Shown: positions 1-64,000 of the stretch, in pieces
How the letters are laid out: each line of letters opens with the position of its first letter
Numbering within the stretch: the first letter of the stretch is position 1
Assembly (NCBI RefSeq): GCF_008362905.1
Contig: NZ_VFJB01000003.1
Span: 7,501 to 71,500 of the forward strand
From: Deferribacter autotrophicus
GTDB taxonomy: Bacteria > Chrysiogenota > Deferribacteres > Deferribacterales > Deferribacteraceae
Direction of reading: 5' to 3'
DNA length: 64,000 nt
Program-made: the position numbers and the translations under genes
The notes under the pieces: model-generated
The model's database searches: none
Told to the model about the DNA's origin: nothing
The model's input: the letters and a program-made list of their open reading frames with translations, nothing else

Positions 1-2175
1 ATCGAGTGAAGTATTCGGATCAATAACAACCTTAATGCCATAACCTATTTCAACAGGTACCCCTCCTGATATGTCAGGTTTAGCAATTTGTTTTATCACG
101 GAATTCCCAGATGTTATTGTTATAGTACTTCCGTCATCAGAAAAATTCCATGTAGTATCAATCCCACCTGTATATTTCCCAACAAAAACAACATCCTTGT
201 TAACTTCAGGATAACCTATCCCCTGATTGTTTTCATTTAACTTTAGCGTCATTCTGCTTACACCGGCACGCAAATCTTCCACTACAAGTTGACCATTCTC
301 TATCCTCGCATCTACAGTATTGTCATAAAGAGATTCTATGAACTCCACAAAATCTTTGATCTTTTTAGTTGCTTGATATGAGGGGTAAGTGTCACTCCTT
401 GGGGTTGAAAACTGAACATCATTAGTATTTATAACTTTTGTATTAAAATAAGTATTATTATCCGGATCAATATTTACGTATTCCAAAACTAAATTAAATT
501 GTCCATCACCAAGTGTTCCGATATCTACTTTAGCTTTAATCGTGGTTGCTAAACCAGCATTTTTTAATGCCTCATTCAAATTTGCTTGAGCATTATCCCT
601 ATTCTGCTCTTCTGAACCACTACTAGGAGCATTAAAAACCACTTTCTGCCCATTTATTATAAGTTCAACATCACCACCAAAAGATATATCATTATGAACA
701 TTCTTTAGAGGTGATTCATATGTTGTTGAATCAAGCTGTTTAAATTCATCATATCCTATAAAAAACTTTCTCCCTTTCCCTGTTGCAACATAAGGAGGAT
801 CACCAGAACCTTGAATAAAACCCAGAGTATTATTTTCACTTCCTGTAACCTTTAATCTCACATATGCGCCAGCCCTTGTAGTAGCAAGCATCACTTTATC
901 ACCGTCAGCAAAGGCTTCGATCTCATTACCAAGCCCTTCCTGCTCAAGTTTCCTATTAAGCTCAAAAACCACATCCTCAATATTTTCATAAGCCCTTTTA
1001 TCCATCACAATAGAAACATTATAATTTCCATATTCAATCGTTATTGTCCTCTCTGCATCCGTGGCATTAGTCATATCAAGCTGAACATTTTCAGAACCCC
1101 ACAATTTTGCAATACCCACTGGAAACCCATTGTGATCTGTACCGCTTAACTCAATATAGTCTGCTGGTGATATATTTGCATTGTCAATATCAAGAAAATT
1201 GGTTGTTTCTGTTATTGACAAACCATTCACTGAATTGAAAACAGTACCTTTTAATACTCTATTAGTTTCAAGAAAAACTTCCTTTCCTGTTAGATTTAAT
1301 GTTACATCCTGACTATAACCGATTTTTGTGGTTATCTTACCATCATCACCATGATATCTGATGTCATCACCTGGCACATAATAAAAAGAGACTTTTGTAC
1401 TGTCAAAACTGCTAAAATCAACATCTGGTAATTTTATCCCAAAGCCAACTCCTGTATTAACGATCTGCCCAGGCTCATATTTTAATATCATATAACTATT
1501 TGCTATATTGCCATTTTTAGCCGATTCATCACTACCATTTGAATCAAAAAAAAGTTTTTTACCCGTTGAATCAACTATTTCAATTTTAATCAAATCATTC
1601 GATCCAATAACCTTTTCAATATTGACAGTATAATTACCTTCATCAAGCTCTTTTAAATCCGCAAAGGTTTTTTTCTTAACCACATCAATTTGAAAATTAT
1701 CCGTAGTCACCCCTTTTATCTGTTTTTCATCTGCAGCAAAAGGCTTTGTATCTGTTTTATAACCGGCAAATATATATCTACCAAGATAATTTGCATTCCC
1801 AATATCAACCAAACTATCTAAAATATTTTTAACATCACCTGCGAGGGCTTTTCTGCTAGTCTCATTTTGTGAAGCATTAATACCGGCAACAGCATATTCA
1901 TTCTTGGCTTTACTTATTAAACTTGAAGCATTTTGTAACTCGTTATCTTCATTGGTAATCCATGTGAGAGCATTTTCTGCATTTCTTTTGAATTGATCCA
2001 TTTCATCAATCATTCTTTGAATATTTATGGCACTAGCATAATAAACGGGATCACTTTCAGGATTTAAAAGATTTCTTCCTTTATTCACTTTATCATTTGC
2101 AACAGTCAATTTCTCAAGACTATTACTTATACTTCTCTGATTTTTCAGATAAAGCATATTAAAAGTTACTCTCAT
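1..2175 (-). CDS. flgL: Flagellar hook-filament junction protein FlgL (HAP3), partial at window edge
   Basis: Joins the hook to the filament outside the cell. Reading the minus strand from the ATG at 2173-2175 gives 725 codons with no stop, so the C-terminus lies beyond the left edge. The start MRVTFNMLYLKNQRS and the motif NPESDPVYYASAI about 40 residues later are typical of the FlgL D0/D1 helical region. FlgL is usually about 300-500 residues, so this one carries a large inserted middle domain, as do the flagellins of this window. It sits 10 nt after flgK with GGGGTTAG as ribosome site. Last gene seen of flgM-flgN-flgK-flgL. Confidence 0.9.
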   Translation of the reverse strand, partial: MRVTFNMLYLKNQRSISNSLEKLTVANDKVNKGRNLLNPESDPVYYASAINIQRMIDEMDQFKRNAENALTWITNEDNELQNASSLISKAKNEYAVAGINASQNETSRKALAGDVKNILDSLVDIGNANYLGRYIFAGYKTDTKPFAADEKQIKGVTTDNFQIDVVKKKTFADLKELDEGNYTVNIEKVIGSNDLIKIEIVDSTGKKLFFDSNGSDESAKNGNIANSYMILKYEPGQIVNTGVGFGIKLPDVDFSSFDSTKVSFYYVPGDDIRYHGDDGKITTKIGYSQDVTLNLTGKEVFLETNRVLKGTVFNSVNGLSITETTNFLDIDNANISPADYIELSGTDHNGFPVGIAKLWGSENVQLDMTNATDAERTITIEYGNYNVSIVMDKRAYENIEDVVFELNRKLEQEGLGNEIEAFADGDKVMLATTRAGAYVRLKVTGSENNTLGFIQGSGDPPYVATGKGRKFFIGYDEFKQLDSTTYESPLKNVHNDISFGGDVELIINGQKVVFNAPSSGSEEQNRDNAQANLNEALKNAGLATTIKAKVDIGTLGDGQFNLVLEYVNIDPDNNTYFNTKVINTNDVQFSTPRSDTYPSYQATKKIKDFVEFIESLYDNTVDARIENGQLVVEDLRAGVSRMTLKLNENNQGIGYPEVNKDVVFVGKYTGGIDTTWNFSDDGSTITITSGNSVIKQIAKPDISGGVPVEIGYGIKVVIDPNTSLD

Positions 2176-2185
2176 AAGCTAACCC

Positions 2186-3940
2186 CTATCGACCAACAAC
2201 ACCTGTCCCATTTATTAACCTATCAATCATCTGATCAACTGTAGTGATAAATCTTGCATTTGCTTCGTAAGCCTTTTGAAATTTTATCAAGTTTGTGAAC
2301 TCTTCATCCAGAGAAACACCTTTTACTTCTTCCAATTTAAGCTGTAACTGGTTTACCGCTTCTGTCTTGGCATCCACAAAAACATCTACCTGTCTCTTAT
2401 CACTGGCAATTTGTGCCACAAATACCGTATAAAAATCATCAAAACGTGCTCCGCCACTTTCAAAAACCTGCTCGTATTTCAAATTTGCAATTTCAAGAGC
2501 ATTGCTATTATCTCCAGGCTCACCGGTTTTACTTGTTGCGATAAAACGATTATCATTTTTGACAATATCATTTAGTTCAATTGTTTTTGCATCTGTGCCT
2601 TTAAAATAACCATACATTCCAAAAGCTGCCAAAATATTGGAGTTATCTTCGGAAAAACTAAAAGTATATCCATCTGCTGACTGTATTTTTAATTTATTCC
2701 CTTCTGCTAAATATGCCTGAATTAATCCCCCATTTGGATTACCATCAGCCTGAGATATCCTTTGTATCAGCGAATTAAGGCTATCCTCTTCTGGATCAAT
2801 ATCGATATCATAATCAGCTACTTTTAACCCTTCATCATTATACACAGATATCCTAAAAGTCCCTTTATTAACATCAAAAGGAAGTCTACCAGGATCTTCG
2901 CTAAATTTATAAGATGGGTTTTCAACATAATTCGTAGAAGTGATTTGTGTAAGACGTTCCAGCCCTTGCCCCAAAGCATGTATCTGATTTGTTTTTAATA
3001 TCAAATTCTTGGCAAATTCATCCAATGTATCAAGATATCCTTTCAATATATCATCTCTACTTTTTAATTCAGCATACAACCTTCCTGAAGTAATTTTATC
3101 ACTGACATTTACCTGAGGTTTATCAATAAGTTTTGCTCCCCAATAAATATCGTAGTGACCATTGTTATTTTCGTTTTCTACTGAATATAATTTATTTGCA
3201 GTCGCTCCATCCACAATAGAAATACCACCAATGAATACACTAAGTTGACCATCAGATCTTTCAAATGTACTTACATTGGCAAGTTCGGCCATTTTGTTTA
3301 AAAGTAATTCCCTTTTATCCCGCAAATCATTGGCATGATCACCGGCTGCTTCTGTTTTCGCTATTTGATAATTCAAATACGCTATATTTTCTGCTAAGTC
3401 GTTTATCTCTTTTACATATTCCTCTATATTTTTATCGGATTGCTCTCTAATACTTTCAATGGCACCATACCCTTCATGAATCTTTTGAATCAAAGTATCT
3501 GTCTTCTCTATCAATGTTATTCTTTTTACGGTAGCTTCATCAGAGGCATCAGGTGCAGTATTGGCAAGATCAGCCCAGGCATTAAAATAATCCTTTAGTG
3601 CATCTCCCAGTCCTGAACCGGCTTCCAACTCATTGAAATAAATCTCTACGCTTTGCAAAGATTGCTGTAAGCTTTCGTAATATTTTAATGTAGAATTTGA
3701 GTTCCTTAAATTTTTTGCAAGCACTTCATCATATGTCCTTTCGACTCCAGCAATACGAGCTCCTCTTCCAAATGGTCCAGGATGAACAAGTAGAGGGATT
3801 TCTGTTTCTATACTTACTCTTTGCCTTGAATAACCTTCCGTATTGACATTGGCAATATTATGCCCCGTAACATCTATCCCAGCTTGTGAAACCATTAACC
3901 CAGATACACCGGTTTGAAAAATTCCGAATATATTGGACAT
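2186..3940 (-). CDS. flgK: Flagellar hook-associated protein FlgK (HAP1)
   Basis: First junction protein between hook and filament. The N-terminus (GIFQTGVSGLMVSQAGIDV, then GHNIANVNTEGYSRQRV) is the rod/hook/HAP signature. The C-terminus (LDEEFTNLIKFQKAYEANARF, about residues 545-565) is the matching FlgK D0 helix. 584 aa is normal for the family. AGGTGA lies just before the ATG. It follows flgN by 9 nt, its usual place after its export chaperone. Confidence 0.97.
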   Translation of the reverse strand: MSNIFGIFQTGVSGLMVSQAGIDVTGHNIANVNTEGYSRQRVSIETEIPLLVHPGPFGRGARIAGVERTYDEVLAKNLRNSNSTLKYYESLQQSLQSVEIYFNELEAGSGLGDALKDYFNAWADLANTAPDASDEATVKRITLIEKTDTLIQKIHEGYGAIESIREQSDKNIEEYVKEINDLAENIAYLNYQIAKTEAAGDHANDLRDKRELLLNKMAELANVSTFERSDGQLSVFIGGISIVDGATANKLYSVENENNNGHYDIYWGAKLIDKPQVNVSDKITSGRLYAELKSRDDILKGYLDTLDEFAKNLILKTNQIHALGQGLERLTQITSTNYVENPSYKFSEDPGRLPFDVNKGTFRISVYNDEGLKVADYDIDIDPEEDSLNSLIQRISQADGNPNGGLIQAYLAEGNKLKIQSADGYTFSFSEDNSNILAAFGMYGYFKGTDAKTIELNDIVKNDNRFIATSKTGEPGDNSNALEIANLKYEQVFESGGARFDDFYTVFVAQIASDKRQVDVFVDAKTEAVNQLQLKLEEVKGVSLDEEFTNLIKFQKAYEANARFITTVDQMIDRLINGTGVVGR

Positions 3941-3949
3941 AAATCACCT

Positions 3950-4435
3950 TTAAAGATTTTTATCTATTGCTGTCTTATATGCTGTACTTGCATTATAATT
4001 TCTTGTATACGAAGCTTTATTTTCAGTTATACCAATTTGATTGAAAAAGTCAGAAATTAGTTTAAGATTAGTATTATAAAGAATCTTTATTTTCTTGTTT
4101 TCTATAGCAATTTTCTCAGTAATCTCTAAAATCTCATCGCTGATACTTCTAAGTGTTTCTTTTTTTTCATCATCCACCAAAACTTTTAAAATCTCCGAAA
4201 GTGTAATACTATCTTTACCAAGTGATCTGGAGATTTTTTGCTCTACCTTTCTACGCGCCTCCTCAAGCATTTTTTCTTTATAAAAGAAAGTATCTTTAAT
4301 TTTTGGGAGCTCCATCATTTTATCAACATCCCAATTGATAATATATTCTTTTTCCCGTAATAACAGGTCGTAAAGCTCCTTATATAAATCACGCTGAGCA
4401 GTGAGCACACCTATAAGGTTCTGGATTGTCTCCAT
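3950..4435 (-). CDS. flgN: FlgN-family flagellar export chaperone
   Basis: 161 aa, almost entirely helical and charged, starting METIQNLIGVLTAQRDLYKELYDLL. FlgN-family proteins bind the hook-associated proteins FlgK and FlgL in the cytoplasm and deliver them to the export gate. Sequence similarity in this family is low, so the call rests on size, helix pattern and position between flgM and flgK. Little else could sit here. Confidence 0.85.
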   Translation of the reverse strand: METIQNLIGVLTAQRDLYKELYDLLLREKEYIINWDVDKMMELPKIKDTFFYKEKMLEEARRKVEQKISRSLGKDSITLSEILKVLVDDEKKETLRSISDEILEITEKIAIENKKIKILYNTNLKLISDFFNQIGITENKASYTRNYNASTAYKTAIDKNL

Positions 4436-4476
4436 CCTTTCCTCCGTTGTAATTGTCCTAAATTTGCTAGCTACAG

Positions 4477-4773
4477 TTAGAAGAGGTTGTCTATGGCAAG
4501 GTTGACTATTTTTTCAGCGACTTTTTTACCACTTATATCGTATGTGCCGGATTCTATTTGCTCTTTAATATTCTTAACTTTTTCTATCCTTACATCAGAA
4601 GCATTTTTTAACTTAATTTTTAAAGTATCTACTTCTTTTTTTGCTCTGGAGATTTCTACTCTGTCCTGTTTTTTTAATTGTACGCTATCCCTATCTTTCT
4701 TTTCCAGCTCTTTTTGCTTATCCAACCTAGCAAGACTTTCATAGCCCAATCTTACTTTGTCCTCAATCCTCAT
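4477..4773 (-). CDS. flgM: Anti-sigma-28 factor FlgM
   Basis: 98 aa. FlgM holds sigma-28 (FliA) inactive until it is exported through the finished hook. The C-terminal half (RVEISRAKKEVDTLKIKL, then VEKIKEQI...GTYDISGKKVAEKIVNLAI) matches the sigma-binding helices and the ESGTYDI/GKKVAEK motif of the family. The middle is rich in Lys/Asp. It is first in the flgM-flgN-flgK-flgL group, behind a sigma-54-type promoter. A TCCAG-cttaa-CTGGA hairpin in the leader lies next to its ribosome site. Confidence 0.93.
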   Translation of the reverse strand: MRIEDKVRLGYESLARLDKQKELEKKDRDSVQLKKQDRVEISRAKKEVDTLKIKLKNASDVRIEKVKNIKEQIESGTYDISGKKVAEKIVNLAIDNLF

Positions 4774-4881
4774 CTTTTCCTCCAGCTCCAGCTTAACTGG
4801 AATATCGGCACATACTTAAAAAACTTTAGCAAAAATCCCTGCATTAAACAACCTCTTTTAACTGCATCTAGTTCTATACAA

Positions 4882-4896
4882 GCAACCCTTATGCCA
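4882..4896 (-). promoter_or_regulatory. Sigma-54 promoter for flgM-flgN-flgK-flgL
   Basis: On the minus strand TGGCATAAGGGTTGC gives the -24 GG and -12 GC with the exact 10-nt gap required by RpoN, plus TGGCA and TTGC. It overlaps the last codons of flgJ and would start RNA near 4870, about 97 nt before flgM. RpoN dependence of hook-stage genes is common in flagellated bacteria. The assignment is by motif only. Confidence 0.75.
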
Positions 4897-5239
4897 ACAA
4901 ATCACTTATAAATTGTCCGGATACTGAAACATTTTTTCCATTATTCTGGTAATTTTTTCCCTTATCCTGCAAAATACCTCTTGATAAAAAGTCGAACAAA
5001 ATATCCTTTATCCCTCCCTCACTTTTTTCTGCTGCCACTTTTGACACTTCCACGTAAAACATATCTTTATAAATATCATCAGCTACAGATTGAGGTAACA
5101 AATTGCTTTTAAATGTGTTTTTAGAAGTTTTCAAAATTTCATGGTAAAATAATGACTCGAAATCAGCACATGCTTTTTTTAGTTTTTCAAGTTTCACATT
5201 ATCATTTACAACATTCTTTATTGCATCCACTCTCATCAT
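4889..5239 (-). CDS. flgJ: FlgJ-type rod assembly protein, N-terminal domain only
   Basis: 116 aa. Matches the rod-capping N-terminal domain of FlgJ (KKACADFESLFYHEILKTSKNTF ... VADDIYKDMFYVEVSKVAAE, motif ESxFxxxMLK-like). The muramidase domain of gamma-proteobacterial FlgJ is absent, as in many other phyla, so a separate enzyme must open the wall for the rod. Its ATG overlaps the flgI TGA, suggesting translational coupling. Its 3' end overlaps the flgM promoter. Confidence 0.88.
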   Translation of the reverse strand: MMRVDAIKNVVNDNVKLEKLKKACADFESLFYHEILKTSKNTFKSNLLPQSVADDIYKDMFYVEVSKVAAEKSEGGIKDILFDFLSRGILQDKGKNYQNNGKNVSVSGQFISDLLA

Positions 5240-6327
5240 ATTATCTCCAATTCACCCTGCAAAGCACCTGCAGCTTTTATTGCCTGTAAAATAGCTATTA
5301 AATCTCTTGGAGAAACTCCCAAAGAGTTAAGGGCTTTTACCAAATCACTAATTCTTACACCCTCAGGAATAACCATTAATCTTGCATCCTCTTCTTTGAC
5401 TTCAACATCTTTTTGCCTAACCACAGCTGTTTGCCCTCGTGTAAAAGGCTCTGGCTGACTAATTTCCACCGTATCTGTAATTTTAATTGTCAAATTTCCA
5501 TGGGAAACAGCCACTGTGCTTATCCTCACATCAGAGCCCATTACAATGGTACCTGTCCTTTCATCTACTACCACTTTTGATGAAGGCTCAGGATCTATTT
5601 CCAAACGAAGTACTTTGTCTAGAAAGTCGTAAAAATTATCTCTATAATTTTCAGGGACAAACACTTTAATAGTCTTTGGTGAATCCACCATAGCTATATT
5701 AGTTTTAAAAAAACTATTTATAACGTTTTTTGCTTTAACCAAATCAGAAATACTATCTCTTTCAAACGCTAAAGTGATATAATCTTGATCCAAGCTAAAA
5801 GGGATCTCTTTCTCCACCATAGCACCATTCGGAATTCTACCTACAGTGGGATGATTTTTCACTGTACCACCGCCACCAGCCGAAACATTCAACCCTCCTA
5901 CAGAAAGAGGACCTTGAGCCACAGCATAAATCTTACCATCCGGGCCTGCTAGTGGTGTCATTAGCAATGTGCCGCCCTCAAGACTTTTGGCATCACCGAT
6001 AGAAGAAACAGTTACATCAACTCTAGTACCTGCCTTTGCAAATGGTGGTAATTTTGCTGTCACCATTACTGCGGCTACGTTTTTAACTTTAACCTTCTTC
6101 TTATCAACGGTAATACCCATTCTATCCAACATATTGACAAGTGACTGGATAGTAAACTCAGTCCCAGATTTGTCACCAGTGCCGTTCAAACCCACTACAA
6201 GGCCATAACCAATTAACTGATTATCTCTAATACCGCTCACTTTGGCTATTTCTCTAATCTTAACAAGGGCATAAACATTATAAGTGAAAAATAACGCTAT
6301 AATAATCGCTAAAAATCTAACTCTCAT
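5236..6327 (-). CDS. flgI: Flagellar P-ring protein FlgI
   Basis: Forms the periplasmic P ring around the rod. Starts with a signal peptide (MRVRFLAIIIALFFTYNVYA), then KIREIAKVSGIRDNQLIGYGLV and GLNGTGDK, both hallmarks of FlgI. It ends GVSPRDLIAILQAIKAAGAL, also family-typical. An in-frame GTG lies one codon upstream, but the ATG at 6327 is better spaced from the GGAGG. Length about 363 aa is normal. Second gene of flgH-flgI-flgJ. Confidence 0.97.
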   Translation of the reverse strand: MRVRFLAIIIALFFTYNVYALVKIREIAKVSGIRDNQLIGYGLVVGLNGTGDKSGTEFTIQSLVNMLDRMGITVDKKKVKVKNVAAVMVTAKLPPFAKAGTRVDVTVSSIGDAKSLEGGTLLMTPLAGPDGKIYAVAQGPLSVGGLNVSAGGGGTVKNHPTVGRIPNGAMVEKEIPFSLDQDYITLAFERDSISDLVKAKNVINSFFKTNIAMVDSPKTIKVFVPENYRDNFYDFLDKVLRLEIDPEPSSKVVVDERTGTIVMGSDVRISTVAVSHGNLTIKITDTVEISQPEPFTRGQTAVVRQKDVEVKEEDARLMVIPEGVRISDLVKALNSLGVSPRDLIAILQAIKAAGALQGELEII

Positions 6328-6336
6328 CACACCCTC

Positions 6337-7044
6337 CTAAAATGGCCATACCCAGTCAATGACAGATGCAAGCCATCCTTTTTTATTTGCATCTGTCAGC
6401 ATCCCTTTTCCACTGTATGTAATCTGAGCATCTGCTATTGCAGTAGATAGTACAGTATTGTTAGCATCAATATCTTTTTGCCTTATCACACCCTTAACTG
6501 AAATTACCTGCTTTTCCTGATCCACTACAATCTCACGATGTCCTTCAATTACTAAATTACCTGATGGTAATACATCAATAACCCGGGCAGCAATCGTGGC
6601 AGTCACTGTATCAGACTTCTGTTTTTGGCCTTTTCCACTAAATGAGTTATTTGTACTCGCATCTATGTTTGGATCGAACTTATTCCCAGAATTTAGAAAA
6701 TTAGTCATCCCAAAATGCGTAGGTAATCCTAATAAGCTTGTTATTCCTGTTTTATAGCTTGTAGATTTGCTAGTTTTAACTGTATTTGAATTTGATGCAG
6801 AAGATGACTCAATAATTTTCACTATAACAATATCCCCCACCTTTCTTCCTTTATAATCAAGAAAAAATGTCCCATAGCTGCCCATATCTGTCCATAAAGA
6901 TGGAGAAGGTTTCTTTGATGCCTGATACTTTCTGTATTCCTCTATCTCTTTTTTATAATCAGTTGTAGGAACCTCTGTTACAACCTTTTTGGCACACCCT
7001 GAAAAAAGTAAGGCAGCTATTAAAAATGTAACCATCCTTTTCAT
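6337..7044 (-). CDS. flgH: Flagellar L-ring lipoprotein FlgH
   Basis: Outer-membrane L-ring subunit. The N-terminus MKRMVTFLIAALLFSGCAKK has a lipobox (FSGC), so Cys17 should be lipidated. Further on, GDIVIVKIIESSSASNSN and the C-terminal GVIRQKDIDANNTVLSTAIADAQI are the FlgH core. 235 aa fits. It is separated from flgA by a 212-bp gap holding a promoter and a heptamer array, so it may be transcribed partly on its own. Confidence 0.96.
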   Translation of the reverse strand: MKRMVTFLIAALLFSGCAKKVVTEVPTTDYKKEIEEYRKYQASKKPSPSLWTDMGSYGTFFLDYKGRKVGDIVIVKIIESSSASNSNTVKTSKSTSYKTGITSLLGLPTHFGMTNFLNSGNKFDPNIDASTNNSFSGKGQKQKSDTVTATIAARVIDVLPSGNLVIEGHREIVVDQEKQVISVKGVIRQKDIDANNTVLSTAIADAQITYSGKGMLTDANKKGWLASVIDWVWPF

Positions 7045-7078
7045 ATCTACCCCTCACAAACCTTTTTTGTATTATTAA

Positions 7079-7093
7079 GCAACATGCTTGCCA
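7079..7093 (-). promoter_or_regulatory. Sigma-54 promoter for flgH-flgI-flgJ
   Basis: Minus-strand TGGCAAGCATGTTGC has TGGCA and TTGC with GG and GC ten bases apart, the RpoN spacing. It lies 35 bp before flgH. This makes the ring genes independent of the flgF-flgG-flgA message, which otherwise would have to read through the repeat array between flgA and flgH. Confidence 0.7.
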
Positions 7094-7202
7094 AAATTTG
7101 TAGATTGAAAATAAGAAAATTTTTCCCTTGATGAATAGATCTTGTATTTTTAGTAATCAGTATGGAATGTAACCCATACTACTTATACACCCTTGCTCCC
7201 AG

Positions 7203-7251
7203 CTTTGAACCTTGAACATTGAACTTTGAACTTTGAACCTTGAACTTTGAA
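7203..7251 (+). repeat. NTTGAAC heptamer array, 7 units
   Basis: Seven head-to-tail 7-bp units of the form c(t/c/a)ttgaa. The array ends 5 bp from the flgA stop codon, inside the flgA-flgH gap. The same unit in the same orientation recurs at 14367, 14487, 21936 and 29678. Apart from this array and the flgH promoter nothing else was found in 7045-7256. Confidence 0.9.
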
Positions 7252-7256
7252 CTTTT

Positions 7257-8117
7257 TCAATAATCCAATATAATTGCTCTTTTATCTCCAACATATTTAG
7301 CAATGACAAATTTACCTGACGATGGATTTTTCACTTTGACAACATTGCCAATATATGCATTTTGTTCCAAAATCCCTTTTGTAACAGCTATGATACTGGC
7401 ACTTTTATAAATCAGTTTTACATAATCTCCTTTAAATGCATCAGGTTTTTTTATTACATATTTATCGGTAACTATTCTATTTGTCGGGATGGTCCTTGAT
7501 GCAATATACTCATCAATATCCATTACAGGCTCTCCTAGCAACCTTGTAATCTCCACACGCTTTTTTACAACTTTATTGCTAATAGGCTCGTTCTTTTTTA
7601 TACGTTCTTTTGATACAAAAACTTCCTTATATCCTTTAACGTATGCATATATCCTGTAATTCTTATACCCATTCGATAACAAATAATATACAGAACCTAA
7701 TCTATCATTATTCATAAAATTCAATCTCAAATCATTTATATTGGCAAAATAAATCCCTTTATTCATACTAATTTTTTCAATACTTATTTCAATATCAGGA
7801 AAACTTTTCCTGTACAGATTAGCAATCAATTGTTGCACAATTTCTTCTGTTACAAGTTTACCCTTTCTTTTCACCACAATTTTCTTAATAGAATTTAACT
7901 TTGGTTTTAATCCTGGATTCTGTTTAAGTATCTTTTGTAGAACGGAATATTGTAGTATTTTTTCATCACCTGGAGCAAAATTGCATGTCAATTTGCTATT
8001 ATCACCATTTACAAACAAATCACTGTAAAGGAGACAATCTCTATCAATAACAATCTCACTCCCAAAAACTATACTACCATATAAAAATATTATTAAAGTT
8101 AGCAAAACCTTTTTCAT
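7257..8117 (-). CDS. flgA: Flagellar P-ring assembly chaperone FlgA
   Basis: 286 aa periplasmic protein with signal peptide (MKKVLLTLIIFLYGSIVFGS). FlgA helps FlgI polymerise into the P ring. The C-terminal half has the SAF-type region: REIPTNRIVTDKYV-like segment, DYVKLIYKSASIIAVTKGILEQNA, and VGNVVKVKNPSSGKFVIAKYVG, the last being the FlgA signature. Follows flgG by 14 nt. Confidence 0.92.
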   Translation of the reverse strand: MKKVLLTLIIFLYGSIVFGSEIVIDRDCLLYSDLFVNGDNSKLTCNFAPGDEKILQYSVLQKILKQNPGLKPKLNSIKKIVVKRKGKLVTEEIVQQLIANLYRKSFPDIEISIEKISMNKGIYFANINDLRLNFMNNDRLGSVYYLLSNGYKNYRIYAYVKGYKEVFVSKERIKKNEPISNKVVKKRVEITRLLGEPVMDIDEYIASRTIPTNRIVTDKYVIKKPDAFKGDYVKLIYKSASIIAVTKGILEQNAYIGNVVKVKNPSSGKFVIAKYVGDKRAIILDY

Positions 8118-8131
8118 TGTTGCCTCAGACT

Positions 8132-8920
8132 CTACCTCTTCAGATTATTCACAATTTGAAGCATTTCATCTCCGGTCTGAATAGCCTTCGAATTGATTTC
8201 ATAAGCTCTTTGTCCAGTAATCAGATTTACCATCTCCTCCACCACATTTACGTTACTCATCTCCAAAATACCCTGAGCAATCGTACCAAGCCCTTCTTCT
8301 CCTGGCACACCAGTAATCGGCTCACCGCTCGCTGCTGTTTGGAGATAAATATTTTTACCAATTGAACGTAAACCTGAAGGGTTTATAAATTTTGCAAGCT
8401 CAATCTGACCAAGCTCTGTGGGTTCAGCCTCACCTGGCAATGTGACTGAAACTGTGCCATCTTCACCCACAATTATTTCAAGGGCATTTTCAGGTATCGC
8501 AATATTTGGCTCCAAAAGATAACCTTCTGCGGTAACAAGATTACCATCAGCGTCTATTTTAAAGGAACCATTCCTTGTATAACCAATTGTACCGTCAGGT
8601 AACGTTACCTGAAAAAAGCCATCCCCTTCGATCGTCAAATCAAGGGGATTTCCTGTTTGCTGAAAATTGCCTTGAGAAAATATTTTTTCTGTGGAAACCA
8701 CTTTTGAGCCAAGACCTATTTGAATCCCAGTTGGATGATTTATACCTGTAGCTGTCACAGCACCTGCAGGCCTAATCTCCTGATATAAAAGATCTTCAAA
8801 ATTGACTCTAGATTTTTTAAATCCTGCTGTGTTAACATTTGCAAGATTGTTTGCAATGTTATCAATATTTATTTGCTGAGTTGTCATACCACTTGCTGCA
8901 GTCCAAAGTGTCCTAAGCAT
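8132..8920 (-). CDS. flgG: Flagellar distal rod protein FlgG
   Basis: 262 aa, the normal length. [20 protein letters not shown] and [24 protein letters not shown] are the distal-rod N-terminus; [25 protein letters not shown] and [19 protein letters not shown] are the C-terminus. It keeps the FlgG-specific insert near residues 40-60. TAGGAGG precedes the ATG. Lies 26 nt after flgF. Confidence 0.98.
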
Positions 8921-8946
8921 AACTACCTCCTAATCTTTTCAAAAAA

Positions 8947-9711
8947 CTAAGCCAATCTTCCAATATCATTGGAAGTTTTACTATTTATTTCATCAATGGT
9001 CTGCACTACTTTCTGATAAGTTTCAAATCCCCTCATAGTCTCAATCATAGTCACCATCTCTTTAATGGGATTTACATTGCTTTCCTCAAGAAATCCTTGT
9101 CTAACTCCAGGATTTTCAGATTCTTCAGGCATAAAACCGATGGCAGCATATAAGTTTCTACCCATTTTTTGTAATGTTGATGGATTCTCCACTTCTGCAA
9201 GAAACAATTGCTCTATAACAGCCCCGTTAACCACAATCTCACCATTTGGAGTAATGGTAACATCACCATCAGGAATAATTATCCCATTGGTATTCTCAAA
9301 GTTTCTTGATAAGACAGGATATCCATCTTGGGTAACCAATCTCCTGTTTTGATCAAGGGTAAAGTGCCCATCTCTAGTAAATCTGATACCATAAGGAGTG
9401 TCCACTGCAAAAAACACATTTTTATTTTCCAATGCTAAATCAAATCTATTACCTGTCTGTCTCAAATTTCCAGGAGAAAAGTCAGTATACAATGAATCAA
9501 GCTTTACAGTTTTATTTATTGTTTTGTTATACTCAGTACTTCTAATAAAATCTTGCGGCACCCTTTTATCATCATACAAATAATTACTAAAAATAGTTTC
9601 ATCTCTTTTAAATGATGTGGTGTTGATATTAGCAAGATTATTACTAATCACTTCCATTCTTCTTGACTGTGCAAGGAGACCACTTGTGGCTACATACAAA
9701 CCGTTTAACAT
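8947..9711 (-). CDS. flgF: Flagellar proximal rod protein FlgF
   Basis: 254 aa flagellar basal-body rod protein of the FlgF/FlgG group. N-terminus MLNGLYVATSGLLAQSRRME and NNLANINTTSFKRDE; C-terminus GFLEESNVNPIKEMVTMIETMRGFETY. Placed before flgG and less similar to distal rod sequences, hence FlgF. Its ATG comes directly after the stop codon of the preceding lipoprotein gene, which implies coupled translation. Confidence 0.93.
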   Translation of the reverse strand: MLNGLYVATSGLLAQSRRMEVISNNLANINTTSFKRDETIFSNYLYDDKRVPQDFIRSTEYNKTINKTVKLDSLYTDFSPGNLRQTGNRFDLALENKNVFFAVDTPYGIRFTRDGHFTLDQNRRLVTQDGYPVLSRNFENTNGIIIPDGDVTITPNGEIVVNGAVIEQLFLAEVENPSTLQKMGRNLYAAIGFMPEESENPGVRQGFLEESNVNPIKEMVTMIETMRGFETYQKVVQTIDEINSKTSNDIGRLA

Positions 9712-10332
9712 CTAAGCACCTCTCACAAATGCTTTTTTAAGCTGTTTCTTAAAGGTATATTCAAGTGTTTTCAAAGAAATATAGGATACGGGCTTTGCCC
9801 TTTTTGAAGGGAAGTACCAGAAGTTTTCATCAGATTTTGAATAACCTGATATCTTTGAAAAATAAGCAACATTACCTTCTCTATCAAAAATGGTAATTTC
9901 AAGCTTTGAAAAATTTTTACCAATCACCATCTGCGGAGAATCAACAATGTTTGCCACTAAAATATAATCAGCACTTTTCTCATCTACTGCAATCTGAGCA
10001 AATTTATTTATAACAATATAATTCTTCAAAGCATTTCTGATTGTTTCATCATAAGTCAATTCACCACCATGTTCTCTTTTTACTGGGGCAATAAATACTC
10101 TGTTTTCAGGAGAAATTTTCTTGATAACAATCGGTTTATTATAATCAAATTTCACCTTGGTTTTATCATACAGTAAAGATGAAAAATTAGTATTTGCCTC
10201 AATTAAAGCTGCTATATAAATATAGCCGATGGATGGCTTTCTAACTGCATCACTGAAATCCCTCACCGTAGTTGATTCATAACTGCAACCAAAAAAAGCT
10301 ATCACAAATATCAGCGGTAAAATCTTCCTCAT
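9712..10332 (-). CDS. Uncharacterised lipoprotein heading the flagellar rod operon
   Basis: 206 aa from the ATG at 10330-10332, chosen because AGGAGG precedes it and the protein then begins with a lipoprotein signal (MRKILPLIFVIAFFGCSY, Cys16 lipidated). A longer reading frame starts upstream but would hide the signal and cross the promoter. The body is mixed alpha/beta with a run near the C-terminus rich in Lys/Arg (FKKQLKKAFVRGA). No family recognised. As first gene behind the sigma-54 promoter and touching flgF, a role in rod or outer-ring assembly or anchoring is plausible but inferred from position. Confidence 0.7.
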   Translation of the reverse strand: MRKILPLIFVIAFFGCSYESTTVRDFSDAVRKPSIGYIYIAALIEANTNFSSLLYDKTKVKFDYNKPIVIKKISPENRVFIAPVKREHGGELTYDETIRNALKNYIVINKFAQIAVDEKSADYILVANIVDSPQMVIGKNFSKLEITIFDREGNVAYFSKISGYSKSDENFWYFPSKRAKPVSYISLKTLEYTFKKQLKKAFVRGA

Positions 10333-10356
10333 TCCAACCTCCTGCAACTTCATAAA

Positions 10357-10371
10357 GCAACTGTTATGCCA
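10357..10371 (-). promoter_or_regulatory. Sigma-54 promoter for lipoprotein-flgF-flgG-flgA
   Basis: Minus-strand TGGCATAACAGTTGC carries both RpoN elements at exact spacing. RNA would start near 10345, just before the AGGAGG of the lipoprotein gene. It stands only 16 bp from the left end of the IS1634-type insertion and was not damaged by it. Confidence 0.75.
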
Positions 10372-10387
10372 AAAATAGTATTTGAAA

Positions 10388-12310
10388 CCCAAGTTTGACA
10401 GTTGATTTTGCAAATGATATTGTTTATTAATAAGATAGCGAAAACAAAAAGTGAAATTATTTACTACAAATGTCTCAACTTAGGTATAGGACAACCCAGA
10501 GCCTTAAATATCTTCTTTTGCCTATCAGTTACACGAGTAAGCGATATACCCCTTATCCCAGAATTCGTAAGATAACTCACTGTCTTCAATTTCCTCAGCT
10601 CAAATAATGCCTTCTCCCAGCTCAAATCTACACCAGCATCTTTCAATCTCTTCTCCATTATACTCGTTACCAACATTGATAGAAAACATAAGAATATATG
10701 ACCCCTTATCCGATTCTCGCTAAAATGATACATCGGACGAACTTCAAGTGAATGCTTTAACTCCCTAAATCCATGCTCCACTCTCCATAACTTCTTGTAA
10801 CTCTCTATTATCTCTTCCTTACTATAGTCAAGCTTACTTAAATTACTTACAACCATAAACCAGCCAAAACCAGATTCCAAACGATTAAGTACTTCCATAT
10901 TAGGCTCTACATCAATCTTTCCATCTGATAATGAAAGTTTATACCACCTGCTCATGCCTTGCGACTTTAAAAAAGATTTCAACAGATGATACTTATCCGT
11001 AACACTTATCCGCTTCTTATTTATCTCTTGAAATTTGTTCTCAAAAAGAGATAACTTCTCACGATAACGCTTCATATTCAACCTGTAAGTCTCAGGATTA
11101 AACGATAATACATACCTCAATTTTGCCAATTTACCATTAGAGGTCTCATAATCCAATTCCTTCTCAAAAATAAATTCCTCTTCCTTATTTCTCTGATTCA
11201 AGTTTGCTTCTGATAAAATTTCTCTGCTAATCTTCTTATTCTTATCCTCTCCTATAATAAATGTCTGATCTCCTTCTATAAGCTTATCCAAATTTGAAGA
11301 ACTTATCATTCCCTTATCTGTCACTATCGATACCTCTATAAGCTCTCCAAATCTCAACTTAATATCCTCAATAACTGATATTAACGTTGTCTTATCTACT
11401 CTATTACCTTCAAAAACATAATGACATAATGGAATACCTTCTTCTGTCATTACAACTCCTATCGTTACCTGTACCCTGTCAGGACGATTATCCCTAGAAT
11501 ATCCATACCTCCTAATATCCGATGAATCTAACTCTGATGAAGTCTCAAAATAGCTCGACGTTATATCATAAAAACACATCTTCAAATTCAAATCAAACAT
11601 AGTCAACACTCTTTTAGCCAACTTATTCTCAATCTCTTTCTTATGTTTTATCAAAAAATCCATCGTACGTAGTAAATTCTCATAACTTATATCTTTTCTC
11701 TTCAATCCTGGAATATATACCGTCTCAAGCCAAGAAAGTAACTTTAGTTTACTCGATGGCTCCGATATCCTATTCGTCAATAATGCTTTAAAATGTGATA
11801 CCACATCAAACTGTATCTTACTCTCCTTATCCTGCTTCTTTTTCAATTCTTGAAATAATTTCAGCTCCTTCAATATCGATAAAACCACAAATATATCACC
11901 AAAATCTTTGCTCTCACCAAATTCCTTTATGCTTTCGTAAAAAACTTCACCTTTTAATTTCATTATACTATCTACAAATTTATCTGCATCAGTTTCGAGA
12001 AATTTATCTAATGGACCGAAATGATATAATATTCTTGTTCTTGGTTTACCTTCTTCATTACGGTAAGATTCTACTAACTGTACAGCTTGGTGAATTTTAC
12101 CTGAAGAGCTTTTTGATTTTACGACTCTCAAAAACATACATATAGATACCATAATAAAAACATTAAGTCAAGAAATATGAGACATACAAGAACAATATAC
12201 GTACTACATCACACATTTTTTTTCAAGTTTTTTCAACACAAAAATCCTTTATTTAAAGCATTCCTGACAACGAGTATCTTGAAATACCCTCAGATTCTGT
12301 CAAACTTGGG
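10388..12310 (-). mobile_element. Intact IS1634-family insertion sequence with 14-bp ends and 6-bp target duplication
   Basis: 1923 bp. Left end CCCAAGTTTGACAG (10388-10401) and right end CTGTCAAACTTGGG (12297-12310) are perfect inverted repeats. TTGAAA flanks both sides (10382-10387 and 12311-12316) as the target duplication. The size, 6-bp duplication and terminal C agree with what is known of the IS1634 group. One transposase gene is inside. Clean ends and an open frame suggest a recent insertion. Confidence 0.92.
10464..12137 (-). CDS. IS1634-family (DDE) transposase
   Basis: 557 aa from the ATG at 12137 (MFLRVVKSKSSSGKIHQA); another ATG five codons upstream is possible. The N-terminus, with YRNEEGKPRTRILYHFGPLD, is typical of IS1634-type enzymes. 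The centre has a DDE-fold core (FYDITSSYFE, then SIVTDKGMISS) and the C-terminal YKKLWRVEHGFRELKHSLEV matches the Y-R-E-K signature of the wider IS4 group. No frameshift or stop, so likely active. It cuts and reinserts its own element. Confidence 0.93.
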   Translation of the reverse strand: MFLRVVKSKSSSGKIHQAVQLVESYRNEEGKPRTRILYHFGPLDKFLETDADKFVDSIMKLKGEVFYESIKEFGESKDFGDIFVVLSILKELKLFQELKKKQDKESKIQFDVVSHFKALLTNRISEPSSKLKLLSWLETVYIPGLKRKDISYENLLRTMDFLIKHKKEIENKLAKRVLTMFDLNLKMCFYDITSSYFETSSELDSSDIRRYGYSRDNRPDRVQVTIGVVMTEEGIPLCHYVFEGNRVDKTTLISVIEDIKLRFGELIEVSIVTDKGMISSSNLDKLIEGDQTFIIGEDKNKKISREILSEANLNQRNKEEEFIFEKELDYETSNGKLAKLRYVLSFNPETYRLNMKRYREKLSLFENKFQEINKKRISVTDKYHLLKSFLKSQGMSRWYKLSLSDGKIDVEPNMEVLNRLESGFGWFMVVSNLSKLDYSKEEIIESYKKLWRVEHGFRELKHSLEVRPMYHFSENRIRGHIFLCFLSMLVTSIMEKRLKDAGVDLSWEKALFELRKLKTVSYLTNSGIRGISLTRVTDRQKKIFKALGCPIPKLRHL

Positions 12311-12341
12311 TTGAAACTTTCAACAATTTGCATATTATAAT
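12311..12341 (+). promoter_or_regulatory. hslVU promoter, -35 formed by the IS target duplication
   Basis: TTGAAA (12311-12316) is followed 16 bp later by TATTAT (12333-12338), or 19 bp later by TATAAT (12336-12341). A GGGAGG ribosome site and the hslV ATG follow at 12365. The -35-like hexamer is also the right copy of the IS target duplication, so the insertion left the promoter intact. Confidence 0.5.
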
Positions 12342-12364
12342 CAGGGTCTACAAGGGAGGTCAGA

Positions 12365-12892
12365 ATGTTTAAGGGGACAACTATTGTTGCTGTAAAGAAA
12401 AATGGCAAAATTGCAGTTGGAGGGGACGGTCAGGTTACTTTTGGTAATACTGTATTAAAACATAATGCTAAAAAAGTTAGAAAAATTTATAATGATAAAG
12501 TCATTTGTGGTTTCGCAGGTTCTACAGCTGATGCCTTTACTTTAATGGAAAGATTTGAGAAGAAGTTGAATGAATATAGTGGTCAACTTTTGAGAGCTGC
12601 AGTAGAGCTTGCAAAAGACTGGCGTACGGATAAATATCTTAGAAGATTAGAAGCAATGATGATTGTGGCTGATGAAAAAAGTCTATATCTTTTAACAGGA
12701 ACTGGAGATGTGGTAGAGCCAGAAAATGGAATTGCTGCAATTGGCTCAGGTGGTCCTTTTGCTCAAGCTGCTGCCACAGCCCTTGTGGAAAACACCGATT
12801 TAGACGCTAAGGACATTGTGAAAAAATCTCTGGAAATAGCTGCATCAATTTGTATTTATACGAATAACAGCTTAATAATAGAGGAGTTTTAA
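12365..12892 (+). CDS. hslV: ATP-dependent protease subunit HslV
   Basis: 175 aa peptidase of the HslVU (ClpQY) complex. Starts [25 protein letters not shown]; the catalytic N-terminal Thr is Thr5, exposed after removal of [27 protein letters not shown] and [20 protein letters not shown] are family motifs. Stops 1 nt before hslU. The complex degrades unfolded cytoplasmic proteins under heat stress. Confidence 0.98.
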
Positions 12893-12893
12893 C

Positions 12894-14219
12894 ATGGAAA
12901 ATTTAACACCAAAACAGATTGTAGCTGAACTTGATAAATATATTGTAGGACAAAAAGCTGCTAAAAAGGCAGTTGCCATAGCCCTTAGAAACCGCTGGAG
13001 AAGACTGCAACTTCCAGAAAAATTGCAGGATGAAATCGCACCAAAAAATATAATAATGATTGGCCCCACAGGTGTCGGTAAAACTGAAATAGCACGCAGG
13101 CTTGCAAAACTCACAAAATCACCCTTCATCAAAGTGGAGGCAAGTAAATTTACTGAAGTAGGTTATGTGGGACGAGATGTTGAATCGATGATAAGAGATC
13201 TCGTAGAAATCGCGATAAATATGGTAAGAGCAGAAAAGAGAAAGGAAGTATTGGAAAAAGCTAAAAAAAATGCCGAAGAGAAGATACTTGATCTGCTTTT
13301 GCCAAGACCATCTGGATTTGCGAGCTCCCCTTCTGATGAAGAAACAAGGGAAAAATTCAGAAAGATGCTAAGAGATGGAAAGCTTGATGAAAGATTTGTT
13401 GAAGTAGATGTGGAAGATGCCGGGCCTCATATCGAAGTATTAACAAATGTAGGAATGGAAGATCTTGGAATGAATTTACAGGACATGTTTAAAAATCTTT
13501 TCCCAGGTAGAAAGAAGAAAAAGAAAATGAAAATTAAAGAGGCCATGTCCTTATTGGAGCAGCAAGAAGTAAACAAGCTCATAGACATGGATGAAGTGAA
13601 ATCCACTGCAATCAAAAGGGTAGAGCAATCAGGTATAGTCTTTATTGATGAAATAGACAAAGTTTGTTCAAGAGATAGCGGTTCATTCAGAGGTGCTGAT
13701 GTATCAAGGGAAGGTGTGCAAAGAGATTTACTACCTATTATCGAAGGCTCCACTGTAATGACAAAATACGGAATGGTCAAAACAGACCATATCCTTTTTA
13801 TTGCTGCAGGAGCTTTTCACATAGCAAAGCCCTCTGACCTGATACCGGAACTTCAAGGGAGATTTCCCATTAGAGTAGAACTTGATTCTCTTACAAAAGA
13901 TGATTTTATAAGAATACTTACAGAACCTGAAAATGCTCTTACAAAACAGTACAAAGCTTTACTTCAATCAGACGGAGTGGAAATTGAATACACGCCAGAC
14001 GGCATAGAAAAAATTGCAGAAATTGCCACATATGTAAATAAAACTAATGAAAATATTGGTGCAAGAAGACTTCACACCATAATGGAAAAACTACTTGAAG
14101 AAGTTTCTTTTGAAGCACCTGATATCGAAAATAAAAAGGTAATTATTGATGCAAACTATGTGGATGAAAAACTTTCCGGCATAATAAAAGACGAAAACCT
14201 CACAAAATACGTACTTTAA
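12894..14219 (+). CDS. hslU: HslU ATPase subunit of the HslVU protease
   Basis: 441 aa AAA+ unfoldase. [21 protein letters not shown] opens the protein; Walker [10 protein letters not shown] is near residue 60, Walker [11 protein letters not shown] near 248, followed by the sensor region. The I-domain lies between (about 105-235). The C-terminus ENLTKYVL provides the tail that inserts into HslV. Gene order hslV-hslU is standard. Confidence 0.98.
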
Positions 14220-14510
14220 AAAAAATGGGTAAATGTGTGAAAAGGTAAATGCGTATATGGAAAAGGGATAGATTGGATGTGAGGATGTGAAGATTTGAGA
14301 ACATGAATCTTTTCGGTGGATAAAATCCACCTTATTAATCTTAACCTTAACCCCAACCCTCTCTAACTTTGAACTTTGAACTTTGAACACGTGTAATAAA
14401 GCATTTGTATAGTATATTGACTACGCACAACTCAAGTTTTATTGTTTGGAAATTACAATACGTACGGTATTATTACACGTGTTGAACCTTGAACATTGAA
14501 CATTGAACTA
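14220..14510 (+). repeat. Composite simple-repeat locus with two NTTGAAC arrays
   Basis: Non-coding stretch after hslU. In order: GTG-rich hexamer-like sequence (14230-14300), TTAACC-like repeats (about 14338-14360), three NTTGAAC units (14367-14387), a 98-bp element with inverted ends, then three more NTTGAAC units (14487-14507) that abut the stop codon of the next minus-strand gene. The same order of repeat types occurs at 29.6-29.73 kb. No terminator is evident for hslU. Confidence 0.8.
14386..14483. mobile_element. 98-bp MITE-like element inside a heptamer array
   Basis: AACACGTGTAATAA (14386-14399) and TTATTACACGTGTT (14470-14483) are 14-bp perfect inverted repeats around about 70 bp of AT-rich sequence. 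NTTGAAC units lie directly on both sides, so the element appears to have entered a once continuous array. No coding capacity. A clear target duplication cannot be told from the array itself. Confidence 0.6.
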
Positions 14511-14750
14511 AAAAATCGCTTTGGTTACAATCTCTTCTAATTTCTCTTTTGAATCCAGCTTTATTTTTGTTTTGCCGTCAATAACTACTTCAGGTGGATT
14601 TATTGTTCCGTAATCCTCAGGAGTTTTCTCTTTTGATGTGTCAATCAATTTCACTTCAACTTTATCACCAAATCTGTGTTTAATACTTTCCACAAGCTCT
14701 GGTGTCTCTTTATCCTTTTCTCCATTATAAAAAATTTCAACCTTTATCAT
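14508..14750 (-). CDS. Small thioredoxin-fold-like protein without CxxC
   Basis: 80 aa (MIKVEIFYNGEKDKETPELVE ... PPEVVIDGKTKI). The beta-alpha-beta pattern with a cis-Pro-like PPEVVIDG segment resembles small thioredoxin-like or glutaredoxin-like proteins, but there is no CxxC, so redox catalysis is unlikely. GGAGGGGACAG precedes the ATG and a TATAAT with extended TG lies at 14780-14785 on the minus strand. Divergent from the first flagellin. Function unknown. Confidence 0.6.
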   Translation of the reverse strand: MIKVEIFYNGEKDKETPELVESIKHRFGDKVEVKLIDTSKEKTPEDYGTINPPEVVIDGKTKIKLDSKEKLEEIVTKAIF

Positions 14751-14842
14751 ACTGTCCCCTCCTATCGGTTCTTTAATTTATTATAGCACAATTAAAAATT
14801 TTTGCATAATTTTACCTGCACAAGGTTAACATAAAATTTTGT

Positions 14843-14869
14843 TAAAGTTTTTTTAAAGCATTCCGATTT
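14843..14869 (+). promoter_or_regulatory. Sigma-28 promoter of flagellin 1
   Basis: TAAAGTTT (14843-14850), an 11-bp spacer, then TCCGATTT (14862-14869), close to the FliA consensus TAAAGTTT-N11-GCCGATAA. Transcription should begin near 14876, about 69 nt before the ATG. Confidence 0.8.
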
Positions 14870-14876
14870 TTTACCT

Positions 14877-14941
14877 GACGCAAGGAAGCGTCAAAAAAGT
14901 TAAATAGGGGAACATCCTCTATTGAAACAATCAAGGAGGAT
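14877..14941 (+). promoter_or_regulatory. Structured 5' leader of flagellin 1 with alternative hairpins
   Basis: A 5-bp hairpin GACGC/GCGTC (14877-14892) sits at the RNA 5' end. After it, ATAGGGGA pairs with TCCTCTAT (14904-14922, one G-U). The overlapping ATCCTC (14914-14919) can instead pair with GAGGAT (14936-14941), the ribosome site, helped by an inner ATTG/CAAT pairing. The two folds exclude each other, so one exposes and the other hides the ribosome site. Confidence 0.5.
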
Positions 14942-14944
14942 AGT

Positions 14945-17329
14945 ATGGCACTTACAATTTATCAAAACATCATGTCTTTGAACTCTCAAAGACATCTCAC
15001 CGGCACTCAATCCGCATTGGGCAAATCTCTCGAAAGATTATCAAGCGGTCTAAGAATCAACCACGCAGCAGATGACGCATCCGGTTTAGCAATTTCAGAA
15101 AAACTTCGCTCACAAATTAGCGGTTTAAAGCGTGCAACTATGAATGCTCAGGATGGTATTTCTATGCTTCAGACTGCTGAAGGGGCTCTGGAAGAAGTAT
15201 CTTCTATGCTGCAGCGTATGAGAGAGCTTGCAGTTCAAGCTTCCAACGGAACTTACACTACAAATGACAGAGTAGAGCTGCAAAAAGAAATTGAACAGCT
15301 CAAAGCTGAGATTAACAGAATATCCACCGCAACAGAATTTAATACTAAAAAACTATTAAATGGTGATGGAACTGCTCTCTGGTCAGCCAGCGACAGCAAA
15401 ATCAATGCAATTGTCCGCGGCAATGTAAAAGAAGGTAACTATGCAATTAAAATTGAAAACCTAAATGCCACAGAGGCAAAAAACCAGGTCTTTCAGACAG
15501 ACATTATGACATTAGCCCACGATGTCGAAAAAGCAACGATTAACTCTAACCTAACTACCAGTCAAATTGAAAATATTAATAATTTTTCAGATAATTTTAT
15601 CACAACAGACTCATCTGGTAACCCAGTTACTTACCAGGTAGATATAACAGATGCTGGTAATGTAGCAACTGCTGACCATGACTTCAAAATTGTAGACTAC
15701 AATATAGCTACTGGTAGTGAATTAGCAGATAATGATGGAGATGGTACGACTACGCCAACATTTGCTGAAGCTATTACAGATGATACTAGTGGCATCCAAT
15801 TTTCTAGTGGCTCAGGTTATATTGAACTCACAATCAATAACAATTTTGATGGGAACGCAATAACTGGTACAATTAATAATTTTGCTACTGTTAAAGTATA
15901 TAGCATAGATGGAACATATATTGGTAGTGCCGATTTAGATTTAGTTGGTGATGGAACGAACGTAACATTGGACTTTTCTGTATTAAATTCTCTAGGATTT
16001 ACAGTAAGTAGTAATGCAACACAAGATTTGACAGGATATAATGTTTCTAAAGGAGATAAAGTACTTCTCAGTGTAAACGATGTTACGGTTAATGAATTTG
16101 AGGTTACATTAACAAATCCTAATTCAACAAAATTTACAACTACTAGTCCAACAATTTCGGTTTCATACTCAACTCTAGACAATAGTACTAAAACATTCGC
16201 TTTGGCTAATTACGACAGCAATGGAAATTTAAATGTTCAAACTTTTGACATTACTTTCGACACAATAACTCAAGATGAACAAATAACTTTCACTGTTGAT
16301 CAACTAGGTGGAGCTGGCGATATCGCTACTGTTGATACAAAATTAAAAGATATAGCTAGATTTGTTGATGCTGATGGAAATAATATTTTCGAAAATAAAC
16401 AGGAACTGACCATCTGGGGCAATGGCAAATCAGCCACAATATATTTAGAAGGTGACGACACTCTTGCCGATTTAGAAGATAAACTCACTGATGCAATCGT
16501 AAATAAACTTGGTATGGGCTCTGATGATCCCCAGATCAATGACCATCTGGTAGATTATATTACCCAACCTGATCCAAATAGTAAATTTAGAACAGTAAAA
16601 GGCACTTTTGTAATACAGACTGCAATGGTTGGAGAGCAGGGTGAAATCGCATTTAGTGGAGACCAACGATTAATAAATGCTTTATCCCTTGCTGAAGTTC
16701 AAAAACCTGTCAGCAGCAGTCTAAAAGTAACAATTACCGACGCTACCACAGGGAATCTAATTGGTATAGATGAAACAGGCAATGATAGAGTGGATGGGAT
16801 AATAGAAGGAATAGAATTAGTTATTGATTCTCGTACAAGTGTAGAAGCAAAATTATCTTCATCTACAAATGAAATATATTTTGAAGAAAATCCAAACTTA
16901 GCAAATGAAACGTTTTATATCCATATAGTTGACAACTCAACAGACCTTCAAATCGGTGCAAACGAAGGACAAACATTATCCGTATCTATACCTCAGCTTG
17001 ATACCGTAGGTTTAGGAATTGATAAAATTTGGGTTGTTTCTCAAGACCTTGCTAAAAAAGCAATCCCAGACATTGACAACGCCATAGGTCAGGTAGTTAC
17101 AATTAGAGCCACTATAGGTGCTCAGATTAACAGATTAGAACACACTATATCAAATCTTGAAGTGGCCAGAGAAAATATGACTGCAAGTGAATCTAGGATT
17201 AGAGACCTCGATGTGGCTGAAGAGATGGCCACATTTACAAGATATCAGATTTTATCTCAAGCAGGTACAGCGATGCTTGCACAAGCCAATCAAATACCTC
17301 AAATGGCTTTACAACTACTTCAAGGATAA
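14945..17329 (+). CDS. fliC: Flagellin 1 (giant FliC)
   Basis: 794 aa filament subunit. Conserved D0/D1 N-terminus ([37 protein letters not shown]) and C-terminus ([21 protein letters not shown] ... [12 protein letters not shown]). Between about residues 165 and 690 is a very large surface region. Within it, about residues 455-525 ([20 protein letters not shown], then [18 protein letters not shown]) is closely matched in flagellin 2, whereas the parts around it differ. Typical flagellins have 270-500 residues. Driven by a sigma-28-type promoter, ribosome site AAGGAGGA. Confidence 0.97.
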
Positions 17330-17346
17330 TTAGGTAGGAGGATTTT

Positions 17347-17517
17347 ATGGCAACAATCAAATTATCTGAAGCAGAGACAAAAAAGAAACAACAACTGAAC
17401 GAGCTTTATAAGATGTTAAAAGAACTATTTGAATCAAATTTTTATGGAGCTCTTGAAATAAAATTTGAAGCAGGTAAAGTTACAATCGTTAAAAAAACAG
17501 AAAGTATAAAAATATAA
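17347..17517 (+). CDS. Small YezD-like (DUF2292) protein downstream of flagellin 1
   Basis: 56 aa (MATIKLSEAETKKKQQLNEL ... FYGALEIKFEAGKVTIVKKTE). The C-terminal pattern, YGxxEIxxxxGKVxxxxKTExI, fits the DUF2292/YezD family of tiny proteins of unknown function. TAGGAGG lies 8 nt before the ATG and only 17 nt separate it from the flagellin, so it is probably made from the same message and ends at a shared terminator. Role not known. Confidence 0.75.
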   Translation: MATIKLSEAETKKKQQLNELYKMLKELFESNFYGALEIKFEAGKVTIVKKTESIKI

Positions 17518-17544
17518 GGAAGAGAGGATTTCTCCCTCTCTTCC
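17518..17544. terminator. Convergent terminator between the DUF2292 gene and the membrane gene
   Basis: GGAAGAGAGG (17518-17527) pairs with CCTCTCTTCC (17535-17544). A T-rich tract follows on the plus side (tatttgtttt) and another on the minus side, so it may serve both converging transcripts. Confidence 0.7.
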
Positions 17545-18200
17545 TATTTGTTTTCAAATTCATCCATGCTTTTAGGGTTTGGCAATAAACTTAAAAATCT
17601 TGCCAATACAAGTATTGTCATAAATAAACCTATTATAGCCTGCAATGTGAATATAGCTAAAGCAGTACTGGATTCTGCAATGATTTTATCGGAAGTATAT
17701 GCAAACATCAACAACAGGCTTTCATGAAAAACTTGCCAAAACGAAGGTATTAAGACACCGTTAAACGAAATATGCCCATTTAAACTAAACCACATGTAAG
17801 AGATTCCAAACCAACAGGCAATTTCGAGATAGTTATGTAATAGCAGAATTACAATTCTTCGATAACCGTACAAAGCGTATTTTTTACCAGCAAGTAAAGC
17901 TCTGAATTCATCAAATAGCAGAACGTTTATTTGATAAATTATTATTTCAAAGGTTCTCATAAATCCGTAAATTGAAAAAAACATCAAAATAGAATCACTT
18001 ATATAATTTACTGTCGTTGTCAGGACTAAAAAGAAAAATGATGTTATTGTATTACAAAAAACATAAAATTCAACAAACAGATATGATCTCCTTAATGACG
18101 GAAAAATTAGTCTTATTGTGTTAAATAGGGAAAAATAGCTTAAAAATTCAAAGACAGCAGCCCAAAAAAATACTATCCAGGATTTAGGAGTACGCTTCAT
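17544..18200 (-). CDS. Multi-pass membrane protein of unknown function
   Basis: 218 aa with about five or six hydrophobic stretches (for example WIVFFWAAVFEFLSYFSLF, TSFFFLVLTTTVNYISD, ALAIFTLQAIIGLFMTILVL). The final helix and ARFLSLLPNP end look like the last helix of two-helix potassium-channel proteins, but no TVGYG filter is present, so I do not call a channel. Stop codon lies within the convergent terminator. Transcribed away from the sigma-28 promoter at 18281. Confidence 0.6.
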   Translation of the reverse strand: MKRTPKSWIVFFWAAVFEFLSYFSLFNTIRLIFPSLRRSYLFVEFYVFCNTITSFFFLVLTTTVNYISDSILMFFSIYGFMRTFEIIIYQINVLLFDEFRALLAGKKYALYGYRRIVILLLHNYLEIACWFGISYMWFSLNGHISFNGVLIPSFWQVFHESLLLMFAYTSDKIIAESSTALAIFTLQAIIGLFMTILVLARFLSLLPNPKSMDEFENK

Positions 18201-18280
18201 AGTTATTATATTATTTTACAAAACAATTTTAACAAAGTAGTGATCATTTTTCAACCTGGTAAAATCTATAAAAAATTTTC

Positions 18281-18307
18281 TAAAGTTTTTTAGGAACTGT
18301 TCGATTA
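18281..18307 (+). promoter_or_regulatory. Sigma-28 promoter in duplicated block copy 1
   Basis: TAAAGTTT (18281-18288), 11-bp spacer, TTCGATTA (18300-18307). Right spacing for FliA. RNA start expected near 18314. Confidence 0.65.
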
Positions 18308-18313
18308 TTAAAC

Positions 18314-18390
18314 CAGAAAATTGAATAAACGGTACTGAGACAATCAGGCCGATGTAATCTGCCATAGGGTGGATTGCATCGGCCTTTTTT
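18314..18390 (+). ncRNA. Candidate sigma-28-driven structured RNA or attenuator, copy 1
   Basis: AGGCCGATG (18346-18354) and CATCGGCCT (18377-18385) form a 9-bp stem followed by six T, a textbook intrinsic terminator. GGTACTGA (18331-18338) can also pair with TCAGTGCC (18395-18402) beyond it, enclosing the whole. The loop contains an inner CCA/TGG pairing. With the promoter just upstream, transcripts of about 75 nt are expected. I recognise no known riboswitch class. Confidence 0.5.
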
Positions 18391-18558
18391 CGTTTCAGTG
18401 CCAGAAAAATGTAGAAGGAGGTGATGTGGATAGAGTGTGAATGTGAGTGTGAGAGTGAAAGTGAGAAGTGAAGAGATTGCTTCGCTATCGCTCGCAATGA
18501 CAATCTCTTTATTCATCGCGAGGAGCGAATGCGCCGAAGCAATCTCGAGACTTCATCT

Positions 18559-19882
18559 AAAAATTGTGTATAGCATAATCATATTCTTCACTAAAGTTAA
18601 ATTTTAGTAAAAACATCTGTTTTAAATCATATGCTTTTCTTTTTAAAACAGGATAGGTTTTGTTAACCAACTGTCATTCAAATTAATAAGCTGAACAAAA
18701 AGATTTATTTCTATCGTTTTCATAAAACCAAAATAACCACCAACATCATATTTCATCCTCTCCAAGCCAGAATTAATCGATTCAACTATGTTGGTAGTAT
18801 ATACATACTTCCTGATATCTTCCGGATATTTCAAAAAATTCAAATAATTCTCTTTATATTTCTTCAAATATTTCGCATAATCAGCTTTATTATCTTCTAC
18901 AAGAGATAATAACTCATCATAAAGCTTAGAACCTTCATCATAATCATAAGCCATCTTTATCCTTTTCCAGATTGCAATGGCCTTTTTCGATACTTTAGGA
19001 GAAAGTTGATTCCTGAGATTCCTTGCAAAAGGAACAAAAAAAAGCTGATGATCCGATAAAGGGAAAAACTTCTTCAACAGCTTATTTAAACCAGAAAAAT
19101 TATCCGTAACAAATACAAATACCCTGCTCAATCCTCGATTTATCAAATCCTGAAATACTTCTTGCCATAAATTCAAACTCTCATTACACTTATGTACCTA
19201 GTAACCAAGAATGTGTTTATATCCATCTAAATCAATACCAACTGCTACAAATATACTAACTTTTACCATCTTCCCTTCTTCTCGTATTTCACAATGATAT
19301 GCATCTATAAACACAGAAAACCATTCCGATTTCAATAGCCTTGTTTTGAAATAATCAAGCTTTTCGTAAATCAATTCATCCACCATTTCCAATGAATCTT
19401 CACTGAATGATAACCCCAATTTGCGTACTGTCCTGGCTATCTTTGACTTTGTAAAACCATTGGAAAGCATTGCAAGAAGTAATTCCTCGTATTCTTTATC
19501 AACCCTCTTCCAGCGTGGTGGTAACAACGATAGACGAAAAGTGTTGCCAAATCTTACTCGGGGTACTTTAATATCAAGTTCTCCATACTTTATGTTCAAT
19601 CTACGATTATAAAATCCATTAGCCAAATCAAAGGGATTTTCTTCAAATACTCTTCTCGTTCTTTACTCATTACGTAGTTTAATAATTCTTTCAACAAGTA
19701 AGTTATACCTGGTTTCTTACCCTTTTCCAAATATTCATCGATCTTTGAAAAGAGTTCTTACATATCAATATCTAACTTCTTGTTCTTACTCATATCGCTA
19801 ACCTCCTATAATTTCATCATGTAATATAATTTAAAAAACACTTCTTAATTAACTCAAGTATTTTTTTCCATACACAATTTTT
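18559..19882 (-). mobile_element. Degenerate IS256-family element
   Basis: 1324 bp bounded by 13-bp perfect inverted repeats AAAAATTGTGTAT (18559-18571) and ATACACAATTTTT (19870-19882). No target duplication is visible. The only gene is a broken transposase. The left end lies 12 bp after duplicated block copy 1. Confidence 0.8.
18643..19793 (-). pseudogene. IS256-family (mutator) transposase pseudogene
   Basis: Three lesions. The N-terminal part from the ATG at 19793 (MSKNKKLDIDM) meets a stop after 11 codons; the frame shifts near 19636; and a TAG at 19198-19200 interrupts GY-stop-VHKCNESLNLW, where the family usually has Trp, so a TGG-to-TAG change is likely. The remaining reading frames (18643-19176 and 19198-19626) have the DDE core (FSVFIDAYHCEIRE; VFVTDNFSGL) and YTTNIVESINSGLERMK. 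Not functional. Confidence 0.88.
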
Positions 19883-20000
19883 CGCCCAATCCCTTACAGT
19901 ATAATTTTAATAGATAAATTTGCTAAAAAATATTATTATAATTAGTAGGAATTCTGTTTCTATAAGTAGTTTAAAATTATAACAATGGTGGGGAGTAAAA

Positions 20001-20552
20001 ATGGGCACAATAAAAATTGAAGATTTACCAAGATATACCTACGAAGATTATAAATACTGGGAAGGCAAATGGGAGTTAATAAATGGAATTGCTTATGCTA
20101 TGTCGCCATCTCCTAATGCGAAACATCAAAGAGTAAGCAGCAAAATTAATTGGTTGTTGGAAGAACTTTTTAAAGATTACAAAAAGTGTAAAGTTTACCT
20201 TCCTATTGATTGGAAAATATCAGATGATACTGTAGTTCAACCAGACAATTTAGTATTATGCTATGACGCTGGTGATAAACCATACATTACAAAAGCACCA
20301 AAAATCATATTTGAAGTATTGTCTAAATCTACATTTAGAAAAGACACTGTGATCAAATTTAACATATATGAACAAGAAGGTGTTAAGTATTATGTTATCG
20401 TCAATCCCGACGACAAAATTGCTAAAGTATACGAATTAAAAGATGGTAGATATATCAAAATATGCGATGCTACAGATGAGATCATAGAGTTTTACATCGA
20501 AGAATGCGATAACAAAATCCAGTTTGATTTCAGTAAAATCTGGGATGATTAA
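20001..20552 (+). CDS. Uma2-family (DUF820) endonuclease-like protein
   Basis: 183 aa. YTYEDYKYWEGKWELINGIAYAMSPSPNAKHQRVSSKI is the Uma2 N-terminal pattern, VVQPDNLVLC and APKIIFEVLSKSTFRKDTVIK supply the D...E-x-L residues of the PD-(D/E)XK fold. Members occur in many copies in cyanobacteria and scattered elsewhere; biological role unsettled. GGGGAG precedes the ATG. Located in the island between the duplicated blocks. Confidence 0.85.
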   Translation: MGTIKIEDLPRYTYEDYKYWEGKWELINGIAYAMSPSPNAKHQRVSSKINWLLEELFKDYKKCKVYLPIDWKISDDTVVQPDNLVLCYDAGDKPYITKAPKIIFEVLSKSTFRKDTVIKFNIYEQEGVKYYVIVNPDDKIAKVYELKDGRYIKICDATDEIIEFYIEECDNKIQFDFSKIWDD

Positions 20553-20677
20553 AAATACAAATTTACGTTTTACGCATTTCTCGTTACGGTTTTTTTATGT
20601 TTCGAATTTTTGCACTTTTAAATTTTCTGTGAAATATTTCTTGCAATAATTTTTGAAATTATCAATTATTAAAAAAT

Positions 20678-21058
20678 ATGGATAAGCAAATAAAGGAAGC
20701 TCGTAAAAAGCTAATAAAAAAATTGTTGTGGGATTATAATATATCACCAGAAGATGCTTTAGACGTCCTTTACAAAAAAAAGGTTCAATATTTGCATTTA
20801 ACATTCGATAAATTGGTGGTAAGAGCATTGGAAAGACTATCCTATTATGATTTGCTATTTTTGTTTGGCAAAGAGGGACTAAAAGAAGTTTTAAGTGAAA
20901 ATATCTTAAATCAATTAAGAAATAATGATCTGAGAGAAAAGTATGAAAGATTACGAAAAATTTTATCTGGAGAACCTTTATCCTTTTCAAGATGGGATAT
21001 TGAAAATCGTAAAAAAACTCAAGACACCCTTTTATTTAACAGGTGGAACCGCTCTTAG
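20678..21058 (+). CDS. Small helical partner of AbiEii-type toxin (DUF6922-like)
   Basis: 126 aa, charged and helical (KLIKKLLWDYNISPEDALDVL ... LERLSYYDLLFLFGKEGLKEV). The LLWDY start and GxxxIKEVL-like end recall small proteins that precede AbiEii-type nucleotidyltransferases and are thought to act as their antitoxin; the DUF6922 name is from memory. No clear ribosome site. It overlaps the toxin gene by 116 nt, in another frame, which is unusually long. Confidence 0.55.
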   Translation: MDKQIKEARKKLIKKLLWDYNISPEDALDVLYKKKVQYLHLTFDKLVVRALERLSYYDLLFLFGKEGLKEVLSENILNQLRNNDLREKYERLRKILSGEPLSFSRWDIENRKKTQDTLLFNRWNRS

Positions 21059-21644
21059 TCGTTGTTATTTTCGTCATAGATATTCAGATGATTTGGATTT
21101 TTTTGTCAATTCAAAAAATTTTTTTAAAAAATATGGTTCATTGCTTATTGAAAACTTTTTAAATAATGAAAAAGAATTCAACTACAAAGTCGATACCGAA
21201 CGATTTCAGAAATCAGAAAATTACATATGTTTATATTTGATCAAAAATGAGATTCAATTGAAAATTGACATCGTATGTGATGTAAAGTTCAGAATAGACA
21301 AACCGTATTATGATAAGAGATTTGGTCTGGTTGATTCATGGAAAAATATTTTAGTAAATAAGATTGGTGCTCTTTATAGATTTGAGCCGAAAGATATAGC
21401 TGATATATGGATAATCTCAAAAAATTTTACATTCGACTGGAGATTGATTTTTAAATATGCTACTCAAAAAGACATCGGTATAGATACTCAAACTATCTAT
21501 GAGATAATATCAACTATTCCCAAAGAATTTTTAATGTCATTGAAGTGGTCTTCTGATGAATATGAGAAAGAAATTTATGATGATTTACAAATAATAGCTT
21601 CAGATATCATTAATGGTAATATTAACTCCTTAGCTAAATTTTAA
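20943..21644 (+). CDS. AbiEii/AbiGii-type nucleotidyltransferase toxin
   Basis: 233 aa. TPFYLTGGTALSRCYFRHRY followed by SDDLDFFV is the family motif (GG-T-AL ... HRxSxDLD). It provides the nucleotide-binding GG and the metal-binding Asp pair. DxVCDVKFRIDKP and the domain around GLVDSWKNILVNKIGALYRFEPKDIADIW are also typical. Relatives block growth by modifying tRNA and protect against phage. Overlaps the preceding gene; both lie in a small island with a dead IS, so acquired DNA is likely. Confidence 0.85.
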   Translation: MKDYEKFYLENLYPFQDGILKIVKKLKTPFYLTGGTALSRCYFRHRYSDDLDFFVNSKNFFKKYGSLLIENFLNNEKEFNYKVDTERFQKSENYICLYLIKNEIQLKIDIVCDVKFRIDKPYYDKRFGLVDSWKNILVNKIGALYRFEPKDIADIWIISKNFTFDWRLIFKYATQKDIGIDTQTIYEIISTIPKEFLMSLKWSSDEYEKEIYDDLQIIASDIINGNINSLAKF

Positions 21645-21652
21645 ATATTTTC

Positions 21653-21679
21653 TAAAGTTTTTCTAAAATTGTTCGATAT
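21653..21679 (+). promoter_or_regulatory. Sigma-28 promoter upstream of flagellin 2
   Basis: TAAAGTTT (21653-21660), 11-bp spacer, TTCGATAT (21672-21679). No nearer FliA-type promoter was found, so flagellin 2 would have a leader of roughly 325 nt that contains a terminator. Confidence 0.7.
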
Positions 21680-21685
21680 AAAAAT

Positions 21686-21758
21686 TGAAAAATAAAACGG
21701 TACTGAGACAATCAGGCCGATGTAATCTGCCATAGGGTGGATTGCATCGGCCTTTTTT
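21686..21758 (+). ncRNA. Candidate structured RNA or attenuator upstream of flagellin 2, copy 2
   Basis: Stem AGGCCGATG (21714-21722)/CATCGGCCT (21745-21753) then six T. The outer pairing GGTACTGA (21699-21706)/TCAGTGCC also exists here. The RNA core from CGGTACTGAGACAATCAGG onward is identical to copy 1. Either a short sigma-28-type RNA or a control point for read-through into flagellin 2. Confidence 0.5.
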
Positions 21759-21935
21759 CGTTTCAGTGCCAGAAAAATGTAGAAGGAGGTGATGTGGATA
21801 GAGTGTGAATGTGAGTGTGAGAGCAAAAGTGAGAAGTGAAGAGATTGCTTCGCTATAGCTCGCTGGTGACAATCTCTTAGTCATCGCGAGGAGCGAATGC
21901 GCCGAAGCGATCTCAATTATGAAGCAAATTTTAAA

Positions 21936-21963
21936 CATTGAACTTTGAACGTTGAACATTGAA
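21936..21963 (+). repeat. NTTGAAC heptamer array, 4 units
   Basis: Four units (cattgaa, ctttgaa, cgttgaa, cattgaa) in the leader of flagellin 2. A small TGGC/GCCA hairpin follows before the ribosome site. Confidence 0.85.
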
Positions 21964-22011
21964 CTAAATTTGGCAGGGAAGCCATAAAAAACAAAACAAG
22001 GAGGTAGTGTT

Positions 22012-24312
22012 ATGGCACTAAGAATTTACAACAATATTTCATCACTTAATGCTCAAAGATATTTGGGTATAACAAACAGTCAGATGTCAAAATCTCTTGA
22101 AAGACTATCAAGTGGTCTCAGAATCAATCATGCTGCAGATGATGCATCAGGTCTTGCTATTAGTGAAAAATTGCGTGGACAGATTAGTGGTCTTAAACGC
22201 GCAAGTATGAACGCTCAGGATGGTATCTCCATGCTTCAAACTGCTGAAGGTGGTTTGCAGGAAATTCAGAGTATCGTTCAAAGAATGAGAGAACTTGCTG
22301 TTCAAGCTTCTAACGGAACTTATACTGCAAACGATAGAGCAGAGCTTCAAAAAGAAATGGAACAACTAAAAGGTGAAATTAACAGAATCTCTGCTTCTAC
22401 TGAGTTTAACACTAAAAAATTGCTTAACGGAGATGCATCCGCCCTATGGTCAGCAAGCAGTAATAAATTAGAAGCAATAATTAAAGGCAAAGTAGATCAA
22501 GGAGAATATACTATTTCTGCAACAGCAACAGCGGGCAAAAACTATATTTATAAAACAGACATAATGACCTTGGCCCATGATGTTGAAAAAGTAACAATTA
22601 CAAACGATGATAATAATCAAATTAAATCTATTAAAAATTTGTCTTCAAATTTTATCACAACAGATAGTAGTGGAAACAATATCCAATATAATATAACGTT
22701 AACAGATGGTACTTCAACTGTCAACAACACAACTACATCAACAGTTGATTATTTTACAACAAATTCTACATCATCTAGCATATCAACAGTTACAGGTGAA
22801 GTTACCACTGCATTAAACAATGTAGCTGGACCAGCTGGATATTTTGAAATTGAAATTAACAATGATTACGATGGATCGGCAATTAATGGAACAATAAACG
22901 GATTTGCTACTCTAAAAGTTTATTCTTTAGACGGAAAACTACAAGGTACTGCTGATTTAAACTTAACTGGTGACGGCACAAACAATACTTTATATTTATC
23001 TCCTCTATCTTTATATGGGTATGATTTAACCTCTGCAACAAGTACTACTATCGATTTAACTGGCGATGCACTTTTGAAAGGAGATAAAGCTGTATTTGCC
23101 ATTAATCAAGTTACAGCGGGAGAGGATGCTATACAAATTACTAATCCAAATGCTATTAATACATCAAATCCAACACTTTCAGTATCATTTGCAAACAGTT
23201 CAAATCTATCTCAAACTTTTGCTTTAATAAATTATACTAATGATGGTCAAACTCATATACAAACATTCGATTTAACTTTAGATTCAAACGGAATTACAAC
23301 AGATGACAATGACATTTATTTCACAGTTGATAAATTAGGTGTGGCTGGTGATATCGCTACTGCTGATACAAAATTAAAAGATATCGCCAGATTTATAAAT
23401 GCTGATGGTAGAAATATTTTTGATAACACCCAGGAACTCACAATATTTGGTAATGGGAAATCCACTACAATTTACTTAGAAGGTGACGATACTTTATCTG
23501 ATTTTGAATCAAAACTTGAAGATGCTCTTGTCAACGATTTAGGAATGGGTGACGCCTCTGTTAAAAATGACCTGGTCTATTATGATACCACCACTGGTAC
23601 TTTTAAAATTCAAAGTGGATTGATTGGAGAAGATAGTAAAATATCTTTCATAGGAGATCAAAAATTAATAGATGGCTTATCACTTACCACTATTCAAAAA
23701 GGGGAAAACTCTTCTCTAACAATTACGGTAACAGATTCTAATAACAATACAGTGGGTTCAGATACTGTAAATGATTATACATTAAGAGGAGTGATAAATG
23801 GTGTTGAAATTAGCTTTGATAAAAATTTAGGAGTTTCAGTATCTGGAGACAATGCAGGAAATCTCACTTTTACAGCTTCAACAAGTGCTACAACTATAAA
23901 TTTACATCTTGTGGACAACTCAACATCATTGCAAATCGGTGCAAACGAAGGGCAAGATATTAACGTAAATATAGCACAAATTAACACCAAATCTCTCGAT
24001 CTTGATAATGTATTAGTAGTAGATCAAGATTCAGCTCAAAAAGCTATCACAAAGCTTGATAAAGCTCTTGAGTTTGTTTCAGATGCAAGAGCAACAATAG
24101 GTGCTCAAATAAATAGGCTTGAGCATGCGATAACAAACCTTGACACCGCAAGGGAAAATCTAACTGCATCCGAGTCCAGAATTAGAGACCTTGACATTGC
24201 TGAAGAAATGGCAAACTTTACAAGACAGCAAATTCTTCAGCAAGCTGGTACTGCAATGCTGGCACAAGCTAACCAGCTTCCACAACTCGCTTTACAGCTT
24301 CTGGGTAGATAA
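22012..24312 (+). CDS. fliC: Flagellin 2 (giant FliC paralogue)
   Basis: 766 aa. Same conserved ends as flagellin 1 ([39 protein letters not shown] ... QLPQLALQLLGR) but a different middle apart from a shared module at about residues 445-510 ([37 protein letters not shown]). AGGAGGT precedes the ATG. A large duplicated flagellin gene with its own leader suggests two filament proteins expressed in different amounts or times. Confidence 0.97.
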   Translation: MALRIYNNISSLNAQRYLGITNSQMSKSLERLSSGLRINHAADDASGLAISEKLRGQISGLKRASMNAQDGISMLQTAEGGLQEIQSIVQRMRELAVQASNGTYTANDRAELQKEMEQLKGEINRISASTEFNTKKLLNGDASALWSASSNKLEAIIKGKVDQGEYTISATATAGKNYIYKTDIMTLAHDVEKVTITNDDNNQIKSIKNLSSNFITTDSSGNNIQYNITLTDGTSTVNNTTTSTVDYFTTNSTSSSISTVTGEVTTALNNVAGPAGYFEIEINNDYDGSAINGTINGFATLKVYSLDGKLQGTADLNLTGDGTNNTLYLSPLSLYGYDLTSATSTTIDLTGDALLKGDKAVFAINQVTAGEDAIQITNPNAINTSNPTLSVSFANSSNLSQTFALINYTNDGQTHIQTFDLTLDSNGITTDDNDIYFTVDKLGVAGDIATADTKLKDIARFINADGRNIFDNTQELTIFGNGKSTTIYLEGDDTLSDFESKLEDALVNDLGMGDASVKNDLVYYDTTTGTFKIQSGLIGEDSKISFIGDQKLIDGLSLTTIQKGENSSLTITVTDSNNNTVGSDTVNDYTLRGVINGVEISFDKNLGVSVSGDNAGNLTFTASTSATTINLHLVDNSTSLQIGANEGQDINVNIAQINTKSLDLDNVLVVDQDSAQKAITKLDKALEFVSDARATIGAQINRLEHAITNLDTARENLTASESRIRDLDIAEEMANFTRQQILQQAGTAMLAQANQLPQLALQLLGR

Positions 24313-24316
24313 TAAT

Positions 24317-24346
24317 GTTGGTACGGGGCTTTTTGCCCCTGCCAAC
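24317..24346 (+). terminator. Hairpin between flagellin 2 and flaG
   Basis: GTTGG-tac-GGGGC, loop ttttt, GCCCC-tg-CCAAC. Strong stem with no T run after it, so more likely a weak attenuator or an RNA 3'-end protector than a full terminator. Confidence 0.5.
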
Positions 24347-24372
24347 TAAATTAAGAAAGGTGGTGAAATAAA

Positions 24373-24723
24373 ATGTTAGAAGCAGTAAAAAACGCTACAG
24401 TTAGCAAAATTGATCATGCACCATCTAATAACGAAGTAAAAACTACCCAGAAAGTTGTGGAGCAAAATGCAAAACAGCAGGAAGCTCAAAAGCGAGTAAA
24501 TGAGCAAGAGTTTAAAAAGCAAATTCAAGATTTGAACAAAGCTCTTGATATGATGAATGTAAAAAGGGAATTTGTCATTGATAAAGAGCTAAACGAAGTG
24601 GTGGTCAAGATAGTTGATCCAGAAGAAAACAAAGTAATAAGGCAAATCCCTTCTGAAGAAGCATTGAAATTAGCAAAAAATATCAAAGAGATGGTAGGAC
24701 TTCTCTTTGACAAAACCACCTAA
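24373..24723 (+). CDS. flaG: FlaG-family flagellar protein
   Basis: 116 aa. The C-terminal half (LNKALDMMNVKREFVIDKEL, VVKIVDPEENKVIRQIPSEE) is the FlaG domain. FlaG is made with flagellin and affects filament length in several bacteria. The N-terminal half is Gln/Lys-rich linker. Follows flagellin 2 by 60 nt with a ribosome site AAGGTGGTG and ends at a strong terminator. Confidence 0.93.
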   Translation: MLEAVKNATVSKIDHAPSNNEVKTTQKVVEQNAKQQEAQKRVNEQEFKKQIQDLNKALDMMNVKREFVIDKELNEVVVKIVDPEENKVIRQIPSEEALKLAKNIKEMVGLLFDKTT

Positions 24724-24726
24724 AGA

Positions 24727-24750
24727 AGGCTGCCAGTTGGCAGCCTTTTT
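24727..24750 (+). terminator. Intrinsic terminator after flaG
   Basis: AGGCTGCCA (24727-24735), two-base loop, TGGCAGCCT (24738-24746), then T run. Ends the flagellin 2-flaG unit. Confidence 0.92.
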
Positions 24751-24818
24751 AATATAATAATTTTACTTAGTCTGTGCTCTAATTCTAAATTAGAATATTT
24801 ACATTTAAATCTGGCGTC

Positions 24819-25239
24819 ACCCCATTTTTTTCGGAGAGTATTTTAAATGTTGATTGTATATCAATGTATTATGTCAGTTTGTTTATGGAAAAATATTTTT
24901 CTCATTCTCTTTGGAACATCCAGTTTTTGTTATAATGATTGTGGTGTCACCAGCGAGGAGCGAACAAGGTGAGGGACGAAGCAATCTCTTGAGAATGAAG
25001 TGCGTTGGCTGAAATGGGCAACGTGAGTATCCGATATTTTCTATGAGATTGCTTCGCTTACGCTCGCAATGACGGGGTGTCGTATGTGTCATTGCGAGGA
25101 GCGAACAAGGTGAGCGACGAAGCAATCTCTTGAGAATGAAGTGTATTGGCTGAAATAGGCAACGTGAGTATCCGATGTTTTCTATGAGATTGCTTCGCTA
25201 GCGCTCGCAATGACGAATTGACTGTGCAAAAAATGGGGT
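24819..25239. repeat. Tandem palindromic repeat block with 12-bp inverted ends
   Basis: ACCCCATTTTTT (24819-24830) and AAAAAATGGGGT (25228-25239) bound the block. Inside are two tandem units, 24944-25085 and 25086 to about 25214, 142 bp apart and nearly identical. Each has CATTGCGAGGAGCGAA...CGAAGCAATCTC and its inverted partner GAGATTGCTTCG...CTCGCAATGAC. No coding sequence. Similar palindromes occur at 18475, 21840, 32450-32740, 56150 and 56390/58790. Confidence 0.75.
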
Positions 25240-25295
25240 AACCCCAAAGATTCAAATAACTTGAAATTTCATCGTAAAAAAACTAAAAATATTAT

Positions 25296-26267
25296 ATGGA
25301 TTATGAAAAACTCTTAGATCTTGTAAAACTTGAACCTATACCTAAAGGTCAACTATTTGTTGCCAATTATTTACTTAAACCTCTTTACAAATTCAGAAAA
25401 CTAAAAATTGTTTTTGAAGGGATTGAAAACTTACCAAATAGACCTGTAATTTTTGTAATGAATCATACTGATAGATATAATTACTGGCCTTTTCAATTTC
25501 AACTCTATATGCTTAGAAACAAAATTATGTATTGTTATACCACAACATGGGTAAAATTAAAATATTACGAAAGCAAACTGCTAGCAAGATTTTTCAACTG
25601 GACAGGTAACCTACCCATGCCTTCAAAAGGGTATTTAATGGTTAAAGATTTGCAAAAATATTTTGGTGATGATAAATCTATTTTAAATAAATATTTTAGA
25701 AAACTTAAAAGTTTTATAAATGGAGAACTTTCAGAAGAAGAACTAAATAGTGACAAAAAATTTCTAAGTTTTATACGCAACTTTGGTGATTACAAAAAAT
25801 ATCTTGAAGAAAGATATAAATCTTTAATGACAAAAGCATATCATCTTTGCCATGATGCAATATACAACAAAAACCTCAATCTTCTTATATTTCCAGAAGG
25901 CACAAGATCAAAAAAACTTATAAAAGGAAAAACTGGAGCTGTACAGTTTGCCTTTAGTTTGAATGTCCCCATTGTTCCAGTTGGTTGTAATGGAAGCGAT
26001 AAAGTCTACACAAGAAACGCCCCTTGGATTGAAAAGAATAAAACAATTATCTACAGAATTGGAAAACCTATTTATTTTAACCAAATTAATGAATTTAAAC
26101 TTGATACAAATTTTATCCCCTTCACAGAAAAGGCTGAAAAAAACAAAAATATATTCGAAAAAGCAACCGAATACATGATGGAAAAACTTGCTGAACTTCT
26201 CGATGATGAATACAAACCGTCTAACAATACCTTAGAAAAATATGATATAAATAAGTTTATCCTTTAA
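25296..26267 (+). CDS. PlsC-like acyltransferase with altered motif I
   Basis: 323 aa phospholipid/glycerol acyltransferase-like protein. FPEGTRSKKLIKGKTGAVQF (about residue 198) is motif III and VPIVPVGCNG motif IV. Motif I, normally H-x4-D, reads NHTDRYNYW here: the position six from His is Asn, though an Asp lies two after His. That could weaken catalysis or shift the base. No signal peptide; probably a peripheral inner-membrane enzyme. No clear ribosome site. Stands alone between a repeat block and an unknown gene. Confidence 0.75.
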   Translation: MDYEKLLDLVKLEPIPKGQLFVANYLLKPLYKFRKLKIVFEGIENLPNRPVIFVMNHTDRYNYWPFQFQLYMLRNKIMYCYTTTWVKLKYYESKLLARFFNWTGNLPMPSKGYLMVKDLQKYFGDDKSILNKYFRKLKSFINGELSEEELNSDKKFLSFIRNFGDYKKYLEERYKSLMTKAYHLCHDAIYNKNLNLLIFPEGTRSKKLIKGKTGAVQFAFSLNVPIVPVGCNGSDKVYTRNAPWIEKNKTIIYRIGKPIYFNQINEFKLDTNFIPFTEKAEKNKNIFEKATEYMMEKLAELLDDEYKPSNNTLEKYDINKFIL

Positions 26268-26331
26268 AAATCTTCTTGAAAATTAAATTCATCAAAATAA
26301 TGTATTAATATATAAACAACGAGGGAAAATC

Positions 26332-26925
26332 ATGAAGAGCTATCAAAATCTTGATGAGCTCTTCTATGATCTAATAGAATCCGCTGAAATCGAAATCAAA
26401 AAATCTCTATCAGAATATTCTAAACTTTATATTTTAAACCTTTTAAAAAAACTTGCAAAAACCAATGATCTCTTTACCAACGAATTTGTAAAAGAAATGG
26501 CAATTGCAGAAATTTTTATGGAAGCATTTCACAGAAATCTTTTTGAAAAAATTAATATGCTGAAATTGGCTGGTGATCTTTCTCTTATTCTGTCAGGTCT
26601 CTATCCAGAATCACTTAACAAAAAATTAGTGGATATTGACTACTATATTAAAATGGGACGAAGTTCATATAAAGAGCTTGCCAACATCTACGCAAACTAT
26701 TCGTCAAAATTAGATATAATGAACTTATATGTTCAGCTAAAAAGAGAATTTTTAAACCTTGTTGAAATTCTCACTGAAATAGCAGATGAATTAAACTTCA
26801 TCAACAGAAACAACTTATCTAACATACAATTACGCTGGCATAAATCCGGCATAAGTAAATATAAAAAAATCTTAGATGAAAATAAAATCATCCCTCTATA
26901 TGATAATTTTACAAATAAAAATTAG
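26332..26925 (+). CDS. Helical protein of unknown function
   Basis: 197 aa, almost all alpha-helical, no signal or membrane segment. Notable stretches are AIAEIFMEAFHRNLFEKINM, GDLSLILSGLYPES and YYIKMGRSSYKELANIYAN. I recognise the pattern only as a conserved hypothetical. GAGGG precedes the ATG. It follows the acyltransferase by 64 nt and may be cotranscribed with it. Confidence 0.65.
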   Translation: MKSYQNLDELFYDLIESAEIEIKKSLSEYSKLYILNLLKKLAKTNDLFTNEFVKEMAIAEIFMEAFHRNLFEKINMLKLAGDLSLILSGLYPESLNKKLVDIDYYIKMGRSSYKELANIYANYSSKLDIMNLYVQLKREFLNLVEILTEIADELNFINRNNLSNIQLRWHKSGISKYKKILDENKIIPLYDNFTNKN

Positions 26926-26960
26926 TTTTATTTAATATCTTTAATTTGCAAAATAAGAAA

Positions 26961-26984
26961 GGATAGCCCAGTAAAGGGCTATCC
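26961..26984 (-). terminator. Terminator of dctP copy 1 (possibly bidirectional)
   Basis: GGATAGCCC (26961-26969) pairs with GGGCTATCC (26976-26984); on the minus strand it is followed by tttcttatttt. It also lies after the plus-strand gene ending at 26925. Confidence 0.8.
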
Positions 26985-26991
26985 GATAATT

Positions 26992-28077
26992 TTATAAATT
27001 AAGAGTTTTTGCGTATGCAATTTCTGAAATGTTTGCCCAAGCAACTACATTTTTCTTAAATGCCAAAAAGTTTTCATACACTTTTTTGCTCAAAGGATCT
27101 TTTTCTACAATCTCTGCTAACACTTCCTCTGAGTATTTTTTAAGTTGTTTTAAAACAGGTTGAGGAAACTGCTTCAGTTTTACACCATGTTCATTTATCA
27201 ATTTGTTGAGATAAAAATTGTTTTTAGCTTCAAATGTAGAAAGCATCCAGAGGTTTGAACGATAAGCAGCGGTAATTATTATCTCCTGTAAATCTTTTGG
27301 AAGGCTTTCAAATGCTTTTTTATTTACGAACATTTCCAATACAGTACCTGGTTCATGCCAGCCTGGATAATAATAATATTTTGCTACTTTGTAAAATCCC
27401 ATTAAATAATCGTGATATGGGCCAACCCATTCAGTAGCATCAATTACACCTCTTTCCAAATTGGTGTAAATCTCTCCACCAGCTGACAATACTGCAGTAC
27501 CTCCAGCCTTGGCAAGCACTTTACCACCAAGACCAGGTATTCTCATTTTAAGACCTTTAAAATCACTAATAGAATTTATTTCTTTATTAAACCAACCACC
27601 CATCTGAACGCCGGTATTTCCAGCTGGCATTGGCTTTAAATTAAATGGAGCATAAACTTCTTCCCAGAGCTTTTGCCCGTCACCAGCATAAATCCACGCA
27701 TTCATCTGCTGAGCATTCATGCCAAATGGAACAGCTGCAAAAAACTGAGTAGCTGGAGATTTACCTGCCCAGTAATAAGCCGCACCATGACCCATTTCTA
27801 CCATACCACCACTTACTGCATCAAAAGTTTGTAAAGGTGGAACTAGTTCACCACCACCATATACCTGAATTTTAAGTCTACCATCGGACATTGTCTCAAC
27901 CCACTTTGCAAGCATATCGGCTGCTTCACCCATCACAGGGAAATGTGGTGGCCAAGTTGTTACCATTTTCCAAAGATAACGTTTTTTAGCATGTACTGCA
28001 GGTGCACCAAATGATAAAGCTGCACCAGCTGCTGCTGTAGTTACTGCTGCCTTCTTCAAAAACTCACGTCTTTTCAT
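26992..28077 (-). CDS. dctP: TRAP transporter substrate-binding protein, copy 1 (TakP/DctP type)
   Basis: 361 aa. Tat signal (MKRREFLKKAAVTTAAAGAA with twin Arg) exports it folded to the periplasm. PPHFPVMGEAADMLAKWVE, GLKMRIPGLGGKVLAKAGG, ATEWVGPYHDYLMGF and YYYPGWHEPGTVLEMFVN fit the TakP-like branch that binds alpha-keto or other carboxylates. The first 48 residues are identical to copy 2, which then diverges in patches including the likely ligand region. No membrane subunits (DctQ, DctM) are in this window. Confidence 0.9.
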   Translation of the reverse strand: MKRREFLKKAAVTTAAAGAALSFGAPAVHAKKRYLWKMVTTWPPHFPVMGEAADMLAKWVETMSDGRLKIQVYGGGELVPPLQTFDAVSGGMVEMGHGAAYYWAGKSPATQFFAAVPFGMNAQQMNAWIYAGDGQKLWEEVYAPFNLKPMPAGNTGVQMGGWFNKEINSISDFKGLKMRIPGLGGKVLAKAGGTAVLSAGGEIYTNLERGVIDATEWVGPYHDYLMGFYKVAKYYYYPGWHEPGTVLEMFVNKKAFESLPKDLQEIIITAAYRSNLWMLSTFEAKNNFYLNKLINEHGVKLKQFPQPVLKQLKKYSEEVLAEIVEKDPLSKKVYENFLAFKKNVVAWANISEIAYAKTLNL

Positions 28078-28190
28078 TATTACCTCCTAATCTGATAATA
28101 AAGGATACTAAATTTTTAGAAATAAAAAATCAACGTTTTTTTAACATGACTATACATGGTTTAGTTATACTTAATCTTCAAAACAAAAAG

Positions 28191-28209
28191 AGAGGGGCGA
28201 TCCCCCTCT
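28191..28209 (-). terminator. Terminator of dctP copy 2
   Basis: AGAGGGG (28191-28197) pairs with CCCCTCT (28203-28209); the minus-strand transcript continues into TTTTTGTTTT. It separates the two binding-protein genes into two units. Confidence 0.88.
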
Positions 28210-28216
28210 TCCTGGT

Positions 28217-29302
28217 TTAGAGATAATTAATTTCCATGTAAGCGAATTCTGAAATTTTATCCCATTCCACAACTTTTTTCTGAAATGCTGAATAGTTTTC
28301 ATGTACTTTTTTACTCATTGGATCTTTTGCTGTAATCTCAGCAAGTACTTCTTTTGTATACTTTCTAAATGCTTTCAGTACATCTGCAGGAAATTTTTTC
28401 AATTTCACATTGTGCTCATTAATAAGCTTTTGCAAATAGTAATTGTTTTTAGCTTCAAACTCTGCAAGCATCCATGCTGCCGAACTTTGAGCTGCATACG
28501 CAATTATCTGCTGTAAGTCTTTTGGCAATTTTTCATAAGCTTTTTTATTTACAAACATCTCAATAGCTGTGCCTGGCTCATGCCACCCAGGATAGTAGTA
28601 ATATTTAGCTACTTTATAAAATCCCATCTTATAATCATGATATGGGCCAACCCACTCAGTTGCATCGATTACTCCTCTTTCAAGGTTTGTATAAATTTCC
28701 CCACCCGCAGAAAGCACCGCTGTACCGCCAGCCTTTGCTATAACCTTACCACCAAGTCCAGGTATTCTCATCTTAAGCCCTTTAACATCACTGATAGAGT
28801 TTATCTCTTTATTAAACCAACCACCCATCTGAACACCACAAGTACCAACAAGAAATGGTATAAGGTTGAAATTTGCATAAAGCTCTTTCCAAAGCTTATG
28901 ACCATCACCTGCAAGAATCCAGGATGTCATCTGCTCGCTGTTCATACCAAAAGGAACAGCACCAAAAAATTGTGTTGCAGGTGCTTTACCAGCCCAATAA
29001 TAAGCACAGGCATGACCCATTTCTACCATACCACCGCTTACTGCATCAAAAGCCTGTAATGGAGGAACAAGCTCTCCCCCACCATAAACCTGTATTTTAA
29101 GGCGACCATCAGACATCTTCTCAACCCATTTTGCGATAAATTCAGCACTTTCACCAAAAACTGGAAAATGTGGCGGCCATGTTGTTACCATTTTCCATAA
29201 ATAACGCTTCTTAGCGTGTACTGCCGGAGCACCAAAAGATAATGCTGCACCAGCTGCCGCTGTAGTTACTGCTGCCTTCTTTAAAAACTCACGTCTTTTC
29301 AT
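28217..29302 (-). CDS. dctP: TRAP transporter substrate-binding protein, copy 2 (TakP/DctP type)
   Basis: 361 aa, a tandem paralogue of the gene downstream, with the same Tat signal and the same GLKMRIPGLGGKVIAKAGG and ATEWVGPYHDYKMGF core. Differences cluster around VGTCGVQMGGWFN (versus AGNTGVQMGGWFN) and the C-terminal helices, which suggests different ligands or expression. AGGAGG lies before the ATG. Has its own promoter and terminator. Confidence 0.9.
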   Translation of the reverse strand: MKRREFLKKAAVTTAAAGAALSFGAPAVHAKKRYLWKMVTTWPPHFPVFGESAEFIAKWVEKMSDGRLKIQVYGGGELVPPLQAFDAVSGGMVEMGHACAYYWAGKAPATQFFGAVPFGMNSEQMTSWILAGDGHKLWKELYANFNLIPFLVGTCGVQMGGWFNKEINSISDVKGLKMRIPGLGGKVIAKAGGTAVLSAGGEIYTNLERGVIDATEWVGPYHDYKMGFYKVAKYYYYPGWHEPGTAIEMFVNKKAYEKLPKDLQQIIAYAAQSSAAWMLAEFEAKNNYYLQKLINEHNVKLKKFPADVLKAFRKYTKEVLAEITAKDPMSKKVHENYSAFQKKVVEWDKISEFAYMEINYL

Positions 29303-29355
29303 ACTTTACCTCCTGCTAGTTTAAAATGACTTAACGATTTATAAAACCCGGTTAT

Positions 29356-29384
29356 ATAATATACCAGCTTTTCAAATTATTCAA
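29356..29384 (-). promoter_or_regulatory. Promoter of dctP copy 2
   Basis: Minus-strand TTGAAT (29379-29384), 17-bp spacer, TATTAT (29356-29361). A perfect 18-bp palindrome ATAATTATCGATAATTAT lies at 29434-29451, 50 bp upstream of the -35, at a distance suited to an activator. Confidence 0.55.
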
Positions 29385-29569
29385 CATTAAATTATTGTTA
29401 ACAAATTTTTATTAAATATAAAACTGTGCTAAAATAATTATCGATAATTATACTTATTATATCTTTCAGTTTTGCTTTATACTTTTATTTCTAGCATCAC
29501 CAAATTTTTATAAATAACCCTAATCATTAGAAAAACTAGCGAAATGGGGAAATACTTAAATCGTGAATC

Positions 29570-29726
29570 GTAAAGCGTGAACCGTAATGGAGAAAGCGTG
29601 TAAGTGTAAGTGTAGGTGTAGGCGTGACACGTAATCAAAAGGTGTAACCTTAACTTTATTCTTAACCTAAGCCTTAACTTTGAACCTTGAACTTTGAACC
29701 TTGAACCTTGAACTTTGAACATTGAA
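29570..29726 (+). repeat. Composite simple-repeat locus upstream of dnaX
   Basis: In order: CGTGAA/CGTAAA-like words, GTGTAA hexamers (29598-29627), TTAACC-like words (about 29640-29676), then seven NTTGAAC units (29678-29726). Same order as at 14.2-14.5 kb. Nothing coding is credible in 29452-29820. Confidence 0.8.
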
Positions 29727-29824
29727 CCAAACAATCCTCCAGCTAATAAAAAATTGGGGTGATGACAGTTTTATTTTTATTGATTAAATACCAATCTTTG
29801 ATATATTTGTATGAGGTGGTGAAT

Positions 29825-31399
29825 ATGGGTTATGTTGCATTAGCTAGAAAATATAGACCTCAAACATTTGATGAAGTTGTTTTTCAAGATTACATTGTAA
29901 ATACTCTTAAAAATGCCATTGAATTAAACAGAATCAGCCATGCCTATCTATTTACTGGACCTAGAGGCATTGGTAAAACAAGTACAGCAAGAATTTTTGC
30001 TAAAGCTTTAAACTGCCTAAATCCCCAAGGAGTAAACCCTTGCAACAGTTGTGAAAACTGCAAAGAGATTACAGAAGGTGTGTCATTAGATGTTTTCGAA
30101 ATCGATGGTGCTTCAAACAGAGGAATCGATGAAATAAGACAGCTCAGAGAGTCAGTAAAATTCCTTCCTGCAAAATCAAAATACAAAATCTATATCATAG
30201 ATGAAGTTCATATGCTCACAGAAGCTGCTTTTAACGCACTACTAAAAACTTTAGAAGAACCACCTGATTTTGTAATATTCATCCTTGCCACTACAGATGC
30301 ACATAGAATACCTGCTACGATACTTTCAAGATGTCAGAGGTTTAATTTTTCAAAAATACCTTTTGATGAAATGTTTTCTCACACCTCAAATATTCTAAGA
30401 AAAGAGGGAATAACATTTGAAGATGACGCTTTAAGCTTAATTATAAGAAACTCTGACGGATGCATGAGAGATTGTTTATCACTAATTGACCAGATTATCG
30501 CTTACACCAATGGCGAAATAACATTGGAAAAAACAAAATTTTTATTAGGACTCTCAGAAGATAAAATCATAAATGAACTTTACAAATCAATTTTAACTAA
30601 TGATAAAAACAGGACAAAATCACTTCTTGATGAAATTAGTTTAAAAGGTATAGATTATAAATATATTTCTGAAAAATTCTTACACTACACAAAACTGCTT
30701 TTACTTATGCATACTTTTGAAAATCCAGCAAAAAAAGAACTAACTACCGAGGAAGTTAGTTTCTTCAGCGACTTATTACAAAACACTAGCGAAGAGAAAC
30801 TTTTTGCAATCTATCAAACTCTACTAAAGGTTTACAACGACTTAAAATATTTTTCGTTCGAACAGGACATTTTTGAAATGGGAATTTTTAAAATATTACA
30901 TATTGATAGAATAATCCCATCATCAAAACTTACAAAAAATACCCCTACCAAAATTGCAAAAGAAAACATAGATAATCCCTCTAAGCCAACTCTTTCTTTG
31001 GATAATATAGAACAAAAATGGAAGAAATTCTTGGATTTTATTGCAGAGAGAAAACCAAGTGTGTCTTCAAATCTTGGGTACGGTTATTTGATTTCTATAG
31101 AAAACAACAAAATGATCGTGGGTTTTGCTGAAGAAAAAATGTTTCACTATAAAATTGTAATAAAAGCCGAGAATATTGATTTTTTGAAAAGAGCTGCCAA
31201 AAAATATTTCGGCAATGTAGATGATATAATAATAAAACTTGAAAATGGCAGTAAAAAAAAAGGGGTGATTGAGAAAGTAAATGAAATCGAAACTTTTAAA
31301 GAAAAAATGTTGAAAAAAGAGTTAAAAGAGAATAAAGCTGTAGAACTTCTTTTAAAAGAGTTTGATGGAAAAATAGTAGACATTGAAATAAAAAAATAA
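29825..31399 (+). CDS. dnaX: DNA polymerase III subunit gamma/tau DnaX
   Basis: 524 aa clamp-loader ATPase. The start at 29825 is chosen because GAGGTG precedes it and the family starts MGYVALARKYRPQTFDEVV; an upstream frame adds 22 unlikely residues. Walker A GPRGIGKTSTAR (about residue 45), zinc site CNSCENC, Walker B IIDEVHML, then sensor SRCQRFNF. The tau-specific C-terminal part is short. First gene of dnaX-ybaB-recR. Confidence 0.97.
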   Translation: MGYVALARKYRPQTFDEVVFQDYIVNTLKNAIELNRISHAYLFTGPRGIGKTSTARIFAKALNCLNPQGVNPCNSCENCKEITEGVSLDVFEIDGASNRGIDEIRQLRESVKFLPAKSKYKIYIIDEVHMLTEAAFNALLKTLEEPPDFVIFILATTDAHRIPATILSRCQRFNFSKIPFDEMFSHTSNILRKEGITFEDDALSLIIRNSDGCMRDCLSLIDQIIAYTNGEITLEKTKFLLGLSEDKIINELYKSILTNDKNRTKSLLDEISLKGIDYKYISEKFLHYTKLLLLMHTFENPAKKELTTEEVSFFSDLLQNTSEEKLFAIYQTLLKVYNDLKYFSFEQDIFEMGIFKILHIDRIIPSSKLTKNTPTKIAKENIDNPSKPTLSLDNIEQKWKKFLDFIAERKPSVSSNLGYGYLISIENNKMIVGFAEEKMFHYKIVIKAENIDFLKRAAKKYFGNVDDIIIKLENGSKKKGVIEKVNEIETFKEKMLKKELKENKAVELLLKEFDGKIVDIEIKK

Positions 31400-31411
31400 T
31401 TGGAGGTTTTA

Positions 31412-31726
31412 ATGAATATTCAACAACTTATGAAACAGGCACAAAAAATGCAGAAAAAGATGATGGAAATACAGGAAGAAGTTGCTAAAGAAATAGTAGA
31501 AGCCTCAGCTGGTGGTGGAATGGTAATTGCTAGAGTTAATGGAAAACAGGAACTTGTTGAAATAAAAATTGAAAAAGATGTAATTGATCCTGAAGATGTG
31601 GAAATGCTTCAAGATTTAATTATAGCCGCAGTAAATGAAGCTATCAAAAAATCTCAAGAGTTAATGCAAGAAAAAATGAGTCAACTTACCGGTGGTTTAG
31701 GATTAAATTTTCCTGGAATTTTTTAG
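31412..31726 (+). CDS. YbaB/EbfC nucleoid-associated protein
   Basis: 104 aa from ATG 31412 (MNIQQLMKQAQKMQKKMMEI), with TTGGAGG 6 nt upstream. Small DNA-binding dimer typically encoded between dnaX and recR. VEASAGGGMVIARVNGKQEL and VEMLQDLIIAAVNEAIKKS are the family core. 13 nt after dnaX, so likely the same message. Confidence 0.95.
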   Translation: MNIQQLMKQAQKMQKKMMEIQEEVAKEIVEASAGGGMVIARVNGKQELVEIKIEKDVIDPEDVEMLQDLIIAAVNEAIKKSQELMQEKMSQLTGGLGLNFPGIF

Positions 31727-31759
31727 CTCTCCCACATACACTAGCTTAAAAGAACAACA

Positions 31760-32359
31760 ATGTTTCAACTAAAAGATTTTGAAAAGTGTGTCTTTGAACT
31801 TAGCAAATTACCAGGCATAGGCAGAAAAACTGCCACTCGCCTTGCCCTTTTTCTTCTTAAAATGGATAAAAAAGATGTCCTTGCACTAACAAAAAGTATT
31901 GAAGCTTTAAAAGACAAAATAAGATTTTGTAAAATTTGTGGTTCGTTGACAGATGAAGAAATATGTTCAATTTGCAAAGATGCCACAAGAGACAAAACCA
32001 CAATATGTGTGGTAGAAGAAGCTAAAGATGTGATACTCATTGAAAATAGCGGCAATTATAACGGACTTTATCATGTGCTTGGAGGTAGAATTTCACCTCT
32101 TGATGGAATAACTCCAGATGTTCTAAGTTTTGATAAACTAATTTCTAGAATAGAAGAAGGAAATATAAAAGAAATTATTATTGCCACCAATCCTGATGTA
32201 GACGGAGAAACAACTGCCTACTATTTGAAAAAAATTTTATCTGATTACAGCATGCTAAAAATCACAAGAATCGCTACTGGACTTGCCGTGGGTTCACATT
32301 TAGAATATTCTGACGAATTTGCCATCCTTAAAGCTCTCGAAAACAGAAGAGAAATTTAA
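31760..32359 (+). CDS. recR: Recombination protein RecR
   Basis: 199 aa. HhH motif LSKLPGIGRKTATRLAL at the start, Cys4 zinc finger CKICGSLTDEEICSIC, Toprim region VVEEAKDVILIENS and HVLGGRISPLDGI. Works with RecF/RecO to load RecA at gaps. Full length. Closes the dnaX-ybaB-recR group. Confidence 0.97.
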   Translation: MFQLKDFEKCVFELSKLPGIGRKTATRLALFLLKMDKKDVLALTKSIEALKDKIRFCKICGSLTDEEICSICKDATRDKTTICVVEEAKDVILIENSGNYNGLYHVLGGRISPLDGITPDVLSFDKLISRIEEGNIKEIIIATNPDVDGETTAYYLKKILSDYSMLKITRIATGLAVGSHLEYSDEFAILKALENRREI

Positions 32360-32401
32360 TCAACAATTAGTTGCCACGGAAAAAGAGTCAGCTACATAAA
32401 G

Positions 32402-32795
32402 AGGATTTTGCACAATAGTAGATTATTGGTTTTATAACTCATTGAAAAACCAAGGATTGCTTCGTCACTACTAATCCTCGCTGGTGGCAAAGGACGTCAT
32501 ACCGTCATTGCGACCGAGCACCTAACATGAGGACTCATCCCGCAAATACCATATCTCATTTCCAAACAAAACCAACTCAAACATCATCTTTTTTCAAATT
32601 AGGTACTCGGGAAGCAATCTCTTTGTGCGAAGGGGATAAAAGTGGTAGACAGATGAGATTGCTTCGTCACTTCGTTCCTCGCAATGACACCACGAAACTC
32701 GTCTTGCGAGCGTCACCAAAGCAATCTCTTTGTTACCAATATGTTGAGGATATAGTTATGCAATAACAATATTTTTTTGTATTGTGCAACATCCT
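32402..32795. mobile_element. MITE-like element with GGATxTTGCACAATA ends (394 bp)
   Basis: AGGATTTTGCACAATA (32402-32417) and TATTGTGCAACATCCT (32780-32795) are inverted ends, one mismatch. The inside has CATTGCGAG...AGCAATCTC palindromes and words shared with the element at 56094-56292, but is longer by inserted sequence. No gene. It fills most of the 515-bp gap between recR and the methyltransferase gene. Confidence 0.7.
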
Positions 32796-32874
32796 TTGCT
32801 TTTACAACCATCACAAGCATTAATACCCATTTTTCACATTTAATAATATTATGGGAGTGGCTCAAGGAAATTCA

Positions 32875-33561
32875 TCACTTGTAAATCGCAGCTATCAACA
32901 TCATACTATCTTTTAAAAAGAACTTCCCTCCCTGAAAATCTCCAAAAAACTGCACAAAGCCAGCACCTGCCCTAGCGGCTGCATTTTTCACATCCTCAAG
33001 AAATATGGGTGTAAGTTTTGAGCTTAATGTTCTTACTTCTTTCGTATGCTTATCTGTAACCTTCATTTCAAAAATAAGCTGCTCCTCATTATCATAATGA
33101 TAAATACGATTAACCATGTAATGCTCTGTCTCAATATCAGGTAATCCTTTCAATTCATATCCATATATCCTGTCGTAATTTATTATCTGTATCAGAAAAA
33201 AACATCTTTCTTTAAGAAGACTCATGACATTTCTAACAGTATTGTAAAAATCCAACTTTGAATTTACATGAACAAGAGTATTTCCAATGGAATAAATAAA
33301 GCCAAACTTAGTAGAAGATTTTAATGGAAGTCTCAACATATCTGCATAAATAAATGGACCTTGCAATTCAAAGGCAGTTTCTTTTTCTACACCAAAAGCT
33401 TTAAATCCATCTTCTAAAAACCTGTTTACATAAACACCGGTAGCACAACCTATATCAAGTACAGGGAAATCCCCTTTTGCATAACTTTTTAGAAAATTGT
33501 AGGTATTTTCATCAAAAGGAAAAATTTCGTTGTAAAATCTACTCAACTCTTTGTAAAACAC
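32875..33561 (-). CDS. Class I SAM-dependent methyltransferase
   Basis: 228 aa from a GTG (MFYKELSRFYNEIFPFDENT). Motif I VLDIGCATGVYVNRF-like (FPVLDIGCATGVYV) binds SAM; FGFIYSIGNTLVHV fits motif IV. Substrate not evident. The C-terminal domain resembles small-molecule methyltransferases. No strong ribosome site; it follows tpx by 18 nt on the same strand and may depend on it. Confidence 0.75.
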   Translation of the reverse strand: MFYKELSRFYNEIFPFDENTYNFLKSYAKGDFPVLDIGCATGVYVNRFLEDGFKAFGVEKETAFELQGPFIYADMLRLPLKSSTKFGFIYSIGNTLVHVNSKLDFYNTVRNVMSLLKERCFFLIQIINYDRIYGYELKGLPDIETEHYMVNRIYHYDNEEQLIFEMKVTDKHTKEVRTLSSKLTPIFLEDVKNAAARAGAGFVQFFGDFQGGKFFLKDSMMLIAAIYK

Positions 33562-33579
33562 AAATCAAACCGATAATCT

Positions 33580-34083
33580 TTATATTATTTTTTCGAGCGC
33601 CTTCAAAACATCATCATAATCAGGCTCGGTGGTAATTTCAGGCACAACCTGTCTGTAAACTACTTTTCCCTCTTTATCCACAATAAAAACCACTCTTGCA
33701 AGAACACCTGCCAAAGGCCCATCAGTAATCAATACACCATATTTTTTACCAAAATCTTTCTCCCTAAAATCAGAAGCTACCGTAATATTTAGCCCCTCTG
33801 TAGTGCAAAACCTTTTTGCTGCAAAAGGTAAATCCATGGAAACAATAACGGGATCAACACCATTTAGAGAAGAAACCTTTTCATTAAACTTCCTCGCTTC
33901 TGTTGCACAAACAGGTGTATCAAGAGATGGTACTGATATCAAAAGCTGAACTTTATCTTTTGAACCGCCTACAGTAATCTCTGCCAAGTCACTATTTACT
34001 AATTTTACTTCAGGAGCATTATCTCCCTCTTGAATCATCTCACCAAAAAGTGATACAGGATTTCCTTTTAAAGTAACAGTCAT
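33580..34083 (-). CDS. tpx: Thiol peroxidase Tpx
   Basis: 167 aa atypical 2-Cys peroxiredoxin. Begins TVTLKGNPVSLFGEMIQEGD; peroxidatic Cys in SLDTPVCATEARKFN (about residue 57) and resolving Cys in AKRFCTTEGLNITVASD (about 91). Reduces peroxides with thioredoxin. GGGGTGGAG before the ATG. Expected length. Confidence 0.97.
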   Translation of the reverse strand: MTVTLKGNPVSLFGEMIQEGDNAPEVKLVNSDLAEITVGGSKDKVQLLISVPSLDTPVCATEARKFNEKVSSLNGVDPVIVSMDLPFAAKRFCTTEGLNITVASDFREKDFGKKYGVLITDGPLAGVLARVVFIVDKEGKVVYRQVVPEITTEPDYDDVLKALEKII

Positions 34084-34098
34084 AACTCCACCCCTAAA

Positions 34099-34482
34099 CT
34101 ACTCCACATTCAAACCTAAAACCTGTATTACGGCATCTTTCAAATCTTTGGCTCTAACAGGTTTATTCAAGTATGTAACAACTCCTAAATTTCTACTTTT
34201 TTGATACGATTTATAAGTACCAAAAGCTGTAATTATTACAATTTTGGCACTTTCATCAAATTTTCTCAGATTTTCAATAAAGGTAAGACCATCCATCTCT
34301 GGCATACGTAAATCGGTAACAATCACATCGTATTTGGTAGCCTTTGCCTTTTCAAGCCCCTCCAAACCAGTTTCTGCTATATCTACCTCATATCCATCAA
34401 GCTTTAAAACTTCAGCATATCCCAACCTTGTATGTTCTTCGTCATCTACAACCAATATCTTATAAGGCTTGTCCATAACCAT
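34099..34482 (-). CDS. Single-domain response regulator (CheY-like)
   Basis: 127 aa receiver only. Acidic pair VVDDEEH, phosphoacceptor Asp in YDVIVTDLRMPEMDG, Thr in IITAFGTY, Lys in LNKPVRAKD. An ATG two codons downstream is an alternative start. Its ATG overlaps the stop of the tandem-Hfq gene by one base, so the two are probably translated together. Partner kinase unknown. Confidence 0.9.
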   Translation of the reverse strand: MVMDKPYKILVVDDEEHTRLGYAEVLKLDGYEVDIAETGLEGLEKAKATKYDVIVTDLRMPEMDGLTFIENLRKFDESAKIVIITAFGTYKSYQKSRNLGVVTYLNKPVRAKDLKDAVIQVLGLNVE

Positions 34483-34982
34483 TACCTCTCATCATCATAT
34501 TTAATGATTTCACCCTGCTGATATAACGGAAATACAGTAGAAATTGCGCTTTTATAAATGAGTTGCTGTCTGTCTTCATAAGAAGTAAGCAGTACATAAT
34601 CATCAAACCCTATCAATAACCCTCTAACTTTTACGCCATTTGTAAGATAGGCAATAACCGGAGATTTTGATTTTCTTACTTCATTCAAGAAAATATCCTG
34701 CATTGGTGGCCTGGTGTGCTTTGGATGCCTTCCACGGTGAGCTTGATAATAAGTTTTACTTATATAATCCACATCAATAATGGTTTTTGCTGATGCTACA
34801 GTGGCAATATCCCTTTTAAAAATGTGTATTTTAACACCTGCATCATCAATGATTACAGAATATGGGTCAAACTCATAAATTTTACCCCTAAATCTTTCCT
34901 TATTACGCATAATAAATAGGAGTGGAGCATCTTTGACCCTTGCATTATGTAAATACACAAACTCAAGCTGAGCATACAACAT
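34482..34982 (-). CDS. hfq: RNA chaperone Hfq with two tandem Sm domains
   Basis: 166 aa, about twice the Hfq core. The C-terminal half, from about residue 98 (MQDIFLNEVRKSKSPVIAYL, then TNGVKVRGLLIGFDDYVLL and IYKSAISTVFP), is a clear Hfq with Sm1 and the YKxAIST Sm2 motif. The N-terminal half (LEFVYLHNARVKDAPLLFIM, RFRGKIYEFDPYSVII, FKRDIATVAS) shows the same pattern in divergent form. Six Sm folds could come from three chains. Cotranscribed with a receiver protein. tpx and the methyltransferase lie further downstream. Confidence 0.85.
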   Translation of the reverse strand: MLYAQLEFVYLHNARVKDAPLLFIMRNKERFRGKIYEFDPYSVIIDDAGVKIHIFKRDIATVASAKTIIDVDYISKTYYQAHRGRHPKHTRPPMQDIFLNEVRKSKSPVIAYLTNGVKVRGLLIGFDDYVLLTSYEDRQQLIYKSAISTVFPLYQQGEIIKYDDER

Positions 34983-35078
34983 AAGAAAACCTCGAAATAA
35001 ATTAAATATGTGTTATAATAGATTATAAAGAATATTGAAATAAAAGTCAAATAGTCTTTTTATAAGAAAAGAGTGTTT

Positions 35079-35112
35079 AGTCCTTGACAAACAAGGACTC
35101 ATTAAATATATT
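35079..35112 (+). promoter_or_regulatory. Promoter and palindromic operator of the fatty acid operon
   Basis: TTGACA (35084-35089), 17-bp spacer, TATATT (35107-35112), a near-ideal vegetative promoter. The inverted repeat AGTCCTTG-acaaa-CAAGGACT (35079-35099) lies over the -35, so a repressor bound there would block polymerase. FapR, FabT and FabR work in this way in other bacteria, but this sequence matches none of their sites that I can recall. Confidence 0.75.
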
Positions 35113-35135
35113 TATCCGCTACTTTGGAGGCCATC

Positions 35136-35639
35136 ATGAAAGTATATTTTGAACAAATCACTATTGATGGAATAGATGTTGATACAGCATTTGAGTTTGA
35201 TGATTTTTCATCACATATTACCGTCGAAAATTTTAACGGAAAGCTATACCCAATTAAAAATGCCTATTTCCTTGATGGAAATGTTGTTTTCTCAGTAGAG
35301 GATAAATGCGACAGGTGCGCTGAAACATTTAAGAAACAGTTCAGTGAAAGGATTCAGGTAGAAATAGTGAGAAATAAAATCAATGAAGAAGATGAAGAGG
35401 AAGAGATTGAATTGAGCGAAGAGGATTTATCATATTACACTATTATAGAAGACTTCATAGATATAGATGAAATAGTTAAAGAAGAAGTCGCTTTGTTAAA
35501 ACCAATAAAATGGTTATGCAGCGAAAGCTGCAAAGGGATATGTCCTGGCTGCGGAGCTGATCTAAACAAAGAAAAGTGTAGATGCCAGGGGGCTAGCGTA
35601 GATCCAAGATTTGAAATTTTAAAAAAACTGAAAAAATAA
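35136..35639 (+). CDS. YceD/DUF177-family protein
   Basis: 167 aa from ATG 35136, preceded by TTGGAGG. Cys motif CDRCAETF at mid-protein and CSESCKGICPGCGADLNKEK with CRC near the end, the usual DUF177 zinc-like cysteines. The middle is very acidic (EEDEEEEIELSEED). The family is linked to 23S rRNA accumulation and always sits before rpmF, as here. Confidence 0.92.
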   Translation: MKVYFEQITIDGIDVDTAFEFDDFSSHITVENFNGKLYPIKNAYFLDGNVVFSVEDKCDRCAETFKKQFSERIQVEIVRNKINEEDEEEEIELSEEDLSYYTIIEDFIDIDEIVKEEVALLKPIKWLCSESCKGICPGCGADLNKEKCRCQGASVDPRFEILKKLKK

Positions 35640-35653
35640 TAAAGAGGTGAATT

Positions 35654-35836
35654 ATGGGTGTTCCTAAGAAAAAAACCACAAGAATGAAAAAAGGGCATAG
35701 AAGAAGCCATCACCATGTTACACCAAATGCTTATGTAAAATGTGACAATTGTGGTGAGCTCAAACTTCCTCATGTAGTATGCCCTTCATGTGGCTACTAC
35801 AAAAAAGTACAGGTTATAGAAACAACAGAATTTTAA
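35654..35836 (+). CDS. rpmF: 50S ribosomal protein L32
   Basis: 60 aa. MGVPKKKTTRMKKGHRRSHH start and zinc ribbon CDNCGELKLPHVVCPSCGYY. Location between yceD and plsX is conserved across bacteria and links ribosome and lipid synthesis. AAAGAGGTG before the ATG. Confidence 0.98.
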   Translation: MGVPKKKTTRMKKGHRRSHHHVTPNAYVKCDNCGELKLPHVVCPSCGYYKKVQVIETTEF

Positions 35837-35842
35837 GAAATT

Positions 35843-36916
35843 ATGCGAATTGTAGTTGATGCTATGGGGGGTGATCACGCCCCTCGCGAAATTGTTAAAG
35901 GTGCTGCTTTAGCTGCTGCTGAATATGATATTCATGTTATACTAGTAGGAGATCAAACCTTAATTTACCAGGAACTAAAAAAACTAAAAGATTACCCTAA
36001 AGAAAAGATTTCTGTTATTCATGCAGAAGAAGCCATAACTATGGATGATTTACCCTCTGTAGCTGTCAGGAGAAAGAGAAAATCTTCAATACATGAGGGA
36101 CTTAAACTTGTAAAAAAGGGAGAAGGCAGAGCTTTTTTTAGTGCTGGAAATACCGGCGCTGTGATGGCTTGTGCAAAACTTATTTTACGACCACTGGAAG
36201 GTGTAGATAGACCTGCTATTGGAGCTGTGTTACCAAATGCTAAAGGGCATTCAGTAATTCTTGACATTGGTGCCAATGTGGATTGTAAACCCCTACATTA
36301 TCTACAGTTTGCCATAATGGGTTCTGCCTATGCAAAGTTTGTCTTTGACAAAGAAAATCCTACAGTGGGACTTTTAAGTATCGGTGAAGAAGATTTAAAA
36401 GGGAACGAAAGCACAAAAAACGCCTTTAACATACTAAAAGAATCCCCTATTATAAACTTTATAGGAAATGTTGAAGGTAAAGAGCTTTATAAAGGCAAAT
36501 CTGACGTCATTGTATGTGACGGCTTTGCAGGTAATATCGCTCTTAAAGTAAGTGAATCGGCAGCATGGTACATAGGAAAACTTTTAAAAGAAGAATTAAC
36601 AAAAAATTTTATTAGAAAAATAGGCGCCTTTTTATTAAAACCCGCCTTTAAAGCACTGAAAAAAAGAGCTGATTATACAGAATATGGTGGCGCACCACTG
36701 TTAGGTGTAAATGGTGTATGTATCATAGGTCACGGGAGTTCCAATGCAAATGCAGTGAAAAATGGAATTAGGGTAGCTTACGAACTTGCAGAAAAAAGAA
36801 TTAACCTCTACATAGAAAGAAACATTCAGGATTCTTTAAAAAGATTAAAAGTTGACAAAGTTGAATCTTTTTGGAACAATATCAAAGACAAATTTAAAAA
36901 GATCACATCAGAGTAG
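35843..36916 (+). CDS. plsX: Phosphate acyltransferase PlsX
   Basis: 357 aa. Converts acyl-ACP to acyl-phosphate for phospholipid synthesis. VVDAMGGDHAPREIVKGA, SAGNTGAVMACAKLILRPL, VDRPAIGAVLP and DGFAGNIALKVSE are the family signatures. Starts 6 nt after rpmF. Slightly longer C-terminus than usual. Confidence 0.97.
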   Translation: MRIVVDAMGGDHAPREIVKGAALAAAEYDIHVILVGDQTLIYQELKKLKDYPKEKISVIHAEEAITMDDLPSVAVRRKRKSSIHEGLKLVKKGEGRAFFSAGNTGAVMACAKLILRPLEGVDRPAIGAVLPNAKGHSVILDIGANVDCKPLHYLQFAIMGSAYAKFVFDKENPTVGLLSIGEEDLKGNESTKNAFNILKESPIINFIGNVEGKELYKGKSDVIVCDGFAGNIALKVSESAAWYIGKLLKEELTKNFIRKIGAFLLKPAFKALKKRADYTEYGGAPLLGVNGVCIIGHGSSNANAVKNGIRVAYELAEKRINLYIERNIQDSLKRLKVDKVESFWNNIKDKFKKITSE

Positions 36917-36952
36917 TTTTTTTGTTGTTTTGTTTTAAAAAAAAGGTGTGCC

Positions 36953-37930
36953 ATGAACTGTTATTCAAGAATTATCGGGACAGGTTCGTACTTTCCTTCT
37001 AAAATACTTACCAACAAAGATCTTGAAAAATTTGTAGATACTTCAGATGAATGGATTGTAACACGTACCGGAATCAAGGAAAGACGTATCTCTGAAGATG
37101 AATCGACTAGTGAGATGGCTCATAAAGCCTCACTAGCTGCCATTGAATCTGCCGGGATCTCAAAAGAAAACATTGATGGTATAATTGTTGCTACTTGTAC
37201 ACCTGACTCTTTAGTCCCTTCCACAGCATGTTACTTGCAGGGAAAACTTGGGATAAAAGGCCCTTTTGCCTTTGATATCAATGCTGCTTGCTCTGGTTTC
37301 ATTTATGCACTTGCAATTGGCGATTCTTTAATAAAAAACAATTTAGCCCAAAACATATTAATCGTTGGAGTTGAAAGATTATCATCCATTTTAAACTGGA
37401 ACGATAGAAGCACCTGCGTCCTTTTAGGTGATGGCGCCGGAGCTGTCATTTTATCAAAAAGTGATGAACCTGGTATCAGAAGTATTTTGCTCTATGCTGA
37501 TGGAGAATACACAGGATTACTGGAATGCAAAGCAGGCGGTTCAAGTTTCCTTGCAAAACGTAAAGAATTGAATATAGAAGATTACCTATTCTTTATGAAA
37601 GGAAACGAAGTATTTAAAATTGCTGTTAGGGCAATGAAAGATGCTGCAGTGGCTGCCGTGGAAAAAAGTGGTTTGAACTTTGAAGATATAGATTATTTTA
37701 TACCTCATCAAGCAAATTTACGAATTATTGATGCTGCAGCAAAAAGATTGAATTTAAGTGAAGATAAGGTAATTATTACTCTCGATAAATTTGGTAATAC
37801 ATCTGCTGCATCTATTCCCACAGCTTTAGATATTGCAGTGAAATCAGGGAAGATTAAAAAAGGAGATAATATCGTCTCAGCAGCATTCGGTGGTGGTCTC
37901 ACCTGGGGCTCCACAGTATTTACATTCTAA
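36953..37930 (+). CDS. fabH: Beta-ketoacyl-ACP synthase III FabH
   Basis: 325 aa. Starts the fatty acid chain from acetyl-CoA and malonyl-ACP. Catalytic Cys in INAACSGFIYAL, His in FIPHQANLRI, Asn in DKFGNTSAASIPTAL. DTSDEWIVTRTGIKERR is the N-terminal signature. Normal length. Confidence 0.98.
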   Translation: MNCYSRIIGTGSYFPSKILTNKDLEKFVDTSDEWIVTRTGIKERRISEDESTSEMAHKASLAAIESAGISKENIDGIIVATCTPDSLVPSTACYLQGKLGIKGPFAFDINAACSGFIYALAIGDSLIKNNLAQNILIVGVERLSSILNWNDRSTCVLLGDGAGAVILSKSDEPGIRSILLYADGEYTGLLECKAGGSSFLAKRKELNIEDYLFFMKGNEVFKIAVRAMKDAAVAAVEKSGLNFEDIDYFIPHQANLRIIDAAAKRLNLSEDKVIITLDKFGNTSAASIPTALDIAVKSGKIKKGDNIVSAAFGGGLTWGSTVFTF

Positions 37931-37940
37931 GGAGAGAGTT

Positions 37941-38867
37941 ATGAGTAAAATAGCAATTGTTTTCCCAGGTCAAGGATCGCAATTTGTAGGAATGGGTAAA
38001 GATTTTTATGATAAATTTGATAGCTATAAACATTTTGTTGAAAAAGCCGACAAGCTACTCAATTACAGTTTATCCAAATTAATGTTTGATGGTCCAGAAG
38101 AAGAATTAAAACTAACATTTAACACCCAACCAGCTCTACTCACAATGAGTATCGGGATTTACAACATAATTAAAGATAAATTTGAGCCTGACGGCTTTGC
38201 AGGACATTCTCTTGGAGAATACTCTGCTGTCGTGGCAGCAGGTGGCCTTTCTTTTGAAGATGCTCTTTTAGCAGTACACAATAGAGGAAAATTCATGCAA
38301 GAAGCTGTCCCTGTCGGAATAGGTGCAATGGCTGCTGTTATTGGAGCAAATACTGAAAATGTGGAATCACTTTGCAATGAAATATCAAAAGAAAATTATA
38401 TAGTAGAACCTGCAAACTACAATTCACCAAATCAGTTAGTAGTAGCAGGCCATAAGGAAGCCGTTGACGAATTTATTACAAGGGCAAAAGAGATAGGTGC
38501 AAAACGAGTGGTAAAACTGCCGGTAAGCGCACCATTTCACTGTTCCTTGATGAAACCTGCCGAAGAGAAAATGGCTGAGTATTTAATGAACACAAAAATT
38601 TCCGACTTAAAAAAACCTGTTTACAATAATGTTTCTGCACAAAAAGAGCTACTAGCTGATGAAGTCAGGGATGCACTAATTAAACAGGTATCATCTCCCG
38701 TTAAATGGACTCAACTGATAACAAACATGATTGAAGATGGATTCACAACTTTTATTGAAGTGGGTGCAGGAAATGTGTTGACAGGATTGATAAAAAAAAT
38801 TAACAGACAAGTCAAAACAATTAATGTTTCAAAAGTGAATGACCTCGAAAAATTGGAGGAAATATGA
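37941..38867 (+). CDS. fabD: Malonyl-CoA:ACP transacylase FabD
   Basis: 308 aa from ATG 37941 (MSKIAIVFPGQGSQFVGMG), after GGAGAG; a longer upstream frame only overlaps fabH. Active Ser in GHSLGEYSA (about residue 93), His in APFHCSLM. Loads malonyl groups on ACP. Its stop overlaps the fabG ATG by 4 nt. Confidence 0.97.
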   Translation: MSKIAIVFPGQGSQFVGMGKDFYDKFDSYKHFVEKADKLLNYSLSKLMFDGPEEELKLTFNTQPALLTMSIGIYNIIKDKFEPDGFAGHSLGEYSAVVAAGGLSFEDALLAVHNRGKFMQEAVPVGIGAMAAVIGANTENVESLCNEISKENYIVEPANYNSPNQLVVAGHKEAVDEFITRAKEIGAKRVVKLPVSAPFHCSLMKPAEEKMAEYLMNTKISDLKKPVYNNVSAQKELLADEVRDALIKQVSSPVKWTQLITNMIEDGFTTFIEVGAGNVLTGLIKKINRQVKTINVSKVNDLEKLEEI

Positions 38868-39613
38868 GCTTCAAAGATAAAGTGGTTCTTGTTACTGGGG
38901 GATCAAGAGGTATTGGTAAAGCTATCGCCATAAAATTTGGTGAATTAGGGTGCAAAGTTGCCATAAATTATAATCAAAATAAGGACAAAGCTCTTGAAGT
39001 AGCGGATTATATAAATAAAAATTGTGATGGGATTTGCAAAATTTATCAATGTAATGTTACAAAGGAAGAAGATGTAAAAAAAATGGTATCAGAGATTGAA
39101 AAAGAGCTTGGCTCAGTGGATATTTTAGTAAATAATGCAGGAATAACAAAAGATAATATTATTCTAAGATTAAAAGAGCAGGACTTTGATGATGTTTTTG
39201 ATGTAAATATTAAAGGGGCTTTTTTCTGCATCAAAGCTGTAAGTAGAGGGATGATGAAAAAACGTTACGGCAAAATCATCAATATAAGCAGTGTAGTTGG
39301 TTTCACCGGAAACATTGGACAATCAAATTATGTAGTTACAAAAAGTGGCTTAATTGGCCTTACTAAAAGCGTTGCTTTAGAATTATCATCAAGAGGTATT
39401 AGAGTAAACGCAGTAGCTCCAGGCTTCATAGAAACAGAAATGACAGAGTCACTACCTGATGATGTTAAAAAAGTGATGCTTGAAAAAATACCTCTTGGGT
39501 ATTTTGGTAAACCTGAAGATGTAGCAAATGCTGTAGTTTTTCTTGCATCTGAAGAAGCCGATTATATAACAGGAACAACAATTCATGTAAACGGTGGTAT
39601 GTATTTACCTTAA
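38864..39613 (+). CDS. fabG: 3-oxoacyl-ACP reductase FabG
   Basis: 249 aa short-chain dehydrogenase. NADP(H) motif TGGSRGIGKAIA, NNAG at about 90, catalytic Ser (ISSVVGFTGN), Tyr-Lys in NYVVTKSG. AVAPGFIETEMTE and ITGTTIHVNGGMY end typical of FabG. ATGA overlap with fabD. Confidence 0.97.
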   Translation: MSFKDKVVLVTGGSRGIGKAIAIKFGELGCKVAINYNQNKDKALEVADYINKNCDGICKIYQCNVTKEEDVKKMVSEIEKELGSVDILVNNAGITKDNIILRLKEQDFDDVFDVNIKGAFFCIKAVSRGMMKKRYGKIINISSVVGFTGNIGQSNYVVTKSGLIGLTKSVALELSSRGIRVNAVAPGFIETEMTESLPDDVKKVMLEKIPLGYFGKPEDVANAVVFLASEEADYITGTTIHVNGGMYLP

Positions 39614-39634
39614 TAAAATAACTAGGAGGAACAA

Positions 39635-39871
39635 ATGGCAGATATTGAAGCAAGAGTAAAAAAAATCATTGCTGAGCAACTCAACATTGATGAATCAGAG
39701 ATCAAACCAGAATCTTCTTTCGTTGATGATTTAGGTGCTGATTCTCTTGATACTGTTGAGTTAATTATGGCATTTGAAGAAGAATTTGGGATGGAAATCC
39801 CAGACGAAGAAGCAGAAAAAATTAAAACTGTCCAAGATGCTATAAACTACATCAAAGAACATATGGAATAA
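39635..39871 (+). CDS. acpP: Acyl carrier protein AcpP
   Basis: 78 aa, acidic. Phosphopantetheine Ser in [18 protein letters not shown] (about residue 38). AGGAGG precedes the ATG. A hairpin with T run starts inside its last codons, which should raise acpP RNA relative to fabF. Confidence 0.98.
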
Positions 39872-39893
39872 GGGAATTCCCCTTATTCCTTTT
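39865..39893 (+). terminator. Attenuator overlapping the acpP stop codon
   Basis: GGAATAAGGG (39865-39874) pairs with CCCTTATTCC (39880-39889), followed by four T. The stop TAA lies within the 5' arm. A ribosome finishing acpP would cover that arm, so translation may modulate termination. Confidence 0.7.
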
Positions 39894-39910
39894 AAATGCA
39901 GGAGGATTTT

Positions 39911-41149
39911 GTGAAAAAAAGAGTAGTTATCACTGGTATTGGTCTTGTAACTCCTATAGGAATTGGAGTAGATGAAAATTGGCAAGGACTTTTATCTTGT
40001 AAATCTGGAGTTGGTCAACTCACAAAGTTTGATGCCTCAGAATTCCCTGTAAAAATTGCAGCAGAGGTAAAAAATTTAACTCCTGAAAATTATGTGGACA
40101 AAAAGGATGTAAAACGTTTCGATGAATTCATTGTTTTTGCACTTGTAGCAGCTGAATTAGCATCAAGAGATGCTGGCTTAAATTTTGATAATATAGAACA
40201 TGAAGAAGCTGGTGCAATAATTGGATCAGGCATTGGTGGTTTCCAGACCATTGAAGAACAACATGAAATTTATCTTAATAAAGGATATAGACGTGTATCA
40301 CCTTTTTTTATCCCTTCTGCAATTATCAATATGGCCAGTGGTGCTATCTCTATTAGGTATGGTCTTAAAGGACCAAACAGTAGTGTTGTAACAGCCTGCG
40401 CTACAGGTTCACATGCTGTAGGTGATGCTTTTAAAATTATTCAGCGTGGTGATGCAAAAATTATGTTTGCTGGCGGTGCTGAAAGCGCCATTACACCATT
40501 AGCTGTTGCTGGCTTTGCAAACATGAAAGCCCTTTCAAAAAGAAATGATGAACCGGAAAAAGCAAGCAGACCTTTTGATAAGGATAGAGACGGCTTTGTA
40601 ATGGGAGAAGGTGCAGGAATTTTAATTTTAGAAGAACTAGAACATGCTTTGAAGAGAAATGCAAAAATATATGCTGAAGTTGTAGGATACGGAATGACTG
40701 GGGATGCCTACCATATCACTGCTCCTGATGAATCTGGTGATGGTGCTGTAAGAGCAATGAAAATGGCCATTAAAGATGCAGGAATTAACCCAGAAGATGT
40801 TGATTATATTAATGCACATGGTACATCCACACCTTATAATGATGCAATTGAAACAAGAGCAATAAAAACTGTTTTTGGTGAACATGCTTATAAACTAATG
40901 GTGAGCTCAACAAAATCTATGACGGGTCACCTTCTAGGTGCTGCAGGTAGTGTTGAAGCAGCATACTGTGCTCTGGCACTCAAAAATGGAATGATACCAG
41001 CTACAATAAATTTAGATGAACCTGACCCAGAGTGTGACCTGGATTATGTACCAAACAAACCAAAAACAGCAAATATTAAATACGCTCTTAGCAATTCTTT
41101 TGGTTTTGGTGGAACAAACGCCTGTCTCTTGTTAAAGAAATATGAATAA
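39911..41149 (+). CDS. fabF: Beta-ketoacyl-ACP synthase II FabF
   Basis: 412 aa from GTG 39911 ([17 protein letters not shown]). The GTG is preferred because AGGAGG lies 6 nt before it; an in-frame ATG upstream would place that site inside the gene. Cys in [14 protein letters not shown], His in [11 protein letters not shown] and GHLLGAAG. Elongates acyl chains and adjusts membrane fluidity. Ends 8 nt inside rnc. Confidence 0.96.
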
Positions 41150-41837
41150 TTACGAGCAGTTAGAAAAAATCATAGGCTATTCTTTTAATTCAAAGTCTCT
41201 TTTATTGGAGGCTATTACTCATTCATCTTATGCCTATGAAAAAAAATTAAAGAAAAATTATGAGCGTTTAGAATTTCTAGGTGACGCAGTATTACAGTTG
41301 ATTATTACCGAATATATGATAATAAAGTATAAAGATTTAAATGAAGGTGTACTTTCCCAATATAGATCCTTTTTTGTAAGCGAAGATTTTATCAGCGAAA
41401 TAGCAAAAAAAATTAATCTATATAACTTTATAAGGCTTGGTAAAGGTGAGATTGTAACTGGTGGAAATAGAAAGCCATCGCTTCTTGCAGATACCTTTGA
41501 ATCACTTTTGGCTGCTGTTTATTTAGATGGTGGATACAATGAGGCAAGAAGAATAGTTCTTGAGCTTATGTCTGACCTGATTGACGAATATATACAAGGA
41601 AAGAAGGTTATTGATCCTAAAACAGAATTGCAGAAGATTACTCAGAAAGAATTTGGTTATTTGCCTGAATATAGAATTGTAAAGGAAGAAGGTCCTGAGC
41701 ATGACAAAGTTTTTACTGTAGAAGTAAAATTGCATAACTGCACTTTTTTAGGCACTGGCAAAAATAAGAAAAAAGCAGAAATGGATGCAGCAAAAAAAGC
41801 ATTAGATCATATTCAATCAATTGTAAAAGCTGACTAA
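41142..41837 (+). CDS. rnc: Ribonuclease III
   Basis: 231 aa. Signature [18 protein letters not shown] with the catalytic Glu/Asp, second acidic site [16 protein letters not shown]-terminal dsRNA-binding domain ([20 protein letters not shown] ... [16 protein letters not shown]). Processes rRNA and structured mRNAs. Starts within the end of fabF. Confidence 0.97.
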
Positions 41838-42850
41838 TGTCTAAATATAACATTCTCCCCATTTTTATCCCTTTTCAGGGTTGTCCCAGAAAGTGTATTT
41901 TTTGTGACCAAAATATAATCTCTGGCACAAATATCAAAGACTTTAAAAAAGATATTCTAGAACAATTTGAGTTTTATAAAAAGTTAAAAGATAGTTGGGA
42001 TGAAATAGCTTTTTATGGTGGAAGTTTCAATTACTTGTCTGATGATAAAAGAGCTTTTCTTTATGAATTAACTAAGCAAATCGATGTTAAACAAGTGAGA
42101 ATATCTGCATACCCAAAAAGATTTGATAAAAATTTTATAAAAGAGCTTCAAAGTAATAATGTTAAAACTGTTGAACTCGGTATTCAGAGTTTCTCTGATG
42201 ATGTCTTAAAAAAAAATAGACGATTTTACACAAAAGATGACGTATTAAACACAATAACTCTTTTAAGCAAAAATGGCTTTAACATTGGTATCCAGTTAAT
42301 GGTAGGAATGTATGGTGAATCATTGGAAGATATTTTATTAAATCTGAATTATCTTTCTAATTTGAAATACAAGTTCTTAAGGATATATCCCACAGTCGTT
42401 TTAAAAAGCACACATCTTGCAAAACTATTAAAAGAAAAATTTTCACTTAATTTTACATTTCCTGAAGTATTAGCTATTTCTACTATTTATCTGATTAGTG
42501 CAATTAAACTAGGCGCTACAGTTTTAAGAGTTGGCCTACATAATCAATCAAAAATTGAAGACAATATAGTGGGAGGCTATTTTCATCCATCTTTCGGTGA
42601 TATTGTTAAAACCTTTGCGATATACCTCTACTGTAAAATTACGACACACAAACCAAAGCTTTTCAAAAACTTTCCTAATTATAAAGGTATTATTGCAAAA
42701 ACCTGGGACATTGAATATACTAATGAGGTAAATTTTAAATCAATCGCAGATCAAGTGTGGGGGATGTATATTGAGAATAACAGGTGGTTCACTGAAAGGG
42801 TTATCTTTAAAATCGCCGAAGAGTTCTGGGGTAAGACCTACCAGCGATAA
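41837..42850 (+). CDS. Elp3-like radical SAM protein
   Basis: 337 aa. Cluster motif CPRKCIFCDQNIISG (Cx3Cx2C) binds 4Fe-4S and SAM, then FYGGSFNYLSDDKRAFLYEL and VELGIQSFSDDVLKKNRRFY, the pattern of Elp3/HemN-like enzymes. VGGYFHPSFGDIVK is typical of the tRNA/coproporphyrinogen-like group lacking the acetyltransferase half of Elp3. The exact substrate is unknown; the position after rnc is common. Start overlaps rnc stop (TAATG). Confidence 0.85.
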   Translation: MSKYNILPIFIPFQGCPRKCIFCDQNIISGTNIKDFKKDILEQFEFYKKLKDSWDEIAFYGGSFNYLSDDKRAFLYELTKQIDVKQVRISAYPKRFDKNFIKELQSNNVKTVELGIQSFSDDVLKKNRRFYTKDDVLNTITLLSKNGFNIGIQLMVGMYGESLEDILLNLNYLSNLKYKFLRIYPTVVLKSTHLAKLLKEKFSLNFTFPEVLAISTIYLISAIKLGATVLRVGLHNQSKIEDNIVGGYFHPSFGDIVKTFAIYLYCKITTHKPKLFKNFPNYKGIIAKTWDIEYTNEVNFKSIADQVWGMYIENNRWFTERVIFKIAEEFWGKTYQR

Positions 42851-43301
42851 GGTTAGATCAGCAATATTTTCAAAGCTCTATGACAAAATCAACAATGCTA
42901 CAGTTTTAGATCTATTTGCTGGATCTGGAGCTTTTGGTATTGAAGCTCTTAGTAGAGGAGCCAAAGAAGTTGTCTTTGTAGACAAAGATACAAGATCATT
43001 AAAATCCAATCTCAGTTTAATTAAACTAAGTAACTTTAAAGTAATAAAAGGGGATGTTTTTAAAGTTTTAAACAAACTAAAACTTGATTTTAATATTATT
43101 TTTATTGATCCCCCTTATGGCAGGGTAGATTCAAAAAGATTGTTAACAACAATTTTTAAAAATCAAATCATTGCAAATGATGGAATTTTAATATATGAAG
43201 AAAGTATTAGAACAGAATTTGAAGTAATAGACAAATTCTGTTTGATAGATGAAAAACGATATGGAGACACAAAAATCTATTATTTGGAGCTTGCTCAATG
43301 A
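42771..43301 (+). CDS. rsmD: 16S rRNA (guanine966-N2)-methyltransferase RsmD
   Basis: 176 aa. RITGGSLKGLSLKSPKSSGVRPTSD is the usual N-terminus, DLFAGSGAFGIEALSRGA binds SAM and FIDPPYG is the catalytic motif IV. The full-length match requires a TTG start at 42771, 80 nt inside the radical SAM gene, preceded by GGGGGA. If an internal start were used the conserved N-terminus would be lost. Confidence 0.92.
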   Translation: MRITGGSLKGLSLKSPKSSGVRPTSDKVRSAIFSKLYDKINNATVLDLFAGSGAFGIEALSRGAKEVVFVDKDTRSLKSNLSLIKLSNFKVIKGDVFKVLNKLKLDFNIIFIDPPYGRVDSKRLLTTIFKNQIIANDGILIYEESIRTEFEVIDKFCLIDEKRYGDTKIYYLELAQ

Positions 43302-43786
43302 ATGCGATTTATCCTGGAACTTTTGACCCTCTCACAAATGGCCATTTAGATATTATAGAAAGAGGCGCCAAAATGTTTGATAGCCTAATTGTGGCTGTAG
43401 CTGAAAATAAAAGGAAAAAGCCTCTTTTCACCCTGGATGAGCGAGTAAAAATGATTAAAGAATCTGTTGCCCATTTACATAATGTCGAGATAGAACCATT
43501 TTCTATATTGCTTGTTGATTTCATGAAAGAAAAAAACGTAAATATTATTTTGAGAGGTTTACGAGTTGTATCAGATTTTGAATACGAATTACAATTAGCC
43601 TTGATGAATAGAAAACTTTATCAGGAATGTGAAACGGTTTTTCTCATGCCTAATAAAAAATATATATTCTTAAGCTCAAGCATGGTAAGAGAGATTGCTT
43701 CACTTGGTGGAGATGTAAGTTGCTTTGTACCCGAACCTGTGAACAAATATATATATAGGAAATTTCATGATAAGAGAGGAACTTGA
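43298..43786 (+). CDS. coaD: Phosphopantetheine adenylyltransferase CoaD
   Basis: 162 aa, penultimate step of CoA synthesis. AIYPGTFDPLTNGHLDIIER carries the T/HxGH site, LFTLDERVKMIKE, LRGLRVVSDFEYELQ and FLSSSMVREIA follow as usual. ATG overlaps rsmD stop. Common neighbour of rsmD. Confidence 0.98.
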   Translation: MNAIYPGTFDPLTNGHLDIIERGAKMFDSLIVAVAENKRKKPLFTLDERVKMIKESVAHLHNVEIEPFSILLVDFMKEKNVNIILRGLRVVSDFEYELQLALMNRKLYQECETVFLMPNKKYIFLSSSMVREIASLGGDVSCFVPEPVNKYIYRKFHDKRGT

Positions 43787-44789
43787 AGCTTTAGAGGAAA
43801 AATATTTACATTCTAAAGCTGCAAAGTCAATTAAAAGTAAAGGACGGAAGAAAAAAGAAGAAAAATGTGAGCTTAGAACAGATTTTCAAAGAGATAGAGA
43901 TCGTATAATCCACTCAAAAGCCTTCAGAAGACTAAAGCACAAAACACAAGTTTTCTTATCTCCAGCTGGAGACCATTATAGGACAAGACTCACACACACT
44001 TTAGAAGTAATGCAGATAGCAAAAACAATTGCTAAAGCACTTCGTTTAAACGAAGACCTGGTGGAAGCAATAGCATTGGGGCATGATTTGGGTCATACTC
44101 CATTTGGACACGCCGGAGAGCAAATTTTATCCGATATTATCGGTAAACCATTTAAACATTATGAGCACTCAATTACTGTTGTCGAAAAAATTGAAAAAGA
44201 CGGCAAAGGATTAAACCTCACCTATGAAGTATTGGATGGTATCCTAAAACATTCAAAAGGAAAAGGTCCCATTTTTGATGAAAAAAAATTAGCAAAAACC
44301 CTTGAGGGGCAAATTGTTAGAATTGCGGATATTATTGCTTATGTAAACCATGATCTTGATGATGCCATAAGAGCAAAAATCATCTCAGAAAATGACATCC
44401 CTAAAAATATCATAAAAAATTTGGGCGCATCTCACGGTGAAAGGATCCACAATGCAGTGAAAGATGTAGTAACATCTACAATAAAAGCTGATTATGAAAA
44501 GATTATGATGAGCGATAACATGCTATTACTTATCGAAAATTTAAGAGAATTTTTATTTGATAAAGTTTACCTTTGTGATATAATAAAAAAAGAGTTTGAT
44601 AAAGCTTATAAGATTTTATTTGATTTATACAAGTACTATGAGGAAAACTTTGATATGGTTCCCAAGTCTTTTAGATCTATTACGGGGGATAAAAAACTTT
44701 CCATTGTTTATTTTATTGCTGGGATGACAGATAGATACGCTTTGGAGGAATATAAAAGCATATATATCCCTTCATACTGGCATATTTGA
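43767..44789 (+). CDS. dgt: dGTP triphosphohydrolase-like protein (HD domain)
   Basis: 340 aa. Cleaves dNTPs to nucleoside and triphosphate in this family. RTDFQRDRDRIIHSKAFRRL, RTRLTHTLEVMQIA, GHDLGHTPFGHAGE are the metal-binding and family motifs, and IVRIADIIAYVNHDLDDA the fourth. Length fits the type 2 subfamily of anaerobes. 20-nt overlap with coaD. Confidence 0.94.
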   Translation: MIREELEALEEKYLHSKAAKSIKSKGRKKKEEKCELRTDFQRDRDRIIHSKAFRRLKHKTQVFLSPAGDHYRTRLTHTLEVMQIAKTIAKALRLNEDLVEAIALGHDLGHTPFGHAGEQILSDIIGKPFKHYEHSITVVEKIEKDGKGLNLTYEVLDGILKHSKGKGPIFDEKKLAKTLEGQIVRIADIIAYVNHDLDDAIRAKIISENDIPKNIIKNLGASHGERIHNAVKDVVTSTIKADYEKIMMSDNMLLLIENLREFLFDKVYLCDIIKKEFDKAYKILFDLYKYYEENFDMVPKSFRSITGDKKLSIVYFIAGMTDRYALEEYKSIYIPSYWHI

Positions 44790-44802
44790 TTTGGAGGTTA
44801 AA

Positions 44803-46029
44803 ATGTCTAAGATACTTGCAATAGACGATAGCCCAACTATGCATCGTCTTTTCAAAATGATCTTTACTGAAGAAAATGGTTATCAGTTAGAATCTGCATA
44901 TAACGGTGAAGAAGGATTAGAAATCCTGAAAAGTTTTAATCCAGATATCATACTACTCGACTTCATTATGCCAAAATTAAACGGTTTTCAATTCGCAAAA
45001 CTTATCAGAAACGAAATGAATAAAGATACTCCTATTTTACTAATTACCAGTAGAGCTGAAGACGTAGGAACAAGATTTCAAGAAAGATTTACAAATATAG
45101 ACTTTATTGCCAAGCCTTTTCAAGCAGACGATTTAGTAAACAAAGTTGAAGAGATGCTAAATACCAAAGCAGGTAACACCGCAGAAAAATCCGCTGACTA
45201 TTTTAGCTCTTCAGATTATGAATCATTACAAGCAGAAGAATCATCTGTTTCTGTACTTCCTATCAACAAACTTCAAGATAATGTAATGACTAAAATAATC
45301 AAACAAGTAGAAGATGGCGTATTACCATCTTTGAGAGCTTTAATTGAAAAGACATTAAAATTTGAAACAGGATACATGATAAGTGATGTTAAAGGTACTG
45401 AGATTACTCTAGAGAAACTAAAGGAGCTAATCGATAAATTTGAAGGGGTTCTTACTTTTTTTAATAATGAGAGGGATATTCATTTCTACATTCAACATGG
45501 ATTTATAATTCATGCATGGATTGGAGACAATAAATTTCATGATGTTTACGAGCTATTCCAAGATATTTGCAATACATGCCTAATGGAAGTAGAAACATTA
45601 TCCGAGCTTTATGAACAATTAAGAAATTTGAACTTTGATGACAGCTACATCCAAAAATACTATGAATCATATCTTCTTTCAATAATTGAGCAGATTTTAG
45701 AGGAAGATTTTAGGTATTACCTAGATGAAGTAGATATACCAGAAACTTGCCACTCGCGATTCAAATATGACGTTTCCAACCTTATTCCTTCATACCATGT
45801 ATTTAAAGAAGAAAAAATCGAAATAAACAAAATAATTTTTGACGACAATTTAAAGCCCAAAAAAGTGGATACTAATATTTCATCGCTAAGTAGATTTGAG
45901 AAAAAAATTTATGAACTATGTGATGGAAATAAAAATGTTGGAAAAATTGTAAAATACTTTGGCAACAACAAACAAATAGCCAAAAATACAATTGGTGCAT
46001 TAGTATTAACTGGTTTTCTAGAGATATAA
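44803..46029 (+). CDS. Receiver-domain protein with long C-terminal region (chemosensory cluster)
   Basis: 408 aa from ATG 44803 after TTGGAGG. N-terminal REC about 1-120 (AIDDSPTMHRLF; phosphoacceptor IILLDFIMPKLNG; ITSRAED; AKPF). A long middle follows, then a C-terminal 50 residues (SRFEKKIYELCDGNKNVGKI, KNTIGALVLTGFLEI) that look like the winged-helix-like DUF4388/PatA tail of gliding and type IV pilus response regulators. First gene of the seven-gene chemosensory cluster. Confidence 0.75.
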   Translation: MSKILAIDDSPTMHRLFKMIFTEENGYQLESAYNGEEGLEILKSFNPDIILLDFIMPKLNGFQFAKLIRNEMNKDTPILLITSRAEDVGTRFQERFTNIDFIAKPFQADDLVNKVEEMLNTKAGNTAEKSADYFSSSDYESLQAEESSVSVLPINKLQDNVMTKIIKQVEDGVLPSLRALIEKTLKFETGYMISDVKGTEITLEKLKELIDKFEGVLTFFNNERDIHFYIQHGFIIHAWIGDNKFHDVYELFQDICNTCLMEVETLSELYEQLRNLNFDDSYIQKYYESYLLSIIEQILEEDFRYYLDEVDIPETCHSRFKYDVSNLIPSYHVFKEEKIEINKIIFDDNLKPKKVDTNISSLSRFEKKIYELCDGNKNVGKIVKYFGNNKQIAKNTIGALVLTGFLEI

Positions 46030-46043
46030 AATAGGAGGCAAAG

Positions 46044-46403
46044 ATGAAAAAAATCCTAATTGCAGAAGATAGCGCCACTGAAAGAGAAATTATGAGAAAA
46101 GCGTTAGAAGCTGAAGGGTATATAGTAGTACCTGTTGAAGATGGTGATAGAGCTATTGAAGAAGTTAAAAAGAATAACTATGACCTTGTTATATTAGATG
46201 TTATTATGCCAGGTAAAAATGGATATCAAGTATGCAGAGAAATTAAAAAAGACGAACTTATAAAAGATATACCAGTAATTATCGTAACATCCAAAGGGCA
46301 AGAAAGTGATAAATTTTGGGGTAAAAAACAAGGTGCTGATGAATATATCGTAAAACCTTTTAATATTGATGAATTGATCAAAACTGTGAAGAGGTTTCTG
46401 TGA
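46044..46403 (+). CDS. Single-domain response regulator (PilH/CheY-like)
   Basis: 119 aa. LIAEDSATEREIMRKALEAE, phosphoacceptor LVILDVIMPGKNGYQ, VTSKGQESD, YIVKPFNIDEL. AGGAGGCAAAG before ATG. GTGA overlap with the next gene. Likely output of the CheA below or a phosphate sink. Confidence 0.9.
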   Translation: MKKILIAEDSATEREIMRKALEAEGYIVVPVEDGDRAIEEVKKNNYDLVILDVIMPGKNGYQVCREIKKDELIKDIPVIIVTSKGQESDKFWGKKQGADEYIVKPFNIDELIKTVKRFL

Positions 46404-46867
46404 TCAAAGAACTCCTTGATAAAAAACTAAAAAAAGATGTCTTCGCAGATAAGGTAGAAAAAGAAACATTTATTGAATGTAAAGTAGGAAATTTTATATT
46501 TTTTATCAACTTAAAAGATGTCTATATAATCTTAGATTTTAAACCACTTGTGGAAATCCCTGGTGCACCACCACATCTACTCGGTTTAGTTTATTATCAG
46601 GGGGAAGTAATACCAATATTAGACTTGAAAAGTTATCTCAATCAAACATTAGTTCAAAAGACAATTGACACAAGATATGTTATTATAAAAGCAAAAGATG
46701 AATTATTGGGTATTTTTGTGGATGAATCATCTAAAATGATATCAATACCAAAACCTTCTATTGAACCCGTTGACGAAGAATTATTTAGCTTTAAATGTAA
46801 ATATCAAAATGATGAAATCAAAATTTTAGATGTGTTAAAGTGCTATAACGTATTCAAAATTGATTAA
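46400..46867 (+). CDS. cheW: CheW-like coupling protein
   Basis: 155 aa from GTG (GAGG upstream). VGNFIFFINLKDVYIILDFK, EIPGAPPHLLGLVYYQGEVI PILDL pattern is CheW, and VDESSKMISIPKPSIEP follows. Bridges receptor and CheA. The N-terminal 30 residues are extra. Confidence 0.9.
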   Translation: MIKELLDKKLKKDVFADKVEKETFIECKVGNFIFFINLKDVYIILDFKPLVEIPGAPPHLLGLVYYQGEVIPILDLKSYLNQTLVQKTIDTRYVIIKAKDELLGIFVDESSKMISIPKPSIEPVDEELFSFKCKYQNDEIKILDVLKCYNVFKID

Positions 46868-46879
46868 AAGGAGTGGACC

Positions 46880-49030
46880 ATGAGACTTAGTTTGAATGTC
46901 AAGCTTTTCATTTTGATCCTTTTACTGATTTTCGTTACAGGATTTATTTCTTCTTATTTTATCTACAAAAACTCTACAAACTTGGCTCTATCTCAGGTAC
47001 AAAAAGAACTTTCTGGTAAGGTTAATAATGTCCGTGTGATTTTAGACCAGATAAATGAGGATATAATTTCTACAGTATCAGTTACCTCTAAACTTCAAGA
47101 ACTAAAAGATGCTTTTAAAAATAATGAAGGTAAGAGAAAACTTAATAAAGTCTTTAATGACCTTTTAGCCAGAAAAGAAATCGGATATATTAAGGGTTTT
47201 TTTGTAATAGACCAAGATTACAATTATGTGAATAAAAAGTTTTTATTTAAAGGAGACGTACCTGGTATCGATGAATTTATATATTTTGAAGACTTAGAAA
47301 AAGAAAAGATTTATTTCGAACCTATACTCTCTTTAGATTTCCCTTATTTTGTCTACTACACAGGAATTTTTGAAAAAGGTAAAGTAATTGGAGCCCTTGG
47401 CGCAGTAATTGATGCTAACTACATATTCACTTCAATTAACAAATCATTTACTGTGAGTGACACTCATAATGCTGAGCCAACATGTCAGAGCTGCCATACA
47501 GGAGCAAAAAATCTTTTAAATTATGGTTTTGTTATAACTCTAGATGATGATGGTAATGTACTTTTAAATACTCTTGTGCGGGATACACTTATTATTGCTC
47601 CTGATAAGTTTTTTACAAATATTGTAAAAAAAGAAAAGAACAACCTTTTTAAAAAATCATCAATCAATAAAGAGATTTCTTTCCAAAACAACAGTTTTGT
47701 AGGCTCTATTGGTAGAGTAAAACTTAATAAATTTGGTATTATAGTAGGATTTTTTAAGAATAAAGCCTATATCTTAGGTCAAGTTGAAAAAGGTAGACAG
47801 CAATCAATCCTTTATACTATAGGTTTTGCTGGTTTAGTGTTTATTTTAACTTTCATCCTCTTCAAAATACTTTTCTCCCCATTATTCAAAATAAATGAAA
47901 CAATGCGTAAAATTCAAAAAGGTGATTATGATGTAAGGGTTAATATTAAAAGAAAAGATGAACTGGGTGATATTGCAAATACTTTGAATGAAATGCTTGA
48001 TGAATTAAAAAATTATATTCAAACGGAAGAAGACAGAAATAGGCTACAAAGACAAGCAATACATCTGATGGATGTAGTTTCGAGTGCCGCTGATGGTGAT
48101 TTGACCGTTCAAGCAGAAGTTACCGCTGATGAATTAGGAGCGGTAGCAGACGCTTTTAACCTCATGACAGAAAGTATAAAAGAATTAATTGCTGAAATTA
48201 AAAAAGCTGGTGACTCCATTGTTGTGTCTACAGAAGAACTGCTTAAATCTTCAGAAAAAACAACTTCTGGAGCACGTACTCAGATTGAAGAGCTTGAAAA
48301 AGTTGTTCAAAAATTGGAAGATTTTAAAAATAGAATGACTGAGGTTGTGAATAATGCCACCAAAACCCTTGATATAGTTTTACAGGCAAACGAAAGTGCT
48401 AAAAGCGGTAGTAAGCTACTTCAAGAAACCATTGAGGCTATGAGTGACGTTAGAAGGTATTCTCAACTCGCCAGTAAAAAAGTTAAATCCCTTGGTGAAA
48501 AATCAATGGAGATTAACGAAATCACAAGAGTGATTAGTGAAATTTCTAACCAAACAAACCTTCTTGCTCTCAACGCAGCTATAGAGGCAGCAAGGGCAGG
48601 TGAATATGGACACGGATTTGCAGTGGTTGCTGATGAAATCAGAAAGCTTGCAGAAAGAACAAATGAAGCAACAGAAGAAATTACTAATCTTATAAAAACA
48701 GTACAATCAGAGACAAGTGATACAGTAAAACTCGTTGAAGAAAGTTCCTCCAAAATTGAATTTAGTTCGAAGAAAACCGAAGAGGCAGGAGATGCGTTAA
48801 TTGAAATTAATGTAAGCCTTGAAAAAGTGAGTAACGCGGTAAAAGGGATGACAGAAAGTATTTCCTCTCAAGCTGAAGAGACCAATGAAGTAATCGAAGT
48901 AACTGAAAAAGTGAAAGAAATTGCAGTAACTACTGCTCAAGACGTTCAGAAAACCAACAAGATTATTACAACTCTATCCCAACTTGCTGAAATGCTCAAT
49001 GAAGCAGTTAACAAATTTAAAGTAGAGTAA
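46880..49030 (+). CDS. Methyl-accepting chemotaxis protein with periplasmic CxxCH heme motif
   Basis: 716 aa. TM1 about 8-30, periplasmic sensor about 31-310, TM2 about 312-335, HAMP ([20 protein letters not shown]), a second HAMP-like segment ([14 protein letters not shown]), and a C-terminal signalling domain with hairpin tip [20 protein letters not shown]. In the periplasmic part Cys202, Cys205 and His206 (CQSCH) form a c-type heme motif. The double HAMP resembles PilJ-type receptors. AGGAG before the ATG. Confidence 0.93.
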
Positions 49031-49032
49031 AA

Positions 49033-51351
49033 ATGGCAAATATTAATAAACAGGAATTAGTAAATTTTTTCCTAATGGAATCTGGAGAACATTTTGATAC
49101 CATATTTAACGGTATCAATGTTCTCCTTTCTGATCCTGATAATTGGTCTATTATTGAAGAAATTTTTAGAAGCACTCATACCTTAAAAGGCTCTTCTGCA
49201 ATGGTGGAATTTAATAACTTCTCAGAAGTTGCCCATTCCCTTGAAAATTTACTGGAAGGGATCAAAGGGGGGAGAATAAAACGAAATAAAGAAATCTTTT
49301 TATTTCTATTAGAACTCTTTCACAAGTTGGATGAACATTTAAAAAAAAATAAGAATGATTTAGATGAAAATATAAAAGAAAAATATATAAACAAGATAAC
49401 ATCTTATTTAAAAAGCAATGAAACAATACCAGCAAAAACAAAACCGGAATTACGAAAAGTTGCTAAGCCATCGAAAAAACTAATAGACCAAGAATTTCCT
49501 ATCAGAACTCCCGATTCTATAGATTCTTATATCCGTATAAATATTGAAAAGATTGATTTTCTTATAAACCTCGCAGGTGAATTAATAGTTGCAAGAAACA
49601 GACAAGGAGAATCTTTAAAAGAGATTCTTGCTCTTACAAAAGAACTTGAATACTCAAAACAACGATTAAATAAAATCCTTGATGAATTCAGGGAAAAATA
49701 TATGTATTCATTGCAACAAGAAGGAAATAATGAAGACAATGAAAGCATAATATTATCAGATTTTTTTGAAGGAGAATTTGATAAATACACCGATATTAAT
49801 ATATTAACCAGACAGTTAGTTGAAGTCGGTAACGATATTTCAAGCTTGATTTCTGAACTTTTCCACAAATTGTCCCAATTTCAAACTGATATTCTTTACA
49901 TAAATAGAGTAACTGACTCCATTGAAAAAAGTCTTACAAAAATGAAATTGGTTCCTGTAAAAAACCTGTTCAATACTGCTATGCGAACAGCAACAATTAC
50001 TGCAAACAATGAAGGTAAAAGTGTTAATATTTTCATCTCTGGGGAAAAGATCGAAATAGACAAATCTATTCTCGACATGATCAATGATGCCTTTTTACAT
50101 CTTGTAAGAAATTCTGTTTCACATGGTATTGAAACAGAGAAAGAAAGAAAAGAAAAAGGCAAACCAGCTACTGGAAGTATATATTTAAGAGCTTACAGAT
50201 CGGGAACTTCCATAATTTTTGAAATAGAAGATGATGGTAAAGGGATTGATATAAATACAGTAAAAGAAAAAGCTGTATCTTTAGAACTTATACAAGAATA
50301 TGAAGCAAATAATCTAAGAATGGACGATCTTTTGCAATTTATATTTACACCAGGATTCTCTACAGCAGAATCCATCACAGATGTTTCAGGCAGAGGAATA
50401 GGCCTTGATGTAGTAAAACGTATTGTTGAAAATCTTGGAGGATCAGTATCTGTCTACACAGAAAAAGACAAATTTACAAAATTTATCCTTGTTATACCCG
50501 TAACTCAATTTATTGCCGAATATTTGATCGTCAAAGAAGATAAACATATCTTTGCCATACCACTTCAATCTGTATACGAAATCATCCCTCTGGAAGTTAA
50601 TAAAATCAAAAAAATTGGAGAGCATTTCTTTTACAATCTGAGAAATGAAGTTTATGAAATTGTAGATTTAATGGTTGCTTTGGGTGTAAAGAAAAAAAAT
50701 GAATTCAGGGAAAATTCATTTGGAATACTTGTAGATGGTCCACAAAAAAAATATATGATTCAAGTGGAATCTATTTTAGGTAGAGAAACTACTATAACCA
50801 AAAAATTTAAGCCATTTTTAGTGAAAATAAATAAATTCTTGGGAACTTCAGTAAGTCCCAAAGGCGACGTAAGACTAATTTTAGATACTGTTCGTCTGTT
50901 CTCAACAAAAATCAAGGTAAGAGATTTCACAAAAATTGATAAACCAAAAGATGAAAAAACCATCTCATATCATTCAAATGGAATTCTAATTGTTGATGAT
51001 TCAATTTCGGTAAGAAAATACTTATCAGATATTTTAGTTAAAAATGGCTATAAAGTCGTTCAAGCAAAAGATGGATTAAACGCTTTAGAAATTCTTGAAA
51101 CAAGTAGGTTTCCTTATATTATTACTGACCTGGAAATGCCAAACGTTAATGGTTATGAATTAATTGATAAAATAAGAAATTCTTTACAGGACAATGAAGT
51201 TAGGATATTTGTCGTAACTTCAAGAGCCACTGAAAAACATAAAGATAAAGCATTAGAACTAGGTGCGAATGGCTTTATCATTAAACCATTTACAGAAGAT
51301 TCCATACTAAAAGCTATAAAAGGTATAGATCATGAAAGCATTGATGTTTGA
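49033..51351 (+). CDS. cheA: Hybrid histidine kinase CheA with C-terminal receiver
   Basis: 772 aa. HPt domain with phosphorylated His49 (FRSTHTLKGSSAM), dimerisation/kinase core (HLVRNSVSHGIETEKERKEKG, DDGKGID, GRGIGLDVVKRIVENLGG), CheW-like regulatory domain (about 490-630), REC domain (IVDDSISVRKYL; TDLEMPNVNGYE; IIKPF) about 650-770. Fusions of this kind occur in Pil-Chp, Frz-like and other non-flagellar chemosensory systems. Overlaps the next gene by 20 nt. Confidence 0.95.
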   Translation: MANINKQELVNFFLMESGEHFDTIFNGINVLLSDPDNWSIIEEIFRSTHTLKGSSAMVEFNNFSEVAHSLENLLEGIKGGRIKRNKEIFLFLLELFHKLDEHLKKNKNDLDENIKEKYINKITSYLKSNETIPAKTKPELRKVAKPSKKLIDQEFPIRTPDSIDSYIRINIEKIDFLINLAGELIVARNRQGESLKEILALTKELEYSKQRLNKILDEFREKYMYSLQQEGNNEDNESIILSDFFEGEFDKYTDINILTRQLVEVGNDISSLISELFHKLSQFQTDILYINRVTDSIEKSLTKMKLVPVKNLFNTAMRTATITANNEGKSVNIFISGEKIEIDKSILDMINDAFLHLVRNSVSHGIETEKERKEKGKPATGSIYLRAYRSGTSIIFEIEDDGKGIDINTVKEKAVSLELIQEYEANNLRMDDLLQFIFTPGFSTAESITDVSGRGIGLDVVKRIVENLGGSVSVYTEKDKFTKFILVIPVTQFIAEYLIVKEDKHIFAIPLQSVYEIIPLEVNKIKKIGEHFFYNLRNEVYEIVDLMVALGVKKKNEFRENSFGILVDGPQKKYMIQVESILGRETTITKKFKPFLVKINKFLGTSVSPKGDVRLILDTVRLFSTKIKVRDFTKIDKPKDEKTISYHSNGILIVDDSISVRKYLSDILVKNGYKVVQAKDGLNALEILETSRFPYIITDLEMPNVNGYELIDKIRNSLQDNEVRIFVVTSRATEKHKDKALELGANGFIIKPFTEDSILKAIKGIDHESIDV

Positions 51352-51709
51352 ATGTGGAAAAATCGGTTTTTTAATTGATCTAAACAACTTATTGCATGTG
51401 TCAGACATTAATGACATACAAAGACAAGGAGAAGATGAAATATTAATATTTGATTTTAGTAAGTTCTTAGATGGAAATACTAAACCACAATATGTAATAT
51501 TTTTGACCGATGAAAAAAGATATATTGGGGTGCTAGCTGACAAAATTTATGATATAATAAGTTATAATGAATTTAAACCTTTCGAAAAAAACAGTTTTGA
51601 TGTAGAATTTATAAAAGGTGTTGTGGAATATAACCATAAATTGTTATATTTACTTAACGCTGAAAATTTGATAGAGGTTGCTTATGAAGAAAAAAATAAT
51701 GCTAGTTGA
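51332..51709 (+). CDS. Small CheW-like domain protein
   Basis: 125 aa, weakly CheW-like (FECGKIGFLIDLNNLLHVSD, IFDFSKFLDGNTKPQYVIFL, KRYIGVLADKIYDIISYNEF). Shorter than the other CheW and missing the PGAP-type loop. It could be a second coupling protein or an adaptor between CheA and the next protein. Overlaps both neighbours. Confidence 0.7.
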   Translation: MKALMFECGKIGFLIDLNNLLHVSDINDIQRQGEDEILIFDFSKFLDGNTKPQYVIFLTDEKRYIGVLADKIYDIISYNEFKPFEKNSFDVEFIKGVVEYNHKLLYLLNAENLIEVAYEEKNNAS

Positions 51710-53117
51710 TGACAGTGTTACAATCCACAGAGTTATTGACCTTTCTTTGGATGATGAACTGTATGAAGTTGCAAAAGCATTCTCTTCAGATGAAGCAAAG
51801 CAGAAACTACTAAACTTTTCTCCAGACGTTATTTTAATTGATAATAAGCTACCTGACATAAAAATTGATGAGTTTGTAAGAGAATTAAAATCATCTTATC
51901 CTGATACTAAAGTTGTCTTACTTGTAGGTGCTTTTGATAACTTTCAACAAGAAGACTTAGAAAAAGTTGGTGCCGATTCTTATCTTTTAAAACCATTCAA
52001 TTCTACCGCATTGGAAGAAGTAATTGAAAAATTTTCAATCAAAGAAGAAGTTCCCGCTGCTGAAGTTGCACAACAAAAGGTAGAAAGGGAAGAAGATGTA
52101 GAAGAACTTCTCGCGACTGTAACTTCTGAAGCACAAAAAGAAGAGACAGAACAATTCGAAGAAATTTTAGGAGAAATAGAAACTGAAGAAGAAAAACAAG
52201 AAAAAATCACTGAAATTGATACTGAAAAAGAAGAAAGCGTAGAAGATCTTTTCAAAGATCTTGAAAAAGAGATACAAGCAGGCGAAGAATTAGAAAAACC
52301 TGCAGAAGGCATCGAAGATATTTTTTCTGATTTAGAAGTAACTGAACCATCTGTCACTGAAGAGATTCCTAAAGAAGAAGTAAAAGAGCAAGCTGATGTT
52401 GATTTATTGTCGGAACTTAGAGAATTAACAGAGGAGAAAGAAGCTGAAGAACAAGTAGGTGAAGACAAAGTTGACGAACTCTTCCAGGAGCTTGAAGAAG
52501 AGCTAACTTCAACAGAAGTGCAGACTGGAGAAGGATTATCAGAAGAACTTTTTGAACATTTAGAATCTGAACAAGCTGAAATCCCAGAAGTCAAACCAAC
52601 CACCAGCGAAGAACTTGAAGAAAAAATTGAAGCAGAACCATCTCAGATAGATGCAAAGGTTGAAAACCTTCTTGAAAAAGAATTGCACATAACCGAAGAA
52701 GCTCCTCCTTTGGGTGAAATTGATAAAGAAATTGAACCTTCACTGGAAGAAACAGAACCTGAAACTACCGTAGAACCAGAAGCTGTTCGTTTGGAAGAAG
52801 AAATTGAAAAAGAAGAAATTGAGGAAAAACCTGAAGAAGTGTCCCTGCGTTTTGATACTGAAACTTTAGTAAAAACAATAGAAAATTCTCTTAACAATTT
52901 AAAAACTGAGCTTTTAAAAGATGTAAAAGCTCAAATTTCAACTAATATTATCAAATCAGCACTATCTGAAATAATCAATGAAGATTTTATAAAAGAAACA
53001 CTTAAAGATGTTTTATCAAAAACTATCGAAAAAGCTGTATGGGAGATTGTCCCAGAACTCGCCGAAAAACTCATTATAGAAGAAATCGAAAAACTAAAAA
53101 AAGGTGAAGTTGAATAA
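51684..53117 (+). CDS. Receiver protein with long acidic linker and PopZ-like tail
   Basis: 477 aa from ATG 51684 (GAGG upstream). REC about 1-120 (MLVDDSVTIHRVIDLSLDDE; phosphoacceptor VILIDNKLPDI; LKPF). Residues about 128-395 are a Glu-rich, low-complexity linker with repeated ExLF/ExxF words (VEDLFKDLE, VDELFQELE, SEELFEHLE). The last ~85 residues are helical and end VWEIVPELAEKLIIEEIEKL, similar in pattern to the C-terminal oligomerisation region of PopZ (DUF2497) and to tails of delta-proteobacterial response regulators. May organise the array at a cell pole. Confidence 0.75.
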   Translation: MKKKIMLVDDSVTIHRVIDLSLDDELYEVAKAFSSDEAKQKLLNFSPDVILIDNKLPDIKIDEFVRELKSSYPDTKVVLLVGAFDNFQQEDLEKVGADSYLLKPFNSTALEEVIEKFSIKEEVPAAEVAQQKVEREEDVEELLATVTSEAQKEETEQFEEILGEIETEEEKQEKITEIDTEKEESVEDLFKDLEKEIQAGEELEKPAEGIEDIFSDLEVTEPSVTEEIPKEEVKEQADVDLLSELRELTEEKEAEEQVGEDKVDELFQELEEELTSTEVQTGEGLSEELFEHLESEQAEIPEVKPTTSEELEEKIEAEPSQIDAKVENLLEKELHITEEAPPLGEIDKEIEPSLEETEPETTVEPEAVRLEEEIEKEEIEEKPEEVSLRFDTETLVKTIENSLNNLKTELLKDVKAQISTNIIKSALSEIINEDFIKETLKDVLSKTIEKAVWEIVPELAEKLIIEEIEKLKKGEVE

Positions 53118-54163
53118 TGGATAAGCTCAATTACAAAAAAAGTGGTGTAAATATCGACGAAGGTAATTTATTTGTAAAAAAAATAAAAGGTTATGTAGAA
53201 TCAACTTTTAATGAACATGTACCTGATTCTATAGGCGGTTTTGCTGGACTTTTCGACATATCCTTCATAAAAAATTATAAAAAACCTCTTTTAGTATCAG
53301 GCACAGATGGTGTTGGTACTAAATTAAAAGTAGCTTTTATGGCGGGGAGGTATGATACCATCGGCATTGACCTGGTAGCCATGTGTGTAAATGATGTAAT
53401 TGTGACAGGGGCTAAGCCCCTGTTTTTTTTGGACTATTTAGCCACAGGGAAACTAGACTCTAGTAAAATGGCTGATGTAGTAAAAGGTATTGCAGAAGGG
53501 TGCAAAGAGGCAGAAACTGCGCTAATTGGTGGTGAAACTGCTGAAATGCCAGGGATGTATGGTCAAAATGAATTTGATCTTGCAGGCTTCTGTGTCGGTG
53601 TTGTGGATGCAGAAAAAATTATTGATGGAAAAAAAATATCAGAAAATGACGTTGTAATTGGTATAAAATCAAACGGATACCACAGTAATGGTTATTCACT
53701 TTTGAGAAAAATATACTTTGATTATTTAAATCTTAAAATCGACGATAAAATTAACGATTATCAAACTGTAGCAGATATTCTTTTAAAACCCACAAAAATA
53801 TATTACCAAGAAGTAAAAAAACTTTTACAGGAAAATATAAAAGTGAAAGGGATGGCTCACATAACAGGAGGAGGATTCTACGAAAATATCCCGAGAATAC
53901 TTCCTGATAACTGCTCAGTAAAAATATTTAGCGAAAAAATACCTGAACTTTTTGAATATACTTTTATCAAGCAAAATACAAATATTGAAAACAGAGAGCT
54001 TTACAGAGTATTTAATATGGGTATTGGATTGATTGTGGTTGTGGCAAAAGAAGAAAAAGAGCGTTTATTAAATATTTTAAATAAAGATTCTACCATAGCC
54101 TACGAAATTGGTTTTATAGAAAAAGGTGACAAAACAGTAAAAATTTCAGGAGTGGACTTTTGA
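53117..54163 (+). CDS. purM: Phosphoribosylformylglycinamidine cyclo-ligase PurM
   Basis: 348 aa. Step five of purine synthesis. KKSGVNIDEGNLFVKKIKGY, SGTDGVGTKLKVAF, GGETAEMPGMY, SNGYHSNGYSLLRKI, HITGGGFYENIPR. Start overlaps the previous stop (TAATG). Confidence 0.98.
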   Translation: MDKLNYKKSGVNIDEGNLFVKKIKGYVESTFNEHVPDSIGGFAGLFDISFIKNYKKPLLVSGTDGVGTKLKVAFMAGRYDTIGIDLVAMCVNDVIVTGAKPLFFLDYLATGKLDSSKMADVVKGIAEGCKEAETALIGGETAEMPGMYGQNEFDLAGFCVGVVDAEKIIDGKKISENDVVIGIKSNGYHSNGYSLLRKIYFDYLNLKIDDKINDYQTVADILLKPTKIYYQEVKKLLQENIKVKGMAHITGGGFYENIPRILPDNCSVKIFSEKIPELFEYTFIKQNTNIENRELYRVFNMGIGLIVVVAKEEKERLLNILNKDSTIAYEIGFIEKGDKTVKISGVDF

Positions 54164-54771
54164 AAAACATTGCTGTTCTTTTATCTGGAAGAGGAAGCAA
54201 CTTTAAAGCTATCTATAACGCTATAGAAACAAAAAAAATCAAAAATGCTCAAATTTCAGTGGTTATAAGCGATAAAAGTGATGCGCCCGGCTTAAAATTT
54301 GCTAAGGAAAAAGGGCTCAATGCTTTTTTCGTTAATCCAAAAGAATTCAGTTCAGTAGAAGAGTTTGACAAAAAAATTGTTGAAGTTTTAAACAGCTTTA
54401 AAATTGATCTTGTATGTCTTGCTGGTTTTATGAGAATCATTACTCCATATTTTGTAAGAACTTACAAAAACAGAATAATAAATATTCACCCTTCACTACT
54501 GCCAAGTTTTCCTGGATTGAATGCACAAAGACAGGCTCTGGAATATGGTGTAAGATTTTCTGGATGTACAGTGCATTTTGTAGACGAAGAGGTAGATCAC
54601 GGTCCTATAATTTTACAGGCCGTTGTCCCTGTATTACCAAATGATACTGTAGAAACCCTTTCAGAAAGAATTCTTAAAGAAGAACACCGAATATACCCTG
54701 AAGCTGTAAAATTGTTTGTGGAAGATAAACTTAAAATTGTTGGGAGAAAAGTCATTGTTAAAGAAGATTAA
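54160..54771 (+). CDS. purN: Phosphoribosylglycinamide formyltransferase PurN
   Basis: 203 aa from TTG 54160 (MKNIAVLLSGRGSNFK), AGGAGTGG upstream. LAGFMRIITPYFV, NIHPSLLPSFPGL (catalytic Asn/His) and VDHGPIILQAVVPV with the Asp. Third step of purine synthesis. Overlaps purM by 4 nt. Confidence 0.97.
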   Translation: MKNIAVLLSGRGSNFKAIYNAIETKKIKNAQISVVISDKSDAPGLKFAKEKGLNAFFVNPKEFSSVEEFDKKIVEVLNSFKIDLVCLAGFMRIITPYFVRTYKNRIINIHPSLLPSFPGLNAQRQALEYGVRFSGCTVHFVDEEVDHGPIILQAVVPVLPNDTVETLSERILKEEHRIYPEAVKLFVEDKLKIVGRKVIVKED

Positions 54772-56023
54772 TATAACCATTCTATTAATTATTTTCTTTG
54801 CTTCACTTTCAATAGCTGGAGGGAAAATTGTGACACTAAAAAATGGAGCTGTTTTGATAGAAAATAAAAGGGATTACAATCCTACATTCAGCCTTGTTAT
54901 CATGATAAAAGGTGGAATTTTTAGAGAAAACCATGAAAACAATGGTATTGGAAATTTGGCTTTAAACAGCTGGGAAAAAAGTAGCAAACTTCTGAAAGTT
55001 GTAGAAGACCTAGGCGGTGCATTTAATACTTCAAATCTTTCAGATTTTTCTGAGATCTCTTTATCTATACCATCAAAATACCTTGATGAAATATTACCAC
55101 TATTACAAGAGTTCTTAACAAATATAAAAATAGATAAAGATATTTTCGAAAATGAAAAGAGAATCACATTAATAAAACTCAAAGCTATTCAAGACAGACC
55201 TGATGAACTTGCTATAAAATCTTTTATGAAAGCTACTTATGGTAGCTTCCCCTACGCTATGGATACTCTTGGTGAAATAGAAACAGTAAAAAAACTCACC
55301 ATTAATGATGCAGAAAATTTTATAAAAAATCTATTGCAGGCAAAAAATATGGTGGTCTCCATTGCTGGTTTTTATTCAGAAAAACAAAAAAACATATTAA
55401 CTGATATTATTTCAAAATTACCCAAAGGAGAAAAATTTCAGATAAAATGCGAAAAAAGCAATATTGAGAATGATAAAATTGTGGAAAAACCTCACCCAAA
55501 CATTAAACAGGCAAAACTTTTCATGGGCTACACTGCTCCTGATGCTACAAATGAAGATTATGTCCCTGTAAAAATTCTATCAGAAGTTTTAGGAGGAGGG
55601 ATGAGCTCAATATACTTCAATATTTTACGTAAAGAAAAAGGATATGCATACTCTGTAGGCTCTTTTTATCCATCTAAACTTTGCAATTCACGATTTGTAA
55701 ATTATATTGGGCTTGATTACAAAAATGTGAAGGATGCACTTGCCACTTTTGATGAAATAGGAAAAAACGCCGAAAAATATATAAATAATGAAAAAGTTGA
55801 CAAAGCTAAAAACTATCTTACAGGAAGAATCTTAATGGAAGCCCAAACTAATTATAAAAACGCATGGTATGCAGCCTTTTTTGAAACACTCGGACTTGGT
55901 GGACGTTTTTTTGATAACTACATCTCTTCTATAGAAAACACATCCACTGAAGAAGTGATAAAAGCTGCAAAAAAATATCTTTCAGGACACAAAACTGTTT
56001 TTATACTAAAAGGCGAAAATTAA
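54755..56023 (+). CDS. Exported M16-family protein lacking the HxxEH zinc site
   Basis: 422 aa from TTG 54755 after GGGAG, giving a signal peptide (LLKKINITILLIIFFASLSIAGG). Has the M16 fold pattern (VTLKNGAVLIENKRDYNPTF, KAYAYSVGSFYP-like RKEKGYAYSVGSFYP near 310). Where active members have HxxEH this reads NGIGNLALNSWEKS, so no zinc or proteolysis is expected. M16 enzymes often work as an active/inactive pair; the active partner is not here. The gene ends the long operon. Confidence 0.82.
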   Translation: MLKKINITILLIIFFASLSIAGGKIVTLKNGAVLIENKRDYNPTFSLVIMIKGGIFRENHENNGIGNLALNSWEKSSKLLKVVEDLGGAFNTSNLSDFSEISLSIPSKYLDEILPLLQEFLTNIKIDKDIFENEKRITLIKLKAIQDRPDELAIKSFMKATYGSFPYAMDTLGEIETVKKLTINDAENFIKNLLQAKNMVVSIAGFYSEKQKNILTDIISKLPKGEKFQIKCEKSNIENDKIVEKPHPNIKQAKLFMGYTAPDATNEDYVPVKILSEVLGGGMSSIYFNILRKEKGYAYSVGSFYPSKLCNSRFVNYIGLDYKNVKDALATFDEIGKNAEKYINNEKVDKAKNYLTGRILMEAQTNYKNAWYAAFFETLGLGGRFFDNYISSIENTSTEEVIKAAKKYLSGHKTVFILKGEN

Positions 56024-56093
56024 CTTTATAAATTGATATTACACAAAGAAAAGTTATAACCTAGATTTTCTAATTCCATATTTCTCAACATCA

Positions 56094-56292
56094 AGGATGT
56101 TGCACAATAGTAGATGATTGGTTTTATAACTTCTTGATAAGCAAAAGATTGCTTCGTCACGTCGTTCCTCGCAACAACAGGGTATGGTAATGTGTCATTG
56201 CGAGCGTCAGCGAAGCAATCCCTTTATTACCAACATATTACGGATCAACTTATGCATTAGCAATATTTCATATTTGTATTGTGCAACATCCT
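56094..56292. mobile_element. MITE-like element, 199 bp, 16-bp perfect inverted ends
   Basis: AGGATGTTGCACAATA (56094-56109) and TATTGTGCAACATCCT (56277-56292). Inside is GATTGCTTCG...CGCAA and CATTGCGAGCG...GCAATCCC. Shares internal words with 32402-32795. No gene, no clear target duplication. Confidence 0.8.
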
Positions 56293-56517
56293 CCATCTTA
56301 AAAATATACAATTCTTTAGAAATAAATAAATCGAGGATATTGCACAATAAAAAGATATCATAGATATATAACTTATTAATAACAATAGATTGCTTCGTCG
56401 CAAATGCTCCTCGCAATGATGTTAAAGGTACAATAATTCCCCAGTAAAAGGCCCTTAAAATTCCCCACCTGTGTATGTTAACATCCTCCAACAAATACAC
56501 AGGTTGGAGGAAATAAA

Positions 56518-57999
56518 ATGCTGGGGGTTGAAATGTATTACACAGTCCAAACACTATTAAAGCAGGGCAAAAACATTTCCCAAATAGCCAGGGAATTAGG
56601 GATCGACAGGAAGACAGTGAGAAAGATAAGGGATAAAGTGAAAGACGGCAAAGTAGAACCACCTAAATTTTCAAGAGTAAGTGTTTTAGAGGCTTACAAA
56701 GAGGAAATAATCGAATATCTTTCAGAAGGTTTAACAGCAGTATTGATCCATGAAAAATTAATAAGAGATCATGACTTATCAGTAAGCTACAGTTGTATGA
56801 AAAAATACGTTAGGAAACTAAAGGGCCCAAATGGAATTTATGTCCCTTTAATTTCCCCACCAGGCGAAGAAGCCCAAGTGGACTTCGGCTACATAGGTTA
56901 TCTTTATGATAGCGAAAAAAGCAAAAAAGTAAAAAGCTGGATATTTTGCATGGTGTTATCTCATAGCAGATATAAATATTATGAGATAGTTAGGAGCCAG
57001 GACGTAGAAACATTTTTAAGATGCCACATTAATGCATTTGAATATTTTGGAGGAATACCCAAGGTAATCAAGATAGACAATCTAAAATCTGGAGTATTGA
57101 AAGTAAATTTTTATGAACCAGTAATTCAGAAAGAGTATGCAGCAATGCTTGAATATTACGGCAGTAGTCCATTTGCTTGTAAGGTGAGATATCCTCAGGA
57201 GAAAGGGAAAGTAGAAAGCGGAATTAAATATGTGAAGAATAATTTTTTCAGATCAATTCAAGAAAAAGATTATTATAAGGTCAAAGATCTTTTAAGGGAA
57301 TGGCAAGAAAATGTGTGTAACAAGAGAATACATGGCACGACAAGAAAAATTCCTTTTGAACAATTTGTAGAGAAAGAGAGGAGTAAATTGTTGCCTTTAC
57401 CCTCTCAGAGATACGAGGTTTATGACATATCAGAAAGAATAGTAAACCGCTATGGTCACATTACCTACAAATATAATTACTACTCAGTACCTTACAATTA
57501 TATAGGCACCAAAGTAAATATTCGCTGCAATGGTAATATATTAAAAATTTACAATGAAAAATATGAAGAGATAGCAATTCACAAGGTATCTAAATCAGTA
57601 GGAGAATTCATAACAAATGAATCCCATAATCCGAAATTAAAAACTAAAGATTATGAAGCAAAATCACTCGGGATAGGAACAAATACCTTTGAATTTTATA
57701 ACAGATTAAAGGGAGAAAAGCCCCATCATTATCACCGTATGATGCAAGGAATTTTCAATTTGGTGAAGAGTTATGGTGAAGAAATAGTGGAATTGGCATG
57801 TAAGAGAGCAAATGAGTTTAATTCTATTAGTTATTTGTCAGTAAAGAGGATATGTGAAACTGGTTTATATACTCAAAAAGATGCGTCATCTAAAGAATCG
57901 GTTAACTGTGGTGGTTTTTCGAATGATTTAAGCAAATATGATTTATTATCAAACCAAGGGGGTTATATCAATGAAAGAGATTTTAAGAAAACTAACTAA
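56518..57999 (+). CDS. istA: IS21 transposase IstA
   Basis: 493 aa. HTH at the start (KNISQIARELGIDRKTVRKI), rve-type integrase core (EAQVDFGYIGY; IKIDNLKSGVL; YPQEKGKVESGIKYVK for D-D-E), C-terminal strand-rich domain. TGGAGG before the ATG; the next ATG five codons on is possible. Overlaps istB. Confidence 0.95.
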   Translation: MLGVEMYYTVQTLLKQGKNISQIARELGIDRKTVRKIRDKVKDGKVEPPKFSRVSVLEAYKEEIIEYLSEGLTAVLIHEKLIRDHDLSVSYSCMKKYVRKLKGPNGIYVPLISPPGEEAQVDFGYIGYLYDSEKSKKVKSWIFCMVLSHSRYKYYEIVRSQDVETFLRCHINAFEYFGGIPKVIKIDNLKSGVLKVNFYEPVIQKEYAAMLEYYGSSPFACKVRYPQEKGKVESGIKYVKNNFFRSIQEKDYYKVKDLLREWQENVCNKRIHGTTRKIPFEQFVEKERSKLLPLPSQRYEVYDISERIVNRYGHITYKYNYYSVPYNYIGTKVNIRCNGNILKIYNEKYEEIAIHKVSKSVGEFITNESHNPKLKTKDYEAKSLGIGTNTFEFYNRLKGEKPHHYHRMMQGIFNLVKSYGEEIVELACKRANEFNSISYLSVKRICETGLYTQKDASSKESVNCGGFSNDLSKYDLLSNQGGYINERDFKKTN

Positions 58000-58717
58000 T
58001 TTTAAATTATCCGGAATGGCGAAGACATTAGCAAGCCGAAATCAATATGCAATAGAAAACAGTTTGAGTTACCTGGATTTTCTTGAGTTGTTACTTGATG
58101 ATGAGTCAGTAAACAGGCAGAATAATTCTCTTAAGAAAAGATTTTCAAAATCTAAGCTGGATTCATCCAAGACATTATCTATGTATGATTTTACTTATCA
58201 GCCTGAACTGAATAAGCAAGAAATACTTGATATAAGTAGTTGCAGATTTATAGGAGAGAAGAAGAATATAATATTCATGGGTAATCCAGGAGTAGGCAAA
58301 ACACATCTTGCAAATGCCATAGGATTAGAAGCTTTAAAGAAGGGATACAAGGTTTTATTTATTCACGCCAATGACATGGTATCAAAATTAGTATCCTCGA
58401 AAGGAGATGGTAGTTATTTTAGTGTATTAAAACAGTTTTTAAGTGTGGATTTACTGATAATTGATGAGGTTGGTTTCAAGAAAATACCCTTAAACCATGT
58501 TGATGAATTTTTTGAAATAATCAGACATAGATATGAAAATAATTCTATAATCATAACTACTAATAGGTCTTTCGAAGAGTGGGGTAATATATTTGGTGAT
58601 GTTGTTTTAGCCTCTGCTATCATAGATAGACTCGTACATCATGCTCATATATTTAGAATCAATGGTGAAAGCTATAGAATTAAAAGTTTACAATCTATGA
58701 AAAATACTAAAAAGTAA
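57971..58717 (+). CDS. istB: IS21 helper ATPase IstB
   Basis: 248 aa from ATG 57971 (MKEILRKLTNFKLSGMAKTL), preceded by AAGGGGG. Walker A GNPGVGKTHLANAIG, Walker B DLLIIDEVGF, and IIITTNRSFEEWGNIFGD. DnaC-like. An upstream ATG would add 11 unlikely residues. Supplies ATP-driven target selection for IstA. Confidence 0.95.
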   Translation: MKEILRKLTNFKLSGMAKTLASRNQYAIENSLSYLDFLELLLDDESVNRQNNSLKKRFSKSKLDSSKTLSMYDFTYQPELNKQEILDISSCRFIGEKKNIIFMGNPGVGKTHLANAIGLEALKKGYKVLFIHANDMVSKLVSSKGDGSYFSVLKQFLSVDLLIIDEVGFKKIPLNHVDEFFEIIRHRYENNSIIITTNRSFEEWGNIFGDVVLASAIIDRLVHHAHIFRINGESYRIKSLQSMKNTKK

Positions 58718-58904
58718 CCGGGGAATTTTAAGGGCCCTAAGGTGGGGAATTTTACTTGACTTTGACACAATGACTAAAAACATAAAGGCGTCACCCTGAG
58801 CGTTAGCAAAGCAATCTCAATACTATCAGCATTTATAGGTTGGGTATATGACTGTAAAACATCCTTAAATCATAATCGATATCATACCTACTTTGTGTGT
58901 ATTA

Positions 58905-58932
58905 TTTACACAGTTGTGTAAAAATTACACAA
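58905..58932. promoter_or_regulatory. Triple half-site operator upstream of the copper-type operon
   Basis: TTTACACA-gt-TGTGTAAA (58905-58922) overlaps TTGTGTAA-aaa-TTACACAA (58914-58932). Two overlapping perfect palindromes built from three half-sites. Likely bound by a regulator; family not identifiable. Located about 130 bp before the Gly/Met-rich protein gene. Confidence 0.55.
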
Positions 58933-58997
58933 TTTCTAAAACAACTCTCCCCCACATCATTCTTTTATTATCAACAAGTTACACGCTTTTGGCATTT

Positions 58998-59012
58998 TGG
59001 CATACTTTATGC
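58998..59012 (+). promoter_or_regulatory. Possible sigma-54 promoter of the copper-type operon
   Basis: TGGCATACTTTATGC gives GG and GC at RpoN spacing, with ATGC in place of TTGC. It is 47 bp before the ATG. Weaker match than the three flagellar ones; the operators 66 bp upstream would suit either activation or repression. Confidence 0.35.
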
Positions 59013-59059
59013 TCTTACCATAAGTGCCTACGGCAAAAAAATACTAAGGAGGTACAGAT

Positions 59060-59539
59060 ATGAAAAAGTTATTGATATTAGCAACTGTTGTAATTTTTGG
59101 AGCAACATTGGCTTTTGCTCACGGTCCTGGATTTGGCAGAGGTTATGGTTACGGTATGGGACCTGGAATGATGGGACCAGGCTACAACCAAGGCACTTTA
59201 CCAGGAGCAGGATACGGAATGGGGCCTGGAATGATGGGGCCAGGTTATAATCAAGGTTTTGGATACGGACCAGGATATTGCATGGGATACGGTGCTGGCT
59301 TTCAAGGTAACGTAAAACAAATTACTGAAGATGATGCCAAAAAGTTAGTAGAGAAAATCTTAAAAGAAAACTTTAAAGGTTATAAAGTAAAAGAAGTTGA
59401 AAAGTTTAGAATGCCAATGGGAACAATGTATGAGGTTGATGTAGTAGATGCAGCTGGCAACAAATTTGAATTCCATGTAAACCCATGGGGCTTTGTAATG
59501 GGACCTTTCCCAGATAATTACGATACAGACAATGATTAA
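59060..59539 (+). CDS. Exported Gly/Met-rich protein, probably metal binding
   Basis: 159 aa. Signal peptide MKKLLILATVVIFGATLAFA, then a Gly/Met/Tyr-rich part with two copies of GYGMGPGMMGPGYNQG. The C-terminal 75 residues are a small alpha/beta domain (ITEDDAKKLVEKILKENF, FEFHVNPWGFVMGPFPD) like PepSY-type folds. Methionine-rich exported proteins beside multicopper oxidases usually bind copper; that is inference here. AAGGAGG before the ATG. A terminator hairpin follows. Confidence 0.7.
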   Translation: MKKLLILATVVIFGATLAFAHGPGFGRGYGYGMGPGMMGPGYNQGTLPGAGYGMGPGMMGPGYNQGFGYGPGYCMGYGAGFQGNVKQITEDDAKKLVEKILKENFKGYKVKEVEKFRMPMGTMYEVDVVDAAGNKFEFHVNPWGFVMGPFPDNYDTDND

Positions 59540-59569
59540 AAAAGGGGGTGCACAACATCCCCCTTTTTT
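59538..59569 (+). terminator. Terminator/attenuator after the Gly/Met-rich gene
   Basis: AAAAAAGGGGG (59538-59548) pairs with CCCCCTTTTTT (59559-59569). Strong enough to reduce expression of the genes that follow. Confidence 0.88.
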
Positions 59570-59584
59570 AAGAGGAGGTAAGCT

Positions 59585-59842
59585 ATGATGCATGGATTTG
59601 GTGGTGGATACGGATTTGGTTTTTTAGGAATATTTAACATGATTATCTGGTTAGTTATATTAATAGCAGTAATTTATGCAGTGTTTTATCTTATAAAAGG
59701 TTTAGCCTCAAATAAAAGCATAGAGAAATCGAGTTCATATGAAGCCTTAAACACATTAAAACAGCGATACGCAAAAGGTGAAATAACCAAAGAGGAGTTT
59801 CTCAGCATGAAAAGAGATTTGGAAAGCTGGACTAAGGAGTAG
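59585..59842 (+). CDS. SHOCT-domain membrane protein
   Basis: 85 aa. One membrane helix (IFNMIIWLVILIAVIYAVFYL), then a SHOCT domain (YEALNTLKQRYAKGEITKEE, FLSMKRDLE). Often found beside metal-efflux or multicopper oxidase genes, function unclear. AGAGGAGG upstream. Ends 4 nt before the oxidase gene. Confidence 0.85.
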   Translation: MMHGFGGGYGFGFLGIFNMIIWLVILIAVIYAVFYLIKGLASNKSIEKSSSYEALNTLKQRYAKGEITKEEFLSMKRDLESWTKE

Positions 59843-59846
59843 CTTT

Positions 59847-61298
59847 ATGATTACTAGAAGAAAATTTAATGTAGGATTACTCACAACCGCTTTTTTATCA
59901 GGATTAGCGCCGAAGGTATTGTATGCGAATAGCAGAGAAGACTGGGATAATCTACCTATTCCTCCGGTACAAAAAAATGAATCTACAAAAAAGGGATATG
60001 TTAAATATACAATTAATGTACAAAAAGGATTTACTGAATTTTTTGAAGGAGTAAGAGTTCCTACTTTAGGTTATAATGGTAATATATTAGGCCCTACATT
60101 AAGAGCAAAAAAAGGTGATATTGTTGAAATAGTTGTAAATAATAAATTGGATGAGGAAACTACGGTACATTGGCACGGGATAATAGTGCCAGGAGAGATG
60201 GATGGTGGGCCTCATCAGAGAATTTTACCAGGTAAACAATGGACTGCCAAATTCATTGTTGACCAACAAGCAGCAACTGTATGGTATCATCCCCATGGAA
60301 TAGGAACAACGGCTTCCCAGGTATATTGGGGGCTTGGTGGTTTGTTTATCCTTGATGATGAAGTAAGTGAGAATTTGAATATCCCAAATGAATATGGAAT
60401 AGATGACATTCCCATTATTATCCAGGATAAACGATTCTTAAACGATGGAAGACTTGTGTACCTCACTAGTATGAGAGATATCATGTTTGGAATGCTTGGA
60501 AATACTGTACTGGTTAATGGTGCCATAGAACCCAAAAAAACCGTTCCAAGGGGAATTGTAAGATTTAGATTACTAAATGCTTCTAATGCTAGGAGCTATT
60601 TGTTAAAATTTGATAAACAAATACCGATTTTTCTAATAGCAACAGATGGTGGTTTTATAGAAAAACCCATAGAAATCAATAAAATCTTTCTATCTCCAGG
60701 TGAAAGAATAGAGATATTAGCCGATTTCTCAAGCATTAATGAAGGTGATATTGTTTCATTAGAAGATGGCAACTATAAGTTTCTAAAGTTTAAAATAGGT
60801 AAAAAAGGAAAAAATTACGAAATTCCACCAAGATTAGCAAACTTTAATAAAATTACTAAAGATGAATCTTTTAAAACAAGGGATTTTGTATTGAGTGGGC
60901 TTGGACACATGGTAAATATAAATGGAAAACAATTTGACATAAACAGAATAGACGAAATTGTGGAAATTGGAACAACAGAAATTTGGAGAGTTTCTGCCAA
61001 TATGGGTATGCATAGAATGATGATAAATAATAACGGCAGGAATTATGTTATCCATAATTTTCATGCACACGGTGTTCTGTTTCAAGTTTTATCGAGAAAT
61101 GGAAAACCCCCAGCTTTGCATGAAAGAGGATGGAAGGACACAATAGCACTGAGAGATGGAGACACAGTAGAACTCATTATGAAGTTTAAGAAAAAAGGAA
61201 TTTTCATGTATCACTGCCATATACTTGAGCATGAAGATAATGGAATGATGGGACAATTTTTAGTAAAAGAAGACAAATCAAAAGGTGATTTGGTATGA
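59847..61298 (+). CDS. Multicopper oxidase (CueO-like)
   Basis: 483 aa. Tat-like signal (MITRRKFNVGLLTTAFLSGL). Copper ligands in order: TVHWHGIIVPGEMDG, WYHPH, HNFHAHG, and YHCHILEHEDNGMM with the type 1 Met. Three cupredoxin domains. Such enzymes oxidise Cu(I) and other substrates in the periplasm, which needs oxygen or another acceptor. AAGGAGTAG upstream. Confidence 0.93.
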   Translation: MITRRKFNVGLLTTAFLSGLAPKVLYANSREDWDNLPIPPVQKNESTKKGYVKYTINVQKGFTEFFEGVRVPTLGYNGNILGPTLRAKKGDIVEIVVNNKLDEETTVHWHGIIVPGEMDGGPHQRILPGKQWTAKFIVDQQAATVWYHPHGIGTTASQVYWGLGGLFILDDEVSENLNIPNEYGIDDIPIIIQDKRFLNDGRLVYLTSMRDIMFGMLGNTVLVNGAIEPKKTVPRGIVRFRLLNASNARSYLLKFDKQIPIFLIATDGGFIEKPIEINKIFLSPGERIEILADFSSINEGDIVSLEDGNYKFLKFKIGKKGKNYEIPPRLANFNKITKDESFKTRDFVLSGLGHMVNINGKQFDINRIDEIVEIGTTEIWRVSANMGMHRMMINNNGRNYVIHNFHAHGVLFQVLSRNGKPPALHERGWKDTIALRDGDTVELIMKFKKKGIFMYHCHILEHEDNGMMGQFLVKEDKSKGDLV

Positions 61299-61429
61299 TA
61301 ACATTATCAATTTATCTAAGATTCTTCCTTACTTTAAGCTTAGCAATAATCTTTAGTAAAATAACGAATCATCTAAATAATAGATTAATACATATACAGT
61401 CAATACGTTATCAAACCAAAAAATTTTAG
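61295..61429 (+). CDS. Short membrane peptide of unknown function
   Basis: 44 aa (MITLSIYLRFFLTLSLAIIF, then SKITNHLNNRLIHIQSIRYQ). The ATG overlaps the oxidase TGA in an ATGA join, which supports coupled translation. One N-terminal hydrophobic helix. Not recognised; too short to be certain. Confidence 0.4.
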   Translation: MITLSIYLRFFLTLSLAIIFSKITNHLNNRLIHIQSIRYQTKKF

Positions 61430-61440
61430 AGGATAATGCT

Positions 61441-61863
61441 ATGGGTAAATATGCAACCGCCTGTGGAAAAGTAATAAGTAAAAAACAAGATGGAAAAGTA
61501 GTTGTAGCTCTTACTCCTTCAGTTGGATGTGGTAATTGTAAATCAAAGGAATCCTGTGCTACTGCTCATGGGAAATCACATCATTTTGAGTTACAAACTG
61601 ACATGAACGTGAAAGTGGGAGATATGGTAGAAATAGGAATACCTAAAAAAAGTGTTTATACTAATGGGCTACTTGTTTATATCATGCCTGTAATAATGCT
61701 ATTTCTAGGCGCCCTGTTAGGAACAGTTCTTGACAAAAACTTTGCTACTAATTTTGCAACACCACTTTTTTCAATTAGTTTTTTAGTAATTTACTTTATA
61801 ATTTTAAAATTACTGACAAAAAATAAAGAGAATAAACTGATAATTATAAAGATTTTATCTTAA
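61441..61863 (+). CDS. RseC/MucC-like membrane protein
   Basis: 140 aa. Cys-rich N-terminal part (ACGKVISKKQDGKVVVALTP, VGCGNCKSKESCATAHGKSH), KVGDMVEIGIPKKSVYTNGLLVYIMPVI, two membrane helices. RseC family members act with SoxR-reducing or electron-transfer systems; the Cys cluster may hold iron-sulfur or copper. GGA before the ATG. Confidence 0.85.
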   Translation: MGKYATACGKVISKKQDGKVVVALTPSVGCGNCKSKESCATAHGKSHHFELQTDMNVKVGDMVEIGIPKKSVYTNGLLVYIMPVIMLFLGALLGTVLDKNFATNFATPLFSISFLVIYFIILKLLTKNKENKLIIIKILS

Positions 61864-61875
61864 AGGAGGACTATT

Positions 61876-62265
61876 ATGAGTTATTATTTTAGCAAAACAA
61901 TCGATAAAGATTTTGATAAAGCTGTTTTGAGTGTAAAAAAGTCTTTGAAAGAAGAAGGTTTTGGAGTTCTATTCGAACTGGATATGCAAAAGACATTTAA
62001 AGAAAAAATAGGAGCAGAAATGAACAAATATTTAATTTTAGGGGTCTGTAATCCAAATTTTGGTTTCAAAGCTTTGCAAACAGAACCAAACATTGGAACT
62101 ATGATACCTTGTAATGTTGTGGTTAGAGAATTAACTGATAAAAAAGTAGAAATTTCTGCAATTAATCCTGTTGCTCAGATGAGCATAGTTGATAATGAAG
62201 AACTGATTAATTTAGCAAAGGAAATTCAAAAAAAATTAAGCAAAATCATACATCAATTAGAGTAA
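61876..62265 (+). CDS. DUF302 protein
   Basis: 129 aa. DFDKAVLSVKKSLKEEGFGVLFE and GVCNPNFGFKALQTEPNIGT, then MIPCNVVVRE are DUF302 hallmarks. The role is unknown but the family keeps company with multicopper oxidase and RseC-like genes. TAAAGGAGG before the ATG. Last gene of the copper-type group. 62266-62518 holds nothing recognised. Confidence 0.9.
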   Translation: MSYYFSKTIDKDFDKAVLSVKKSLKEEGFGVLFELDMQKTFKEKIGAEMNKYLILGVCNPNFGFKALQTEPNIGTMIPCNVVVRELTDKKVEISAINPVAQMSIVDNEELINLAKEIQKKLSKIIHQLE

Positions 62266-62518
62266 ATTTATTCAGCATCTTTTTAGTAGTTAAAAGTTAT
62301 TTTTATCTATTTTCTAGATTTAACGATTTAGAGAAATGCAAACATGATAACACAGCAATTTACTTATCAAAATTACGGTTGACCAGATATTTCTCTTACC
62401 AAACATAGGTTGGAAGAATTAATAAAAAAATGTTGTAGCCATAAATATCTATATATATTATCGACCTATTCTACCGTGAGCCAAAAGAATTAGAATAATT
62501 GATTGCTACTCAAATATA

Positions 62519-62854
62519 TTATTTACCCTTCTGTTCTCTTTCTGAAAAATAATCATCAGCAATTTTGACAAGAAATTGTCCTATTAGCTTTGCTTGCTCT
62601 GGTACCATAATAAGTTCAGCCAATAATTGTCTAACACCATAATAATCAGACTTTTTTATTGTTTCACTAGGAATTTCACTATTTTCACTAAATTCCAATT
62701 CTGATTCATCAGGTAAAACAAAATCTTCATAGTATAGCTTAACAGAAACTAATCCATTAACATTAAGGCCACCATAGACACCGTTTATGTAATACTGCTT
62801 AAAATCTGGCGACTTTATGTATTTTATTTTCATTGTTTTATTTTCTCTATTCAT
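62519..62854 (-). CDS. DUF3467-like protein of unknown function
   Basis: 111 aa. IKYIKSPDFKQYYINGVYGG, VSVKLYYEDFVLPDESEL, and ELIMVPEQAKLIGQFLVKIA near the C-terminus resemble the DUF3467 pattern (xMSPxxAKxLxxxL). The family name is tentative. GAGG before the ATG at 62854. Stands alone, pointing away from the integrase remnant. Confidence 0.5.
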   Translation of the reverse strand: MNRENKTMKIKYIKSPDFKQYYINGVYGGLNVNGLVSVKLYYEDFVLPDESELEFSENSEIPSETIKKSDYYGVRQLLAELIMVPEQAKLIGQFLVKIADDYFSEREQKGK

Positions 62855-63035
62855 TTTAGCCTCGTTTTAAAAATATAAACTATAAGTAATTTTATCATAT
62901 GCATTTTCTGGCGTGCAAGGGAAATTGTGGAAAAATCTCATAAGGCTTATCTGAATGATAGAAATCTATCTTGACTATTTAGTTGATTACTTTTGATTCT
63001 ACAGATTTAACTTATAGATATTGAAAGAAATTTAA

Positions 63036-63235
63036 AATGGCGGCACAGGGACTTGAATGGAAGGAATGGGGTTAAATAAGGTTAAATAAAATTAGTTGAA
63101 AGTAAATAATTTTTAGAATTAACAATAAATTATAGCCTATTTATAATCATTTTAATTACCGTTAATTACTGTAAAAGTGTCCGAAATATGGCTGTAAAAT
63201 TACAAAAAACATCTTATGCAGGGTTAAGATATTAA
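63036..63235 (+). pseudogene. Remnant of an integrase gene with its attachment region
   Basis: 63038-63057 (TGGCGGCACAGGGACTTGAA) looks like the reverse complement of a tRNA 3' half (compare GGTTCAAGTCC). GGTTAAATAA is repeated in tandem at 63070-63089, like integrase arm sites. At 63188 an ATG opens MAVKLQKTSYAGLRY and stops at 63235; this is like the start of arm-binding domains of tyrosine recombinases. The rest is missing. 62855-63035 holds nothing recognised. Confidence 0.45.
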
Positions 63236-63323
63236 GTTAACATTTTCTAAAATAAAAATATTGTTAAATCTTATTATGAATTGTAAGGAAATTAATTAGT
63301 GACTTCCATGGGAAAAAGTTTAA

Positions 63324-63625
63324 GATGTTTTTACATTCAGTATAGACGGTTTACTAGGTTTAAATGAAGCTATCAGGGCGGTATATCCAGAATCTGAAAT
63401 TCAACGATGTATAGTTCATCAGGTAAGAAACTCTCTGAAGTTTATATCTTATAAAGACAGGAAAGAATTAGCGAGGGATTTAAAGGCCATTTATACATCA
63501 GCTACGGAAGAAACTGGAAGAATTGAATTAGATAAATTAAATGAAAATGGGGTAAAAAATATCCAAACGTAATAAAATCGTGTGAAACCCATTGGTTGGA
63601 ACTTTCAACGTTATTTGCCCGTATC
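63324..63625 (+). pseudogene. IS256-family transposase fragment
   Basis: Central part only: DGLLGLNEAIRAVYPESEIQ, RCIVHQVRNSLKFISYKDRK, ELARDLKAIYTSATEE. A frameshift near 63550 is followed by WGKKYPNVIKSCETHWLELS in another frame. It is cut at its 3' end by the IS21-type element at 63628. Different from the IS256 at 18.6 kb. Confidence 0.85.
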
Positions 63626-63627
63626 GC

Positions 63628-64000
63628 TGACATTCGGACAGTGATATCGTTTTTATTCGGACACCCGTATCGGAAACATTCGGACACCATAGCGCTACTA
63701 TTCGGACACCTTGAGTTAAGCAGAACTAACCTCTAAACTCTCCCTAAACTAAACAAGGGGGAGTAACAATGAAGAGGTTAGCTATGGCATCAGTAAAAGA
63801 GGTATTACGGTTAAGATTTCAACATGGATTGTCATATCGTGCAATTAGTAGAGCTTTAGAAATTCCGAAATCAACGGTATCTGATTACTGCACCCGTTTT
63901 CAAATAACGGGATTATCGATAGAAGAAGGGTTAAAACTTTGGCTTGTAAAGGCTTATAACAGATCAGGGATAAAAACTTGTTTTGTTGATTTTAAGCCTA
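63628..64000 (+). mobile_element. Left end of a second IS21-family element (continues past window)
   Basis: Begins TGACATTCGGACA at 63628. ATTCGGACA recurs at 63632, 63655, 63678 and 63700, spaced 22-23 bp, the multiple terminal repeats of IS21 elements. Different from the IS21 at 56.4 kb. Confidence 0.8.
63769..64000 (+). CDS. istA: IS21-family transposase IstA, partial at window edge
   Basis: First 77 residues (MKRLAMASVKEVLRLRFQHG, LSYRAISRALEIPKSTVSDY). HTH for binding the terminal repeats. GGGGGAG before the ATG. Runs off the right edge, so intactness cannot be judged. Confidence 0.88.
   Translation, partial: MKRLAMASVKEVLRLRFQHGLSYRAISRALEIPKSTVSDYCTRFQITGLSIEEGLKLWLVKAYNRSGIKTCFVDFKP

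Follow-up and report, generated by a model that had tools for sequence, protein, structure and literature searches.

The window, a 64,000-nucleotide stretch of the Deferribacter autotrophicus genome, carries a gene that encodes two Hfq/Sm domains in a single chain, followed directly by a gene for a receiver-only response regulator (Table 1). Both the double domain and the receiver neighbour are conserved in a set of 25 genomes of the order Deferribacterales. Because the window genome also has a separate ordinary Hfq, the tandem protein is a specialised second Hfq, and its fixed receiver neighbour suggests that this second Hfq is linked to a signal. Our preferred reading, which we put forward tentatively, is that three chains form a pseudo-hexameric ring of alternating domains, and that the receiver from the same operon switches RNA binding or assembly of this ring. 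We infer the ring, the RNA binding, the receiver contact and the direction of control from the sequences and the models built on them.

Table 1. Coordinates of the tandem Hfq locus and of related genes. Positions are those of the window unless a contig or locus is named.
Feature	Position	Strand	Remarks
Tandem Hfq gene (hfq2)	34482..34982	-	ATG start, 166 aa + stop; orthologues in 25 genomes
N-terminal divergent Hfq/Sm domain, residues 1-68	34779..34982	-	PF17209 33.3 bits alone; predicted helix 6-16 and five strands within 20-64; Z 9.3 to Hfq
Basic linker, residues 69-91, predicted helix 71-81	34710..34778	-	Charge about +3; D70, I74, S75, K76, Y78, Y79, H89 invariant in 25 sequences
C-terminal canonical-like Hfq domain, residues 92-153	34524..34709	-	PF17209 84.9 bits; equivalents of Q8, D9, N13, R16, F39, D40, K56 invariant
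Short acidic tail, residues 154-166, with invariant EIIKY	34485..34523	-	E158-Y162 and E165 invariant in 25/25; charge -2.2; pLDDT <50 at 156-166
Receiver-only response regulator, 127 aa	34099..34482	-	PF00072 98.2 bits; directly downstream of the tandem gene in 25/25 loci
Redoxin-family (thiol peroxidase-like) gene	33580-34083	-	PF08534; 15 bases downstream of the receiver gene in the window genome
Single-domain Hfq, window genome	G000 C1:31766-31951		PF17209 105.9 bits, 75 aa
Tandem-like protein of family f9, 151 aa	L112:1198-1653; L113:1557-2012	+; -	PF17209 in the C half only, 37.2 and 35.9 bits

Two Hfq domains in one chain

An earlier note on this DNA had described two Sm domains, the second clearly an Hfq, and both are borne out. 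Scored alone against the Pfam Hfq profile PF17209 (curated cut-off 27 bits), the N-terminal 91 residues reach 33.3 bits (E 3.8e-08) and the C-terminal 82 residues 84.9 bits. A second profile, made from 37 single-domain Hfqs, gives the 25 N halves 11.2 to 30.8 bits (25.0 for that of the window), and shuffled N halves used as a chance control top out at 9.6 bits (n = 2000, 1881 reported). The N half lies under the PF17209 cut-off in families f2 and f8. In f8 the drift affects both halves: tested alone, the N half reaches 13.9 and 17.9 bits, and the C-half equivalents of Y25 and G29 are lost as well.

The fold of the N half, the point on which the note's proposal could have failed, turned out in its favour. 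AlphaFold2, given an alignment of the 25 relatives, returned five models with mean pLDDT from 56.9 to 79.5, and the best one alone was used (mean pLDDT 79.5, pTM 0.75). It predicts the helix and five strands of an Sm fold in each half: helix 6-16 and strands 20-25, 30-38, 42-47, 50-55 and 59-64 in the N half, helix 94-105 and strands 108-113, 118-126, 130-135, 138-143 and 147-152 in the C half, with the linker helix (71-81) between the two. The pLDDT is mostly 92-96 in the N half and below 50 at residues 86-92 and in the tail. Against Hfq crystal-structure chains the N half aligns with Z up to 9.3 over 72 residues at 1.4 A (VIA-align); among the 50 VIA-align matches listed, 48 fall on the N half and two on the C half, all of them Hfq, and all 50 matches listed by Foldseek for the tandem model are Hfq too.

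Both halves are under purifying selection. In 14 pairs of relatives, chosen out of 300 possible, synonymous change far exceeds nonsynonymous change relative to sites in each half, with the exception of the very distant f8 pair (dN 0.42 in the N domain and 0.25 in the C domain). Many dS values are saturated, so the direction of change alone was used. Three very close pairs have 0, 0 and 2 nonsynonymous against 48, 43 and 26 synonymous changes over four segments, the pair L017/L018 having 0 against 48.

An artefact or a chance Sm likeness of the N half is ruled out by its Pfam score alone, the shuffles, the fold and selection. A frameshift or a fusion of neighbouring genes is ruled out as well, since the frame is open, with no internal stop, in 25 of 25 genomes. 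All together, two Hfq/Sm domains in one chain are real and conserved.

RNA-contact residues and divergence of the two halves

The RNA-contact positions (Q8, Y25, K56 and so on) are named here in what we take to be E. coli Hfq numbering. Across the 25 sequences the C half keeps Q8, D9, N13, R16, F39, D40 and K56, with lysine for R17 and an aromatic residue at F42; an aromatic residue at Y25 is found in 23 of them, as is G29. H57 has been lost (to N, S or T) and Q41 has become N or D, so that RNA affinity may be altered. In the N half, E replaces Q8 and F replaces D9 in all 25 sequences, and I, K and E replace Y25, G29 and I30, respectively, in 23; the distal site appears to be gone. F39, D40, a tyrosine for F42 and K56 are kept in every N half, Q41 in 17. 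The residues invariant in both halves are K56, F39, D40 and the aromatic at F42. In Sm rings, strand 5 pairs with strand 4 of the neighbouring subunit, and the strand-5 region (I-[AS]-T-V) is retained in both halves in most sequences. Outside the domains, the linker and the tail are of opposite charge (+3.0 vs -2.2), and EIIKY (E158-Y162) and E165 are invariant even though the model leaves the tail disordered.

To place the two halves, a domain tree was built from 70 distinct of 91 domain sequences (62 columns, long branches; L108, L110, L111, L124, L125 and L077 were missed by the motif filter and are omitted). The tree puts the N halves in one group (100/100) and the phylum's single Hfqs in a clade of their own (100/93); the C halves join the N halves and stay outside this clade. 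With a branch length of 3.11, the N half has diverged much further than the C half. Deeper placement is unsure because of the 62 columns and the long branches.

This divergence would also fit a different arrangement, in which the C halves of six chains make an ordinary hexamer, with the N halves attached to it, or stacked on it as a second ring, as adaptors that bind the receiver and not RNA. The N half, on its branch of 3.11 and without Q8, D9, Y25, G29 and I30, could have left RNA binding behind, and the linker of about 29 residues, with its helix, is long enough for the domains to separate. However, the residues of the ring-edge strands are kept in most sequences, and the pore lysine K56 is present in 25 of 25 N halves, which an adaptor would not need; we consider this arrangement unlikely and keep to the ring of alternating domains.

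Distribution in the phylum and the ordinary Hfq

The earlier note had proposed a survey of the Deferribacterota, in which the tandem gene was found in 25 of 50 genomes of the phylum (G000 to G049), in the order Deferribacterales. Each of these 25 has an ordinary single-domain Hfq as well, and no receiver gene was found among the ORFs of the 3.2-kb locus of this Hfq in the window genome. Nineteen further genomes of the order (families f6 and f7, G029-G047) have no PF17209 match at all, near-complete ones included (G039: one contig, 98%), and judging from these genomes both Hfqs seem to have been lost together. The single Hfq stands alone in the three genomes of family f10 and in G008, where an assembly gap may be responsible (92% complete, 170 contigs).

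The two genomes of family f9 carry the single Hfq and a very diverged tandem-like protein, which is possibly an older form of the tandem. Its N half has no sequence support with the single-domain Hfq profile (1.8 bits); an Sm fold is predicted for it (Z 7.7 to Hfq), from an alignment that included the Deferribacterales tandems and may lend the fold. The gene has no adjoining receiver gene, the next gene being htpG-like (by eye), and its frame stops without the EIIKY tail.

These patterns bear on the possibility that the tandem modulates the ordinary Hfq, through mixed rings or competition for RNA, and that the receiver tunes this effect, with no independent chaperone involved. Within the order, both Hfqs are present in 25 genomes and neither in the 19 of f6 and f7, with the single Hfq alone in G008, and the strand-4/5 regions are alike across the three domain types. 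Yet a single event in a streamlined lineage may account for the joint loss, and f10, with the single Hfq only, and f9, with the single Hfq and a very diverged tandem, show no fixed dependence. We find such a role distinctly unlikely and favour an Hfq that works in its own right beside the ordinary one.

In a search of 384 genomes across the domain, the 50 of the phylum included, two PF17209 matches in one frame were found in the Deferribacterales only; the f8 and f9 tandems register by their C half alone in this search. A candidate relative in L044 (Deltaproteobacteria) was rejected, the match being to a FAD-linked-oxidase-like protein (by eye) with the peptide KIYEFDPY. A separate arrangement was seen in family f20: in three small genomes (about 1.5-1.6 Mb) two genes lie side by side, and each combines a C-terminal Hfq domain with an N-terminal part that looks winged-helix-like by eye (L073:1854-2348 and 2358-2927, minus strand; L074:1618-2121 and 2130-2624, plus strand; L075:2065-2565 and 2562-3053, minus strand). 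These pairs adjoin a biotin-carboxylase-like gene (by eye), and a lone Hfq is also present in the genomes.

The receiver gene is fixed next to the tandem gene

The link to a receiver protein drawn in the earlier note is real, since in all 25 loci the tandem gene is followed immediately by the receiver gene. The one-base overlap between the two genes described there was found too, base 34482 being common to both, and depends on the choice of ATG: a second ATG two codons in (MVM-DKPYK), if used, abolishes it. In the relatives the gap between the genes ranges from -29 to +6 bases (mechanical first-start ORFs), a spacing that suggests co-transcription. The phosphorylation residues D13, D14, D57, T85 and K107 of the receiver are invariant in the 25 sequences, and so is EEHTRxGYxE in the first helix region. 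Among 49 genomes searched for a codon pattern for VDDEEHTR, the 25 with the tandem each have it exactly once and the 24 others lack it; as this pattern was picked from those 25, its absence elsewhere and its single occurrence are what is informative.

The flanks of the pair change. Depending on the family, the upstream gene is a divergent YceD, dnaN, a pseudouridine synthase gene, an ArsR-type gene, pheT or a transposase-like gene, and downstream of the receiver the Redoxin-family gene of the window is absent in the congener G010. The receiver being fixed in all loci while both flanks vary, it is the pair and not the neighbourhood that is conserved. Adjacency of this kind is a functional link, and not proof of binding.

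That the two proteins are merely co-expressed, the receiver serving another pathway (for example as a CheY-like diffusible protein) and the overlap reflecting operon packing, is quite improbable: single-domain receivers are common and contact between receiver and tandem is our own supposition, but the adjacency persists in 25 of 25 loci through changed flanks, presence and absence of the two genes go in step, and simple packing does not preserve neighbours here, as the loss of the thiol peroxidase even from the locus of a congener indicates. No chemotaxis gene was seen among the neighbouring genes examined.

In several families, though not in the window genome, the receiver gene adjoins a convergent gene (L018:2353-3465, L006:2372-3370 and L028:2370-3497, all on the minus strand). 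Queried as 371 aa, this family has frames of 513-657 aa in most genomes and no Pfam match; its member in the window genome is at G000:C3:230476-231516. As a third partner it was ruled out: it lies elsewhere in G000, G010 and others, and occurs in 45 of 49 genomes of the phylum, Hfq-less ones among them.

A possible signal-controlled RNA chaperone

Bacterial Hfq is a symmetric six-fold ring. In the reading that we prefer, three chains, each with a canonical-like C domain and a diverged N domain, would most likely close into a pseudo-hexameric ring of alternating N and C domains. The U-binding proximal pore would be kept, since K56 and the F42-like aromatic are present in both domains, and if the domains alternate six lysines would line it. 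With Y25, G29 and I30 absent from the N half, the ring would have three usable distal (A-rich) sites only.

The receiver from the same operon would be a dedicated partner, phosphorylated by a histidine kinase, and in this state would bind the tandem protein, most plausibly at the invariant EIIKY tail or at the linker helix. Disordered peptides that stay invariant usually have a partner, and for EIIKY the receiver is the obvious candidate. The tail is absent from the receiver-less f9 tandem, a contrast that rests on one lineage and two genomes. Receiver binding may then switch the RNA binding or the assembly of the tandem, which would add a signal-controlled layer beside the ordinary Hfq. The most specific version of this scheme, in which a two-component signal gates an RNA chaperone by docking the phosphorylated receiver on an asymmetric three-chain ring and so switching the RNAs that it holds, we regard as doubtful.

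In the symmetric Hfq ring it is impossible to mutate a face in one subunit and leave the others intact. If two unequal domains shared a natural ring, this would become possible, and such a ring would parallel the eukaryotic heteromeric Lsm rings. A receiver that is fixed to the tandem across an order also makes it possible to test whether a phosphorelay directly controls an RNA chaperone. If the scheme were true, a sensor kinase would directly drive post-transcriptional control in the Deferribacterales, with neither a transcription factor nor an induced small RNA as intermediate.

Comparison with known Hfq systems

Duplicated Hfq is less new than the earlier note assumed, which spoke of isolated mentions only. 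The report on Z. mobilis Hfq describes two Sm-like domains that are common to six other Sphingomonadales species, and asks whether three tandem chains suffice for an Hfq ring (PMC2877685). Tandem Hfq and the idea of a three-chain ring are already known from the Sphingomonadales, which limits the surprise. The fixed receiver nevertheless makes the window protein somewhat more interesting than its sequence alone had indicated.

The window tandem scores 76.6 bits with the NCBIfam model NF010691 (176 positions), below the cut-off of 270. We take NF010691 / PRK14091 to be the Sphingomonadales tandem Hfq group (Zymomonas mobilis ZMO0347). At E 1e-30 this model found none in 398 genomes of the Pseudomonadota (the phylum of G101), among which sphingomonads are few and may be missed. 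Among 58 matching plasmid records, one reaches a coverage of 80% or more of the query, and none of five phage records does. This record, an 880-kb plasmid of Sphingomonas parapaucimobilis, encodes a tandem Hfq whose halves both match PF17209 (191.5 bits together). The gene (L127:3875-4477, plus strand) lies between a sigma-54 regulator gene and hflX, presumably the usual chromosomal context of hfq in the sphingomonad group. Its two halves are each other's closest relatives in the 62-column alignment (99/90), so the sphingomonad duplication looks separate from that of the Deferribacterales.

Four Deferribacteraceae species have been reported to have two distinct Hfq-like proteins (PMC7074383), and the second of these is very probably the protein described here; section 13 of that paper, where they are reported, mentions neither a double domain nor a receiver. 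The ordinary Hfq of the same genomes shares the Hfq domain with the tandem and differs in being a 75-aa, one-domain protein of its own clade. Burkholderia Hfq2, as the same paper presents it, is likewise a longer extra Hfq beside the ordinary one, but its extension is a disordered glycine-rich tail and not a second Sm domain (PMC7074383). In the literature covered, to which subscription journals mostly do not belong, we found no tandem Hfq with a receiver, no asymmetric tandem and no double domain from the Deferribacterota.

The closest known system is that of the Sphingomonadales, which shares with the present one a chain with two Hfq/Sm domains and a proposed three-chain ring (PMC2877685). 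The sphingomonad tandem seems to replace the ordinary gene, whereas the tandem of the Deferribacterales is an extra paralogue with a diverged half and a receiver partner. What is new, as far as we have searched, is a paralogous tandem Hfq that is asymmetric, locked to a receiver gene and independent of its sphingomonad counterpart.

Follow-up and report, generated by a model that had tools for sequence, protein, structure and literature searches.

A conserved chemosensory operon in Deferribacterales encodes a predicted double Cache receptor with a c-type heme motif and a RomR-like protein

The window, that is the whole stretch of 64,000 nucleotides analysed here, comes from Deferribacter autotrophicus (assembly of 2,535,300 bases in 10 contigs) and carries seven forward-strand (+) genes that overlap or lie no more than 14 bases apart. 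Gene 1 (44803..46029; REC-x) encodes a receiver (Response_reg, E=1e-22) with a C-terminal extension and takes first place in all 11 genomes that have the operon. The extension of ~290 residues is conserved in all 11 operons and has no credible Pfam match. It is followed by a stand-alone receiver of CheY/PilG-like size (gene 2, 46044..46403; Response_reg, E=2.1e-30; orthologues 60-84% identical), CheW1 (gene 3, 46400..46867; CheW, E=1.4e-17), the chemoreceptor (gene 4, 46880..49030), a CheA-REC protein (gene 5, 49033..51351), a short CheW2 (gene 6, 51332..51709; E=1e-6, above the Pfam cut-off) and a RomR-like protein (gene 7, 51684..53117). This order, including the places of both CheW genes, is fixed in the 11 genomes, which belong to four families; purM lies 3' of the operon in every one and coaD 5' in all except one (G002). 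For gene 5, Pfam returns Hpt (H49), dimerisation, HATPase, CheW and a C-terminal REC (D655/D656, D699, T729, K751), as the original prediction of a CheA-REC hybrid would have it, and the motifs are invariant in the 11; the receiver is complete, and the Hpt histidine is kept together with the ATP-binding boxes. Scans for an operon promoter and terminator did no better than on shuffled sequence, and a search of genes 1 and 7 against a defence library gave nothing useful.

Gene 4 encodes 716 residues, with an RBS-like AGGAG 5' of the reading frame, and Pfam places two HAMP domains and an MCPsignal domain (signalling domain, 48374..48922, +) behind an N-terminal periplasmic sensor. Within that sensor lies the only CxxCH of the protein, C202-Q-S-C205-H206 (47483..47497, +), exactly where the original prediction had put a c-type heme motif in a double-HAMP receptor. 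The receptor has just two cysteines, both inside the motif, and four histidines; shuffling its residues yielded a CxxCH in 7 of 200,000 trials. The ten orthologues found among 60 relatives come from four families of the order, one of them that of D. autotrophicus, and the motif stands at the identical alignment position in all 11 receptors, so that its absence from close homologues, which would have spoken against heme, was not observed. Because it is invariant in the ten orthologues across four families, with sensor identities to the window protein falling to 25%, and because the only two cysteines sit within it, the motif is, on the evidence of the alignment, not a chance occurrence. It accounts for three of the 23 invariant sensor residues. 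His196 (47465..47467, +), six residues N-terminal of C202, is also invariant in the alignment of the 11 receptors and is a candidate second heme ligand. Sequence, alignment and model agree in placing the CxxCH in an exported domain, as in c-type heme proteins, and we infer that the sensor carries a covalent c-type heme.

Carriers of the operon are mostly heat-loving bacteria. A search of 385 genomes, in which up to six candidates were scored in each, found the sensor in the same 11 only. Across a collection of 85,000 species, scanned with strict and insensitive patterns, a single-sequence scan found nothing and a profile scan found three loci only, all of the known lineage; the sensor may occur beyond the four families. 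No match was found in the plasmids searched.

The sensor (residues 32-308; 46973..47803, +) is predicted to be a double Cache (dCache) domain. Models of the whole receptor and of the sensor alone (the latter by AlphaFold2, with pLDDT 86 and pTM 0.82) agree on a long helix followed by two Cache modules in succession, the distal at residues ~104-191 and the proximal at ~216-298, with the CxxCH in the loop that connects them. Model confidence is low in this loop, which would not be surprising where the heme is missing from the model. Foldseek matches of the sensor model in the PDB are dCache sensors, at an aligned sequence identity of ~9-16%, and a sequence search of the PDB with the sensor gave nothing credible. 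Model and Foldseek together thus show the architecture of dCache_1 (PF02743), in which a long N-terminal helix leads into two Cache modules. At the sequence level the gathering cut-off of that family (45 bits) was not reached; the best score was 28.7 bits, and the partial, sub-cut-off matches, found in orthologues only, cover the first half of the sensor in some and the second half in others.

The original prediction had likened the receptor to the heme receptors of metal reducers, a likeness that holds for function and fails for fold: the modelled sensor is of the dCache type, its motif lying between two modules, and not the single-Cache PF11845 domain of Geobacter. Membership of the Geobacter/Tll0287 heme family was ruled out by profile as well as by fold. 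No PF11845 match was found for the window sensor (E up to 10), and the family is missing from those listed for the 11 orthologues; as a control, the profile did match another MCP of the same genome (E=9.8e-29). That protein (L024:1243-2952 (-), contig C2) is a second c-heme MCP, of the Tll0287/sCache_heme type, and D. autotrophicus therefore appears to have heme chemoreceptors of two kinds that differ in structure. Since the number of modules and the point of insertion both differ from those of the sCache_heme family, the dCache heme looks like a separate acquisition. The inter-module loop is a place at which no heme-attachment site has been described before; in the non-subscription literature we found nothing that combines dCache, heme and CXXCH, apart from a preprint on the sCache_heme family (PMC12889525).

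The C-terminal arm of the receptor, from tip to end, has 141 residues as against 127 in E. coli Tsr; at 14 residues more than in Tsr, it would be compatible with the 40H class. None of the 11 receptors has the strict methylation-site pattern in its cytoplasmic part. We rejected this as proof of a methylation-free receptor, since several further MCPs in the genome lack the pattern too. The operon contains no CheR or CheB, as originally noted; a look elsewhere in the D. autotrophicus genome, which the original prediction had proposed, turned up five CheR-domain and three CheB-domain matches, and in Deferribacter the products of these distant genes could modify the receptor.

In two Flexistipes genomes (G003 and G010) the system is reduced further. 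Each has one MCP and one CheA (counted by its dimerisation domain), both from the operon, and genome-wide searches found no CheR, CheB or FlhA. Type IV pilus ATPases are present in both, and those of G010 were confirmed as members of the PilB and PilT/PilU families. In a third Flexistipes genome (G017), FlhA and seven MCPs are present, and comparison with the other two indicates that flagella, together with flagellar chemotaxis, were lost recently within the genus and that the operon was spared. Flexistipes sinusarabici is described as non-motile, and its genome paper lists cheB, cheR and cheW as missing and links the absence of cheW to non-motility. Our domain searches agree for cheB and cheR; they disagree for cheW. 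The two CheW proteins of the Flexistipes operon (L018:4255-4632 (-) and L018:9200-9673 (-)) both pass the Pfam cut-off. The original prediction of a non-flagellar cluster gains support: two genomes that lack FlhA have no chemosensory system apart from the operon, and its last gene, in genomes that also carry MglB/MglA and pilus ATPases, is RomR-like.

Gene 7 resembles Myxococcus xanthus RomR in features described for that protein (PMC3441718, PMC12719032). RomR consists of a REC domain, an unstructured linker and a RomR-C region with an invariant Trp and Pro (PMC3441718); gene 7 has, by Pfam and alignment, a REC with D53, a Glu-rich linker (32% Glu) and a C-terminal helix in which E449, K450, W453, V456, P457 and E461 are invariant. 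RomR residues E390, K391, W394 and E402 contact MglC, and binding of MglC needs W394 (PMC12719032). The invariant E449, K450, W453 and E461 of gene 7 have the identical spacing. Receiver residues D9, D10, D53 and K103 are kept in all 11 proteins. RomR homologues have been reported in Deferribacterales; in the non-subscription literature we found no report that links RomR, in this phylum, with a chemosensory operon. RomR sets which cell end is active in Myxococcus, where its kinase has not been established (PMC4546325, PMC3441718) and where phosphorylation by FrzE was not seen in vitro in unpublished work (PMC3441718).

As is characteristic of RomR, gene 7 occurs together with MglA and MglB. 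MglB-type Roadblock proteins were found in all 11 genomes with the operon but not in any of 15 relatives that lack it, and in the loci read an MglA-like GTPase adjoins MglB. In the D. autotrophicus genome, the best PDB matches of these two proteins are MglA (E=8e-95) and MglB (E=1e-40). A further Roadblock protein on contig C4 (L069:1414-1770 (-)) is MglC-like (PDB MglC, E=1.1e-5). It is overlapped by a TPR protein (L069:1766-2596 (-)), the pair recurs in relatives, and the polarity system might include this TPR protein as well. On a tree of flagellar CheA the operon families group together, with one long-branch genome of family f5 (G005) among them, so the co-occurrence with MglB may reflect one shared event and not many independent ones. 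G005, whose branch is very long, has neither the operon nor MglB, a pattern that loss of both together would explain.

Taken together, these results suggest a redox- or NO-responsive chemosensory array, able to work without methylation, that feeds RomR and MglA/MglB and so controls type IV pilus polarity, a reading to which we give about an even chance of being correct. One covalent c-type heme, held by C202, C205 and H206, would sit in the loop joining the two Cache modules, and a change at its iron (most likely in redox state, possibly the binding of NO) would move the two modules against each other. This movement would be passed through the membrane helix and the two HAMP domains to the receptor tip, and from there via CheW1 and CheW2 to the CheA-REC kinase. 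CheA would then phosphorylate the receivers of the operon, the RomR-like protein among them, while its own REC domain and the single REC of gene 2 might act as sink or relay. Finally, RomR together with MglA, MglB and the MglC-like protein, all three encoded elsewhere, would choose or flip the pole at which the type IV pili work. Several points weigh against this reading: the low model confidence of the motif loop, the chance that a single shared event lies behind the MglB co-occurrence, the failure to see RomR phosphorylated by FrzE in vitro, the non-motility described for F. sinusarabici, and the CheR and CheB encoded elsewhere in Deferribacter. A bolder version makes the dCache joint an independent second acquisition of heme c in the Cache superfamily, the array free of adaptation enzymes, and CheA the direct kinase of a RomR-type regulator, such that the Ras-like MglA polarity switch and the pole at which pili are active are set by periplasmic redox state or by NO; this combination we put forward tentatively, judging it somewhat more likely to fail in some part than to hold in full.

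Different readings of the signal and of the output need to be weighed against this pathway. The heme may sense nitric oxide or another gas instead of redox, with the remaining pathway unchanged: sCache_heme proteins of the signalling type bind NO tightly and do not bind oxygen (PMC12889525), and D. autotrophicus reduces nitrate through nitrite (PMC6896113). The receptor sensor lies outside the sCache_heme family, however, and the invariant His196 could give a six-coordinate heme, which would favour redox sensing; we therefore regard a gas-sensing receptor as unlikely, if a serious contender. Gene 2 is the most conserved receiver, and the C-terminal part of gene 1 is uncharacterised, so the output might run through these two proteins to exopolysaccharide, pilin amount or gene expression, with gene 7 a pole marker that has no role in phosphotransfer. 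The non-motility ascribed to F. sinusarabici and the little importance of the RomR phospho-site in Bdellovibrio (PMC6428892) would suit such an output. It accords less well with a gene 7 that keeps D9, D10, D53 and K103 throughout and always stays within the operon, and we consider it rather improbable.

D. autotrophicus also has FlhA and a second, flagellar-type CheA, and the receptor could in principle join that array and serve flagellar chemotaxis. In each of the two FlhA-less genomes, however, the receptor and its CheA are the only such pair, and wherever the receptor is found it stays with its own CheA and CheWs; we think a flagellar role highly improbable.

Should the pathway of a heme receptor controlling pilus polarity through RomR be right, these bacteria may direct their movement over surfaces by redox state or by a gas. 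Flexistipes would provide a chemosensory system that is by nature limited to one receptor and one CheA, without CheR and CheB, and the published claim that F. sinusarabici lacks cheW would be corrected. A RomR-like gene that shares an operon with one CheA and one receptor also bears on the question of which kinase acts on RomR. As to the sensor, the single-Cache heme family is, according to the 2026 preprint (PMC12889525), the first in which a Cache domain is known to hold a covalent cofactor; the dCache heme, if present, would be a second and structurally different one.

Among known receptors, those of the sCache_heme/Tll0287/DUF3365 family (PF11845; Geobacter GSU0582 and GSU0935) share a periplasmic Cache-superfamily sensor with a CxxCH, fused to HAMP and MCP domains. 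As the family is defined (PMC12889525), its motif occupies a different position from the dCache inter-module loop; the receptor here has two modules, not one, with the CxxCH between them, and lacks a PF11845 match. In the Geobacter proteins heme ligation changes with redox state (PMC8396549), and a sCache_heme protein of the signalling type acts like a sensor of NO. DcrA of Desulfovibrio vulgaris is likewise an MCP with a periplasmic c-type heme, its reported signal being redox potential or oxygen (PMC8396549), but it differs in having a cytoplasmic PAS domain. The dCache_1 chemoreceptors Mlp24, PctA and Tlp3 have the same sensor fold, bind small ligands and are without a heme motif.

The operon shares with the Pil-Chp system (Tfp class) of Pseudomonas aeruginosa the order REC, CheW, receptor, CheA, a CheA with a REC domain and possibly the 40H hairpin, with which the receptor is compatible in length. 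It differs in having one Hpt match, a RomR-like gene at its end and a location that is not beside pilus genes; Pfam gave no match to the PilJ sensor domain, and the operon has no PilK-type CheR. With Frz and RomR/MglA/MglB of M. xanthus it has in common a CheA-REC kinase, chemosensory input, a RomR-like regulator, MglA/MglB and type IV pili. In Frz the receptor (FrzCD) is cytoplasmic and is partnered by CheR (FrzF) and CheB (FrzG); in the operon described here, these partners are lacking, the receptor is membrane-bound (as modelled) with a predicted heme and a possibly 40H-like hairpin, and the RomR-like gene lies within the chemosensory operon itself.
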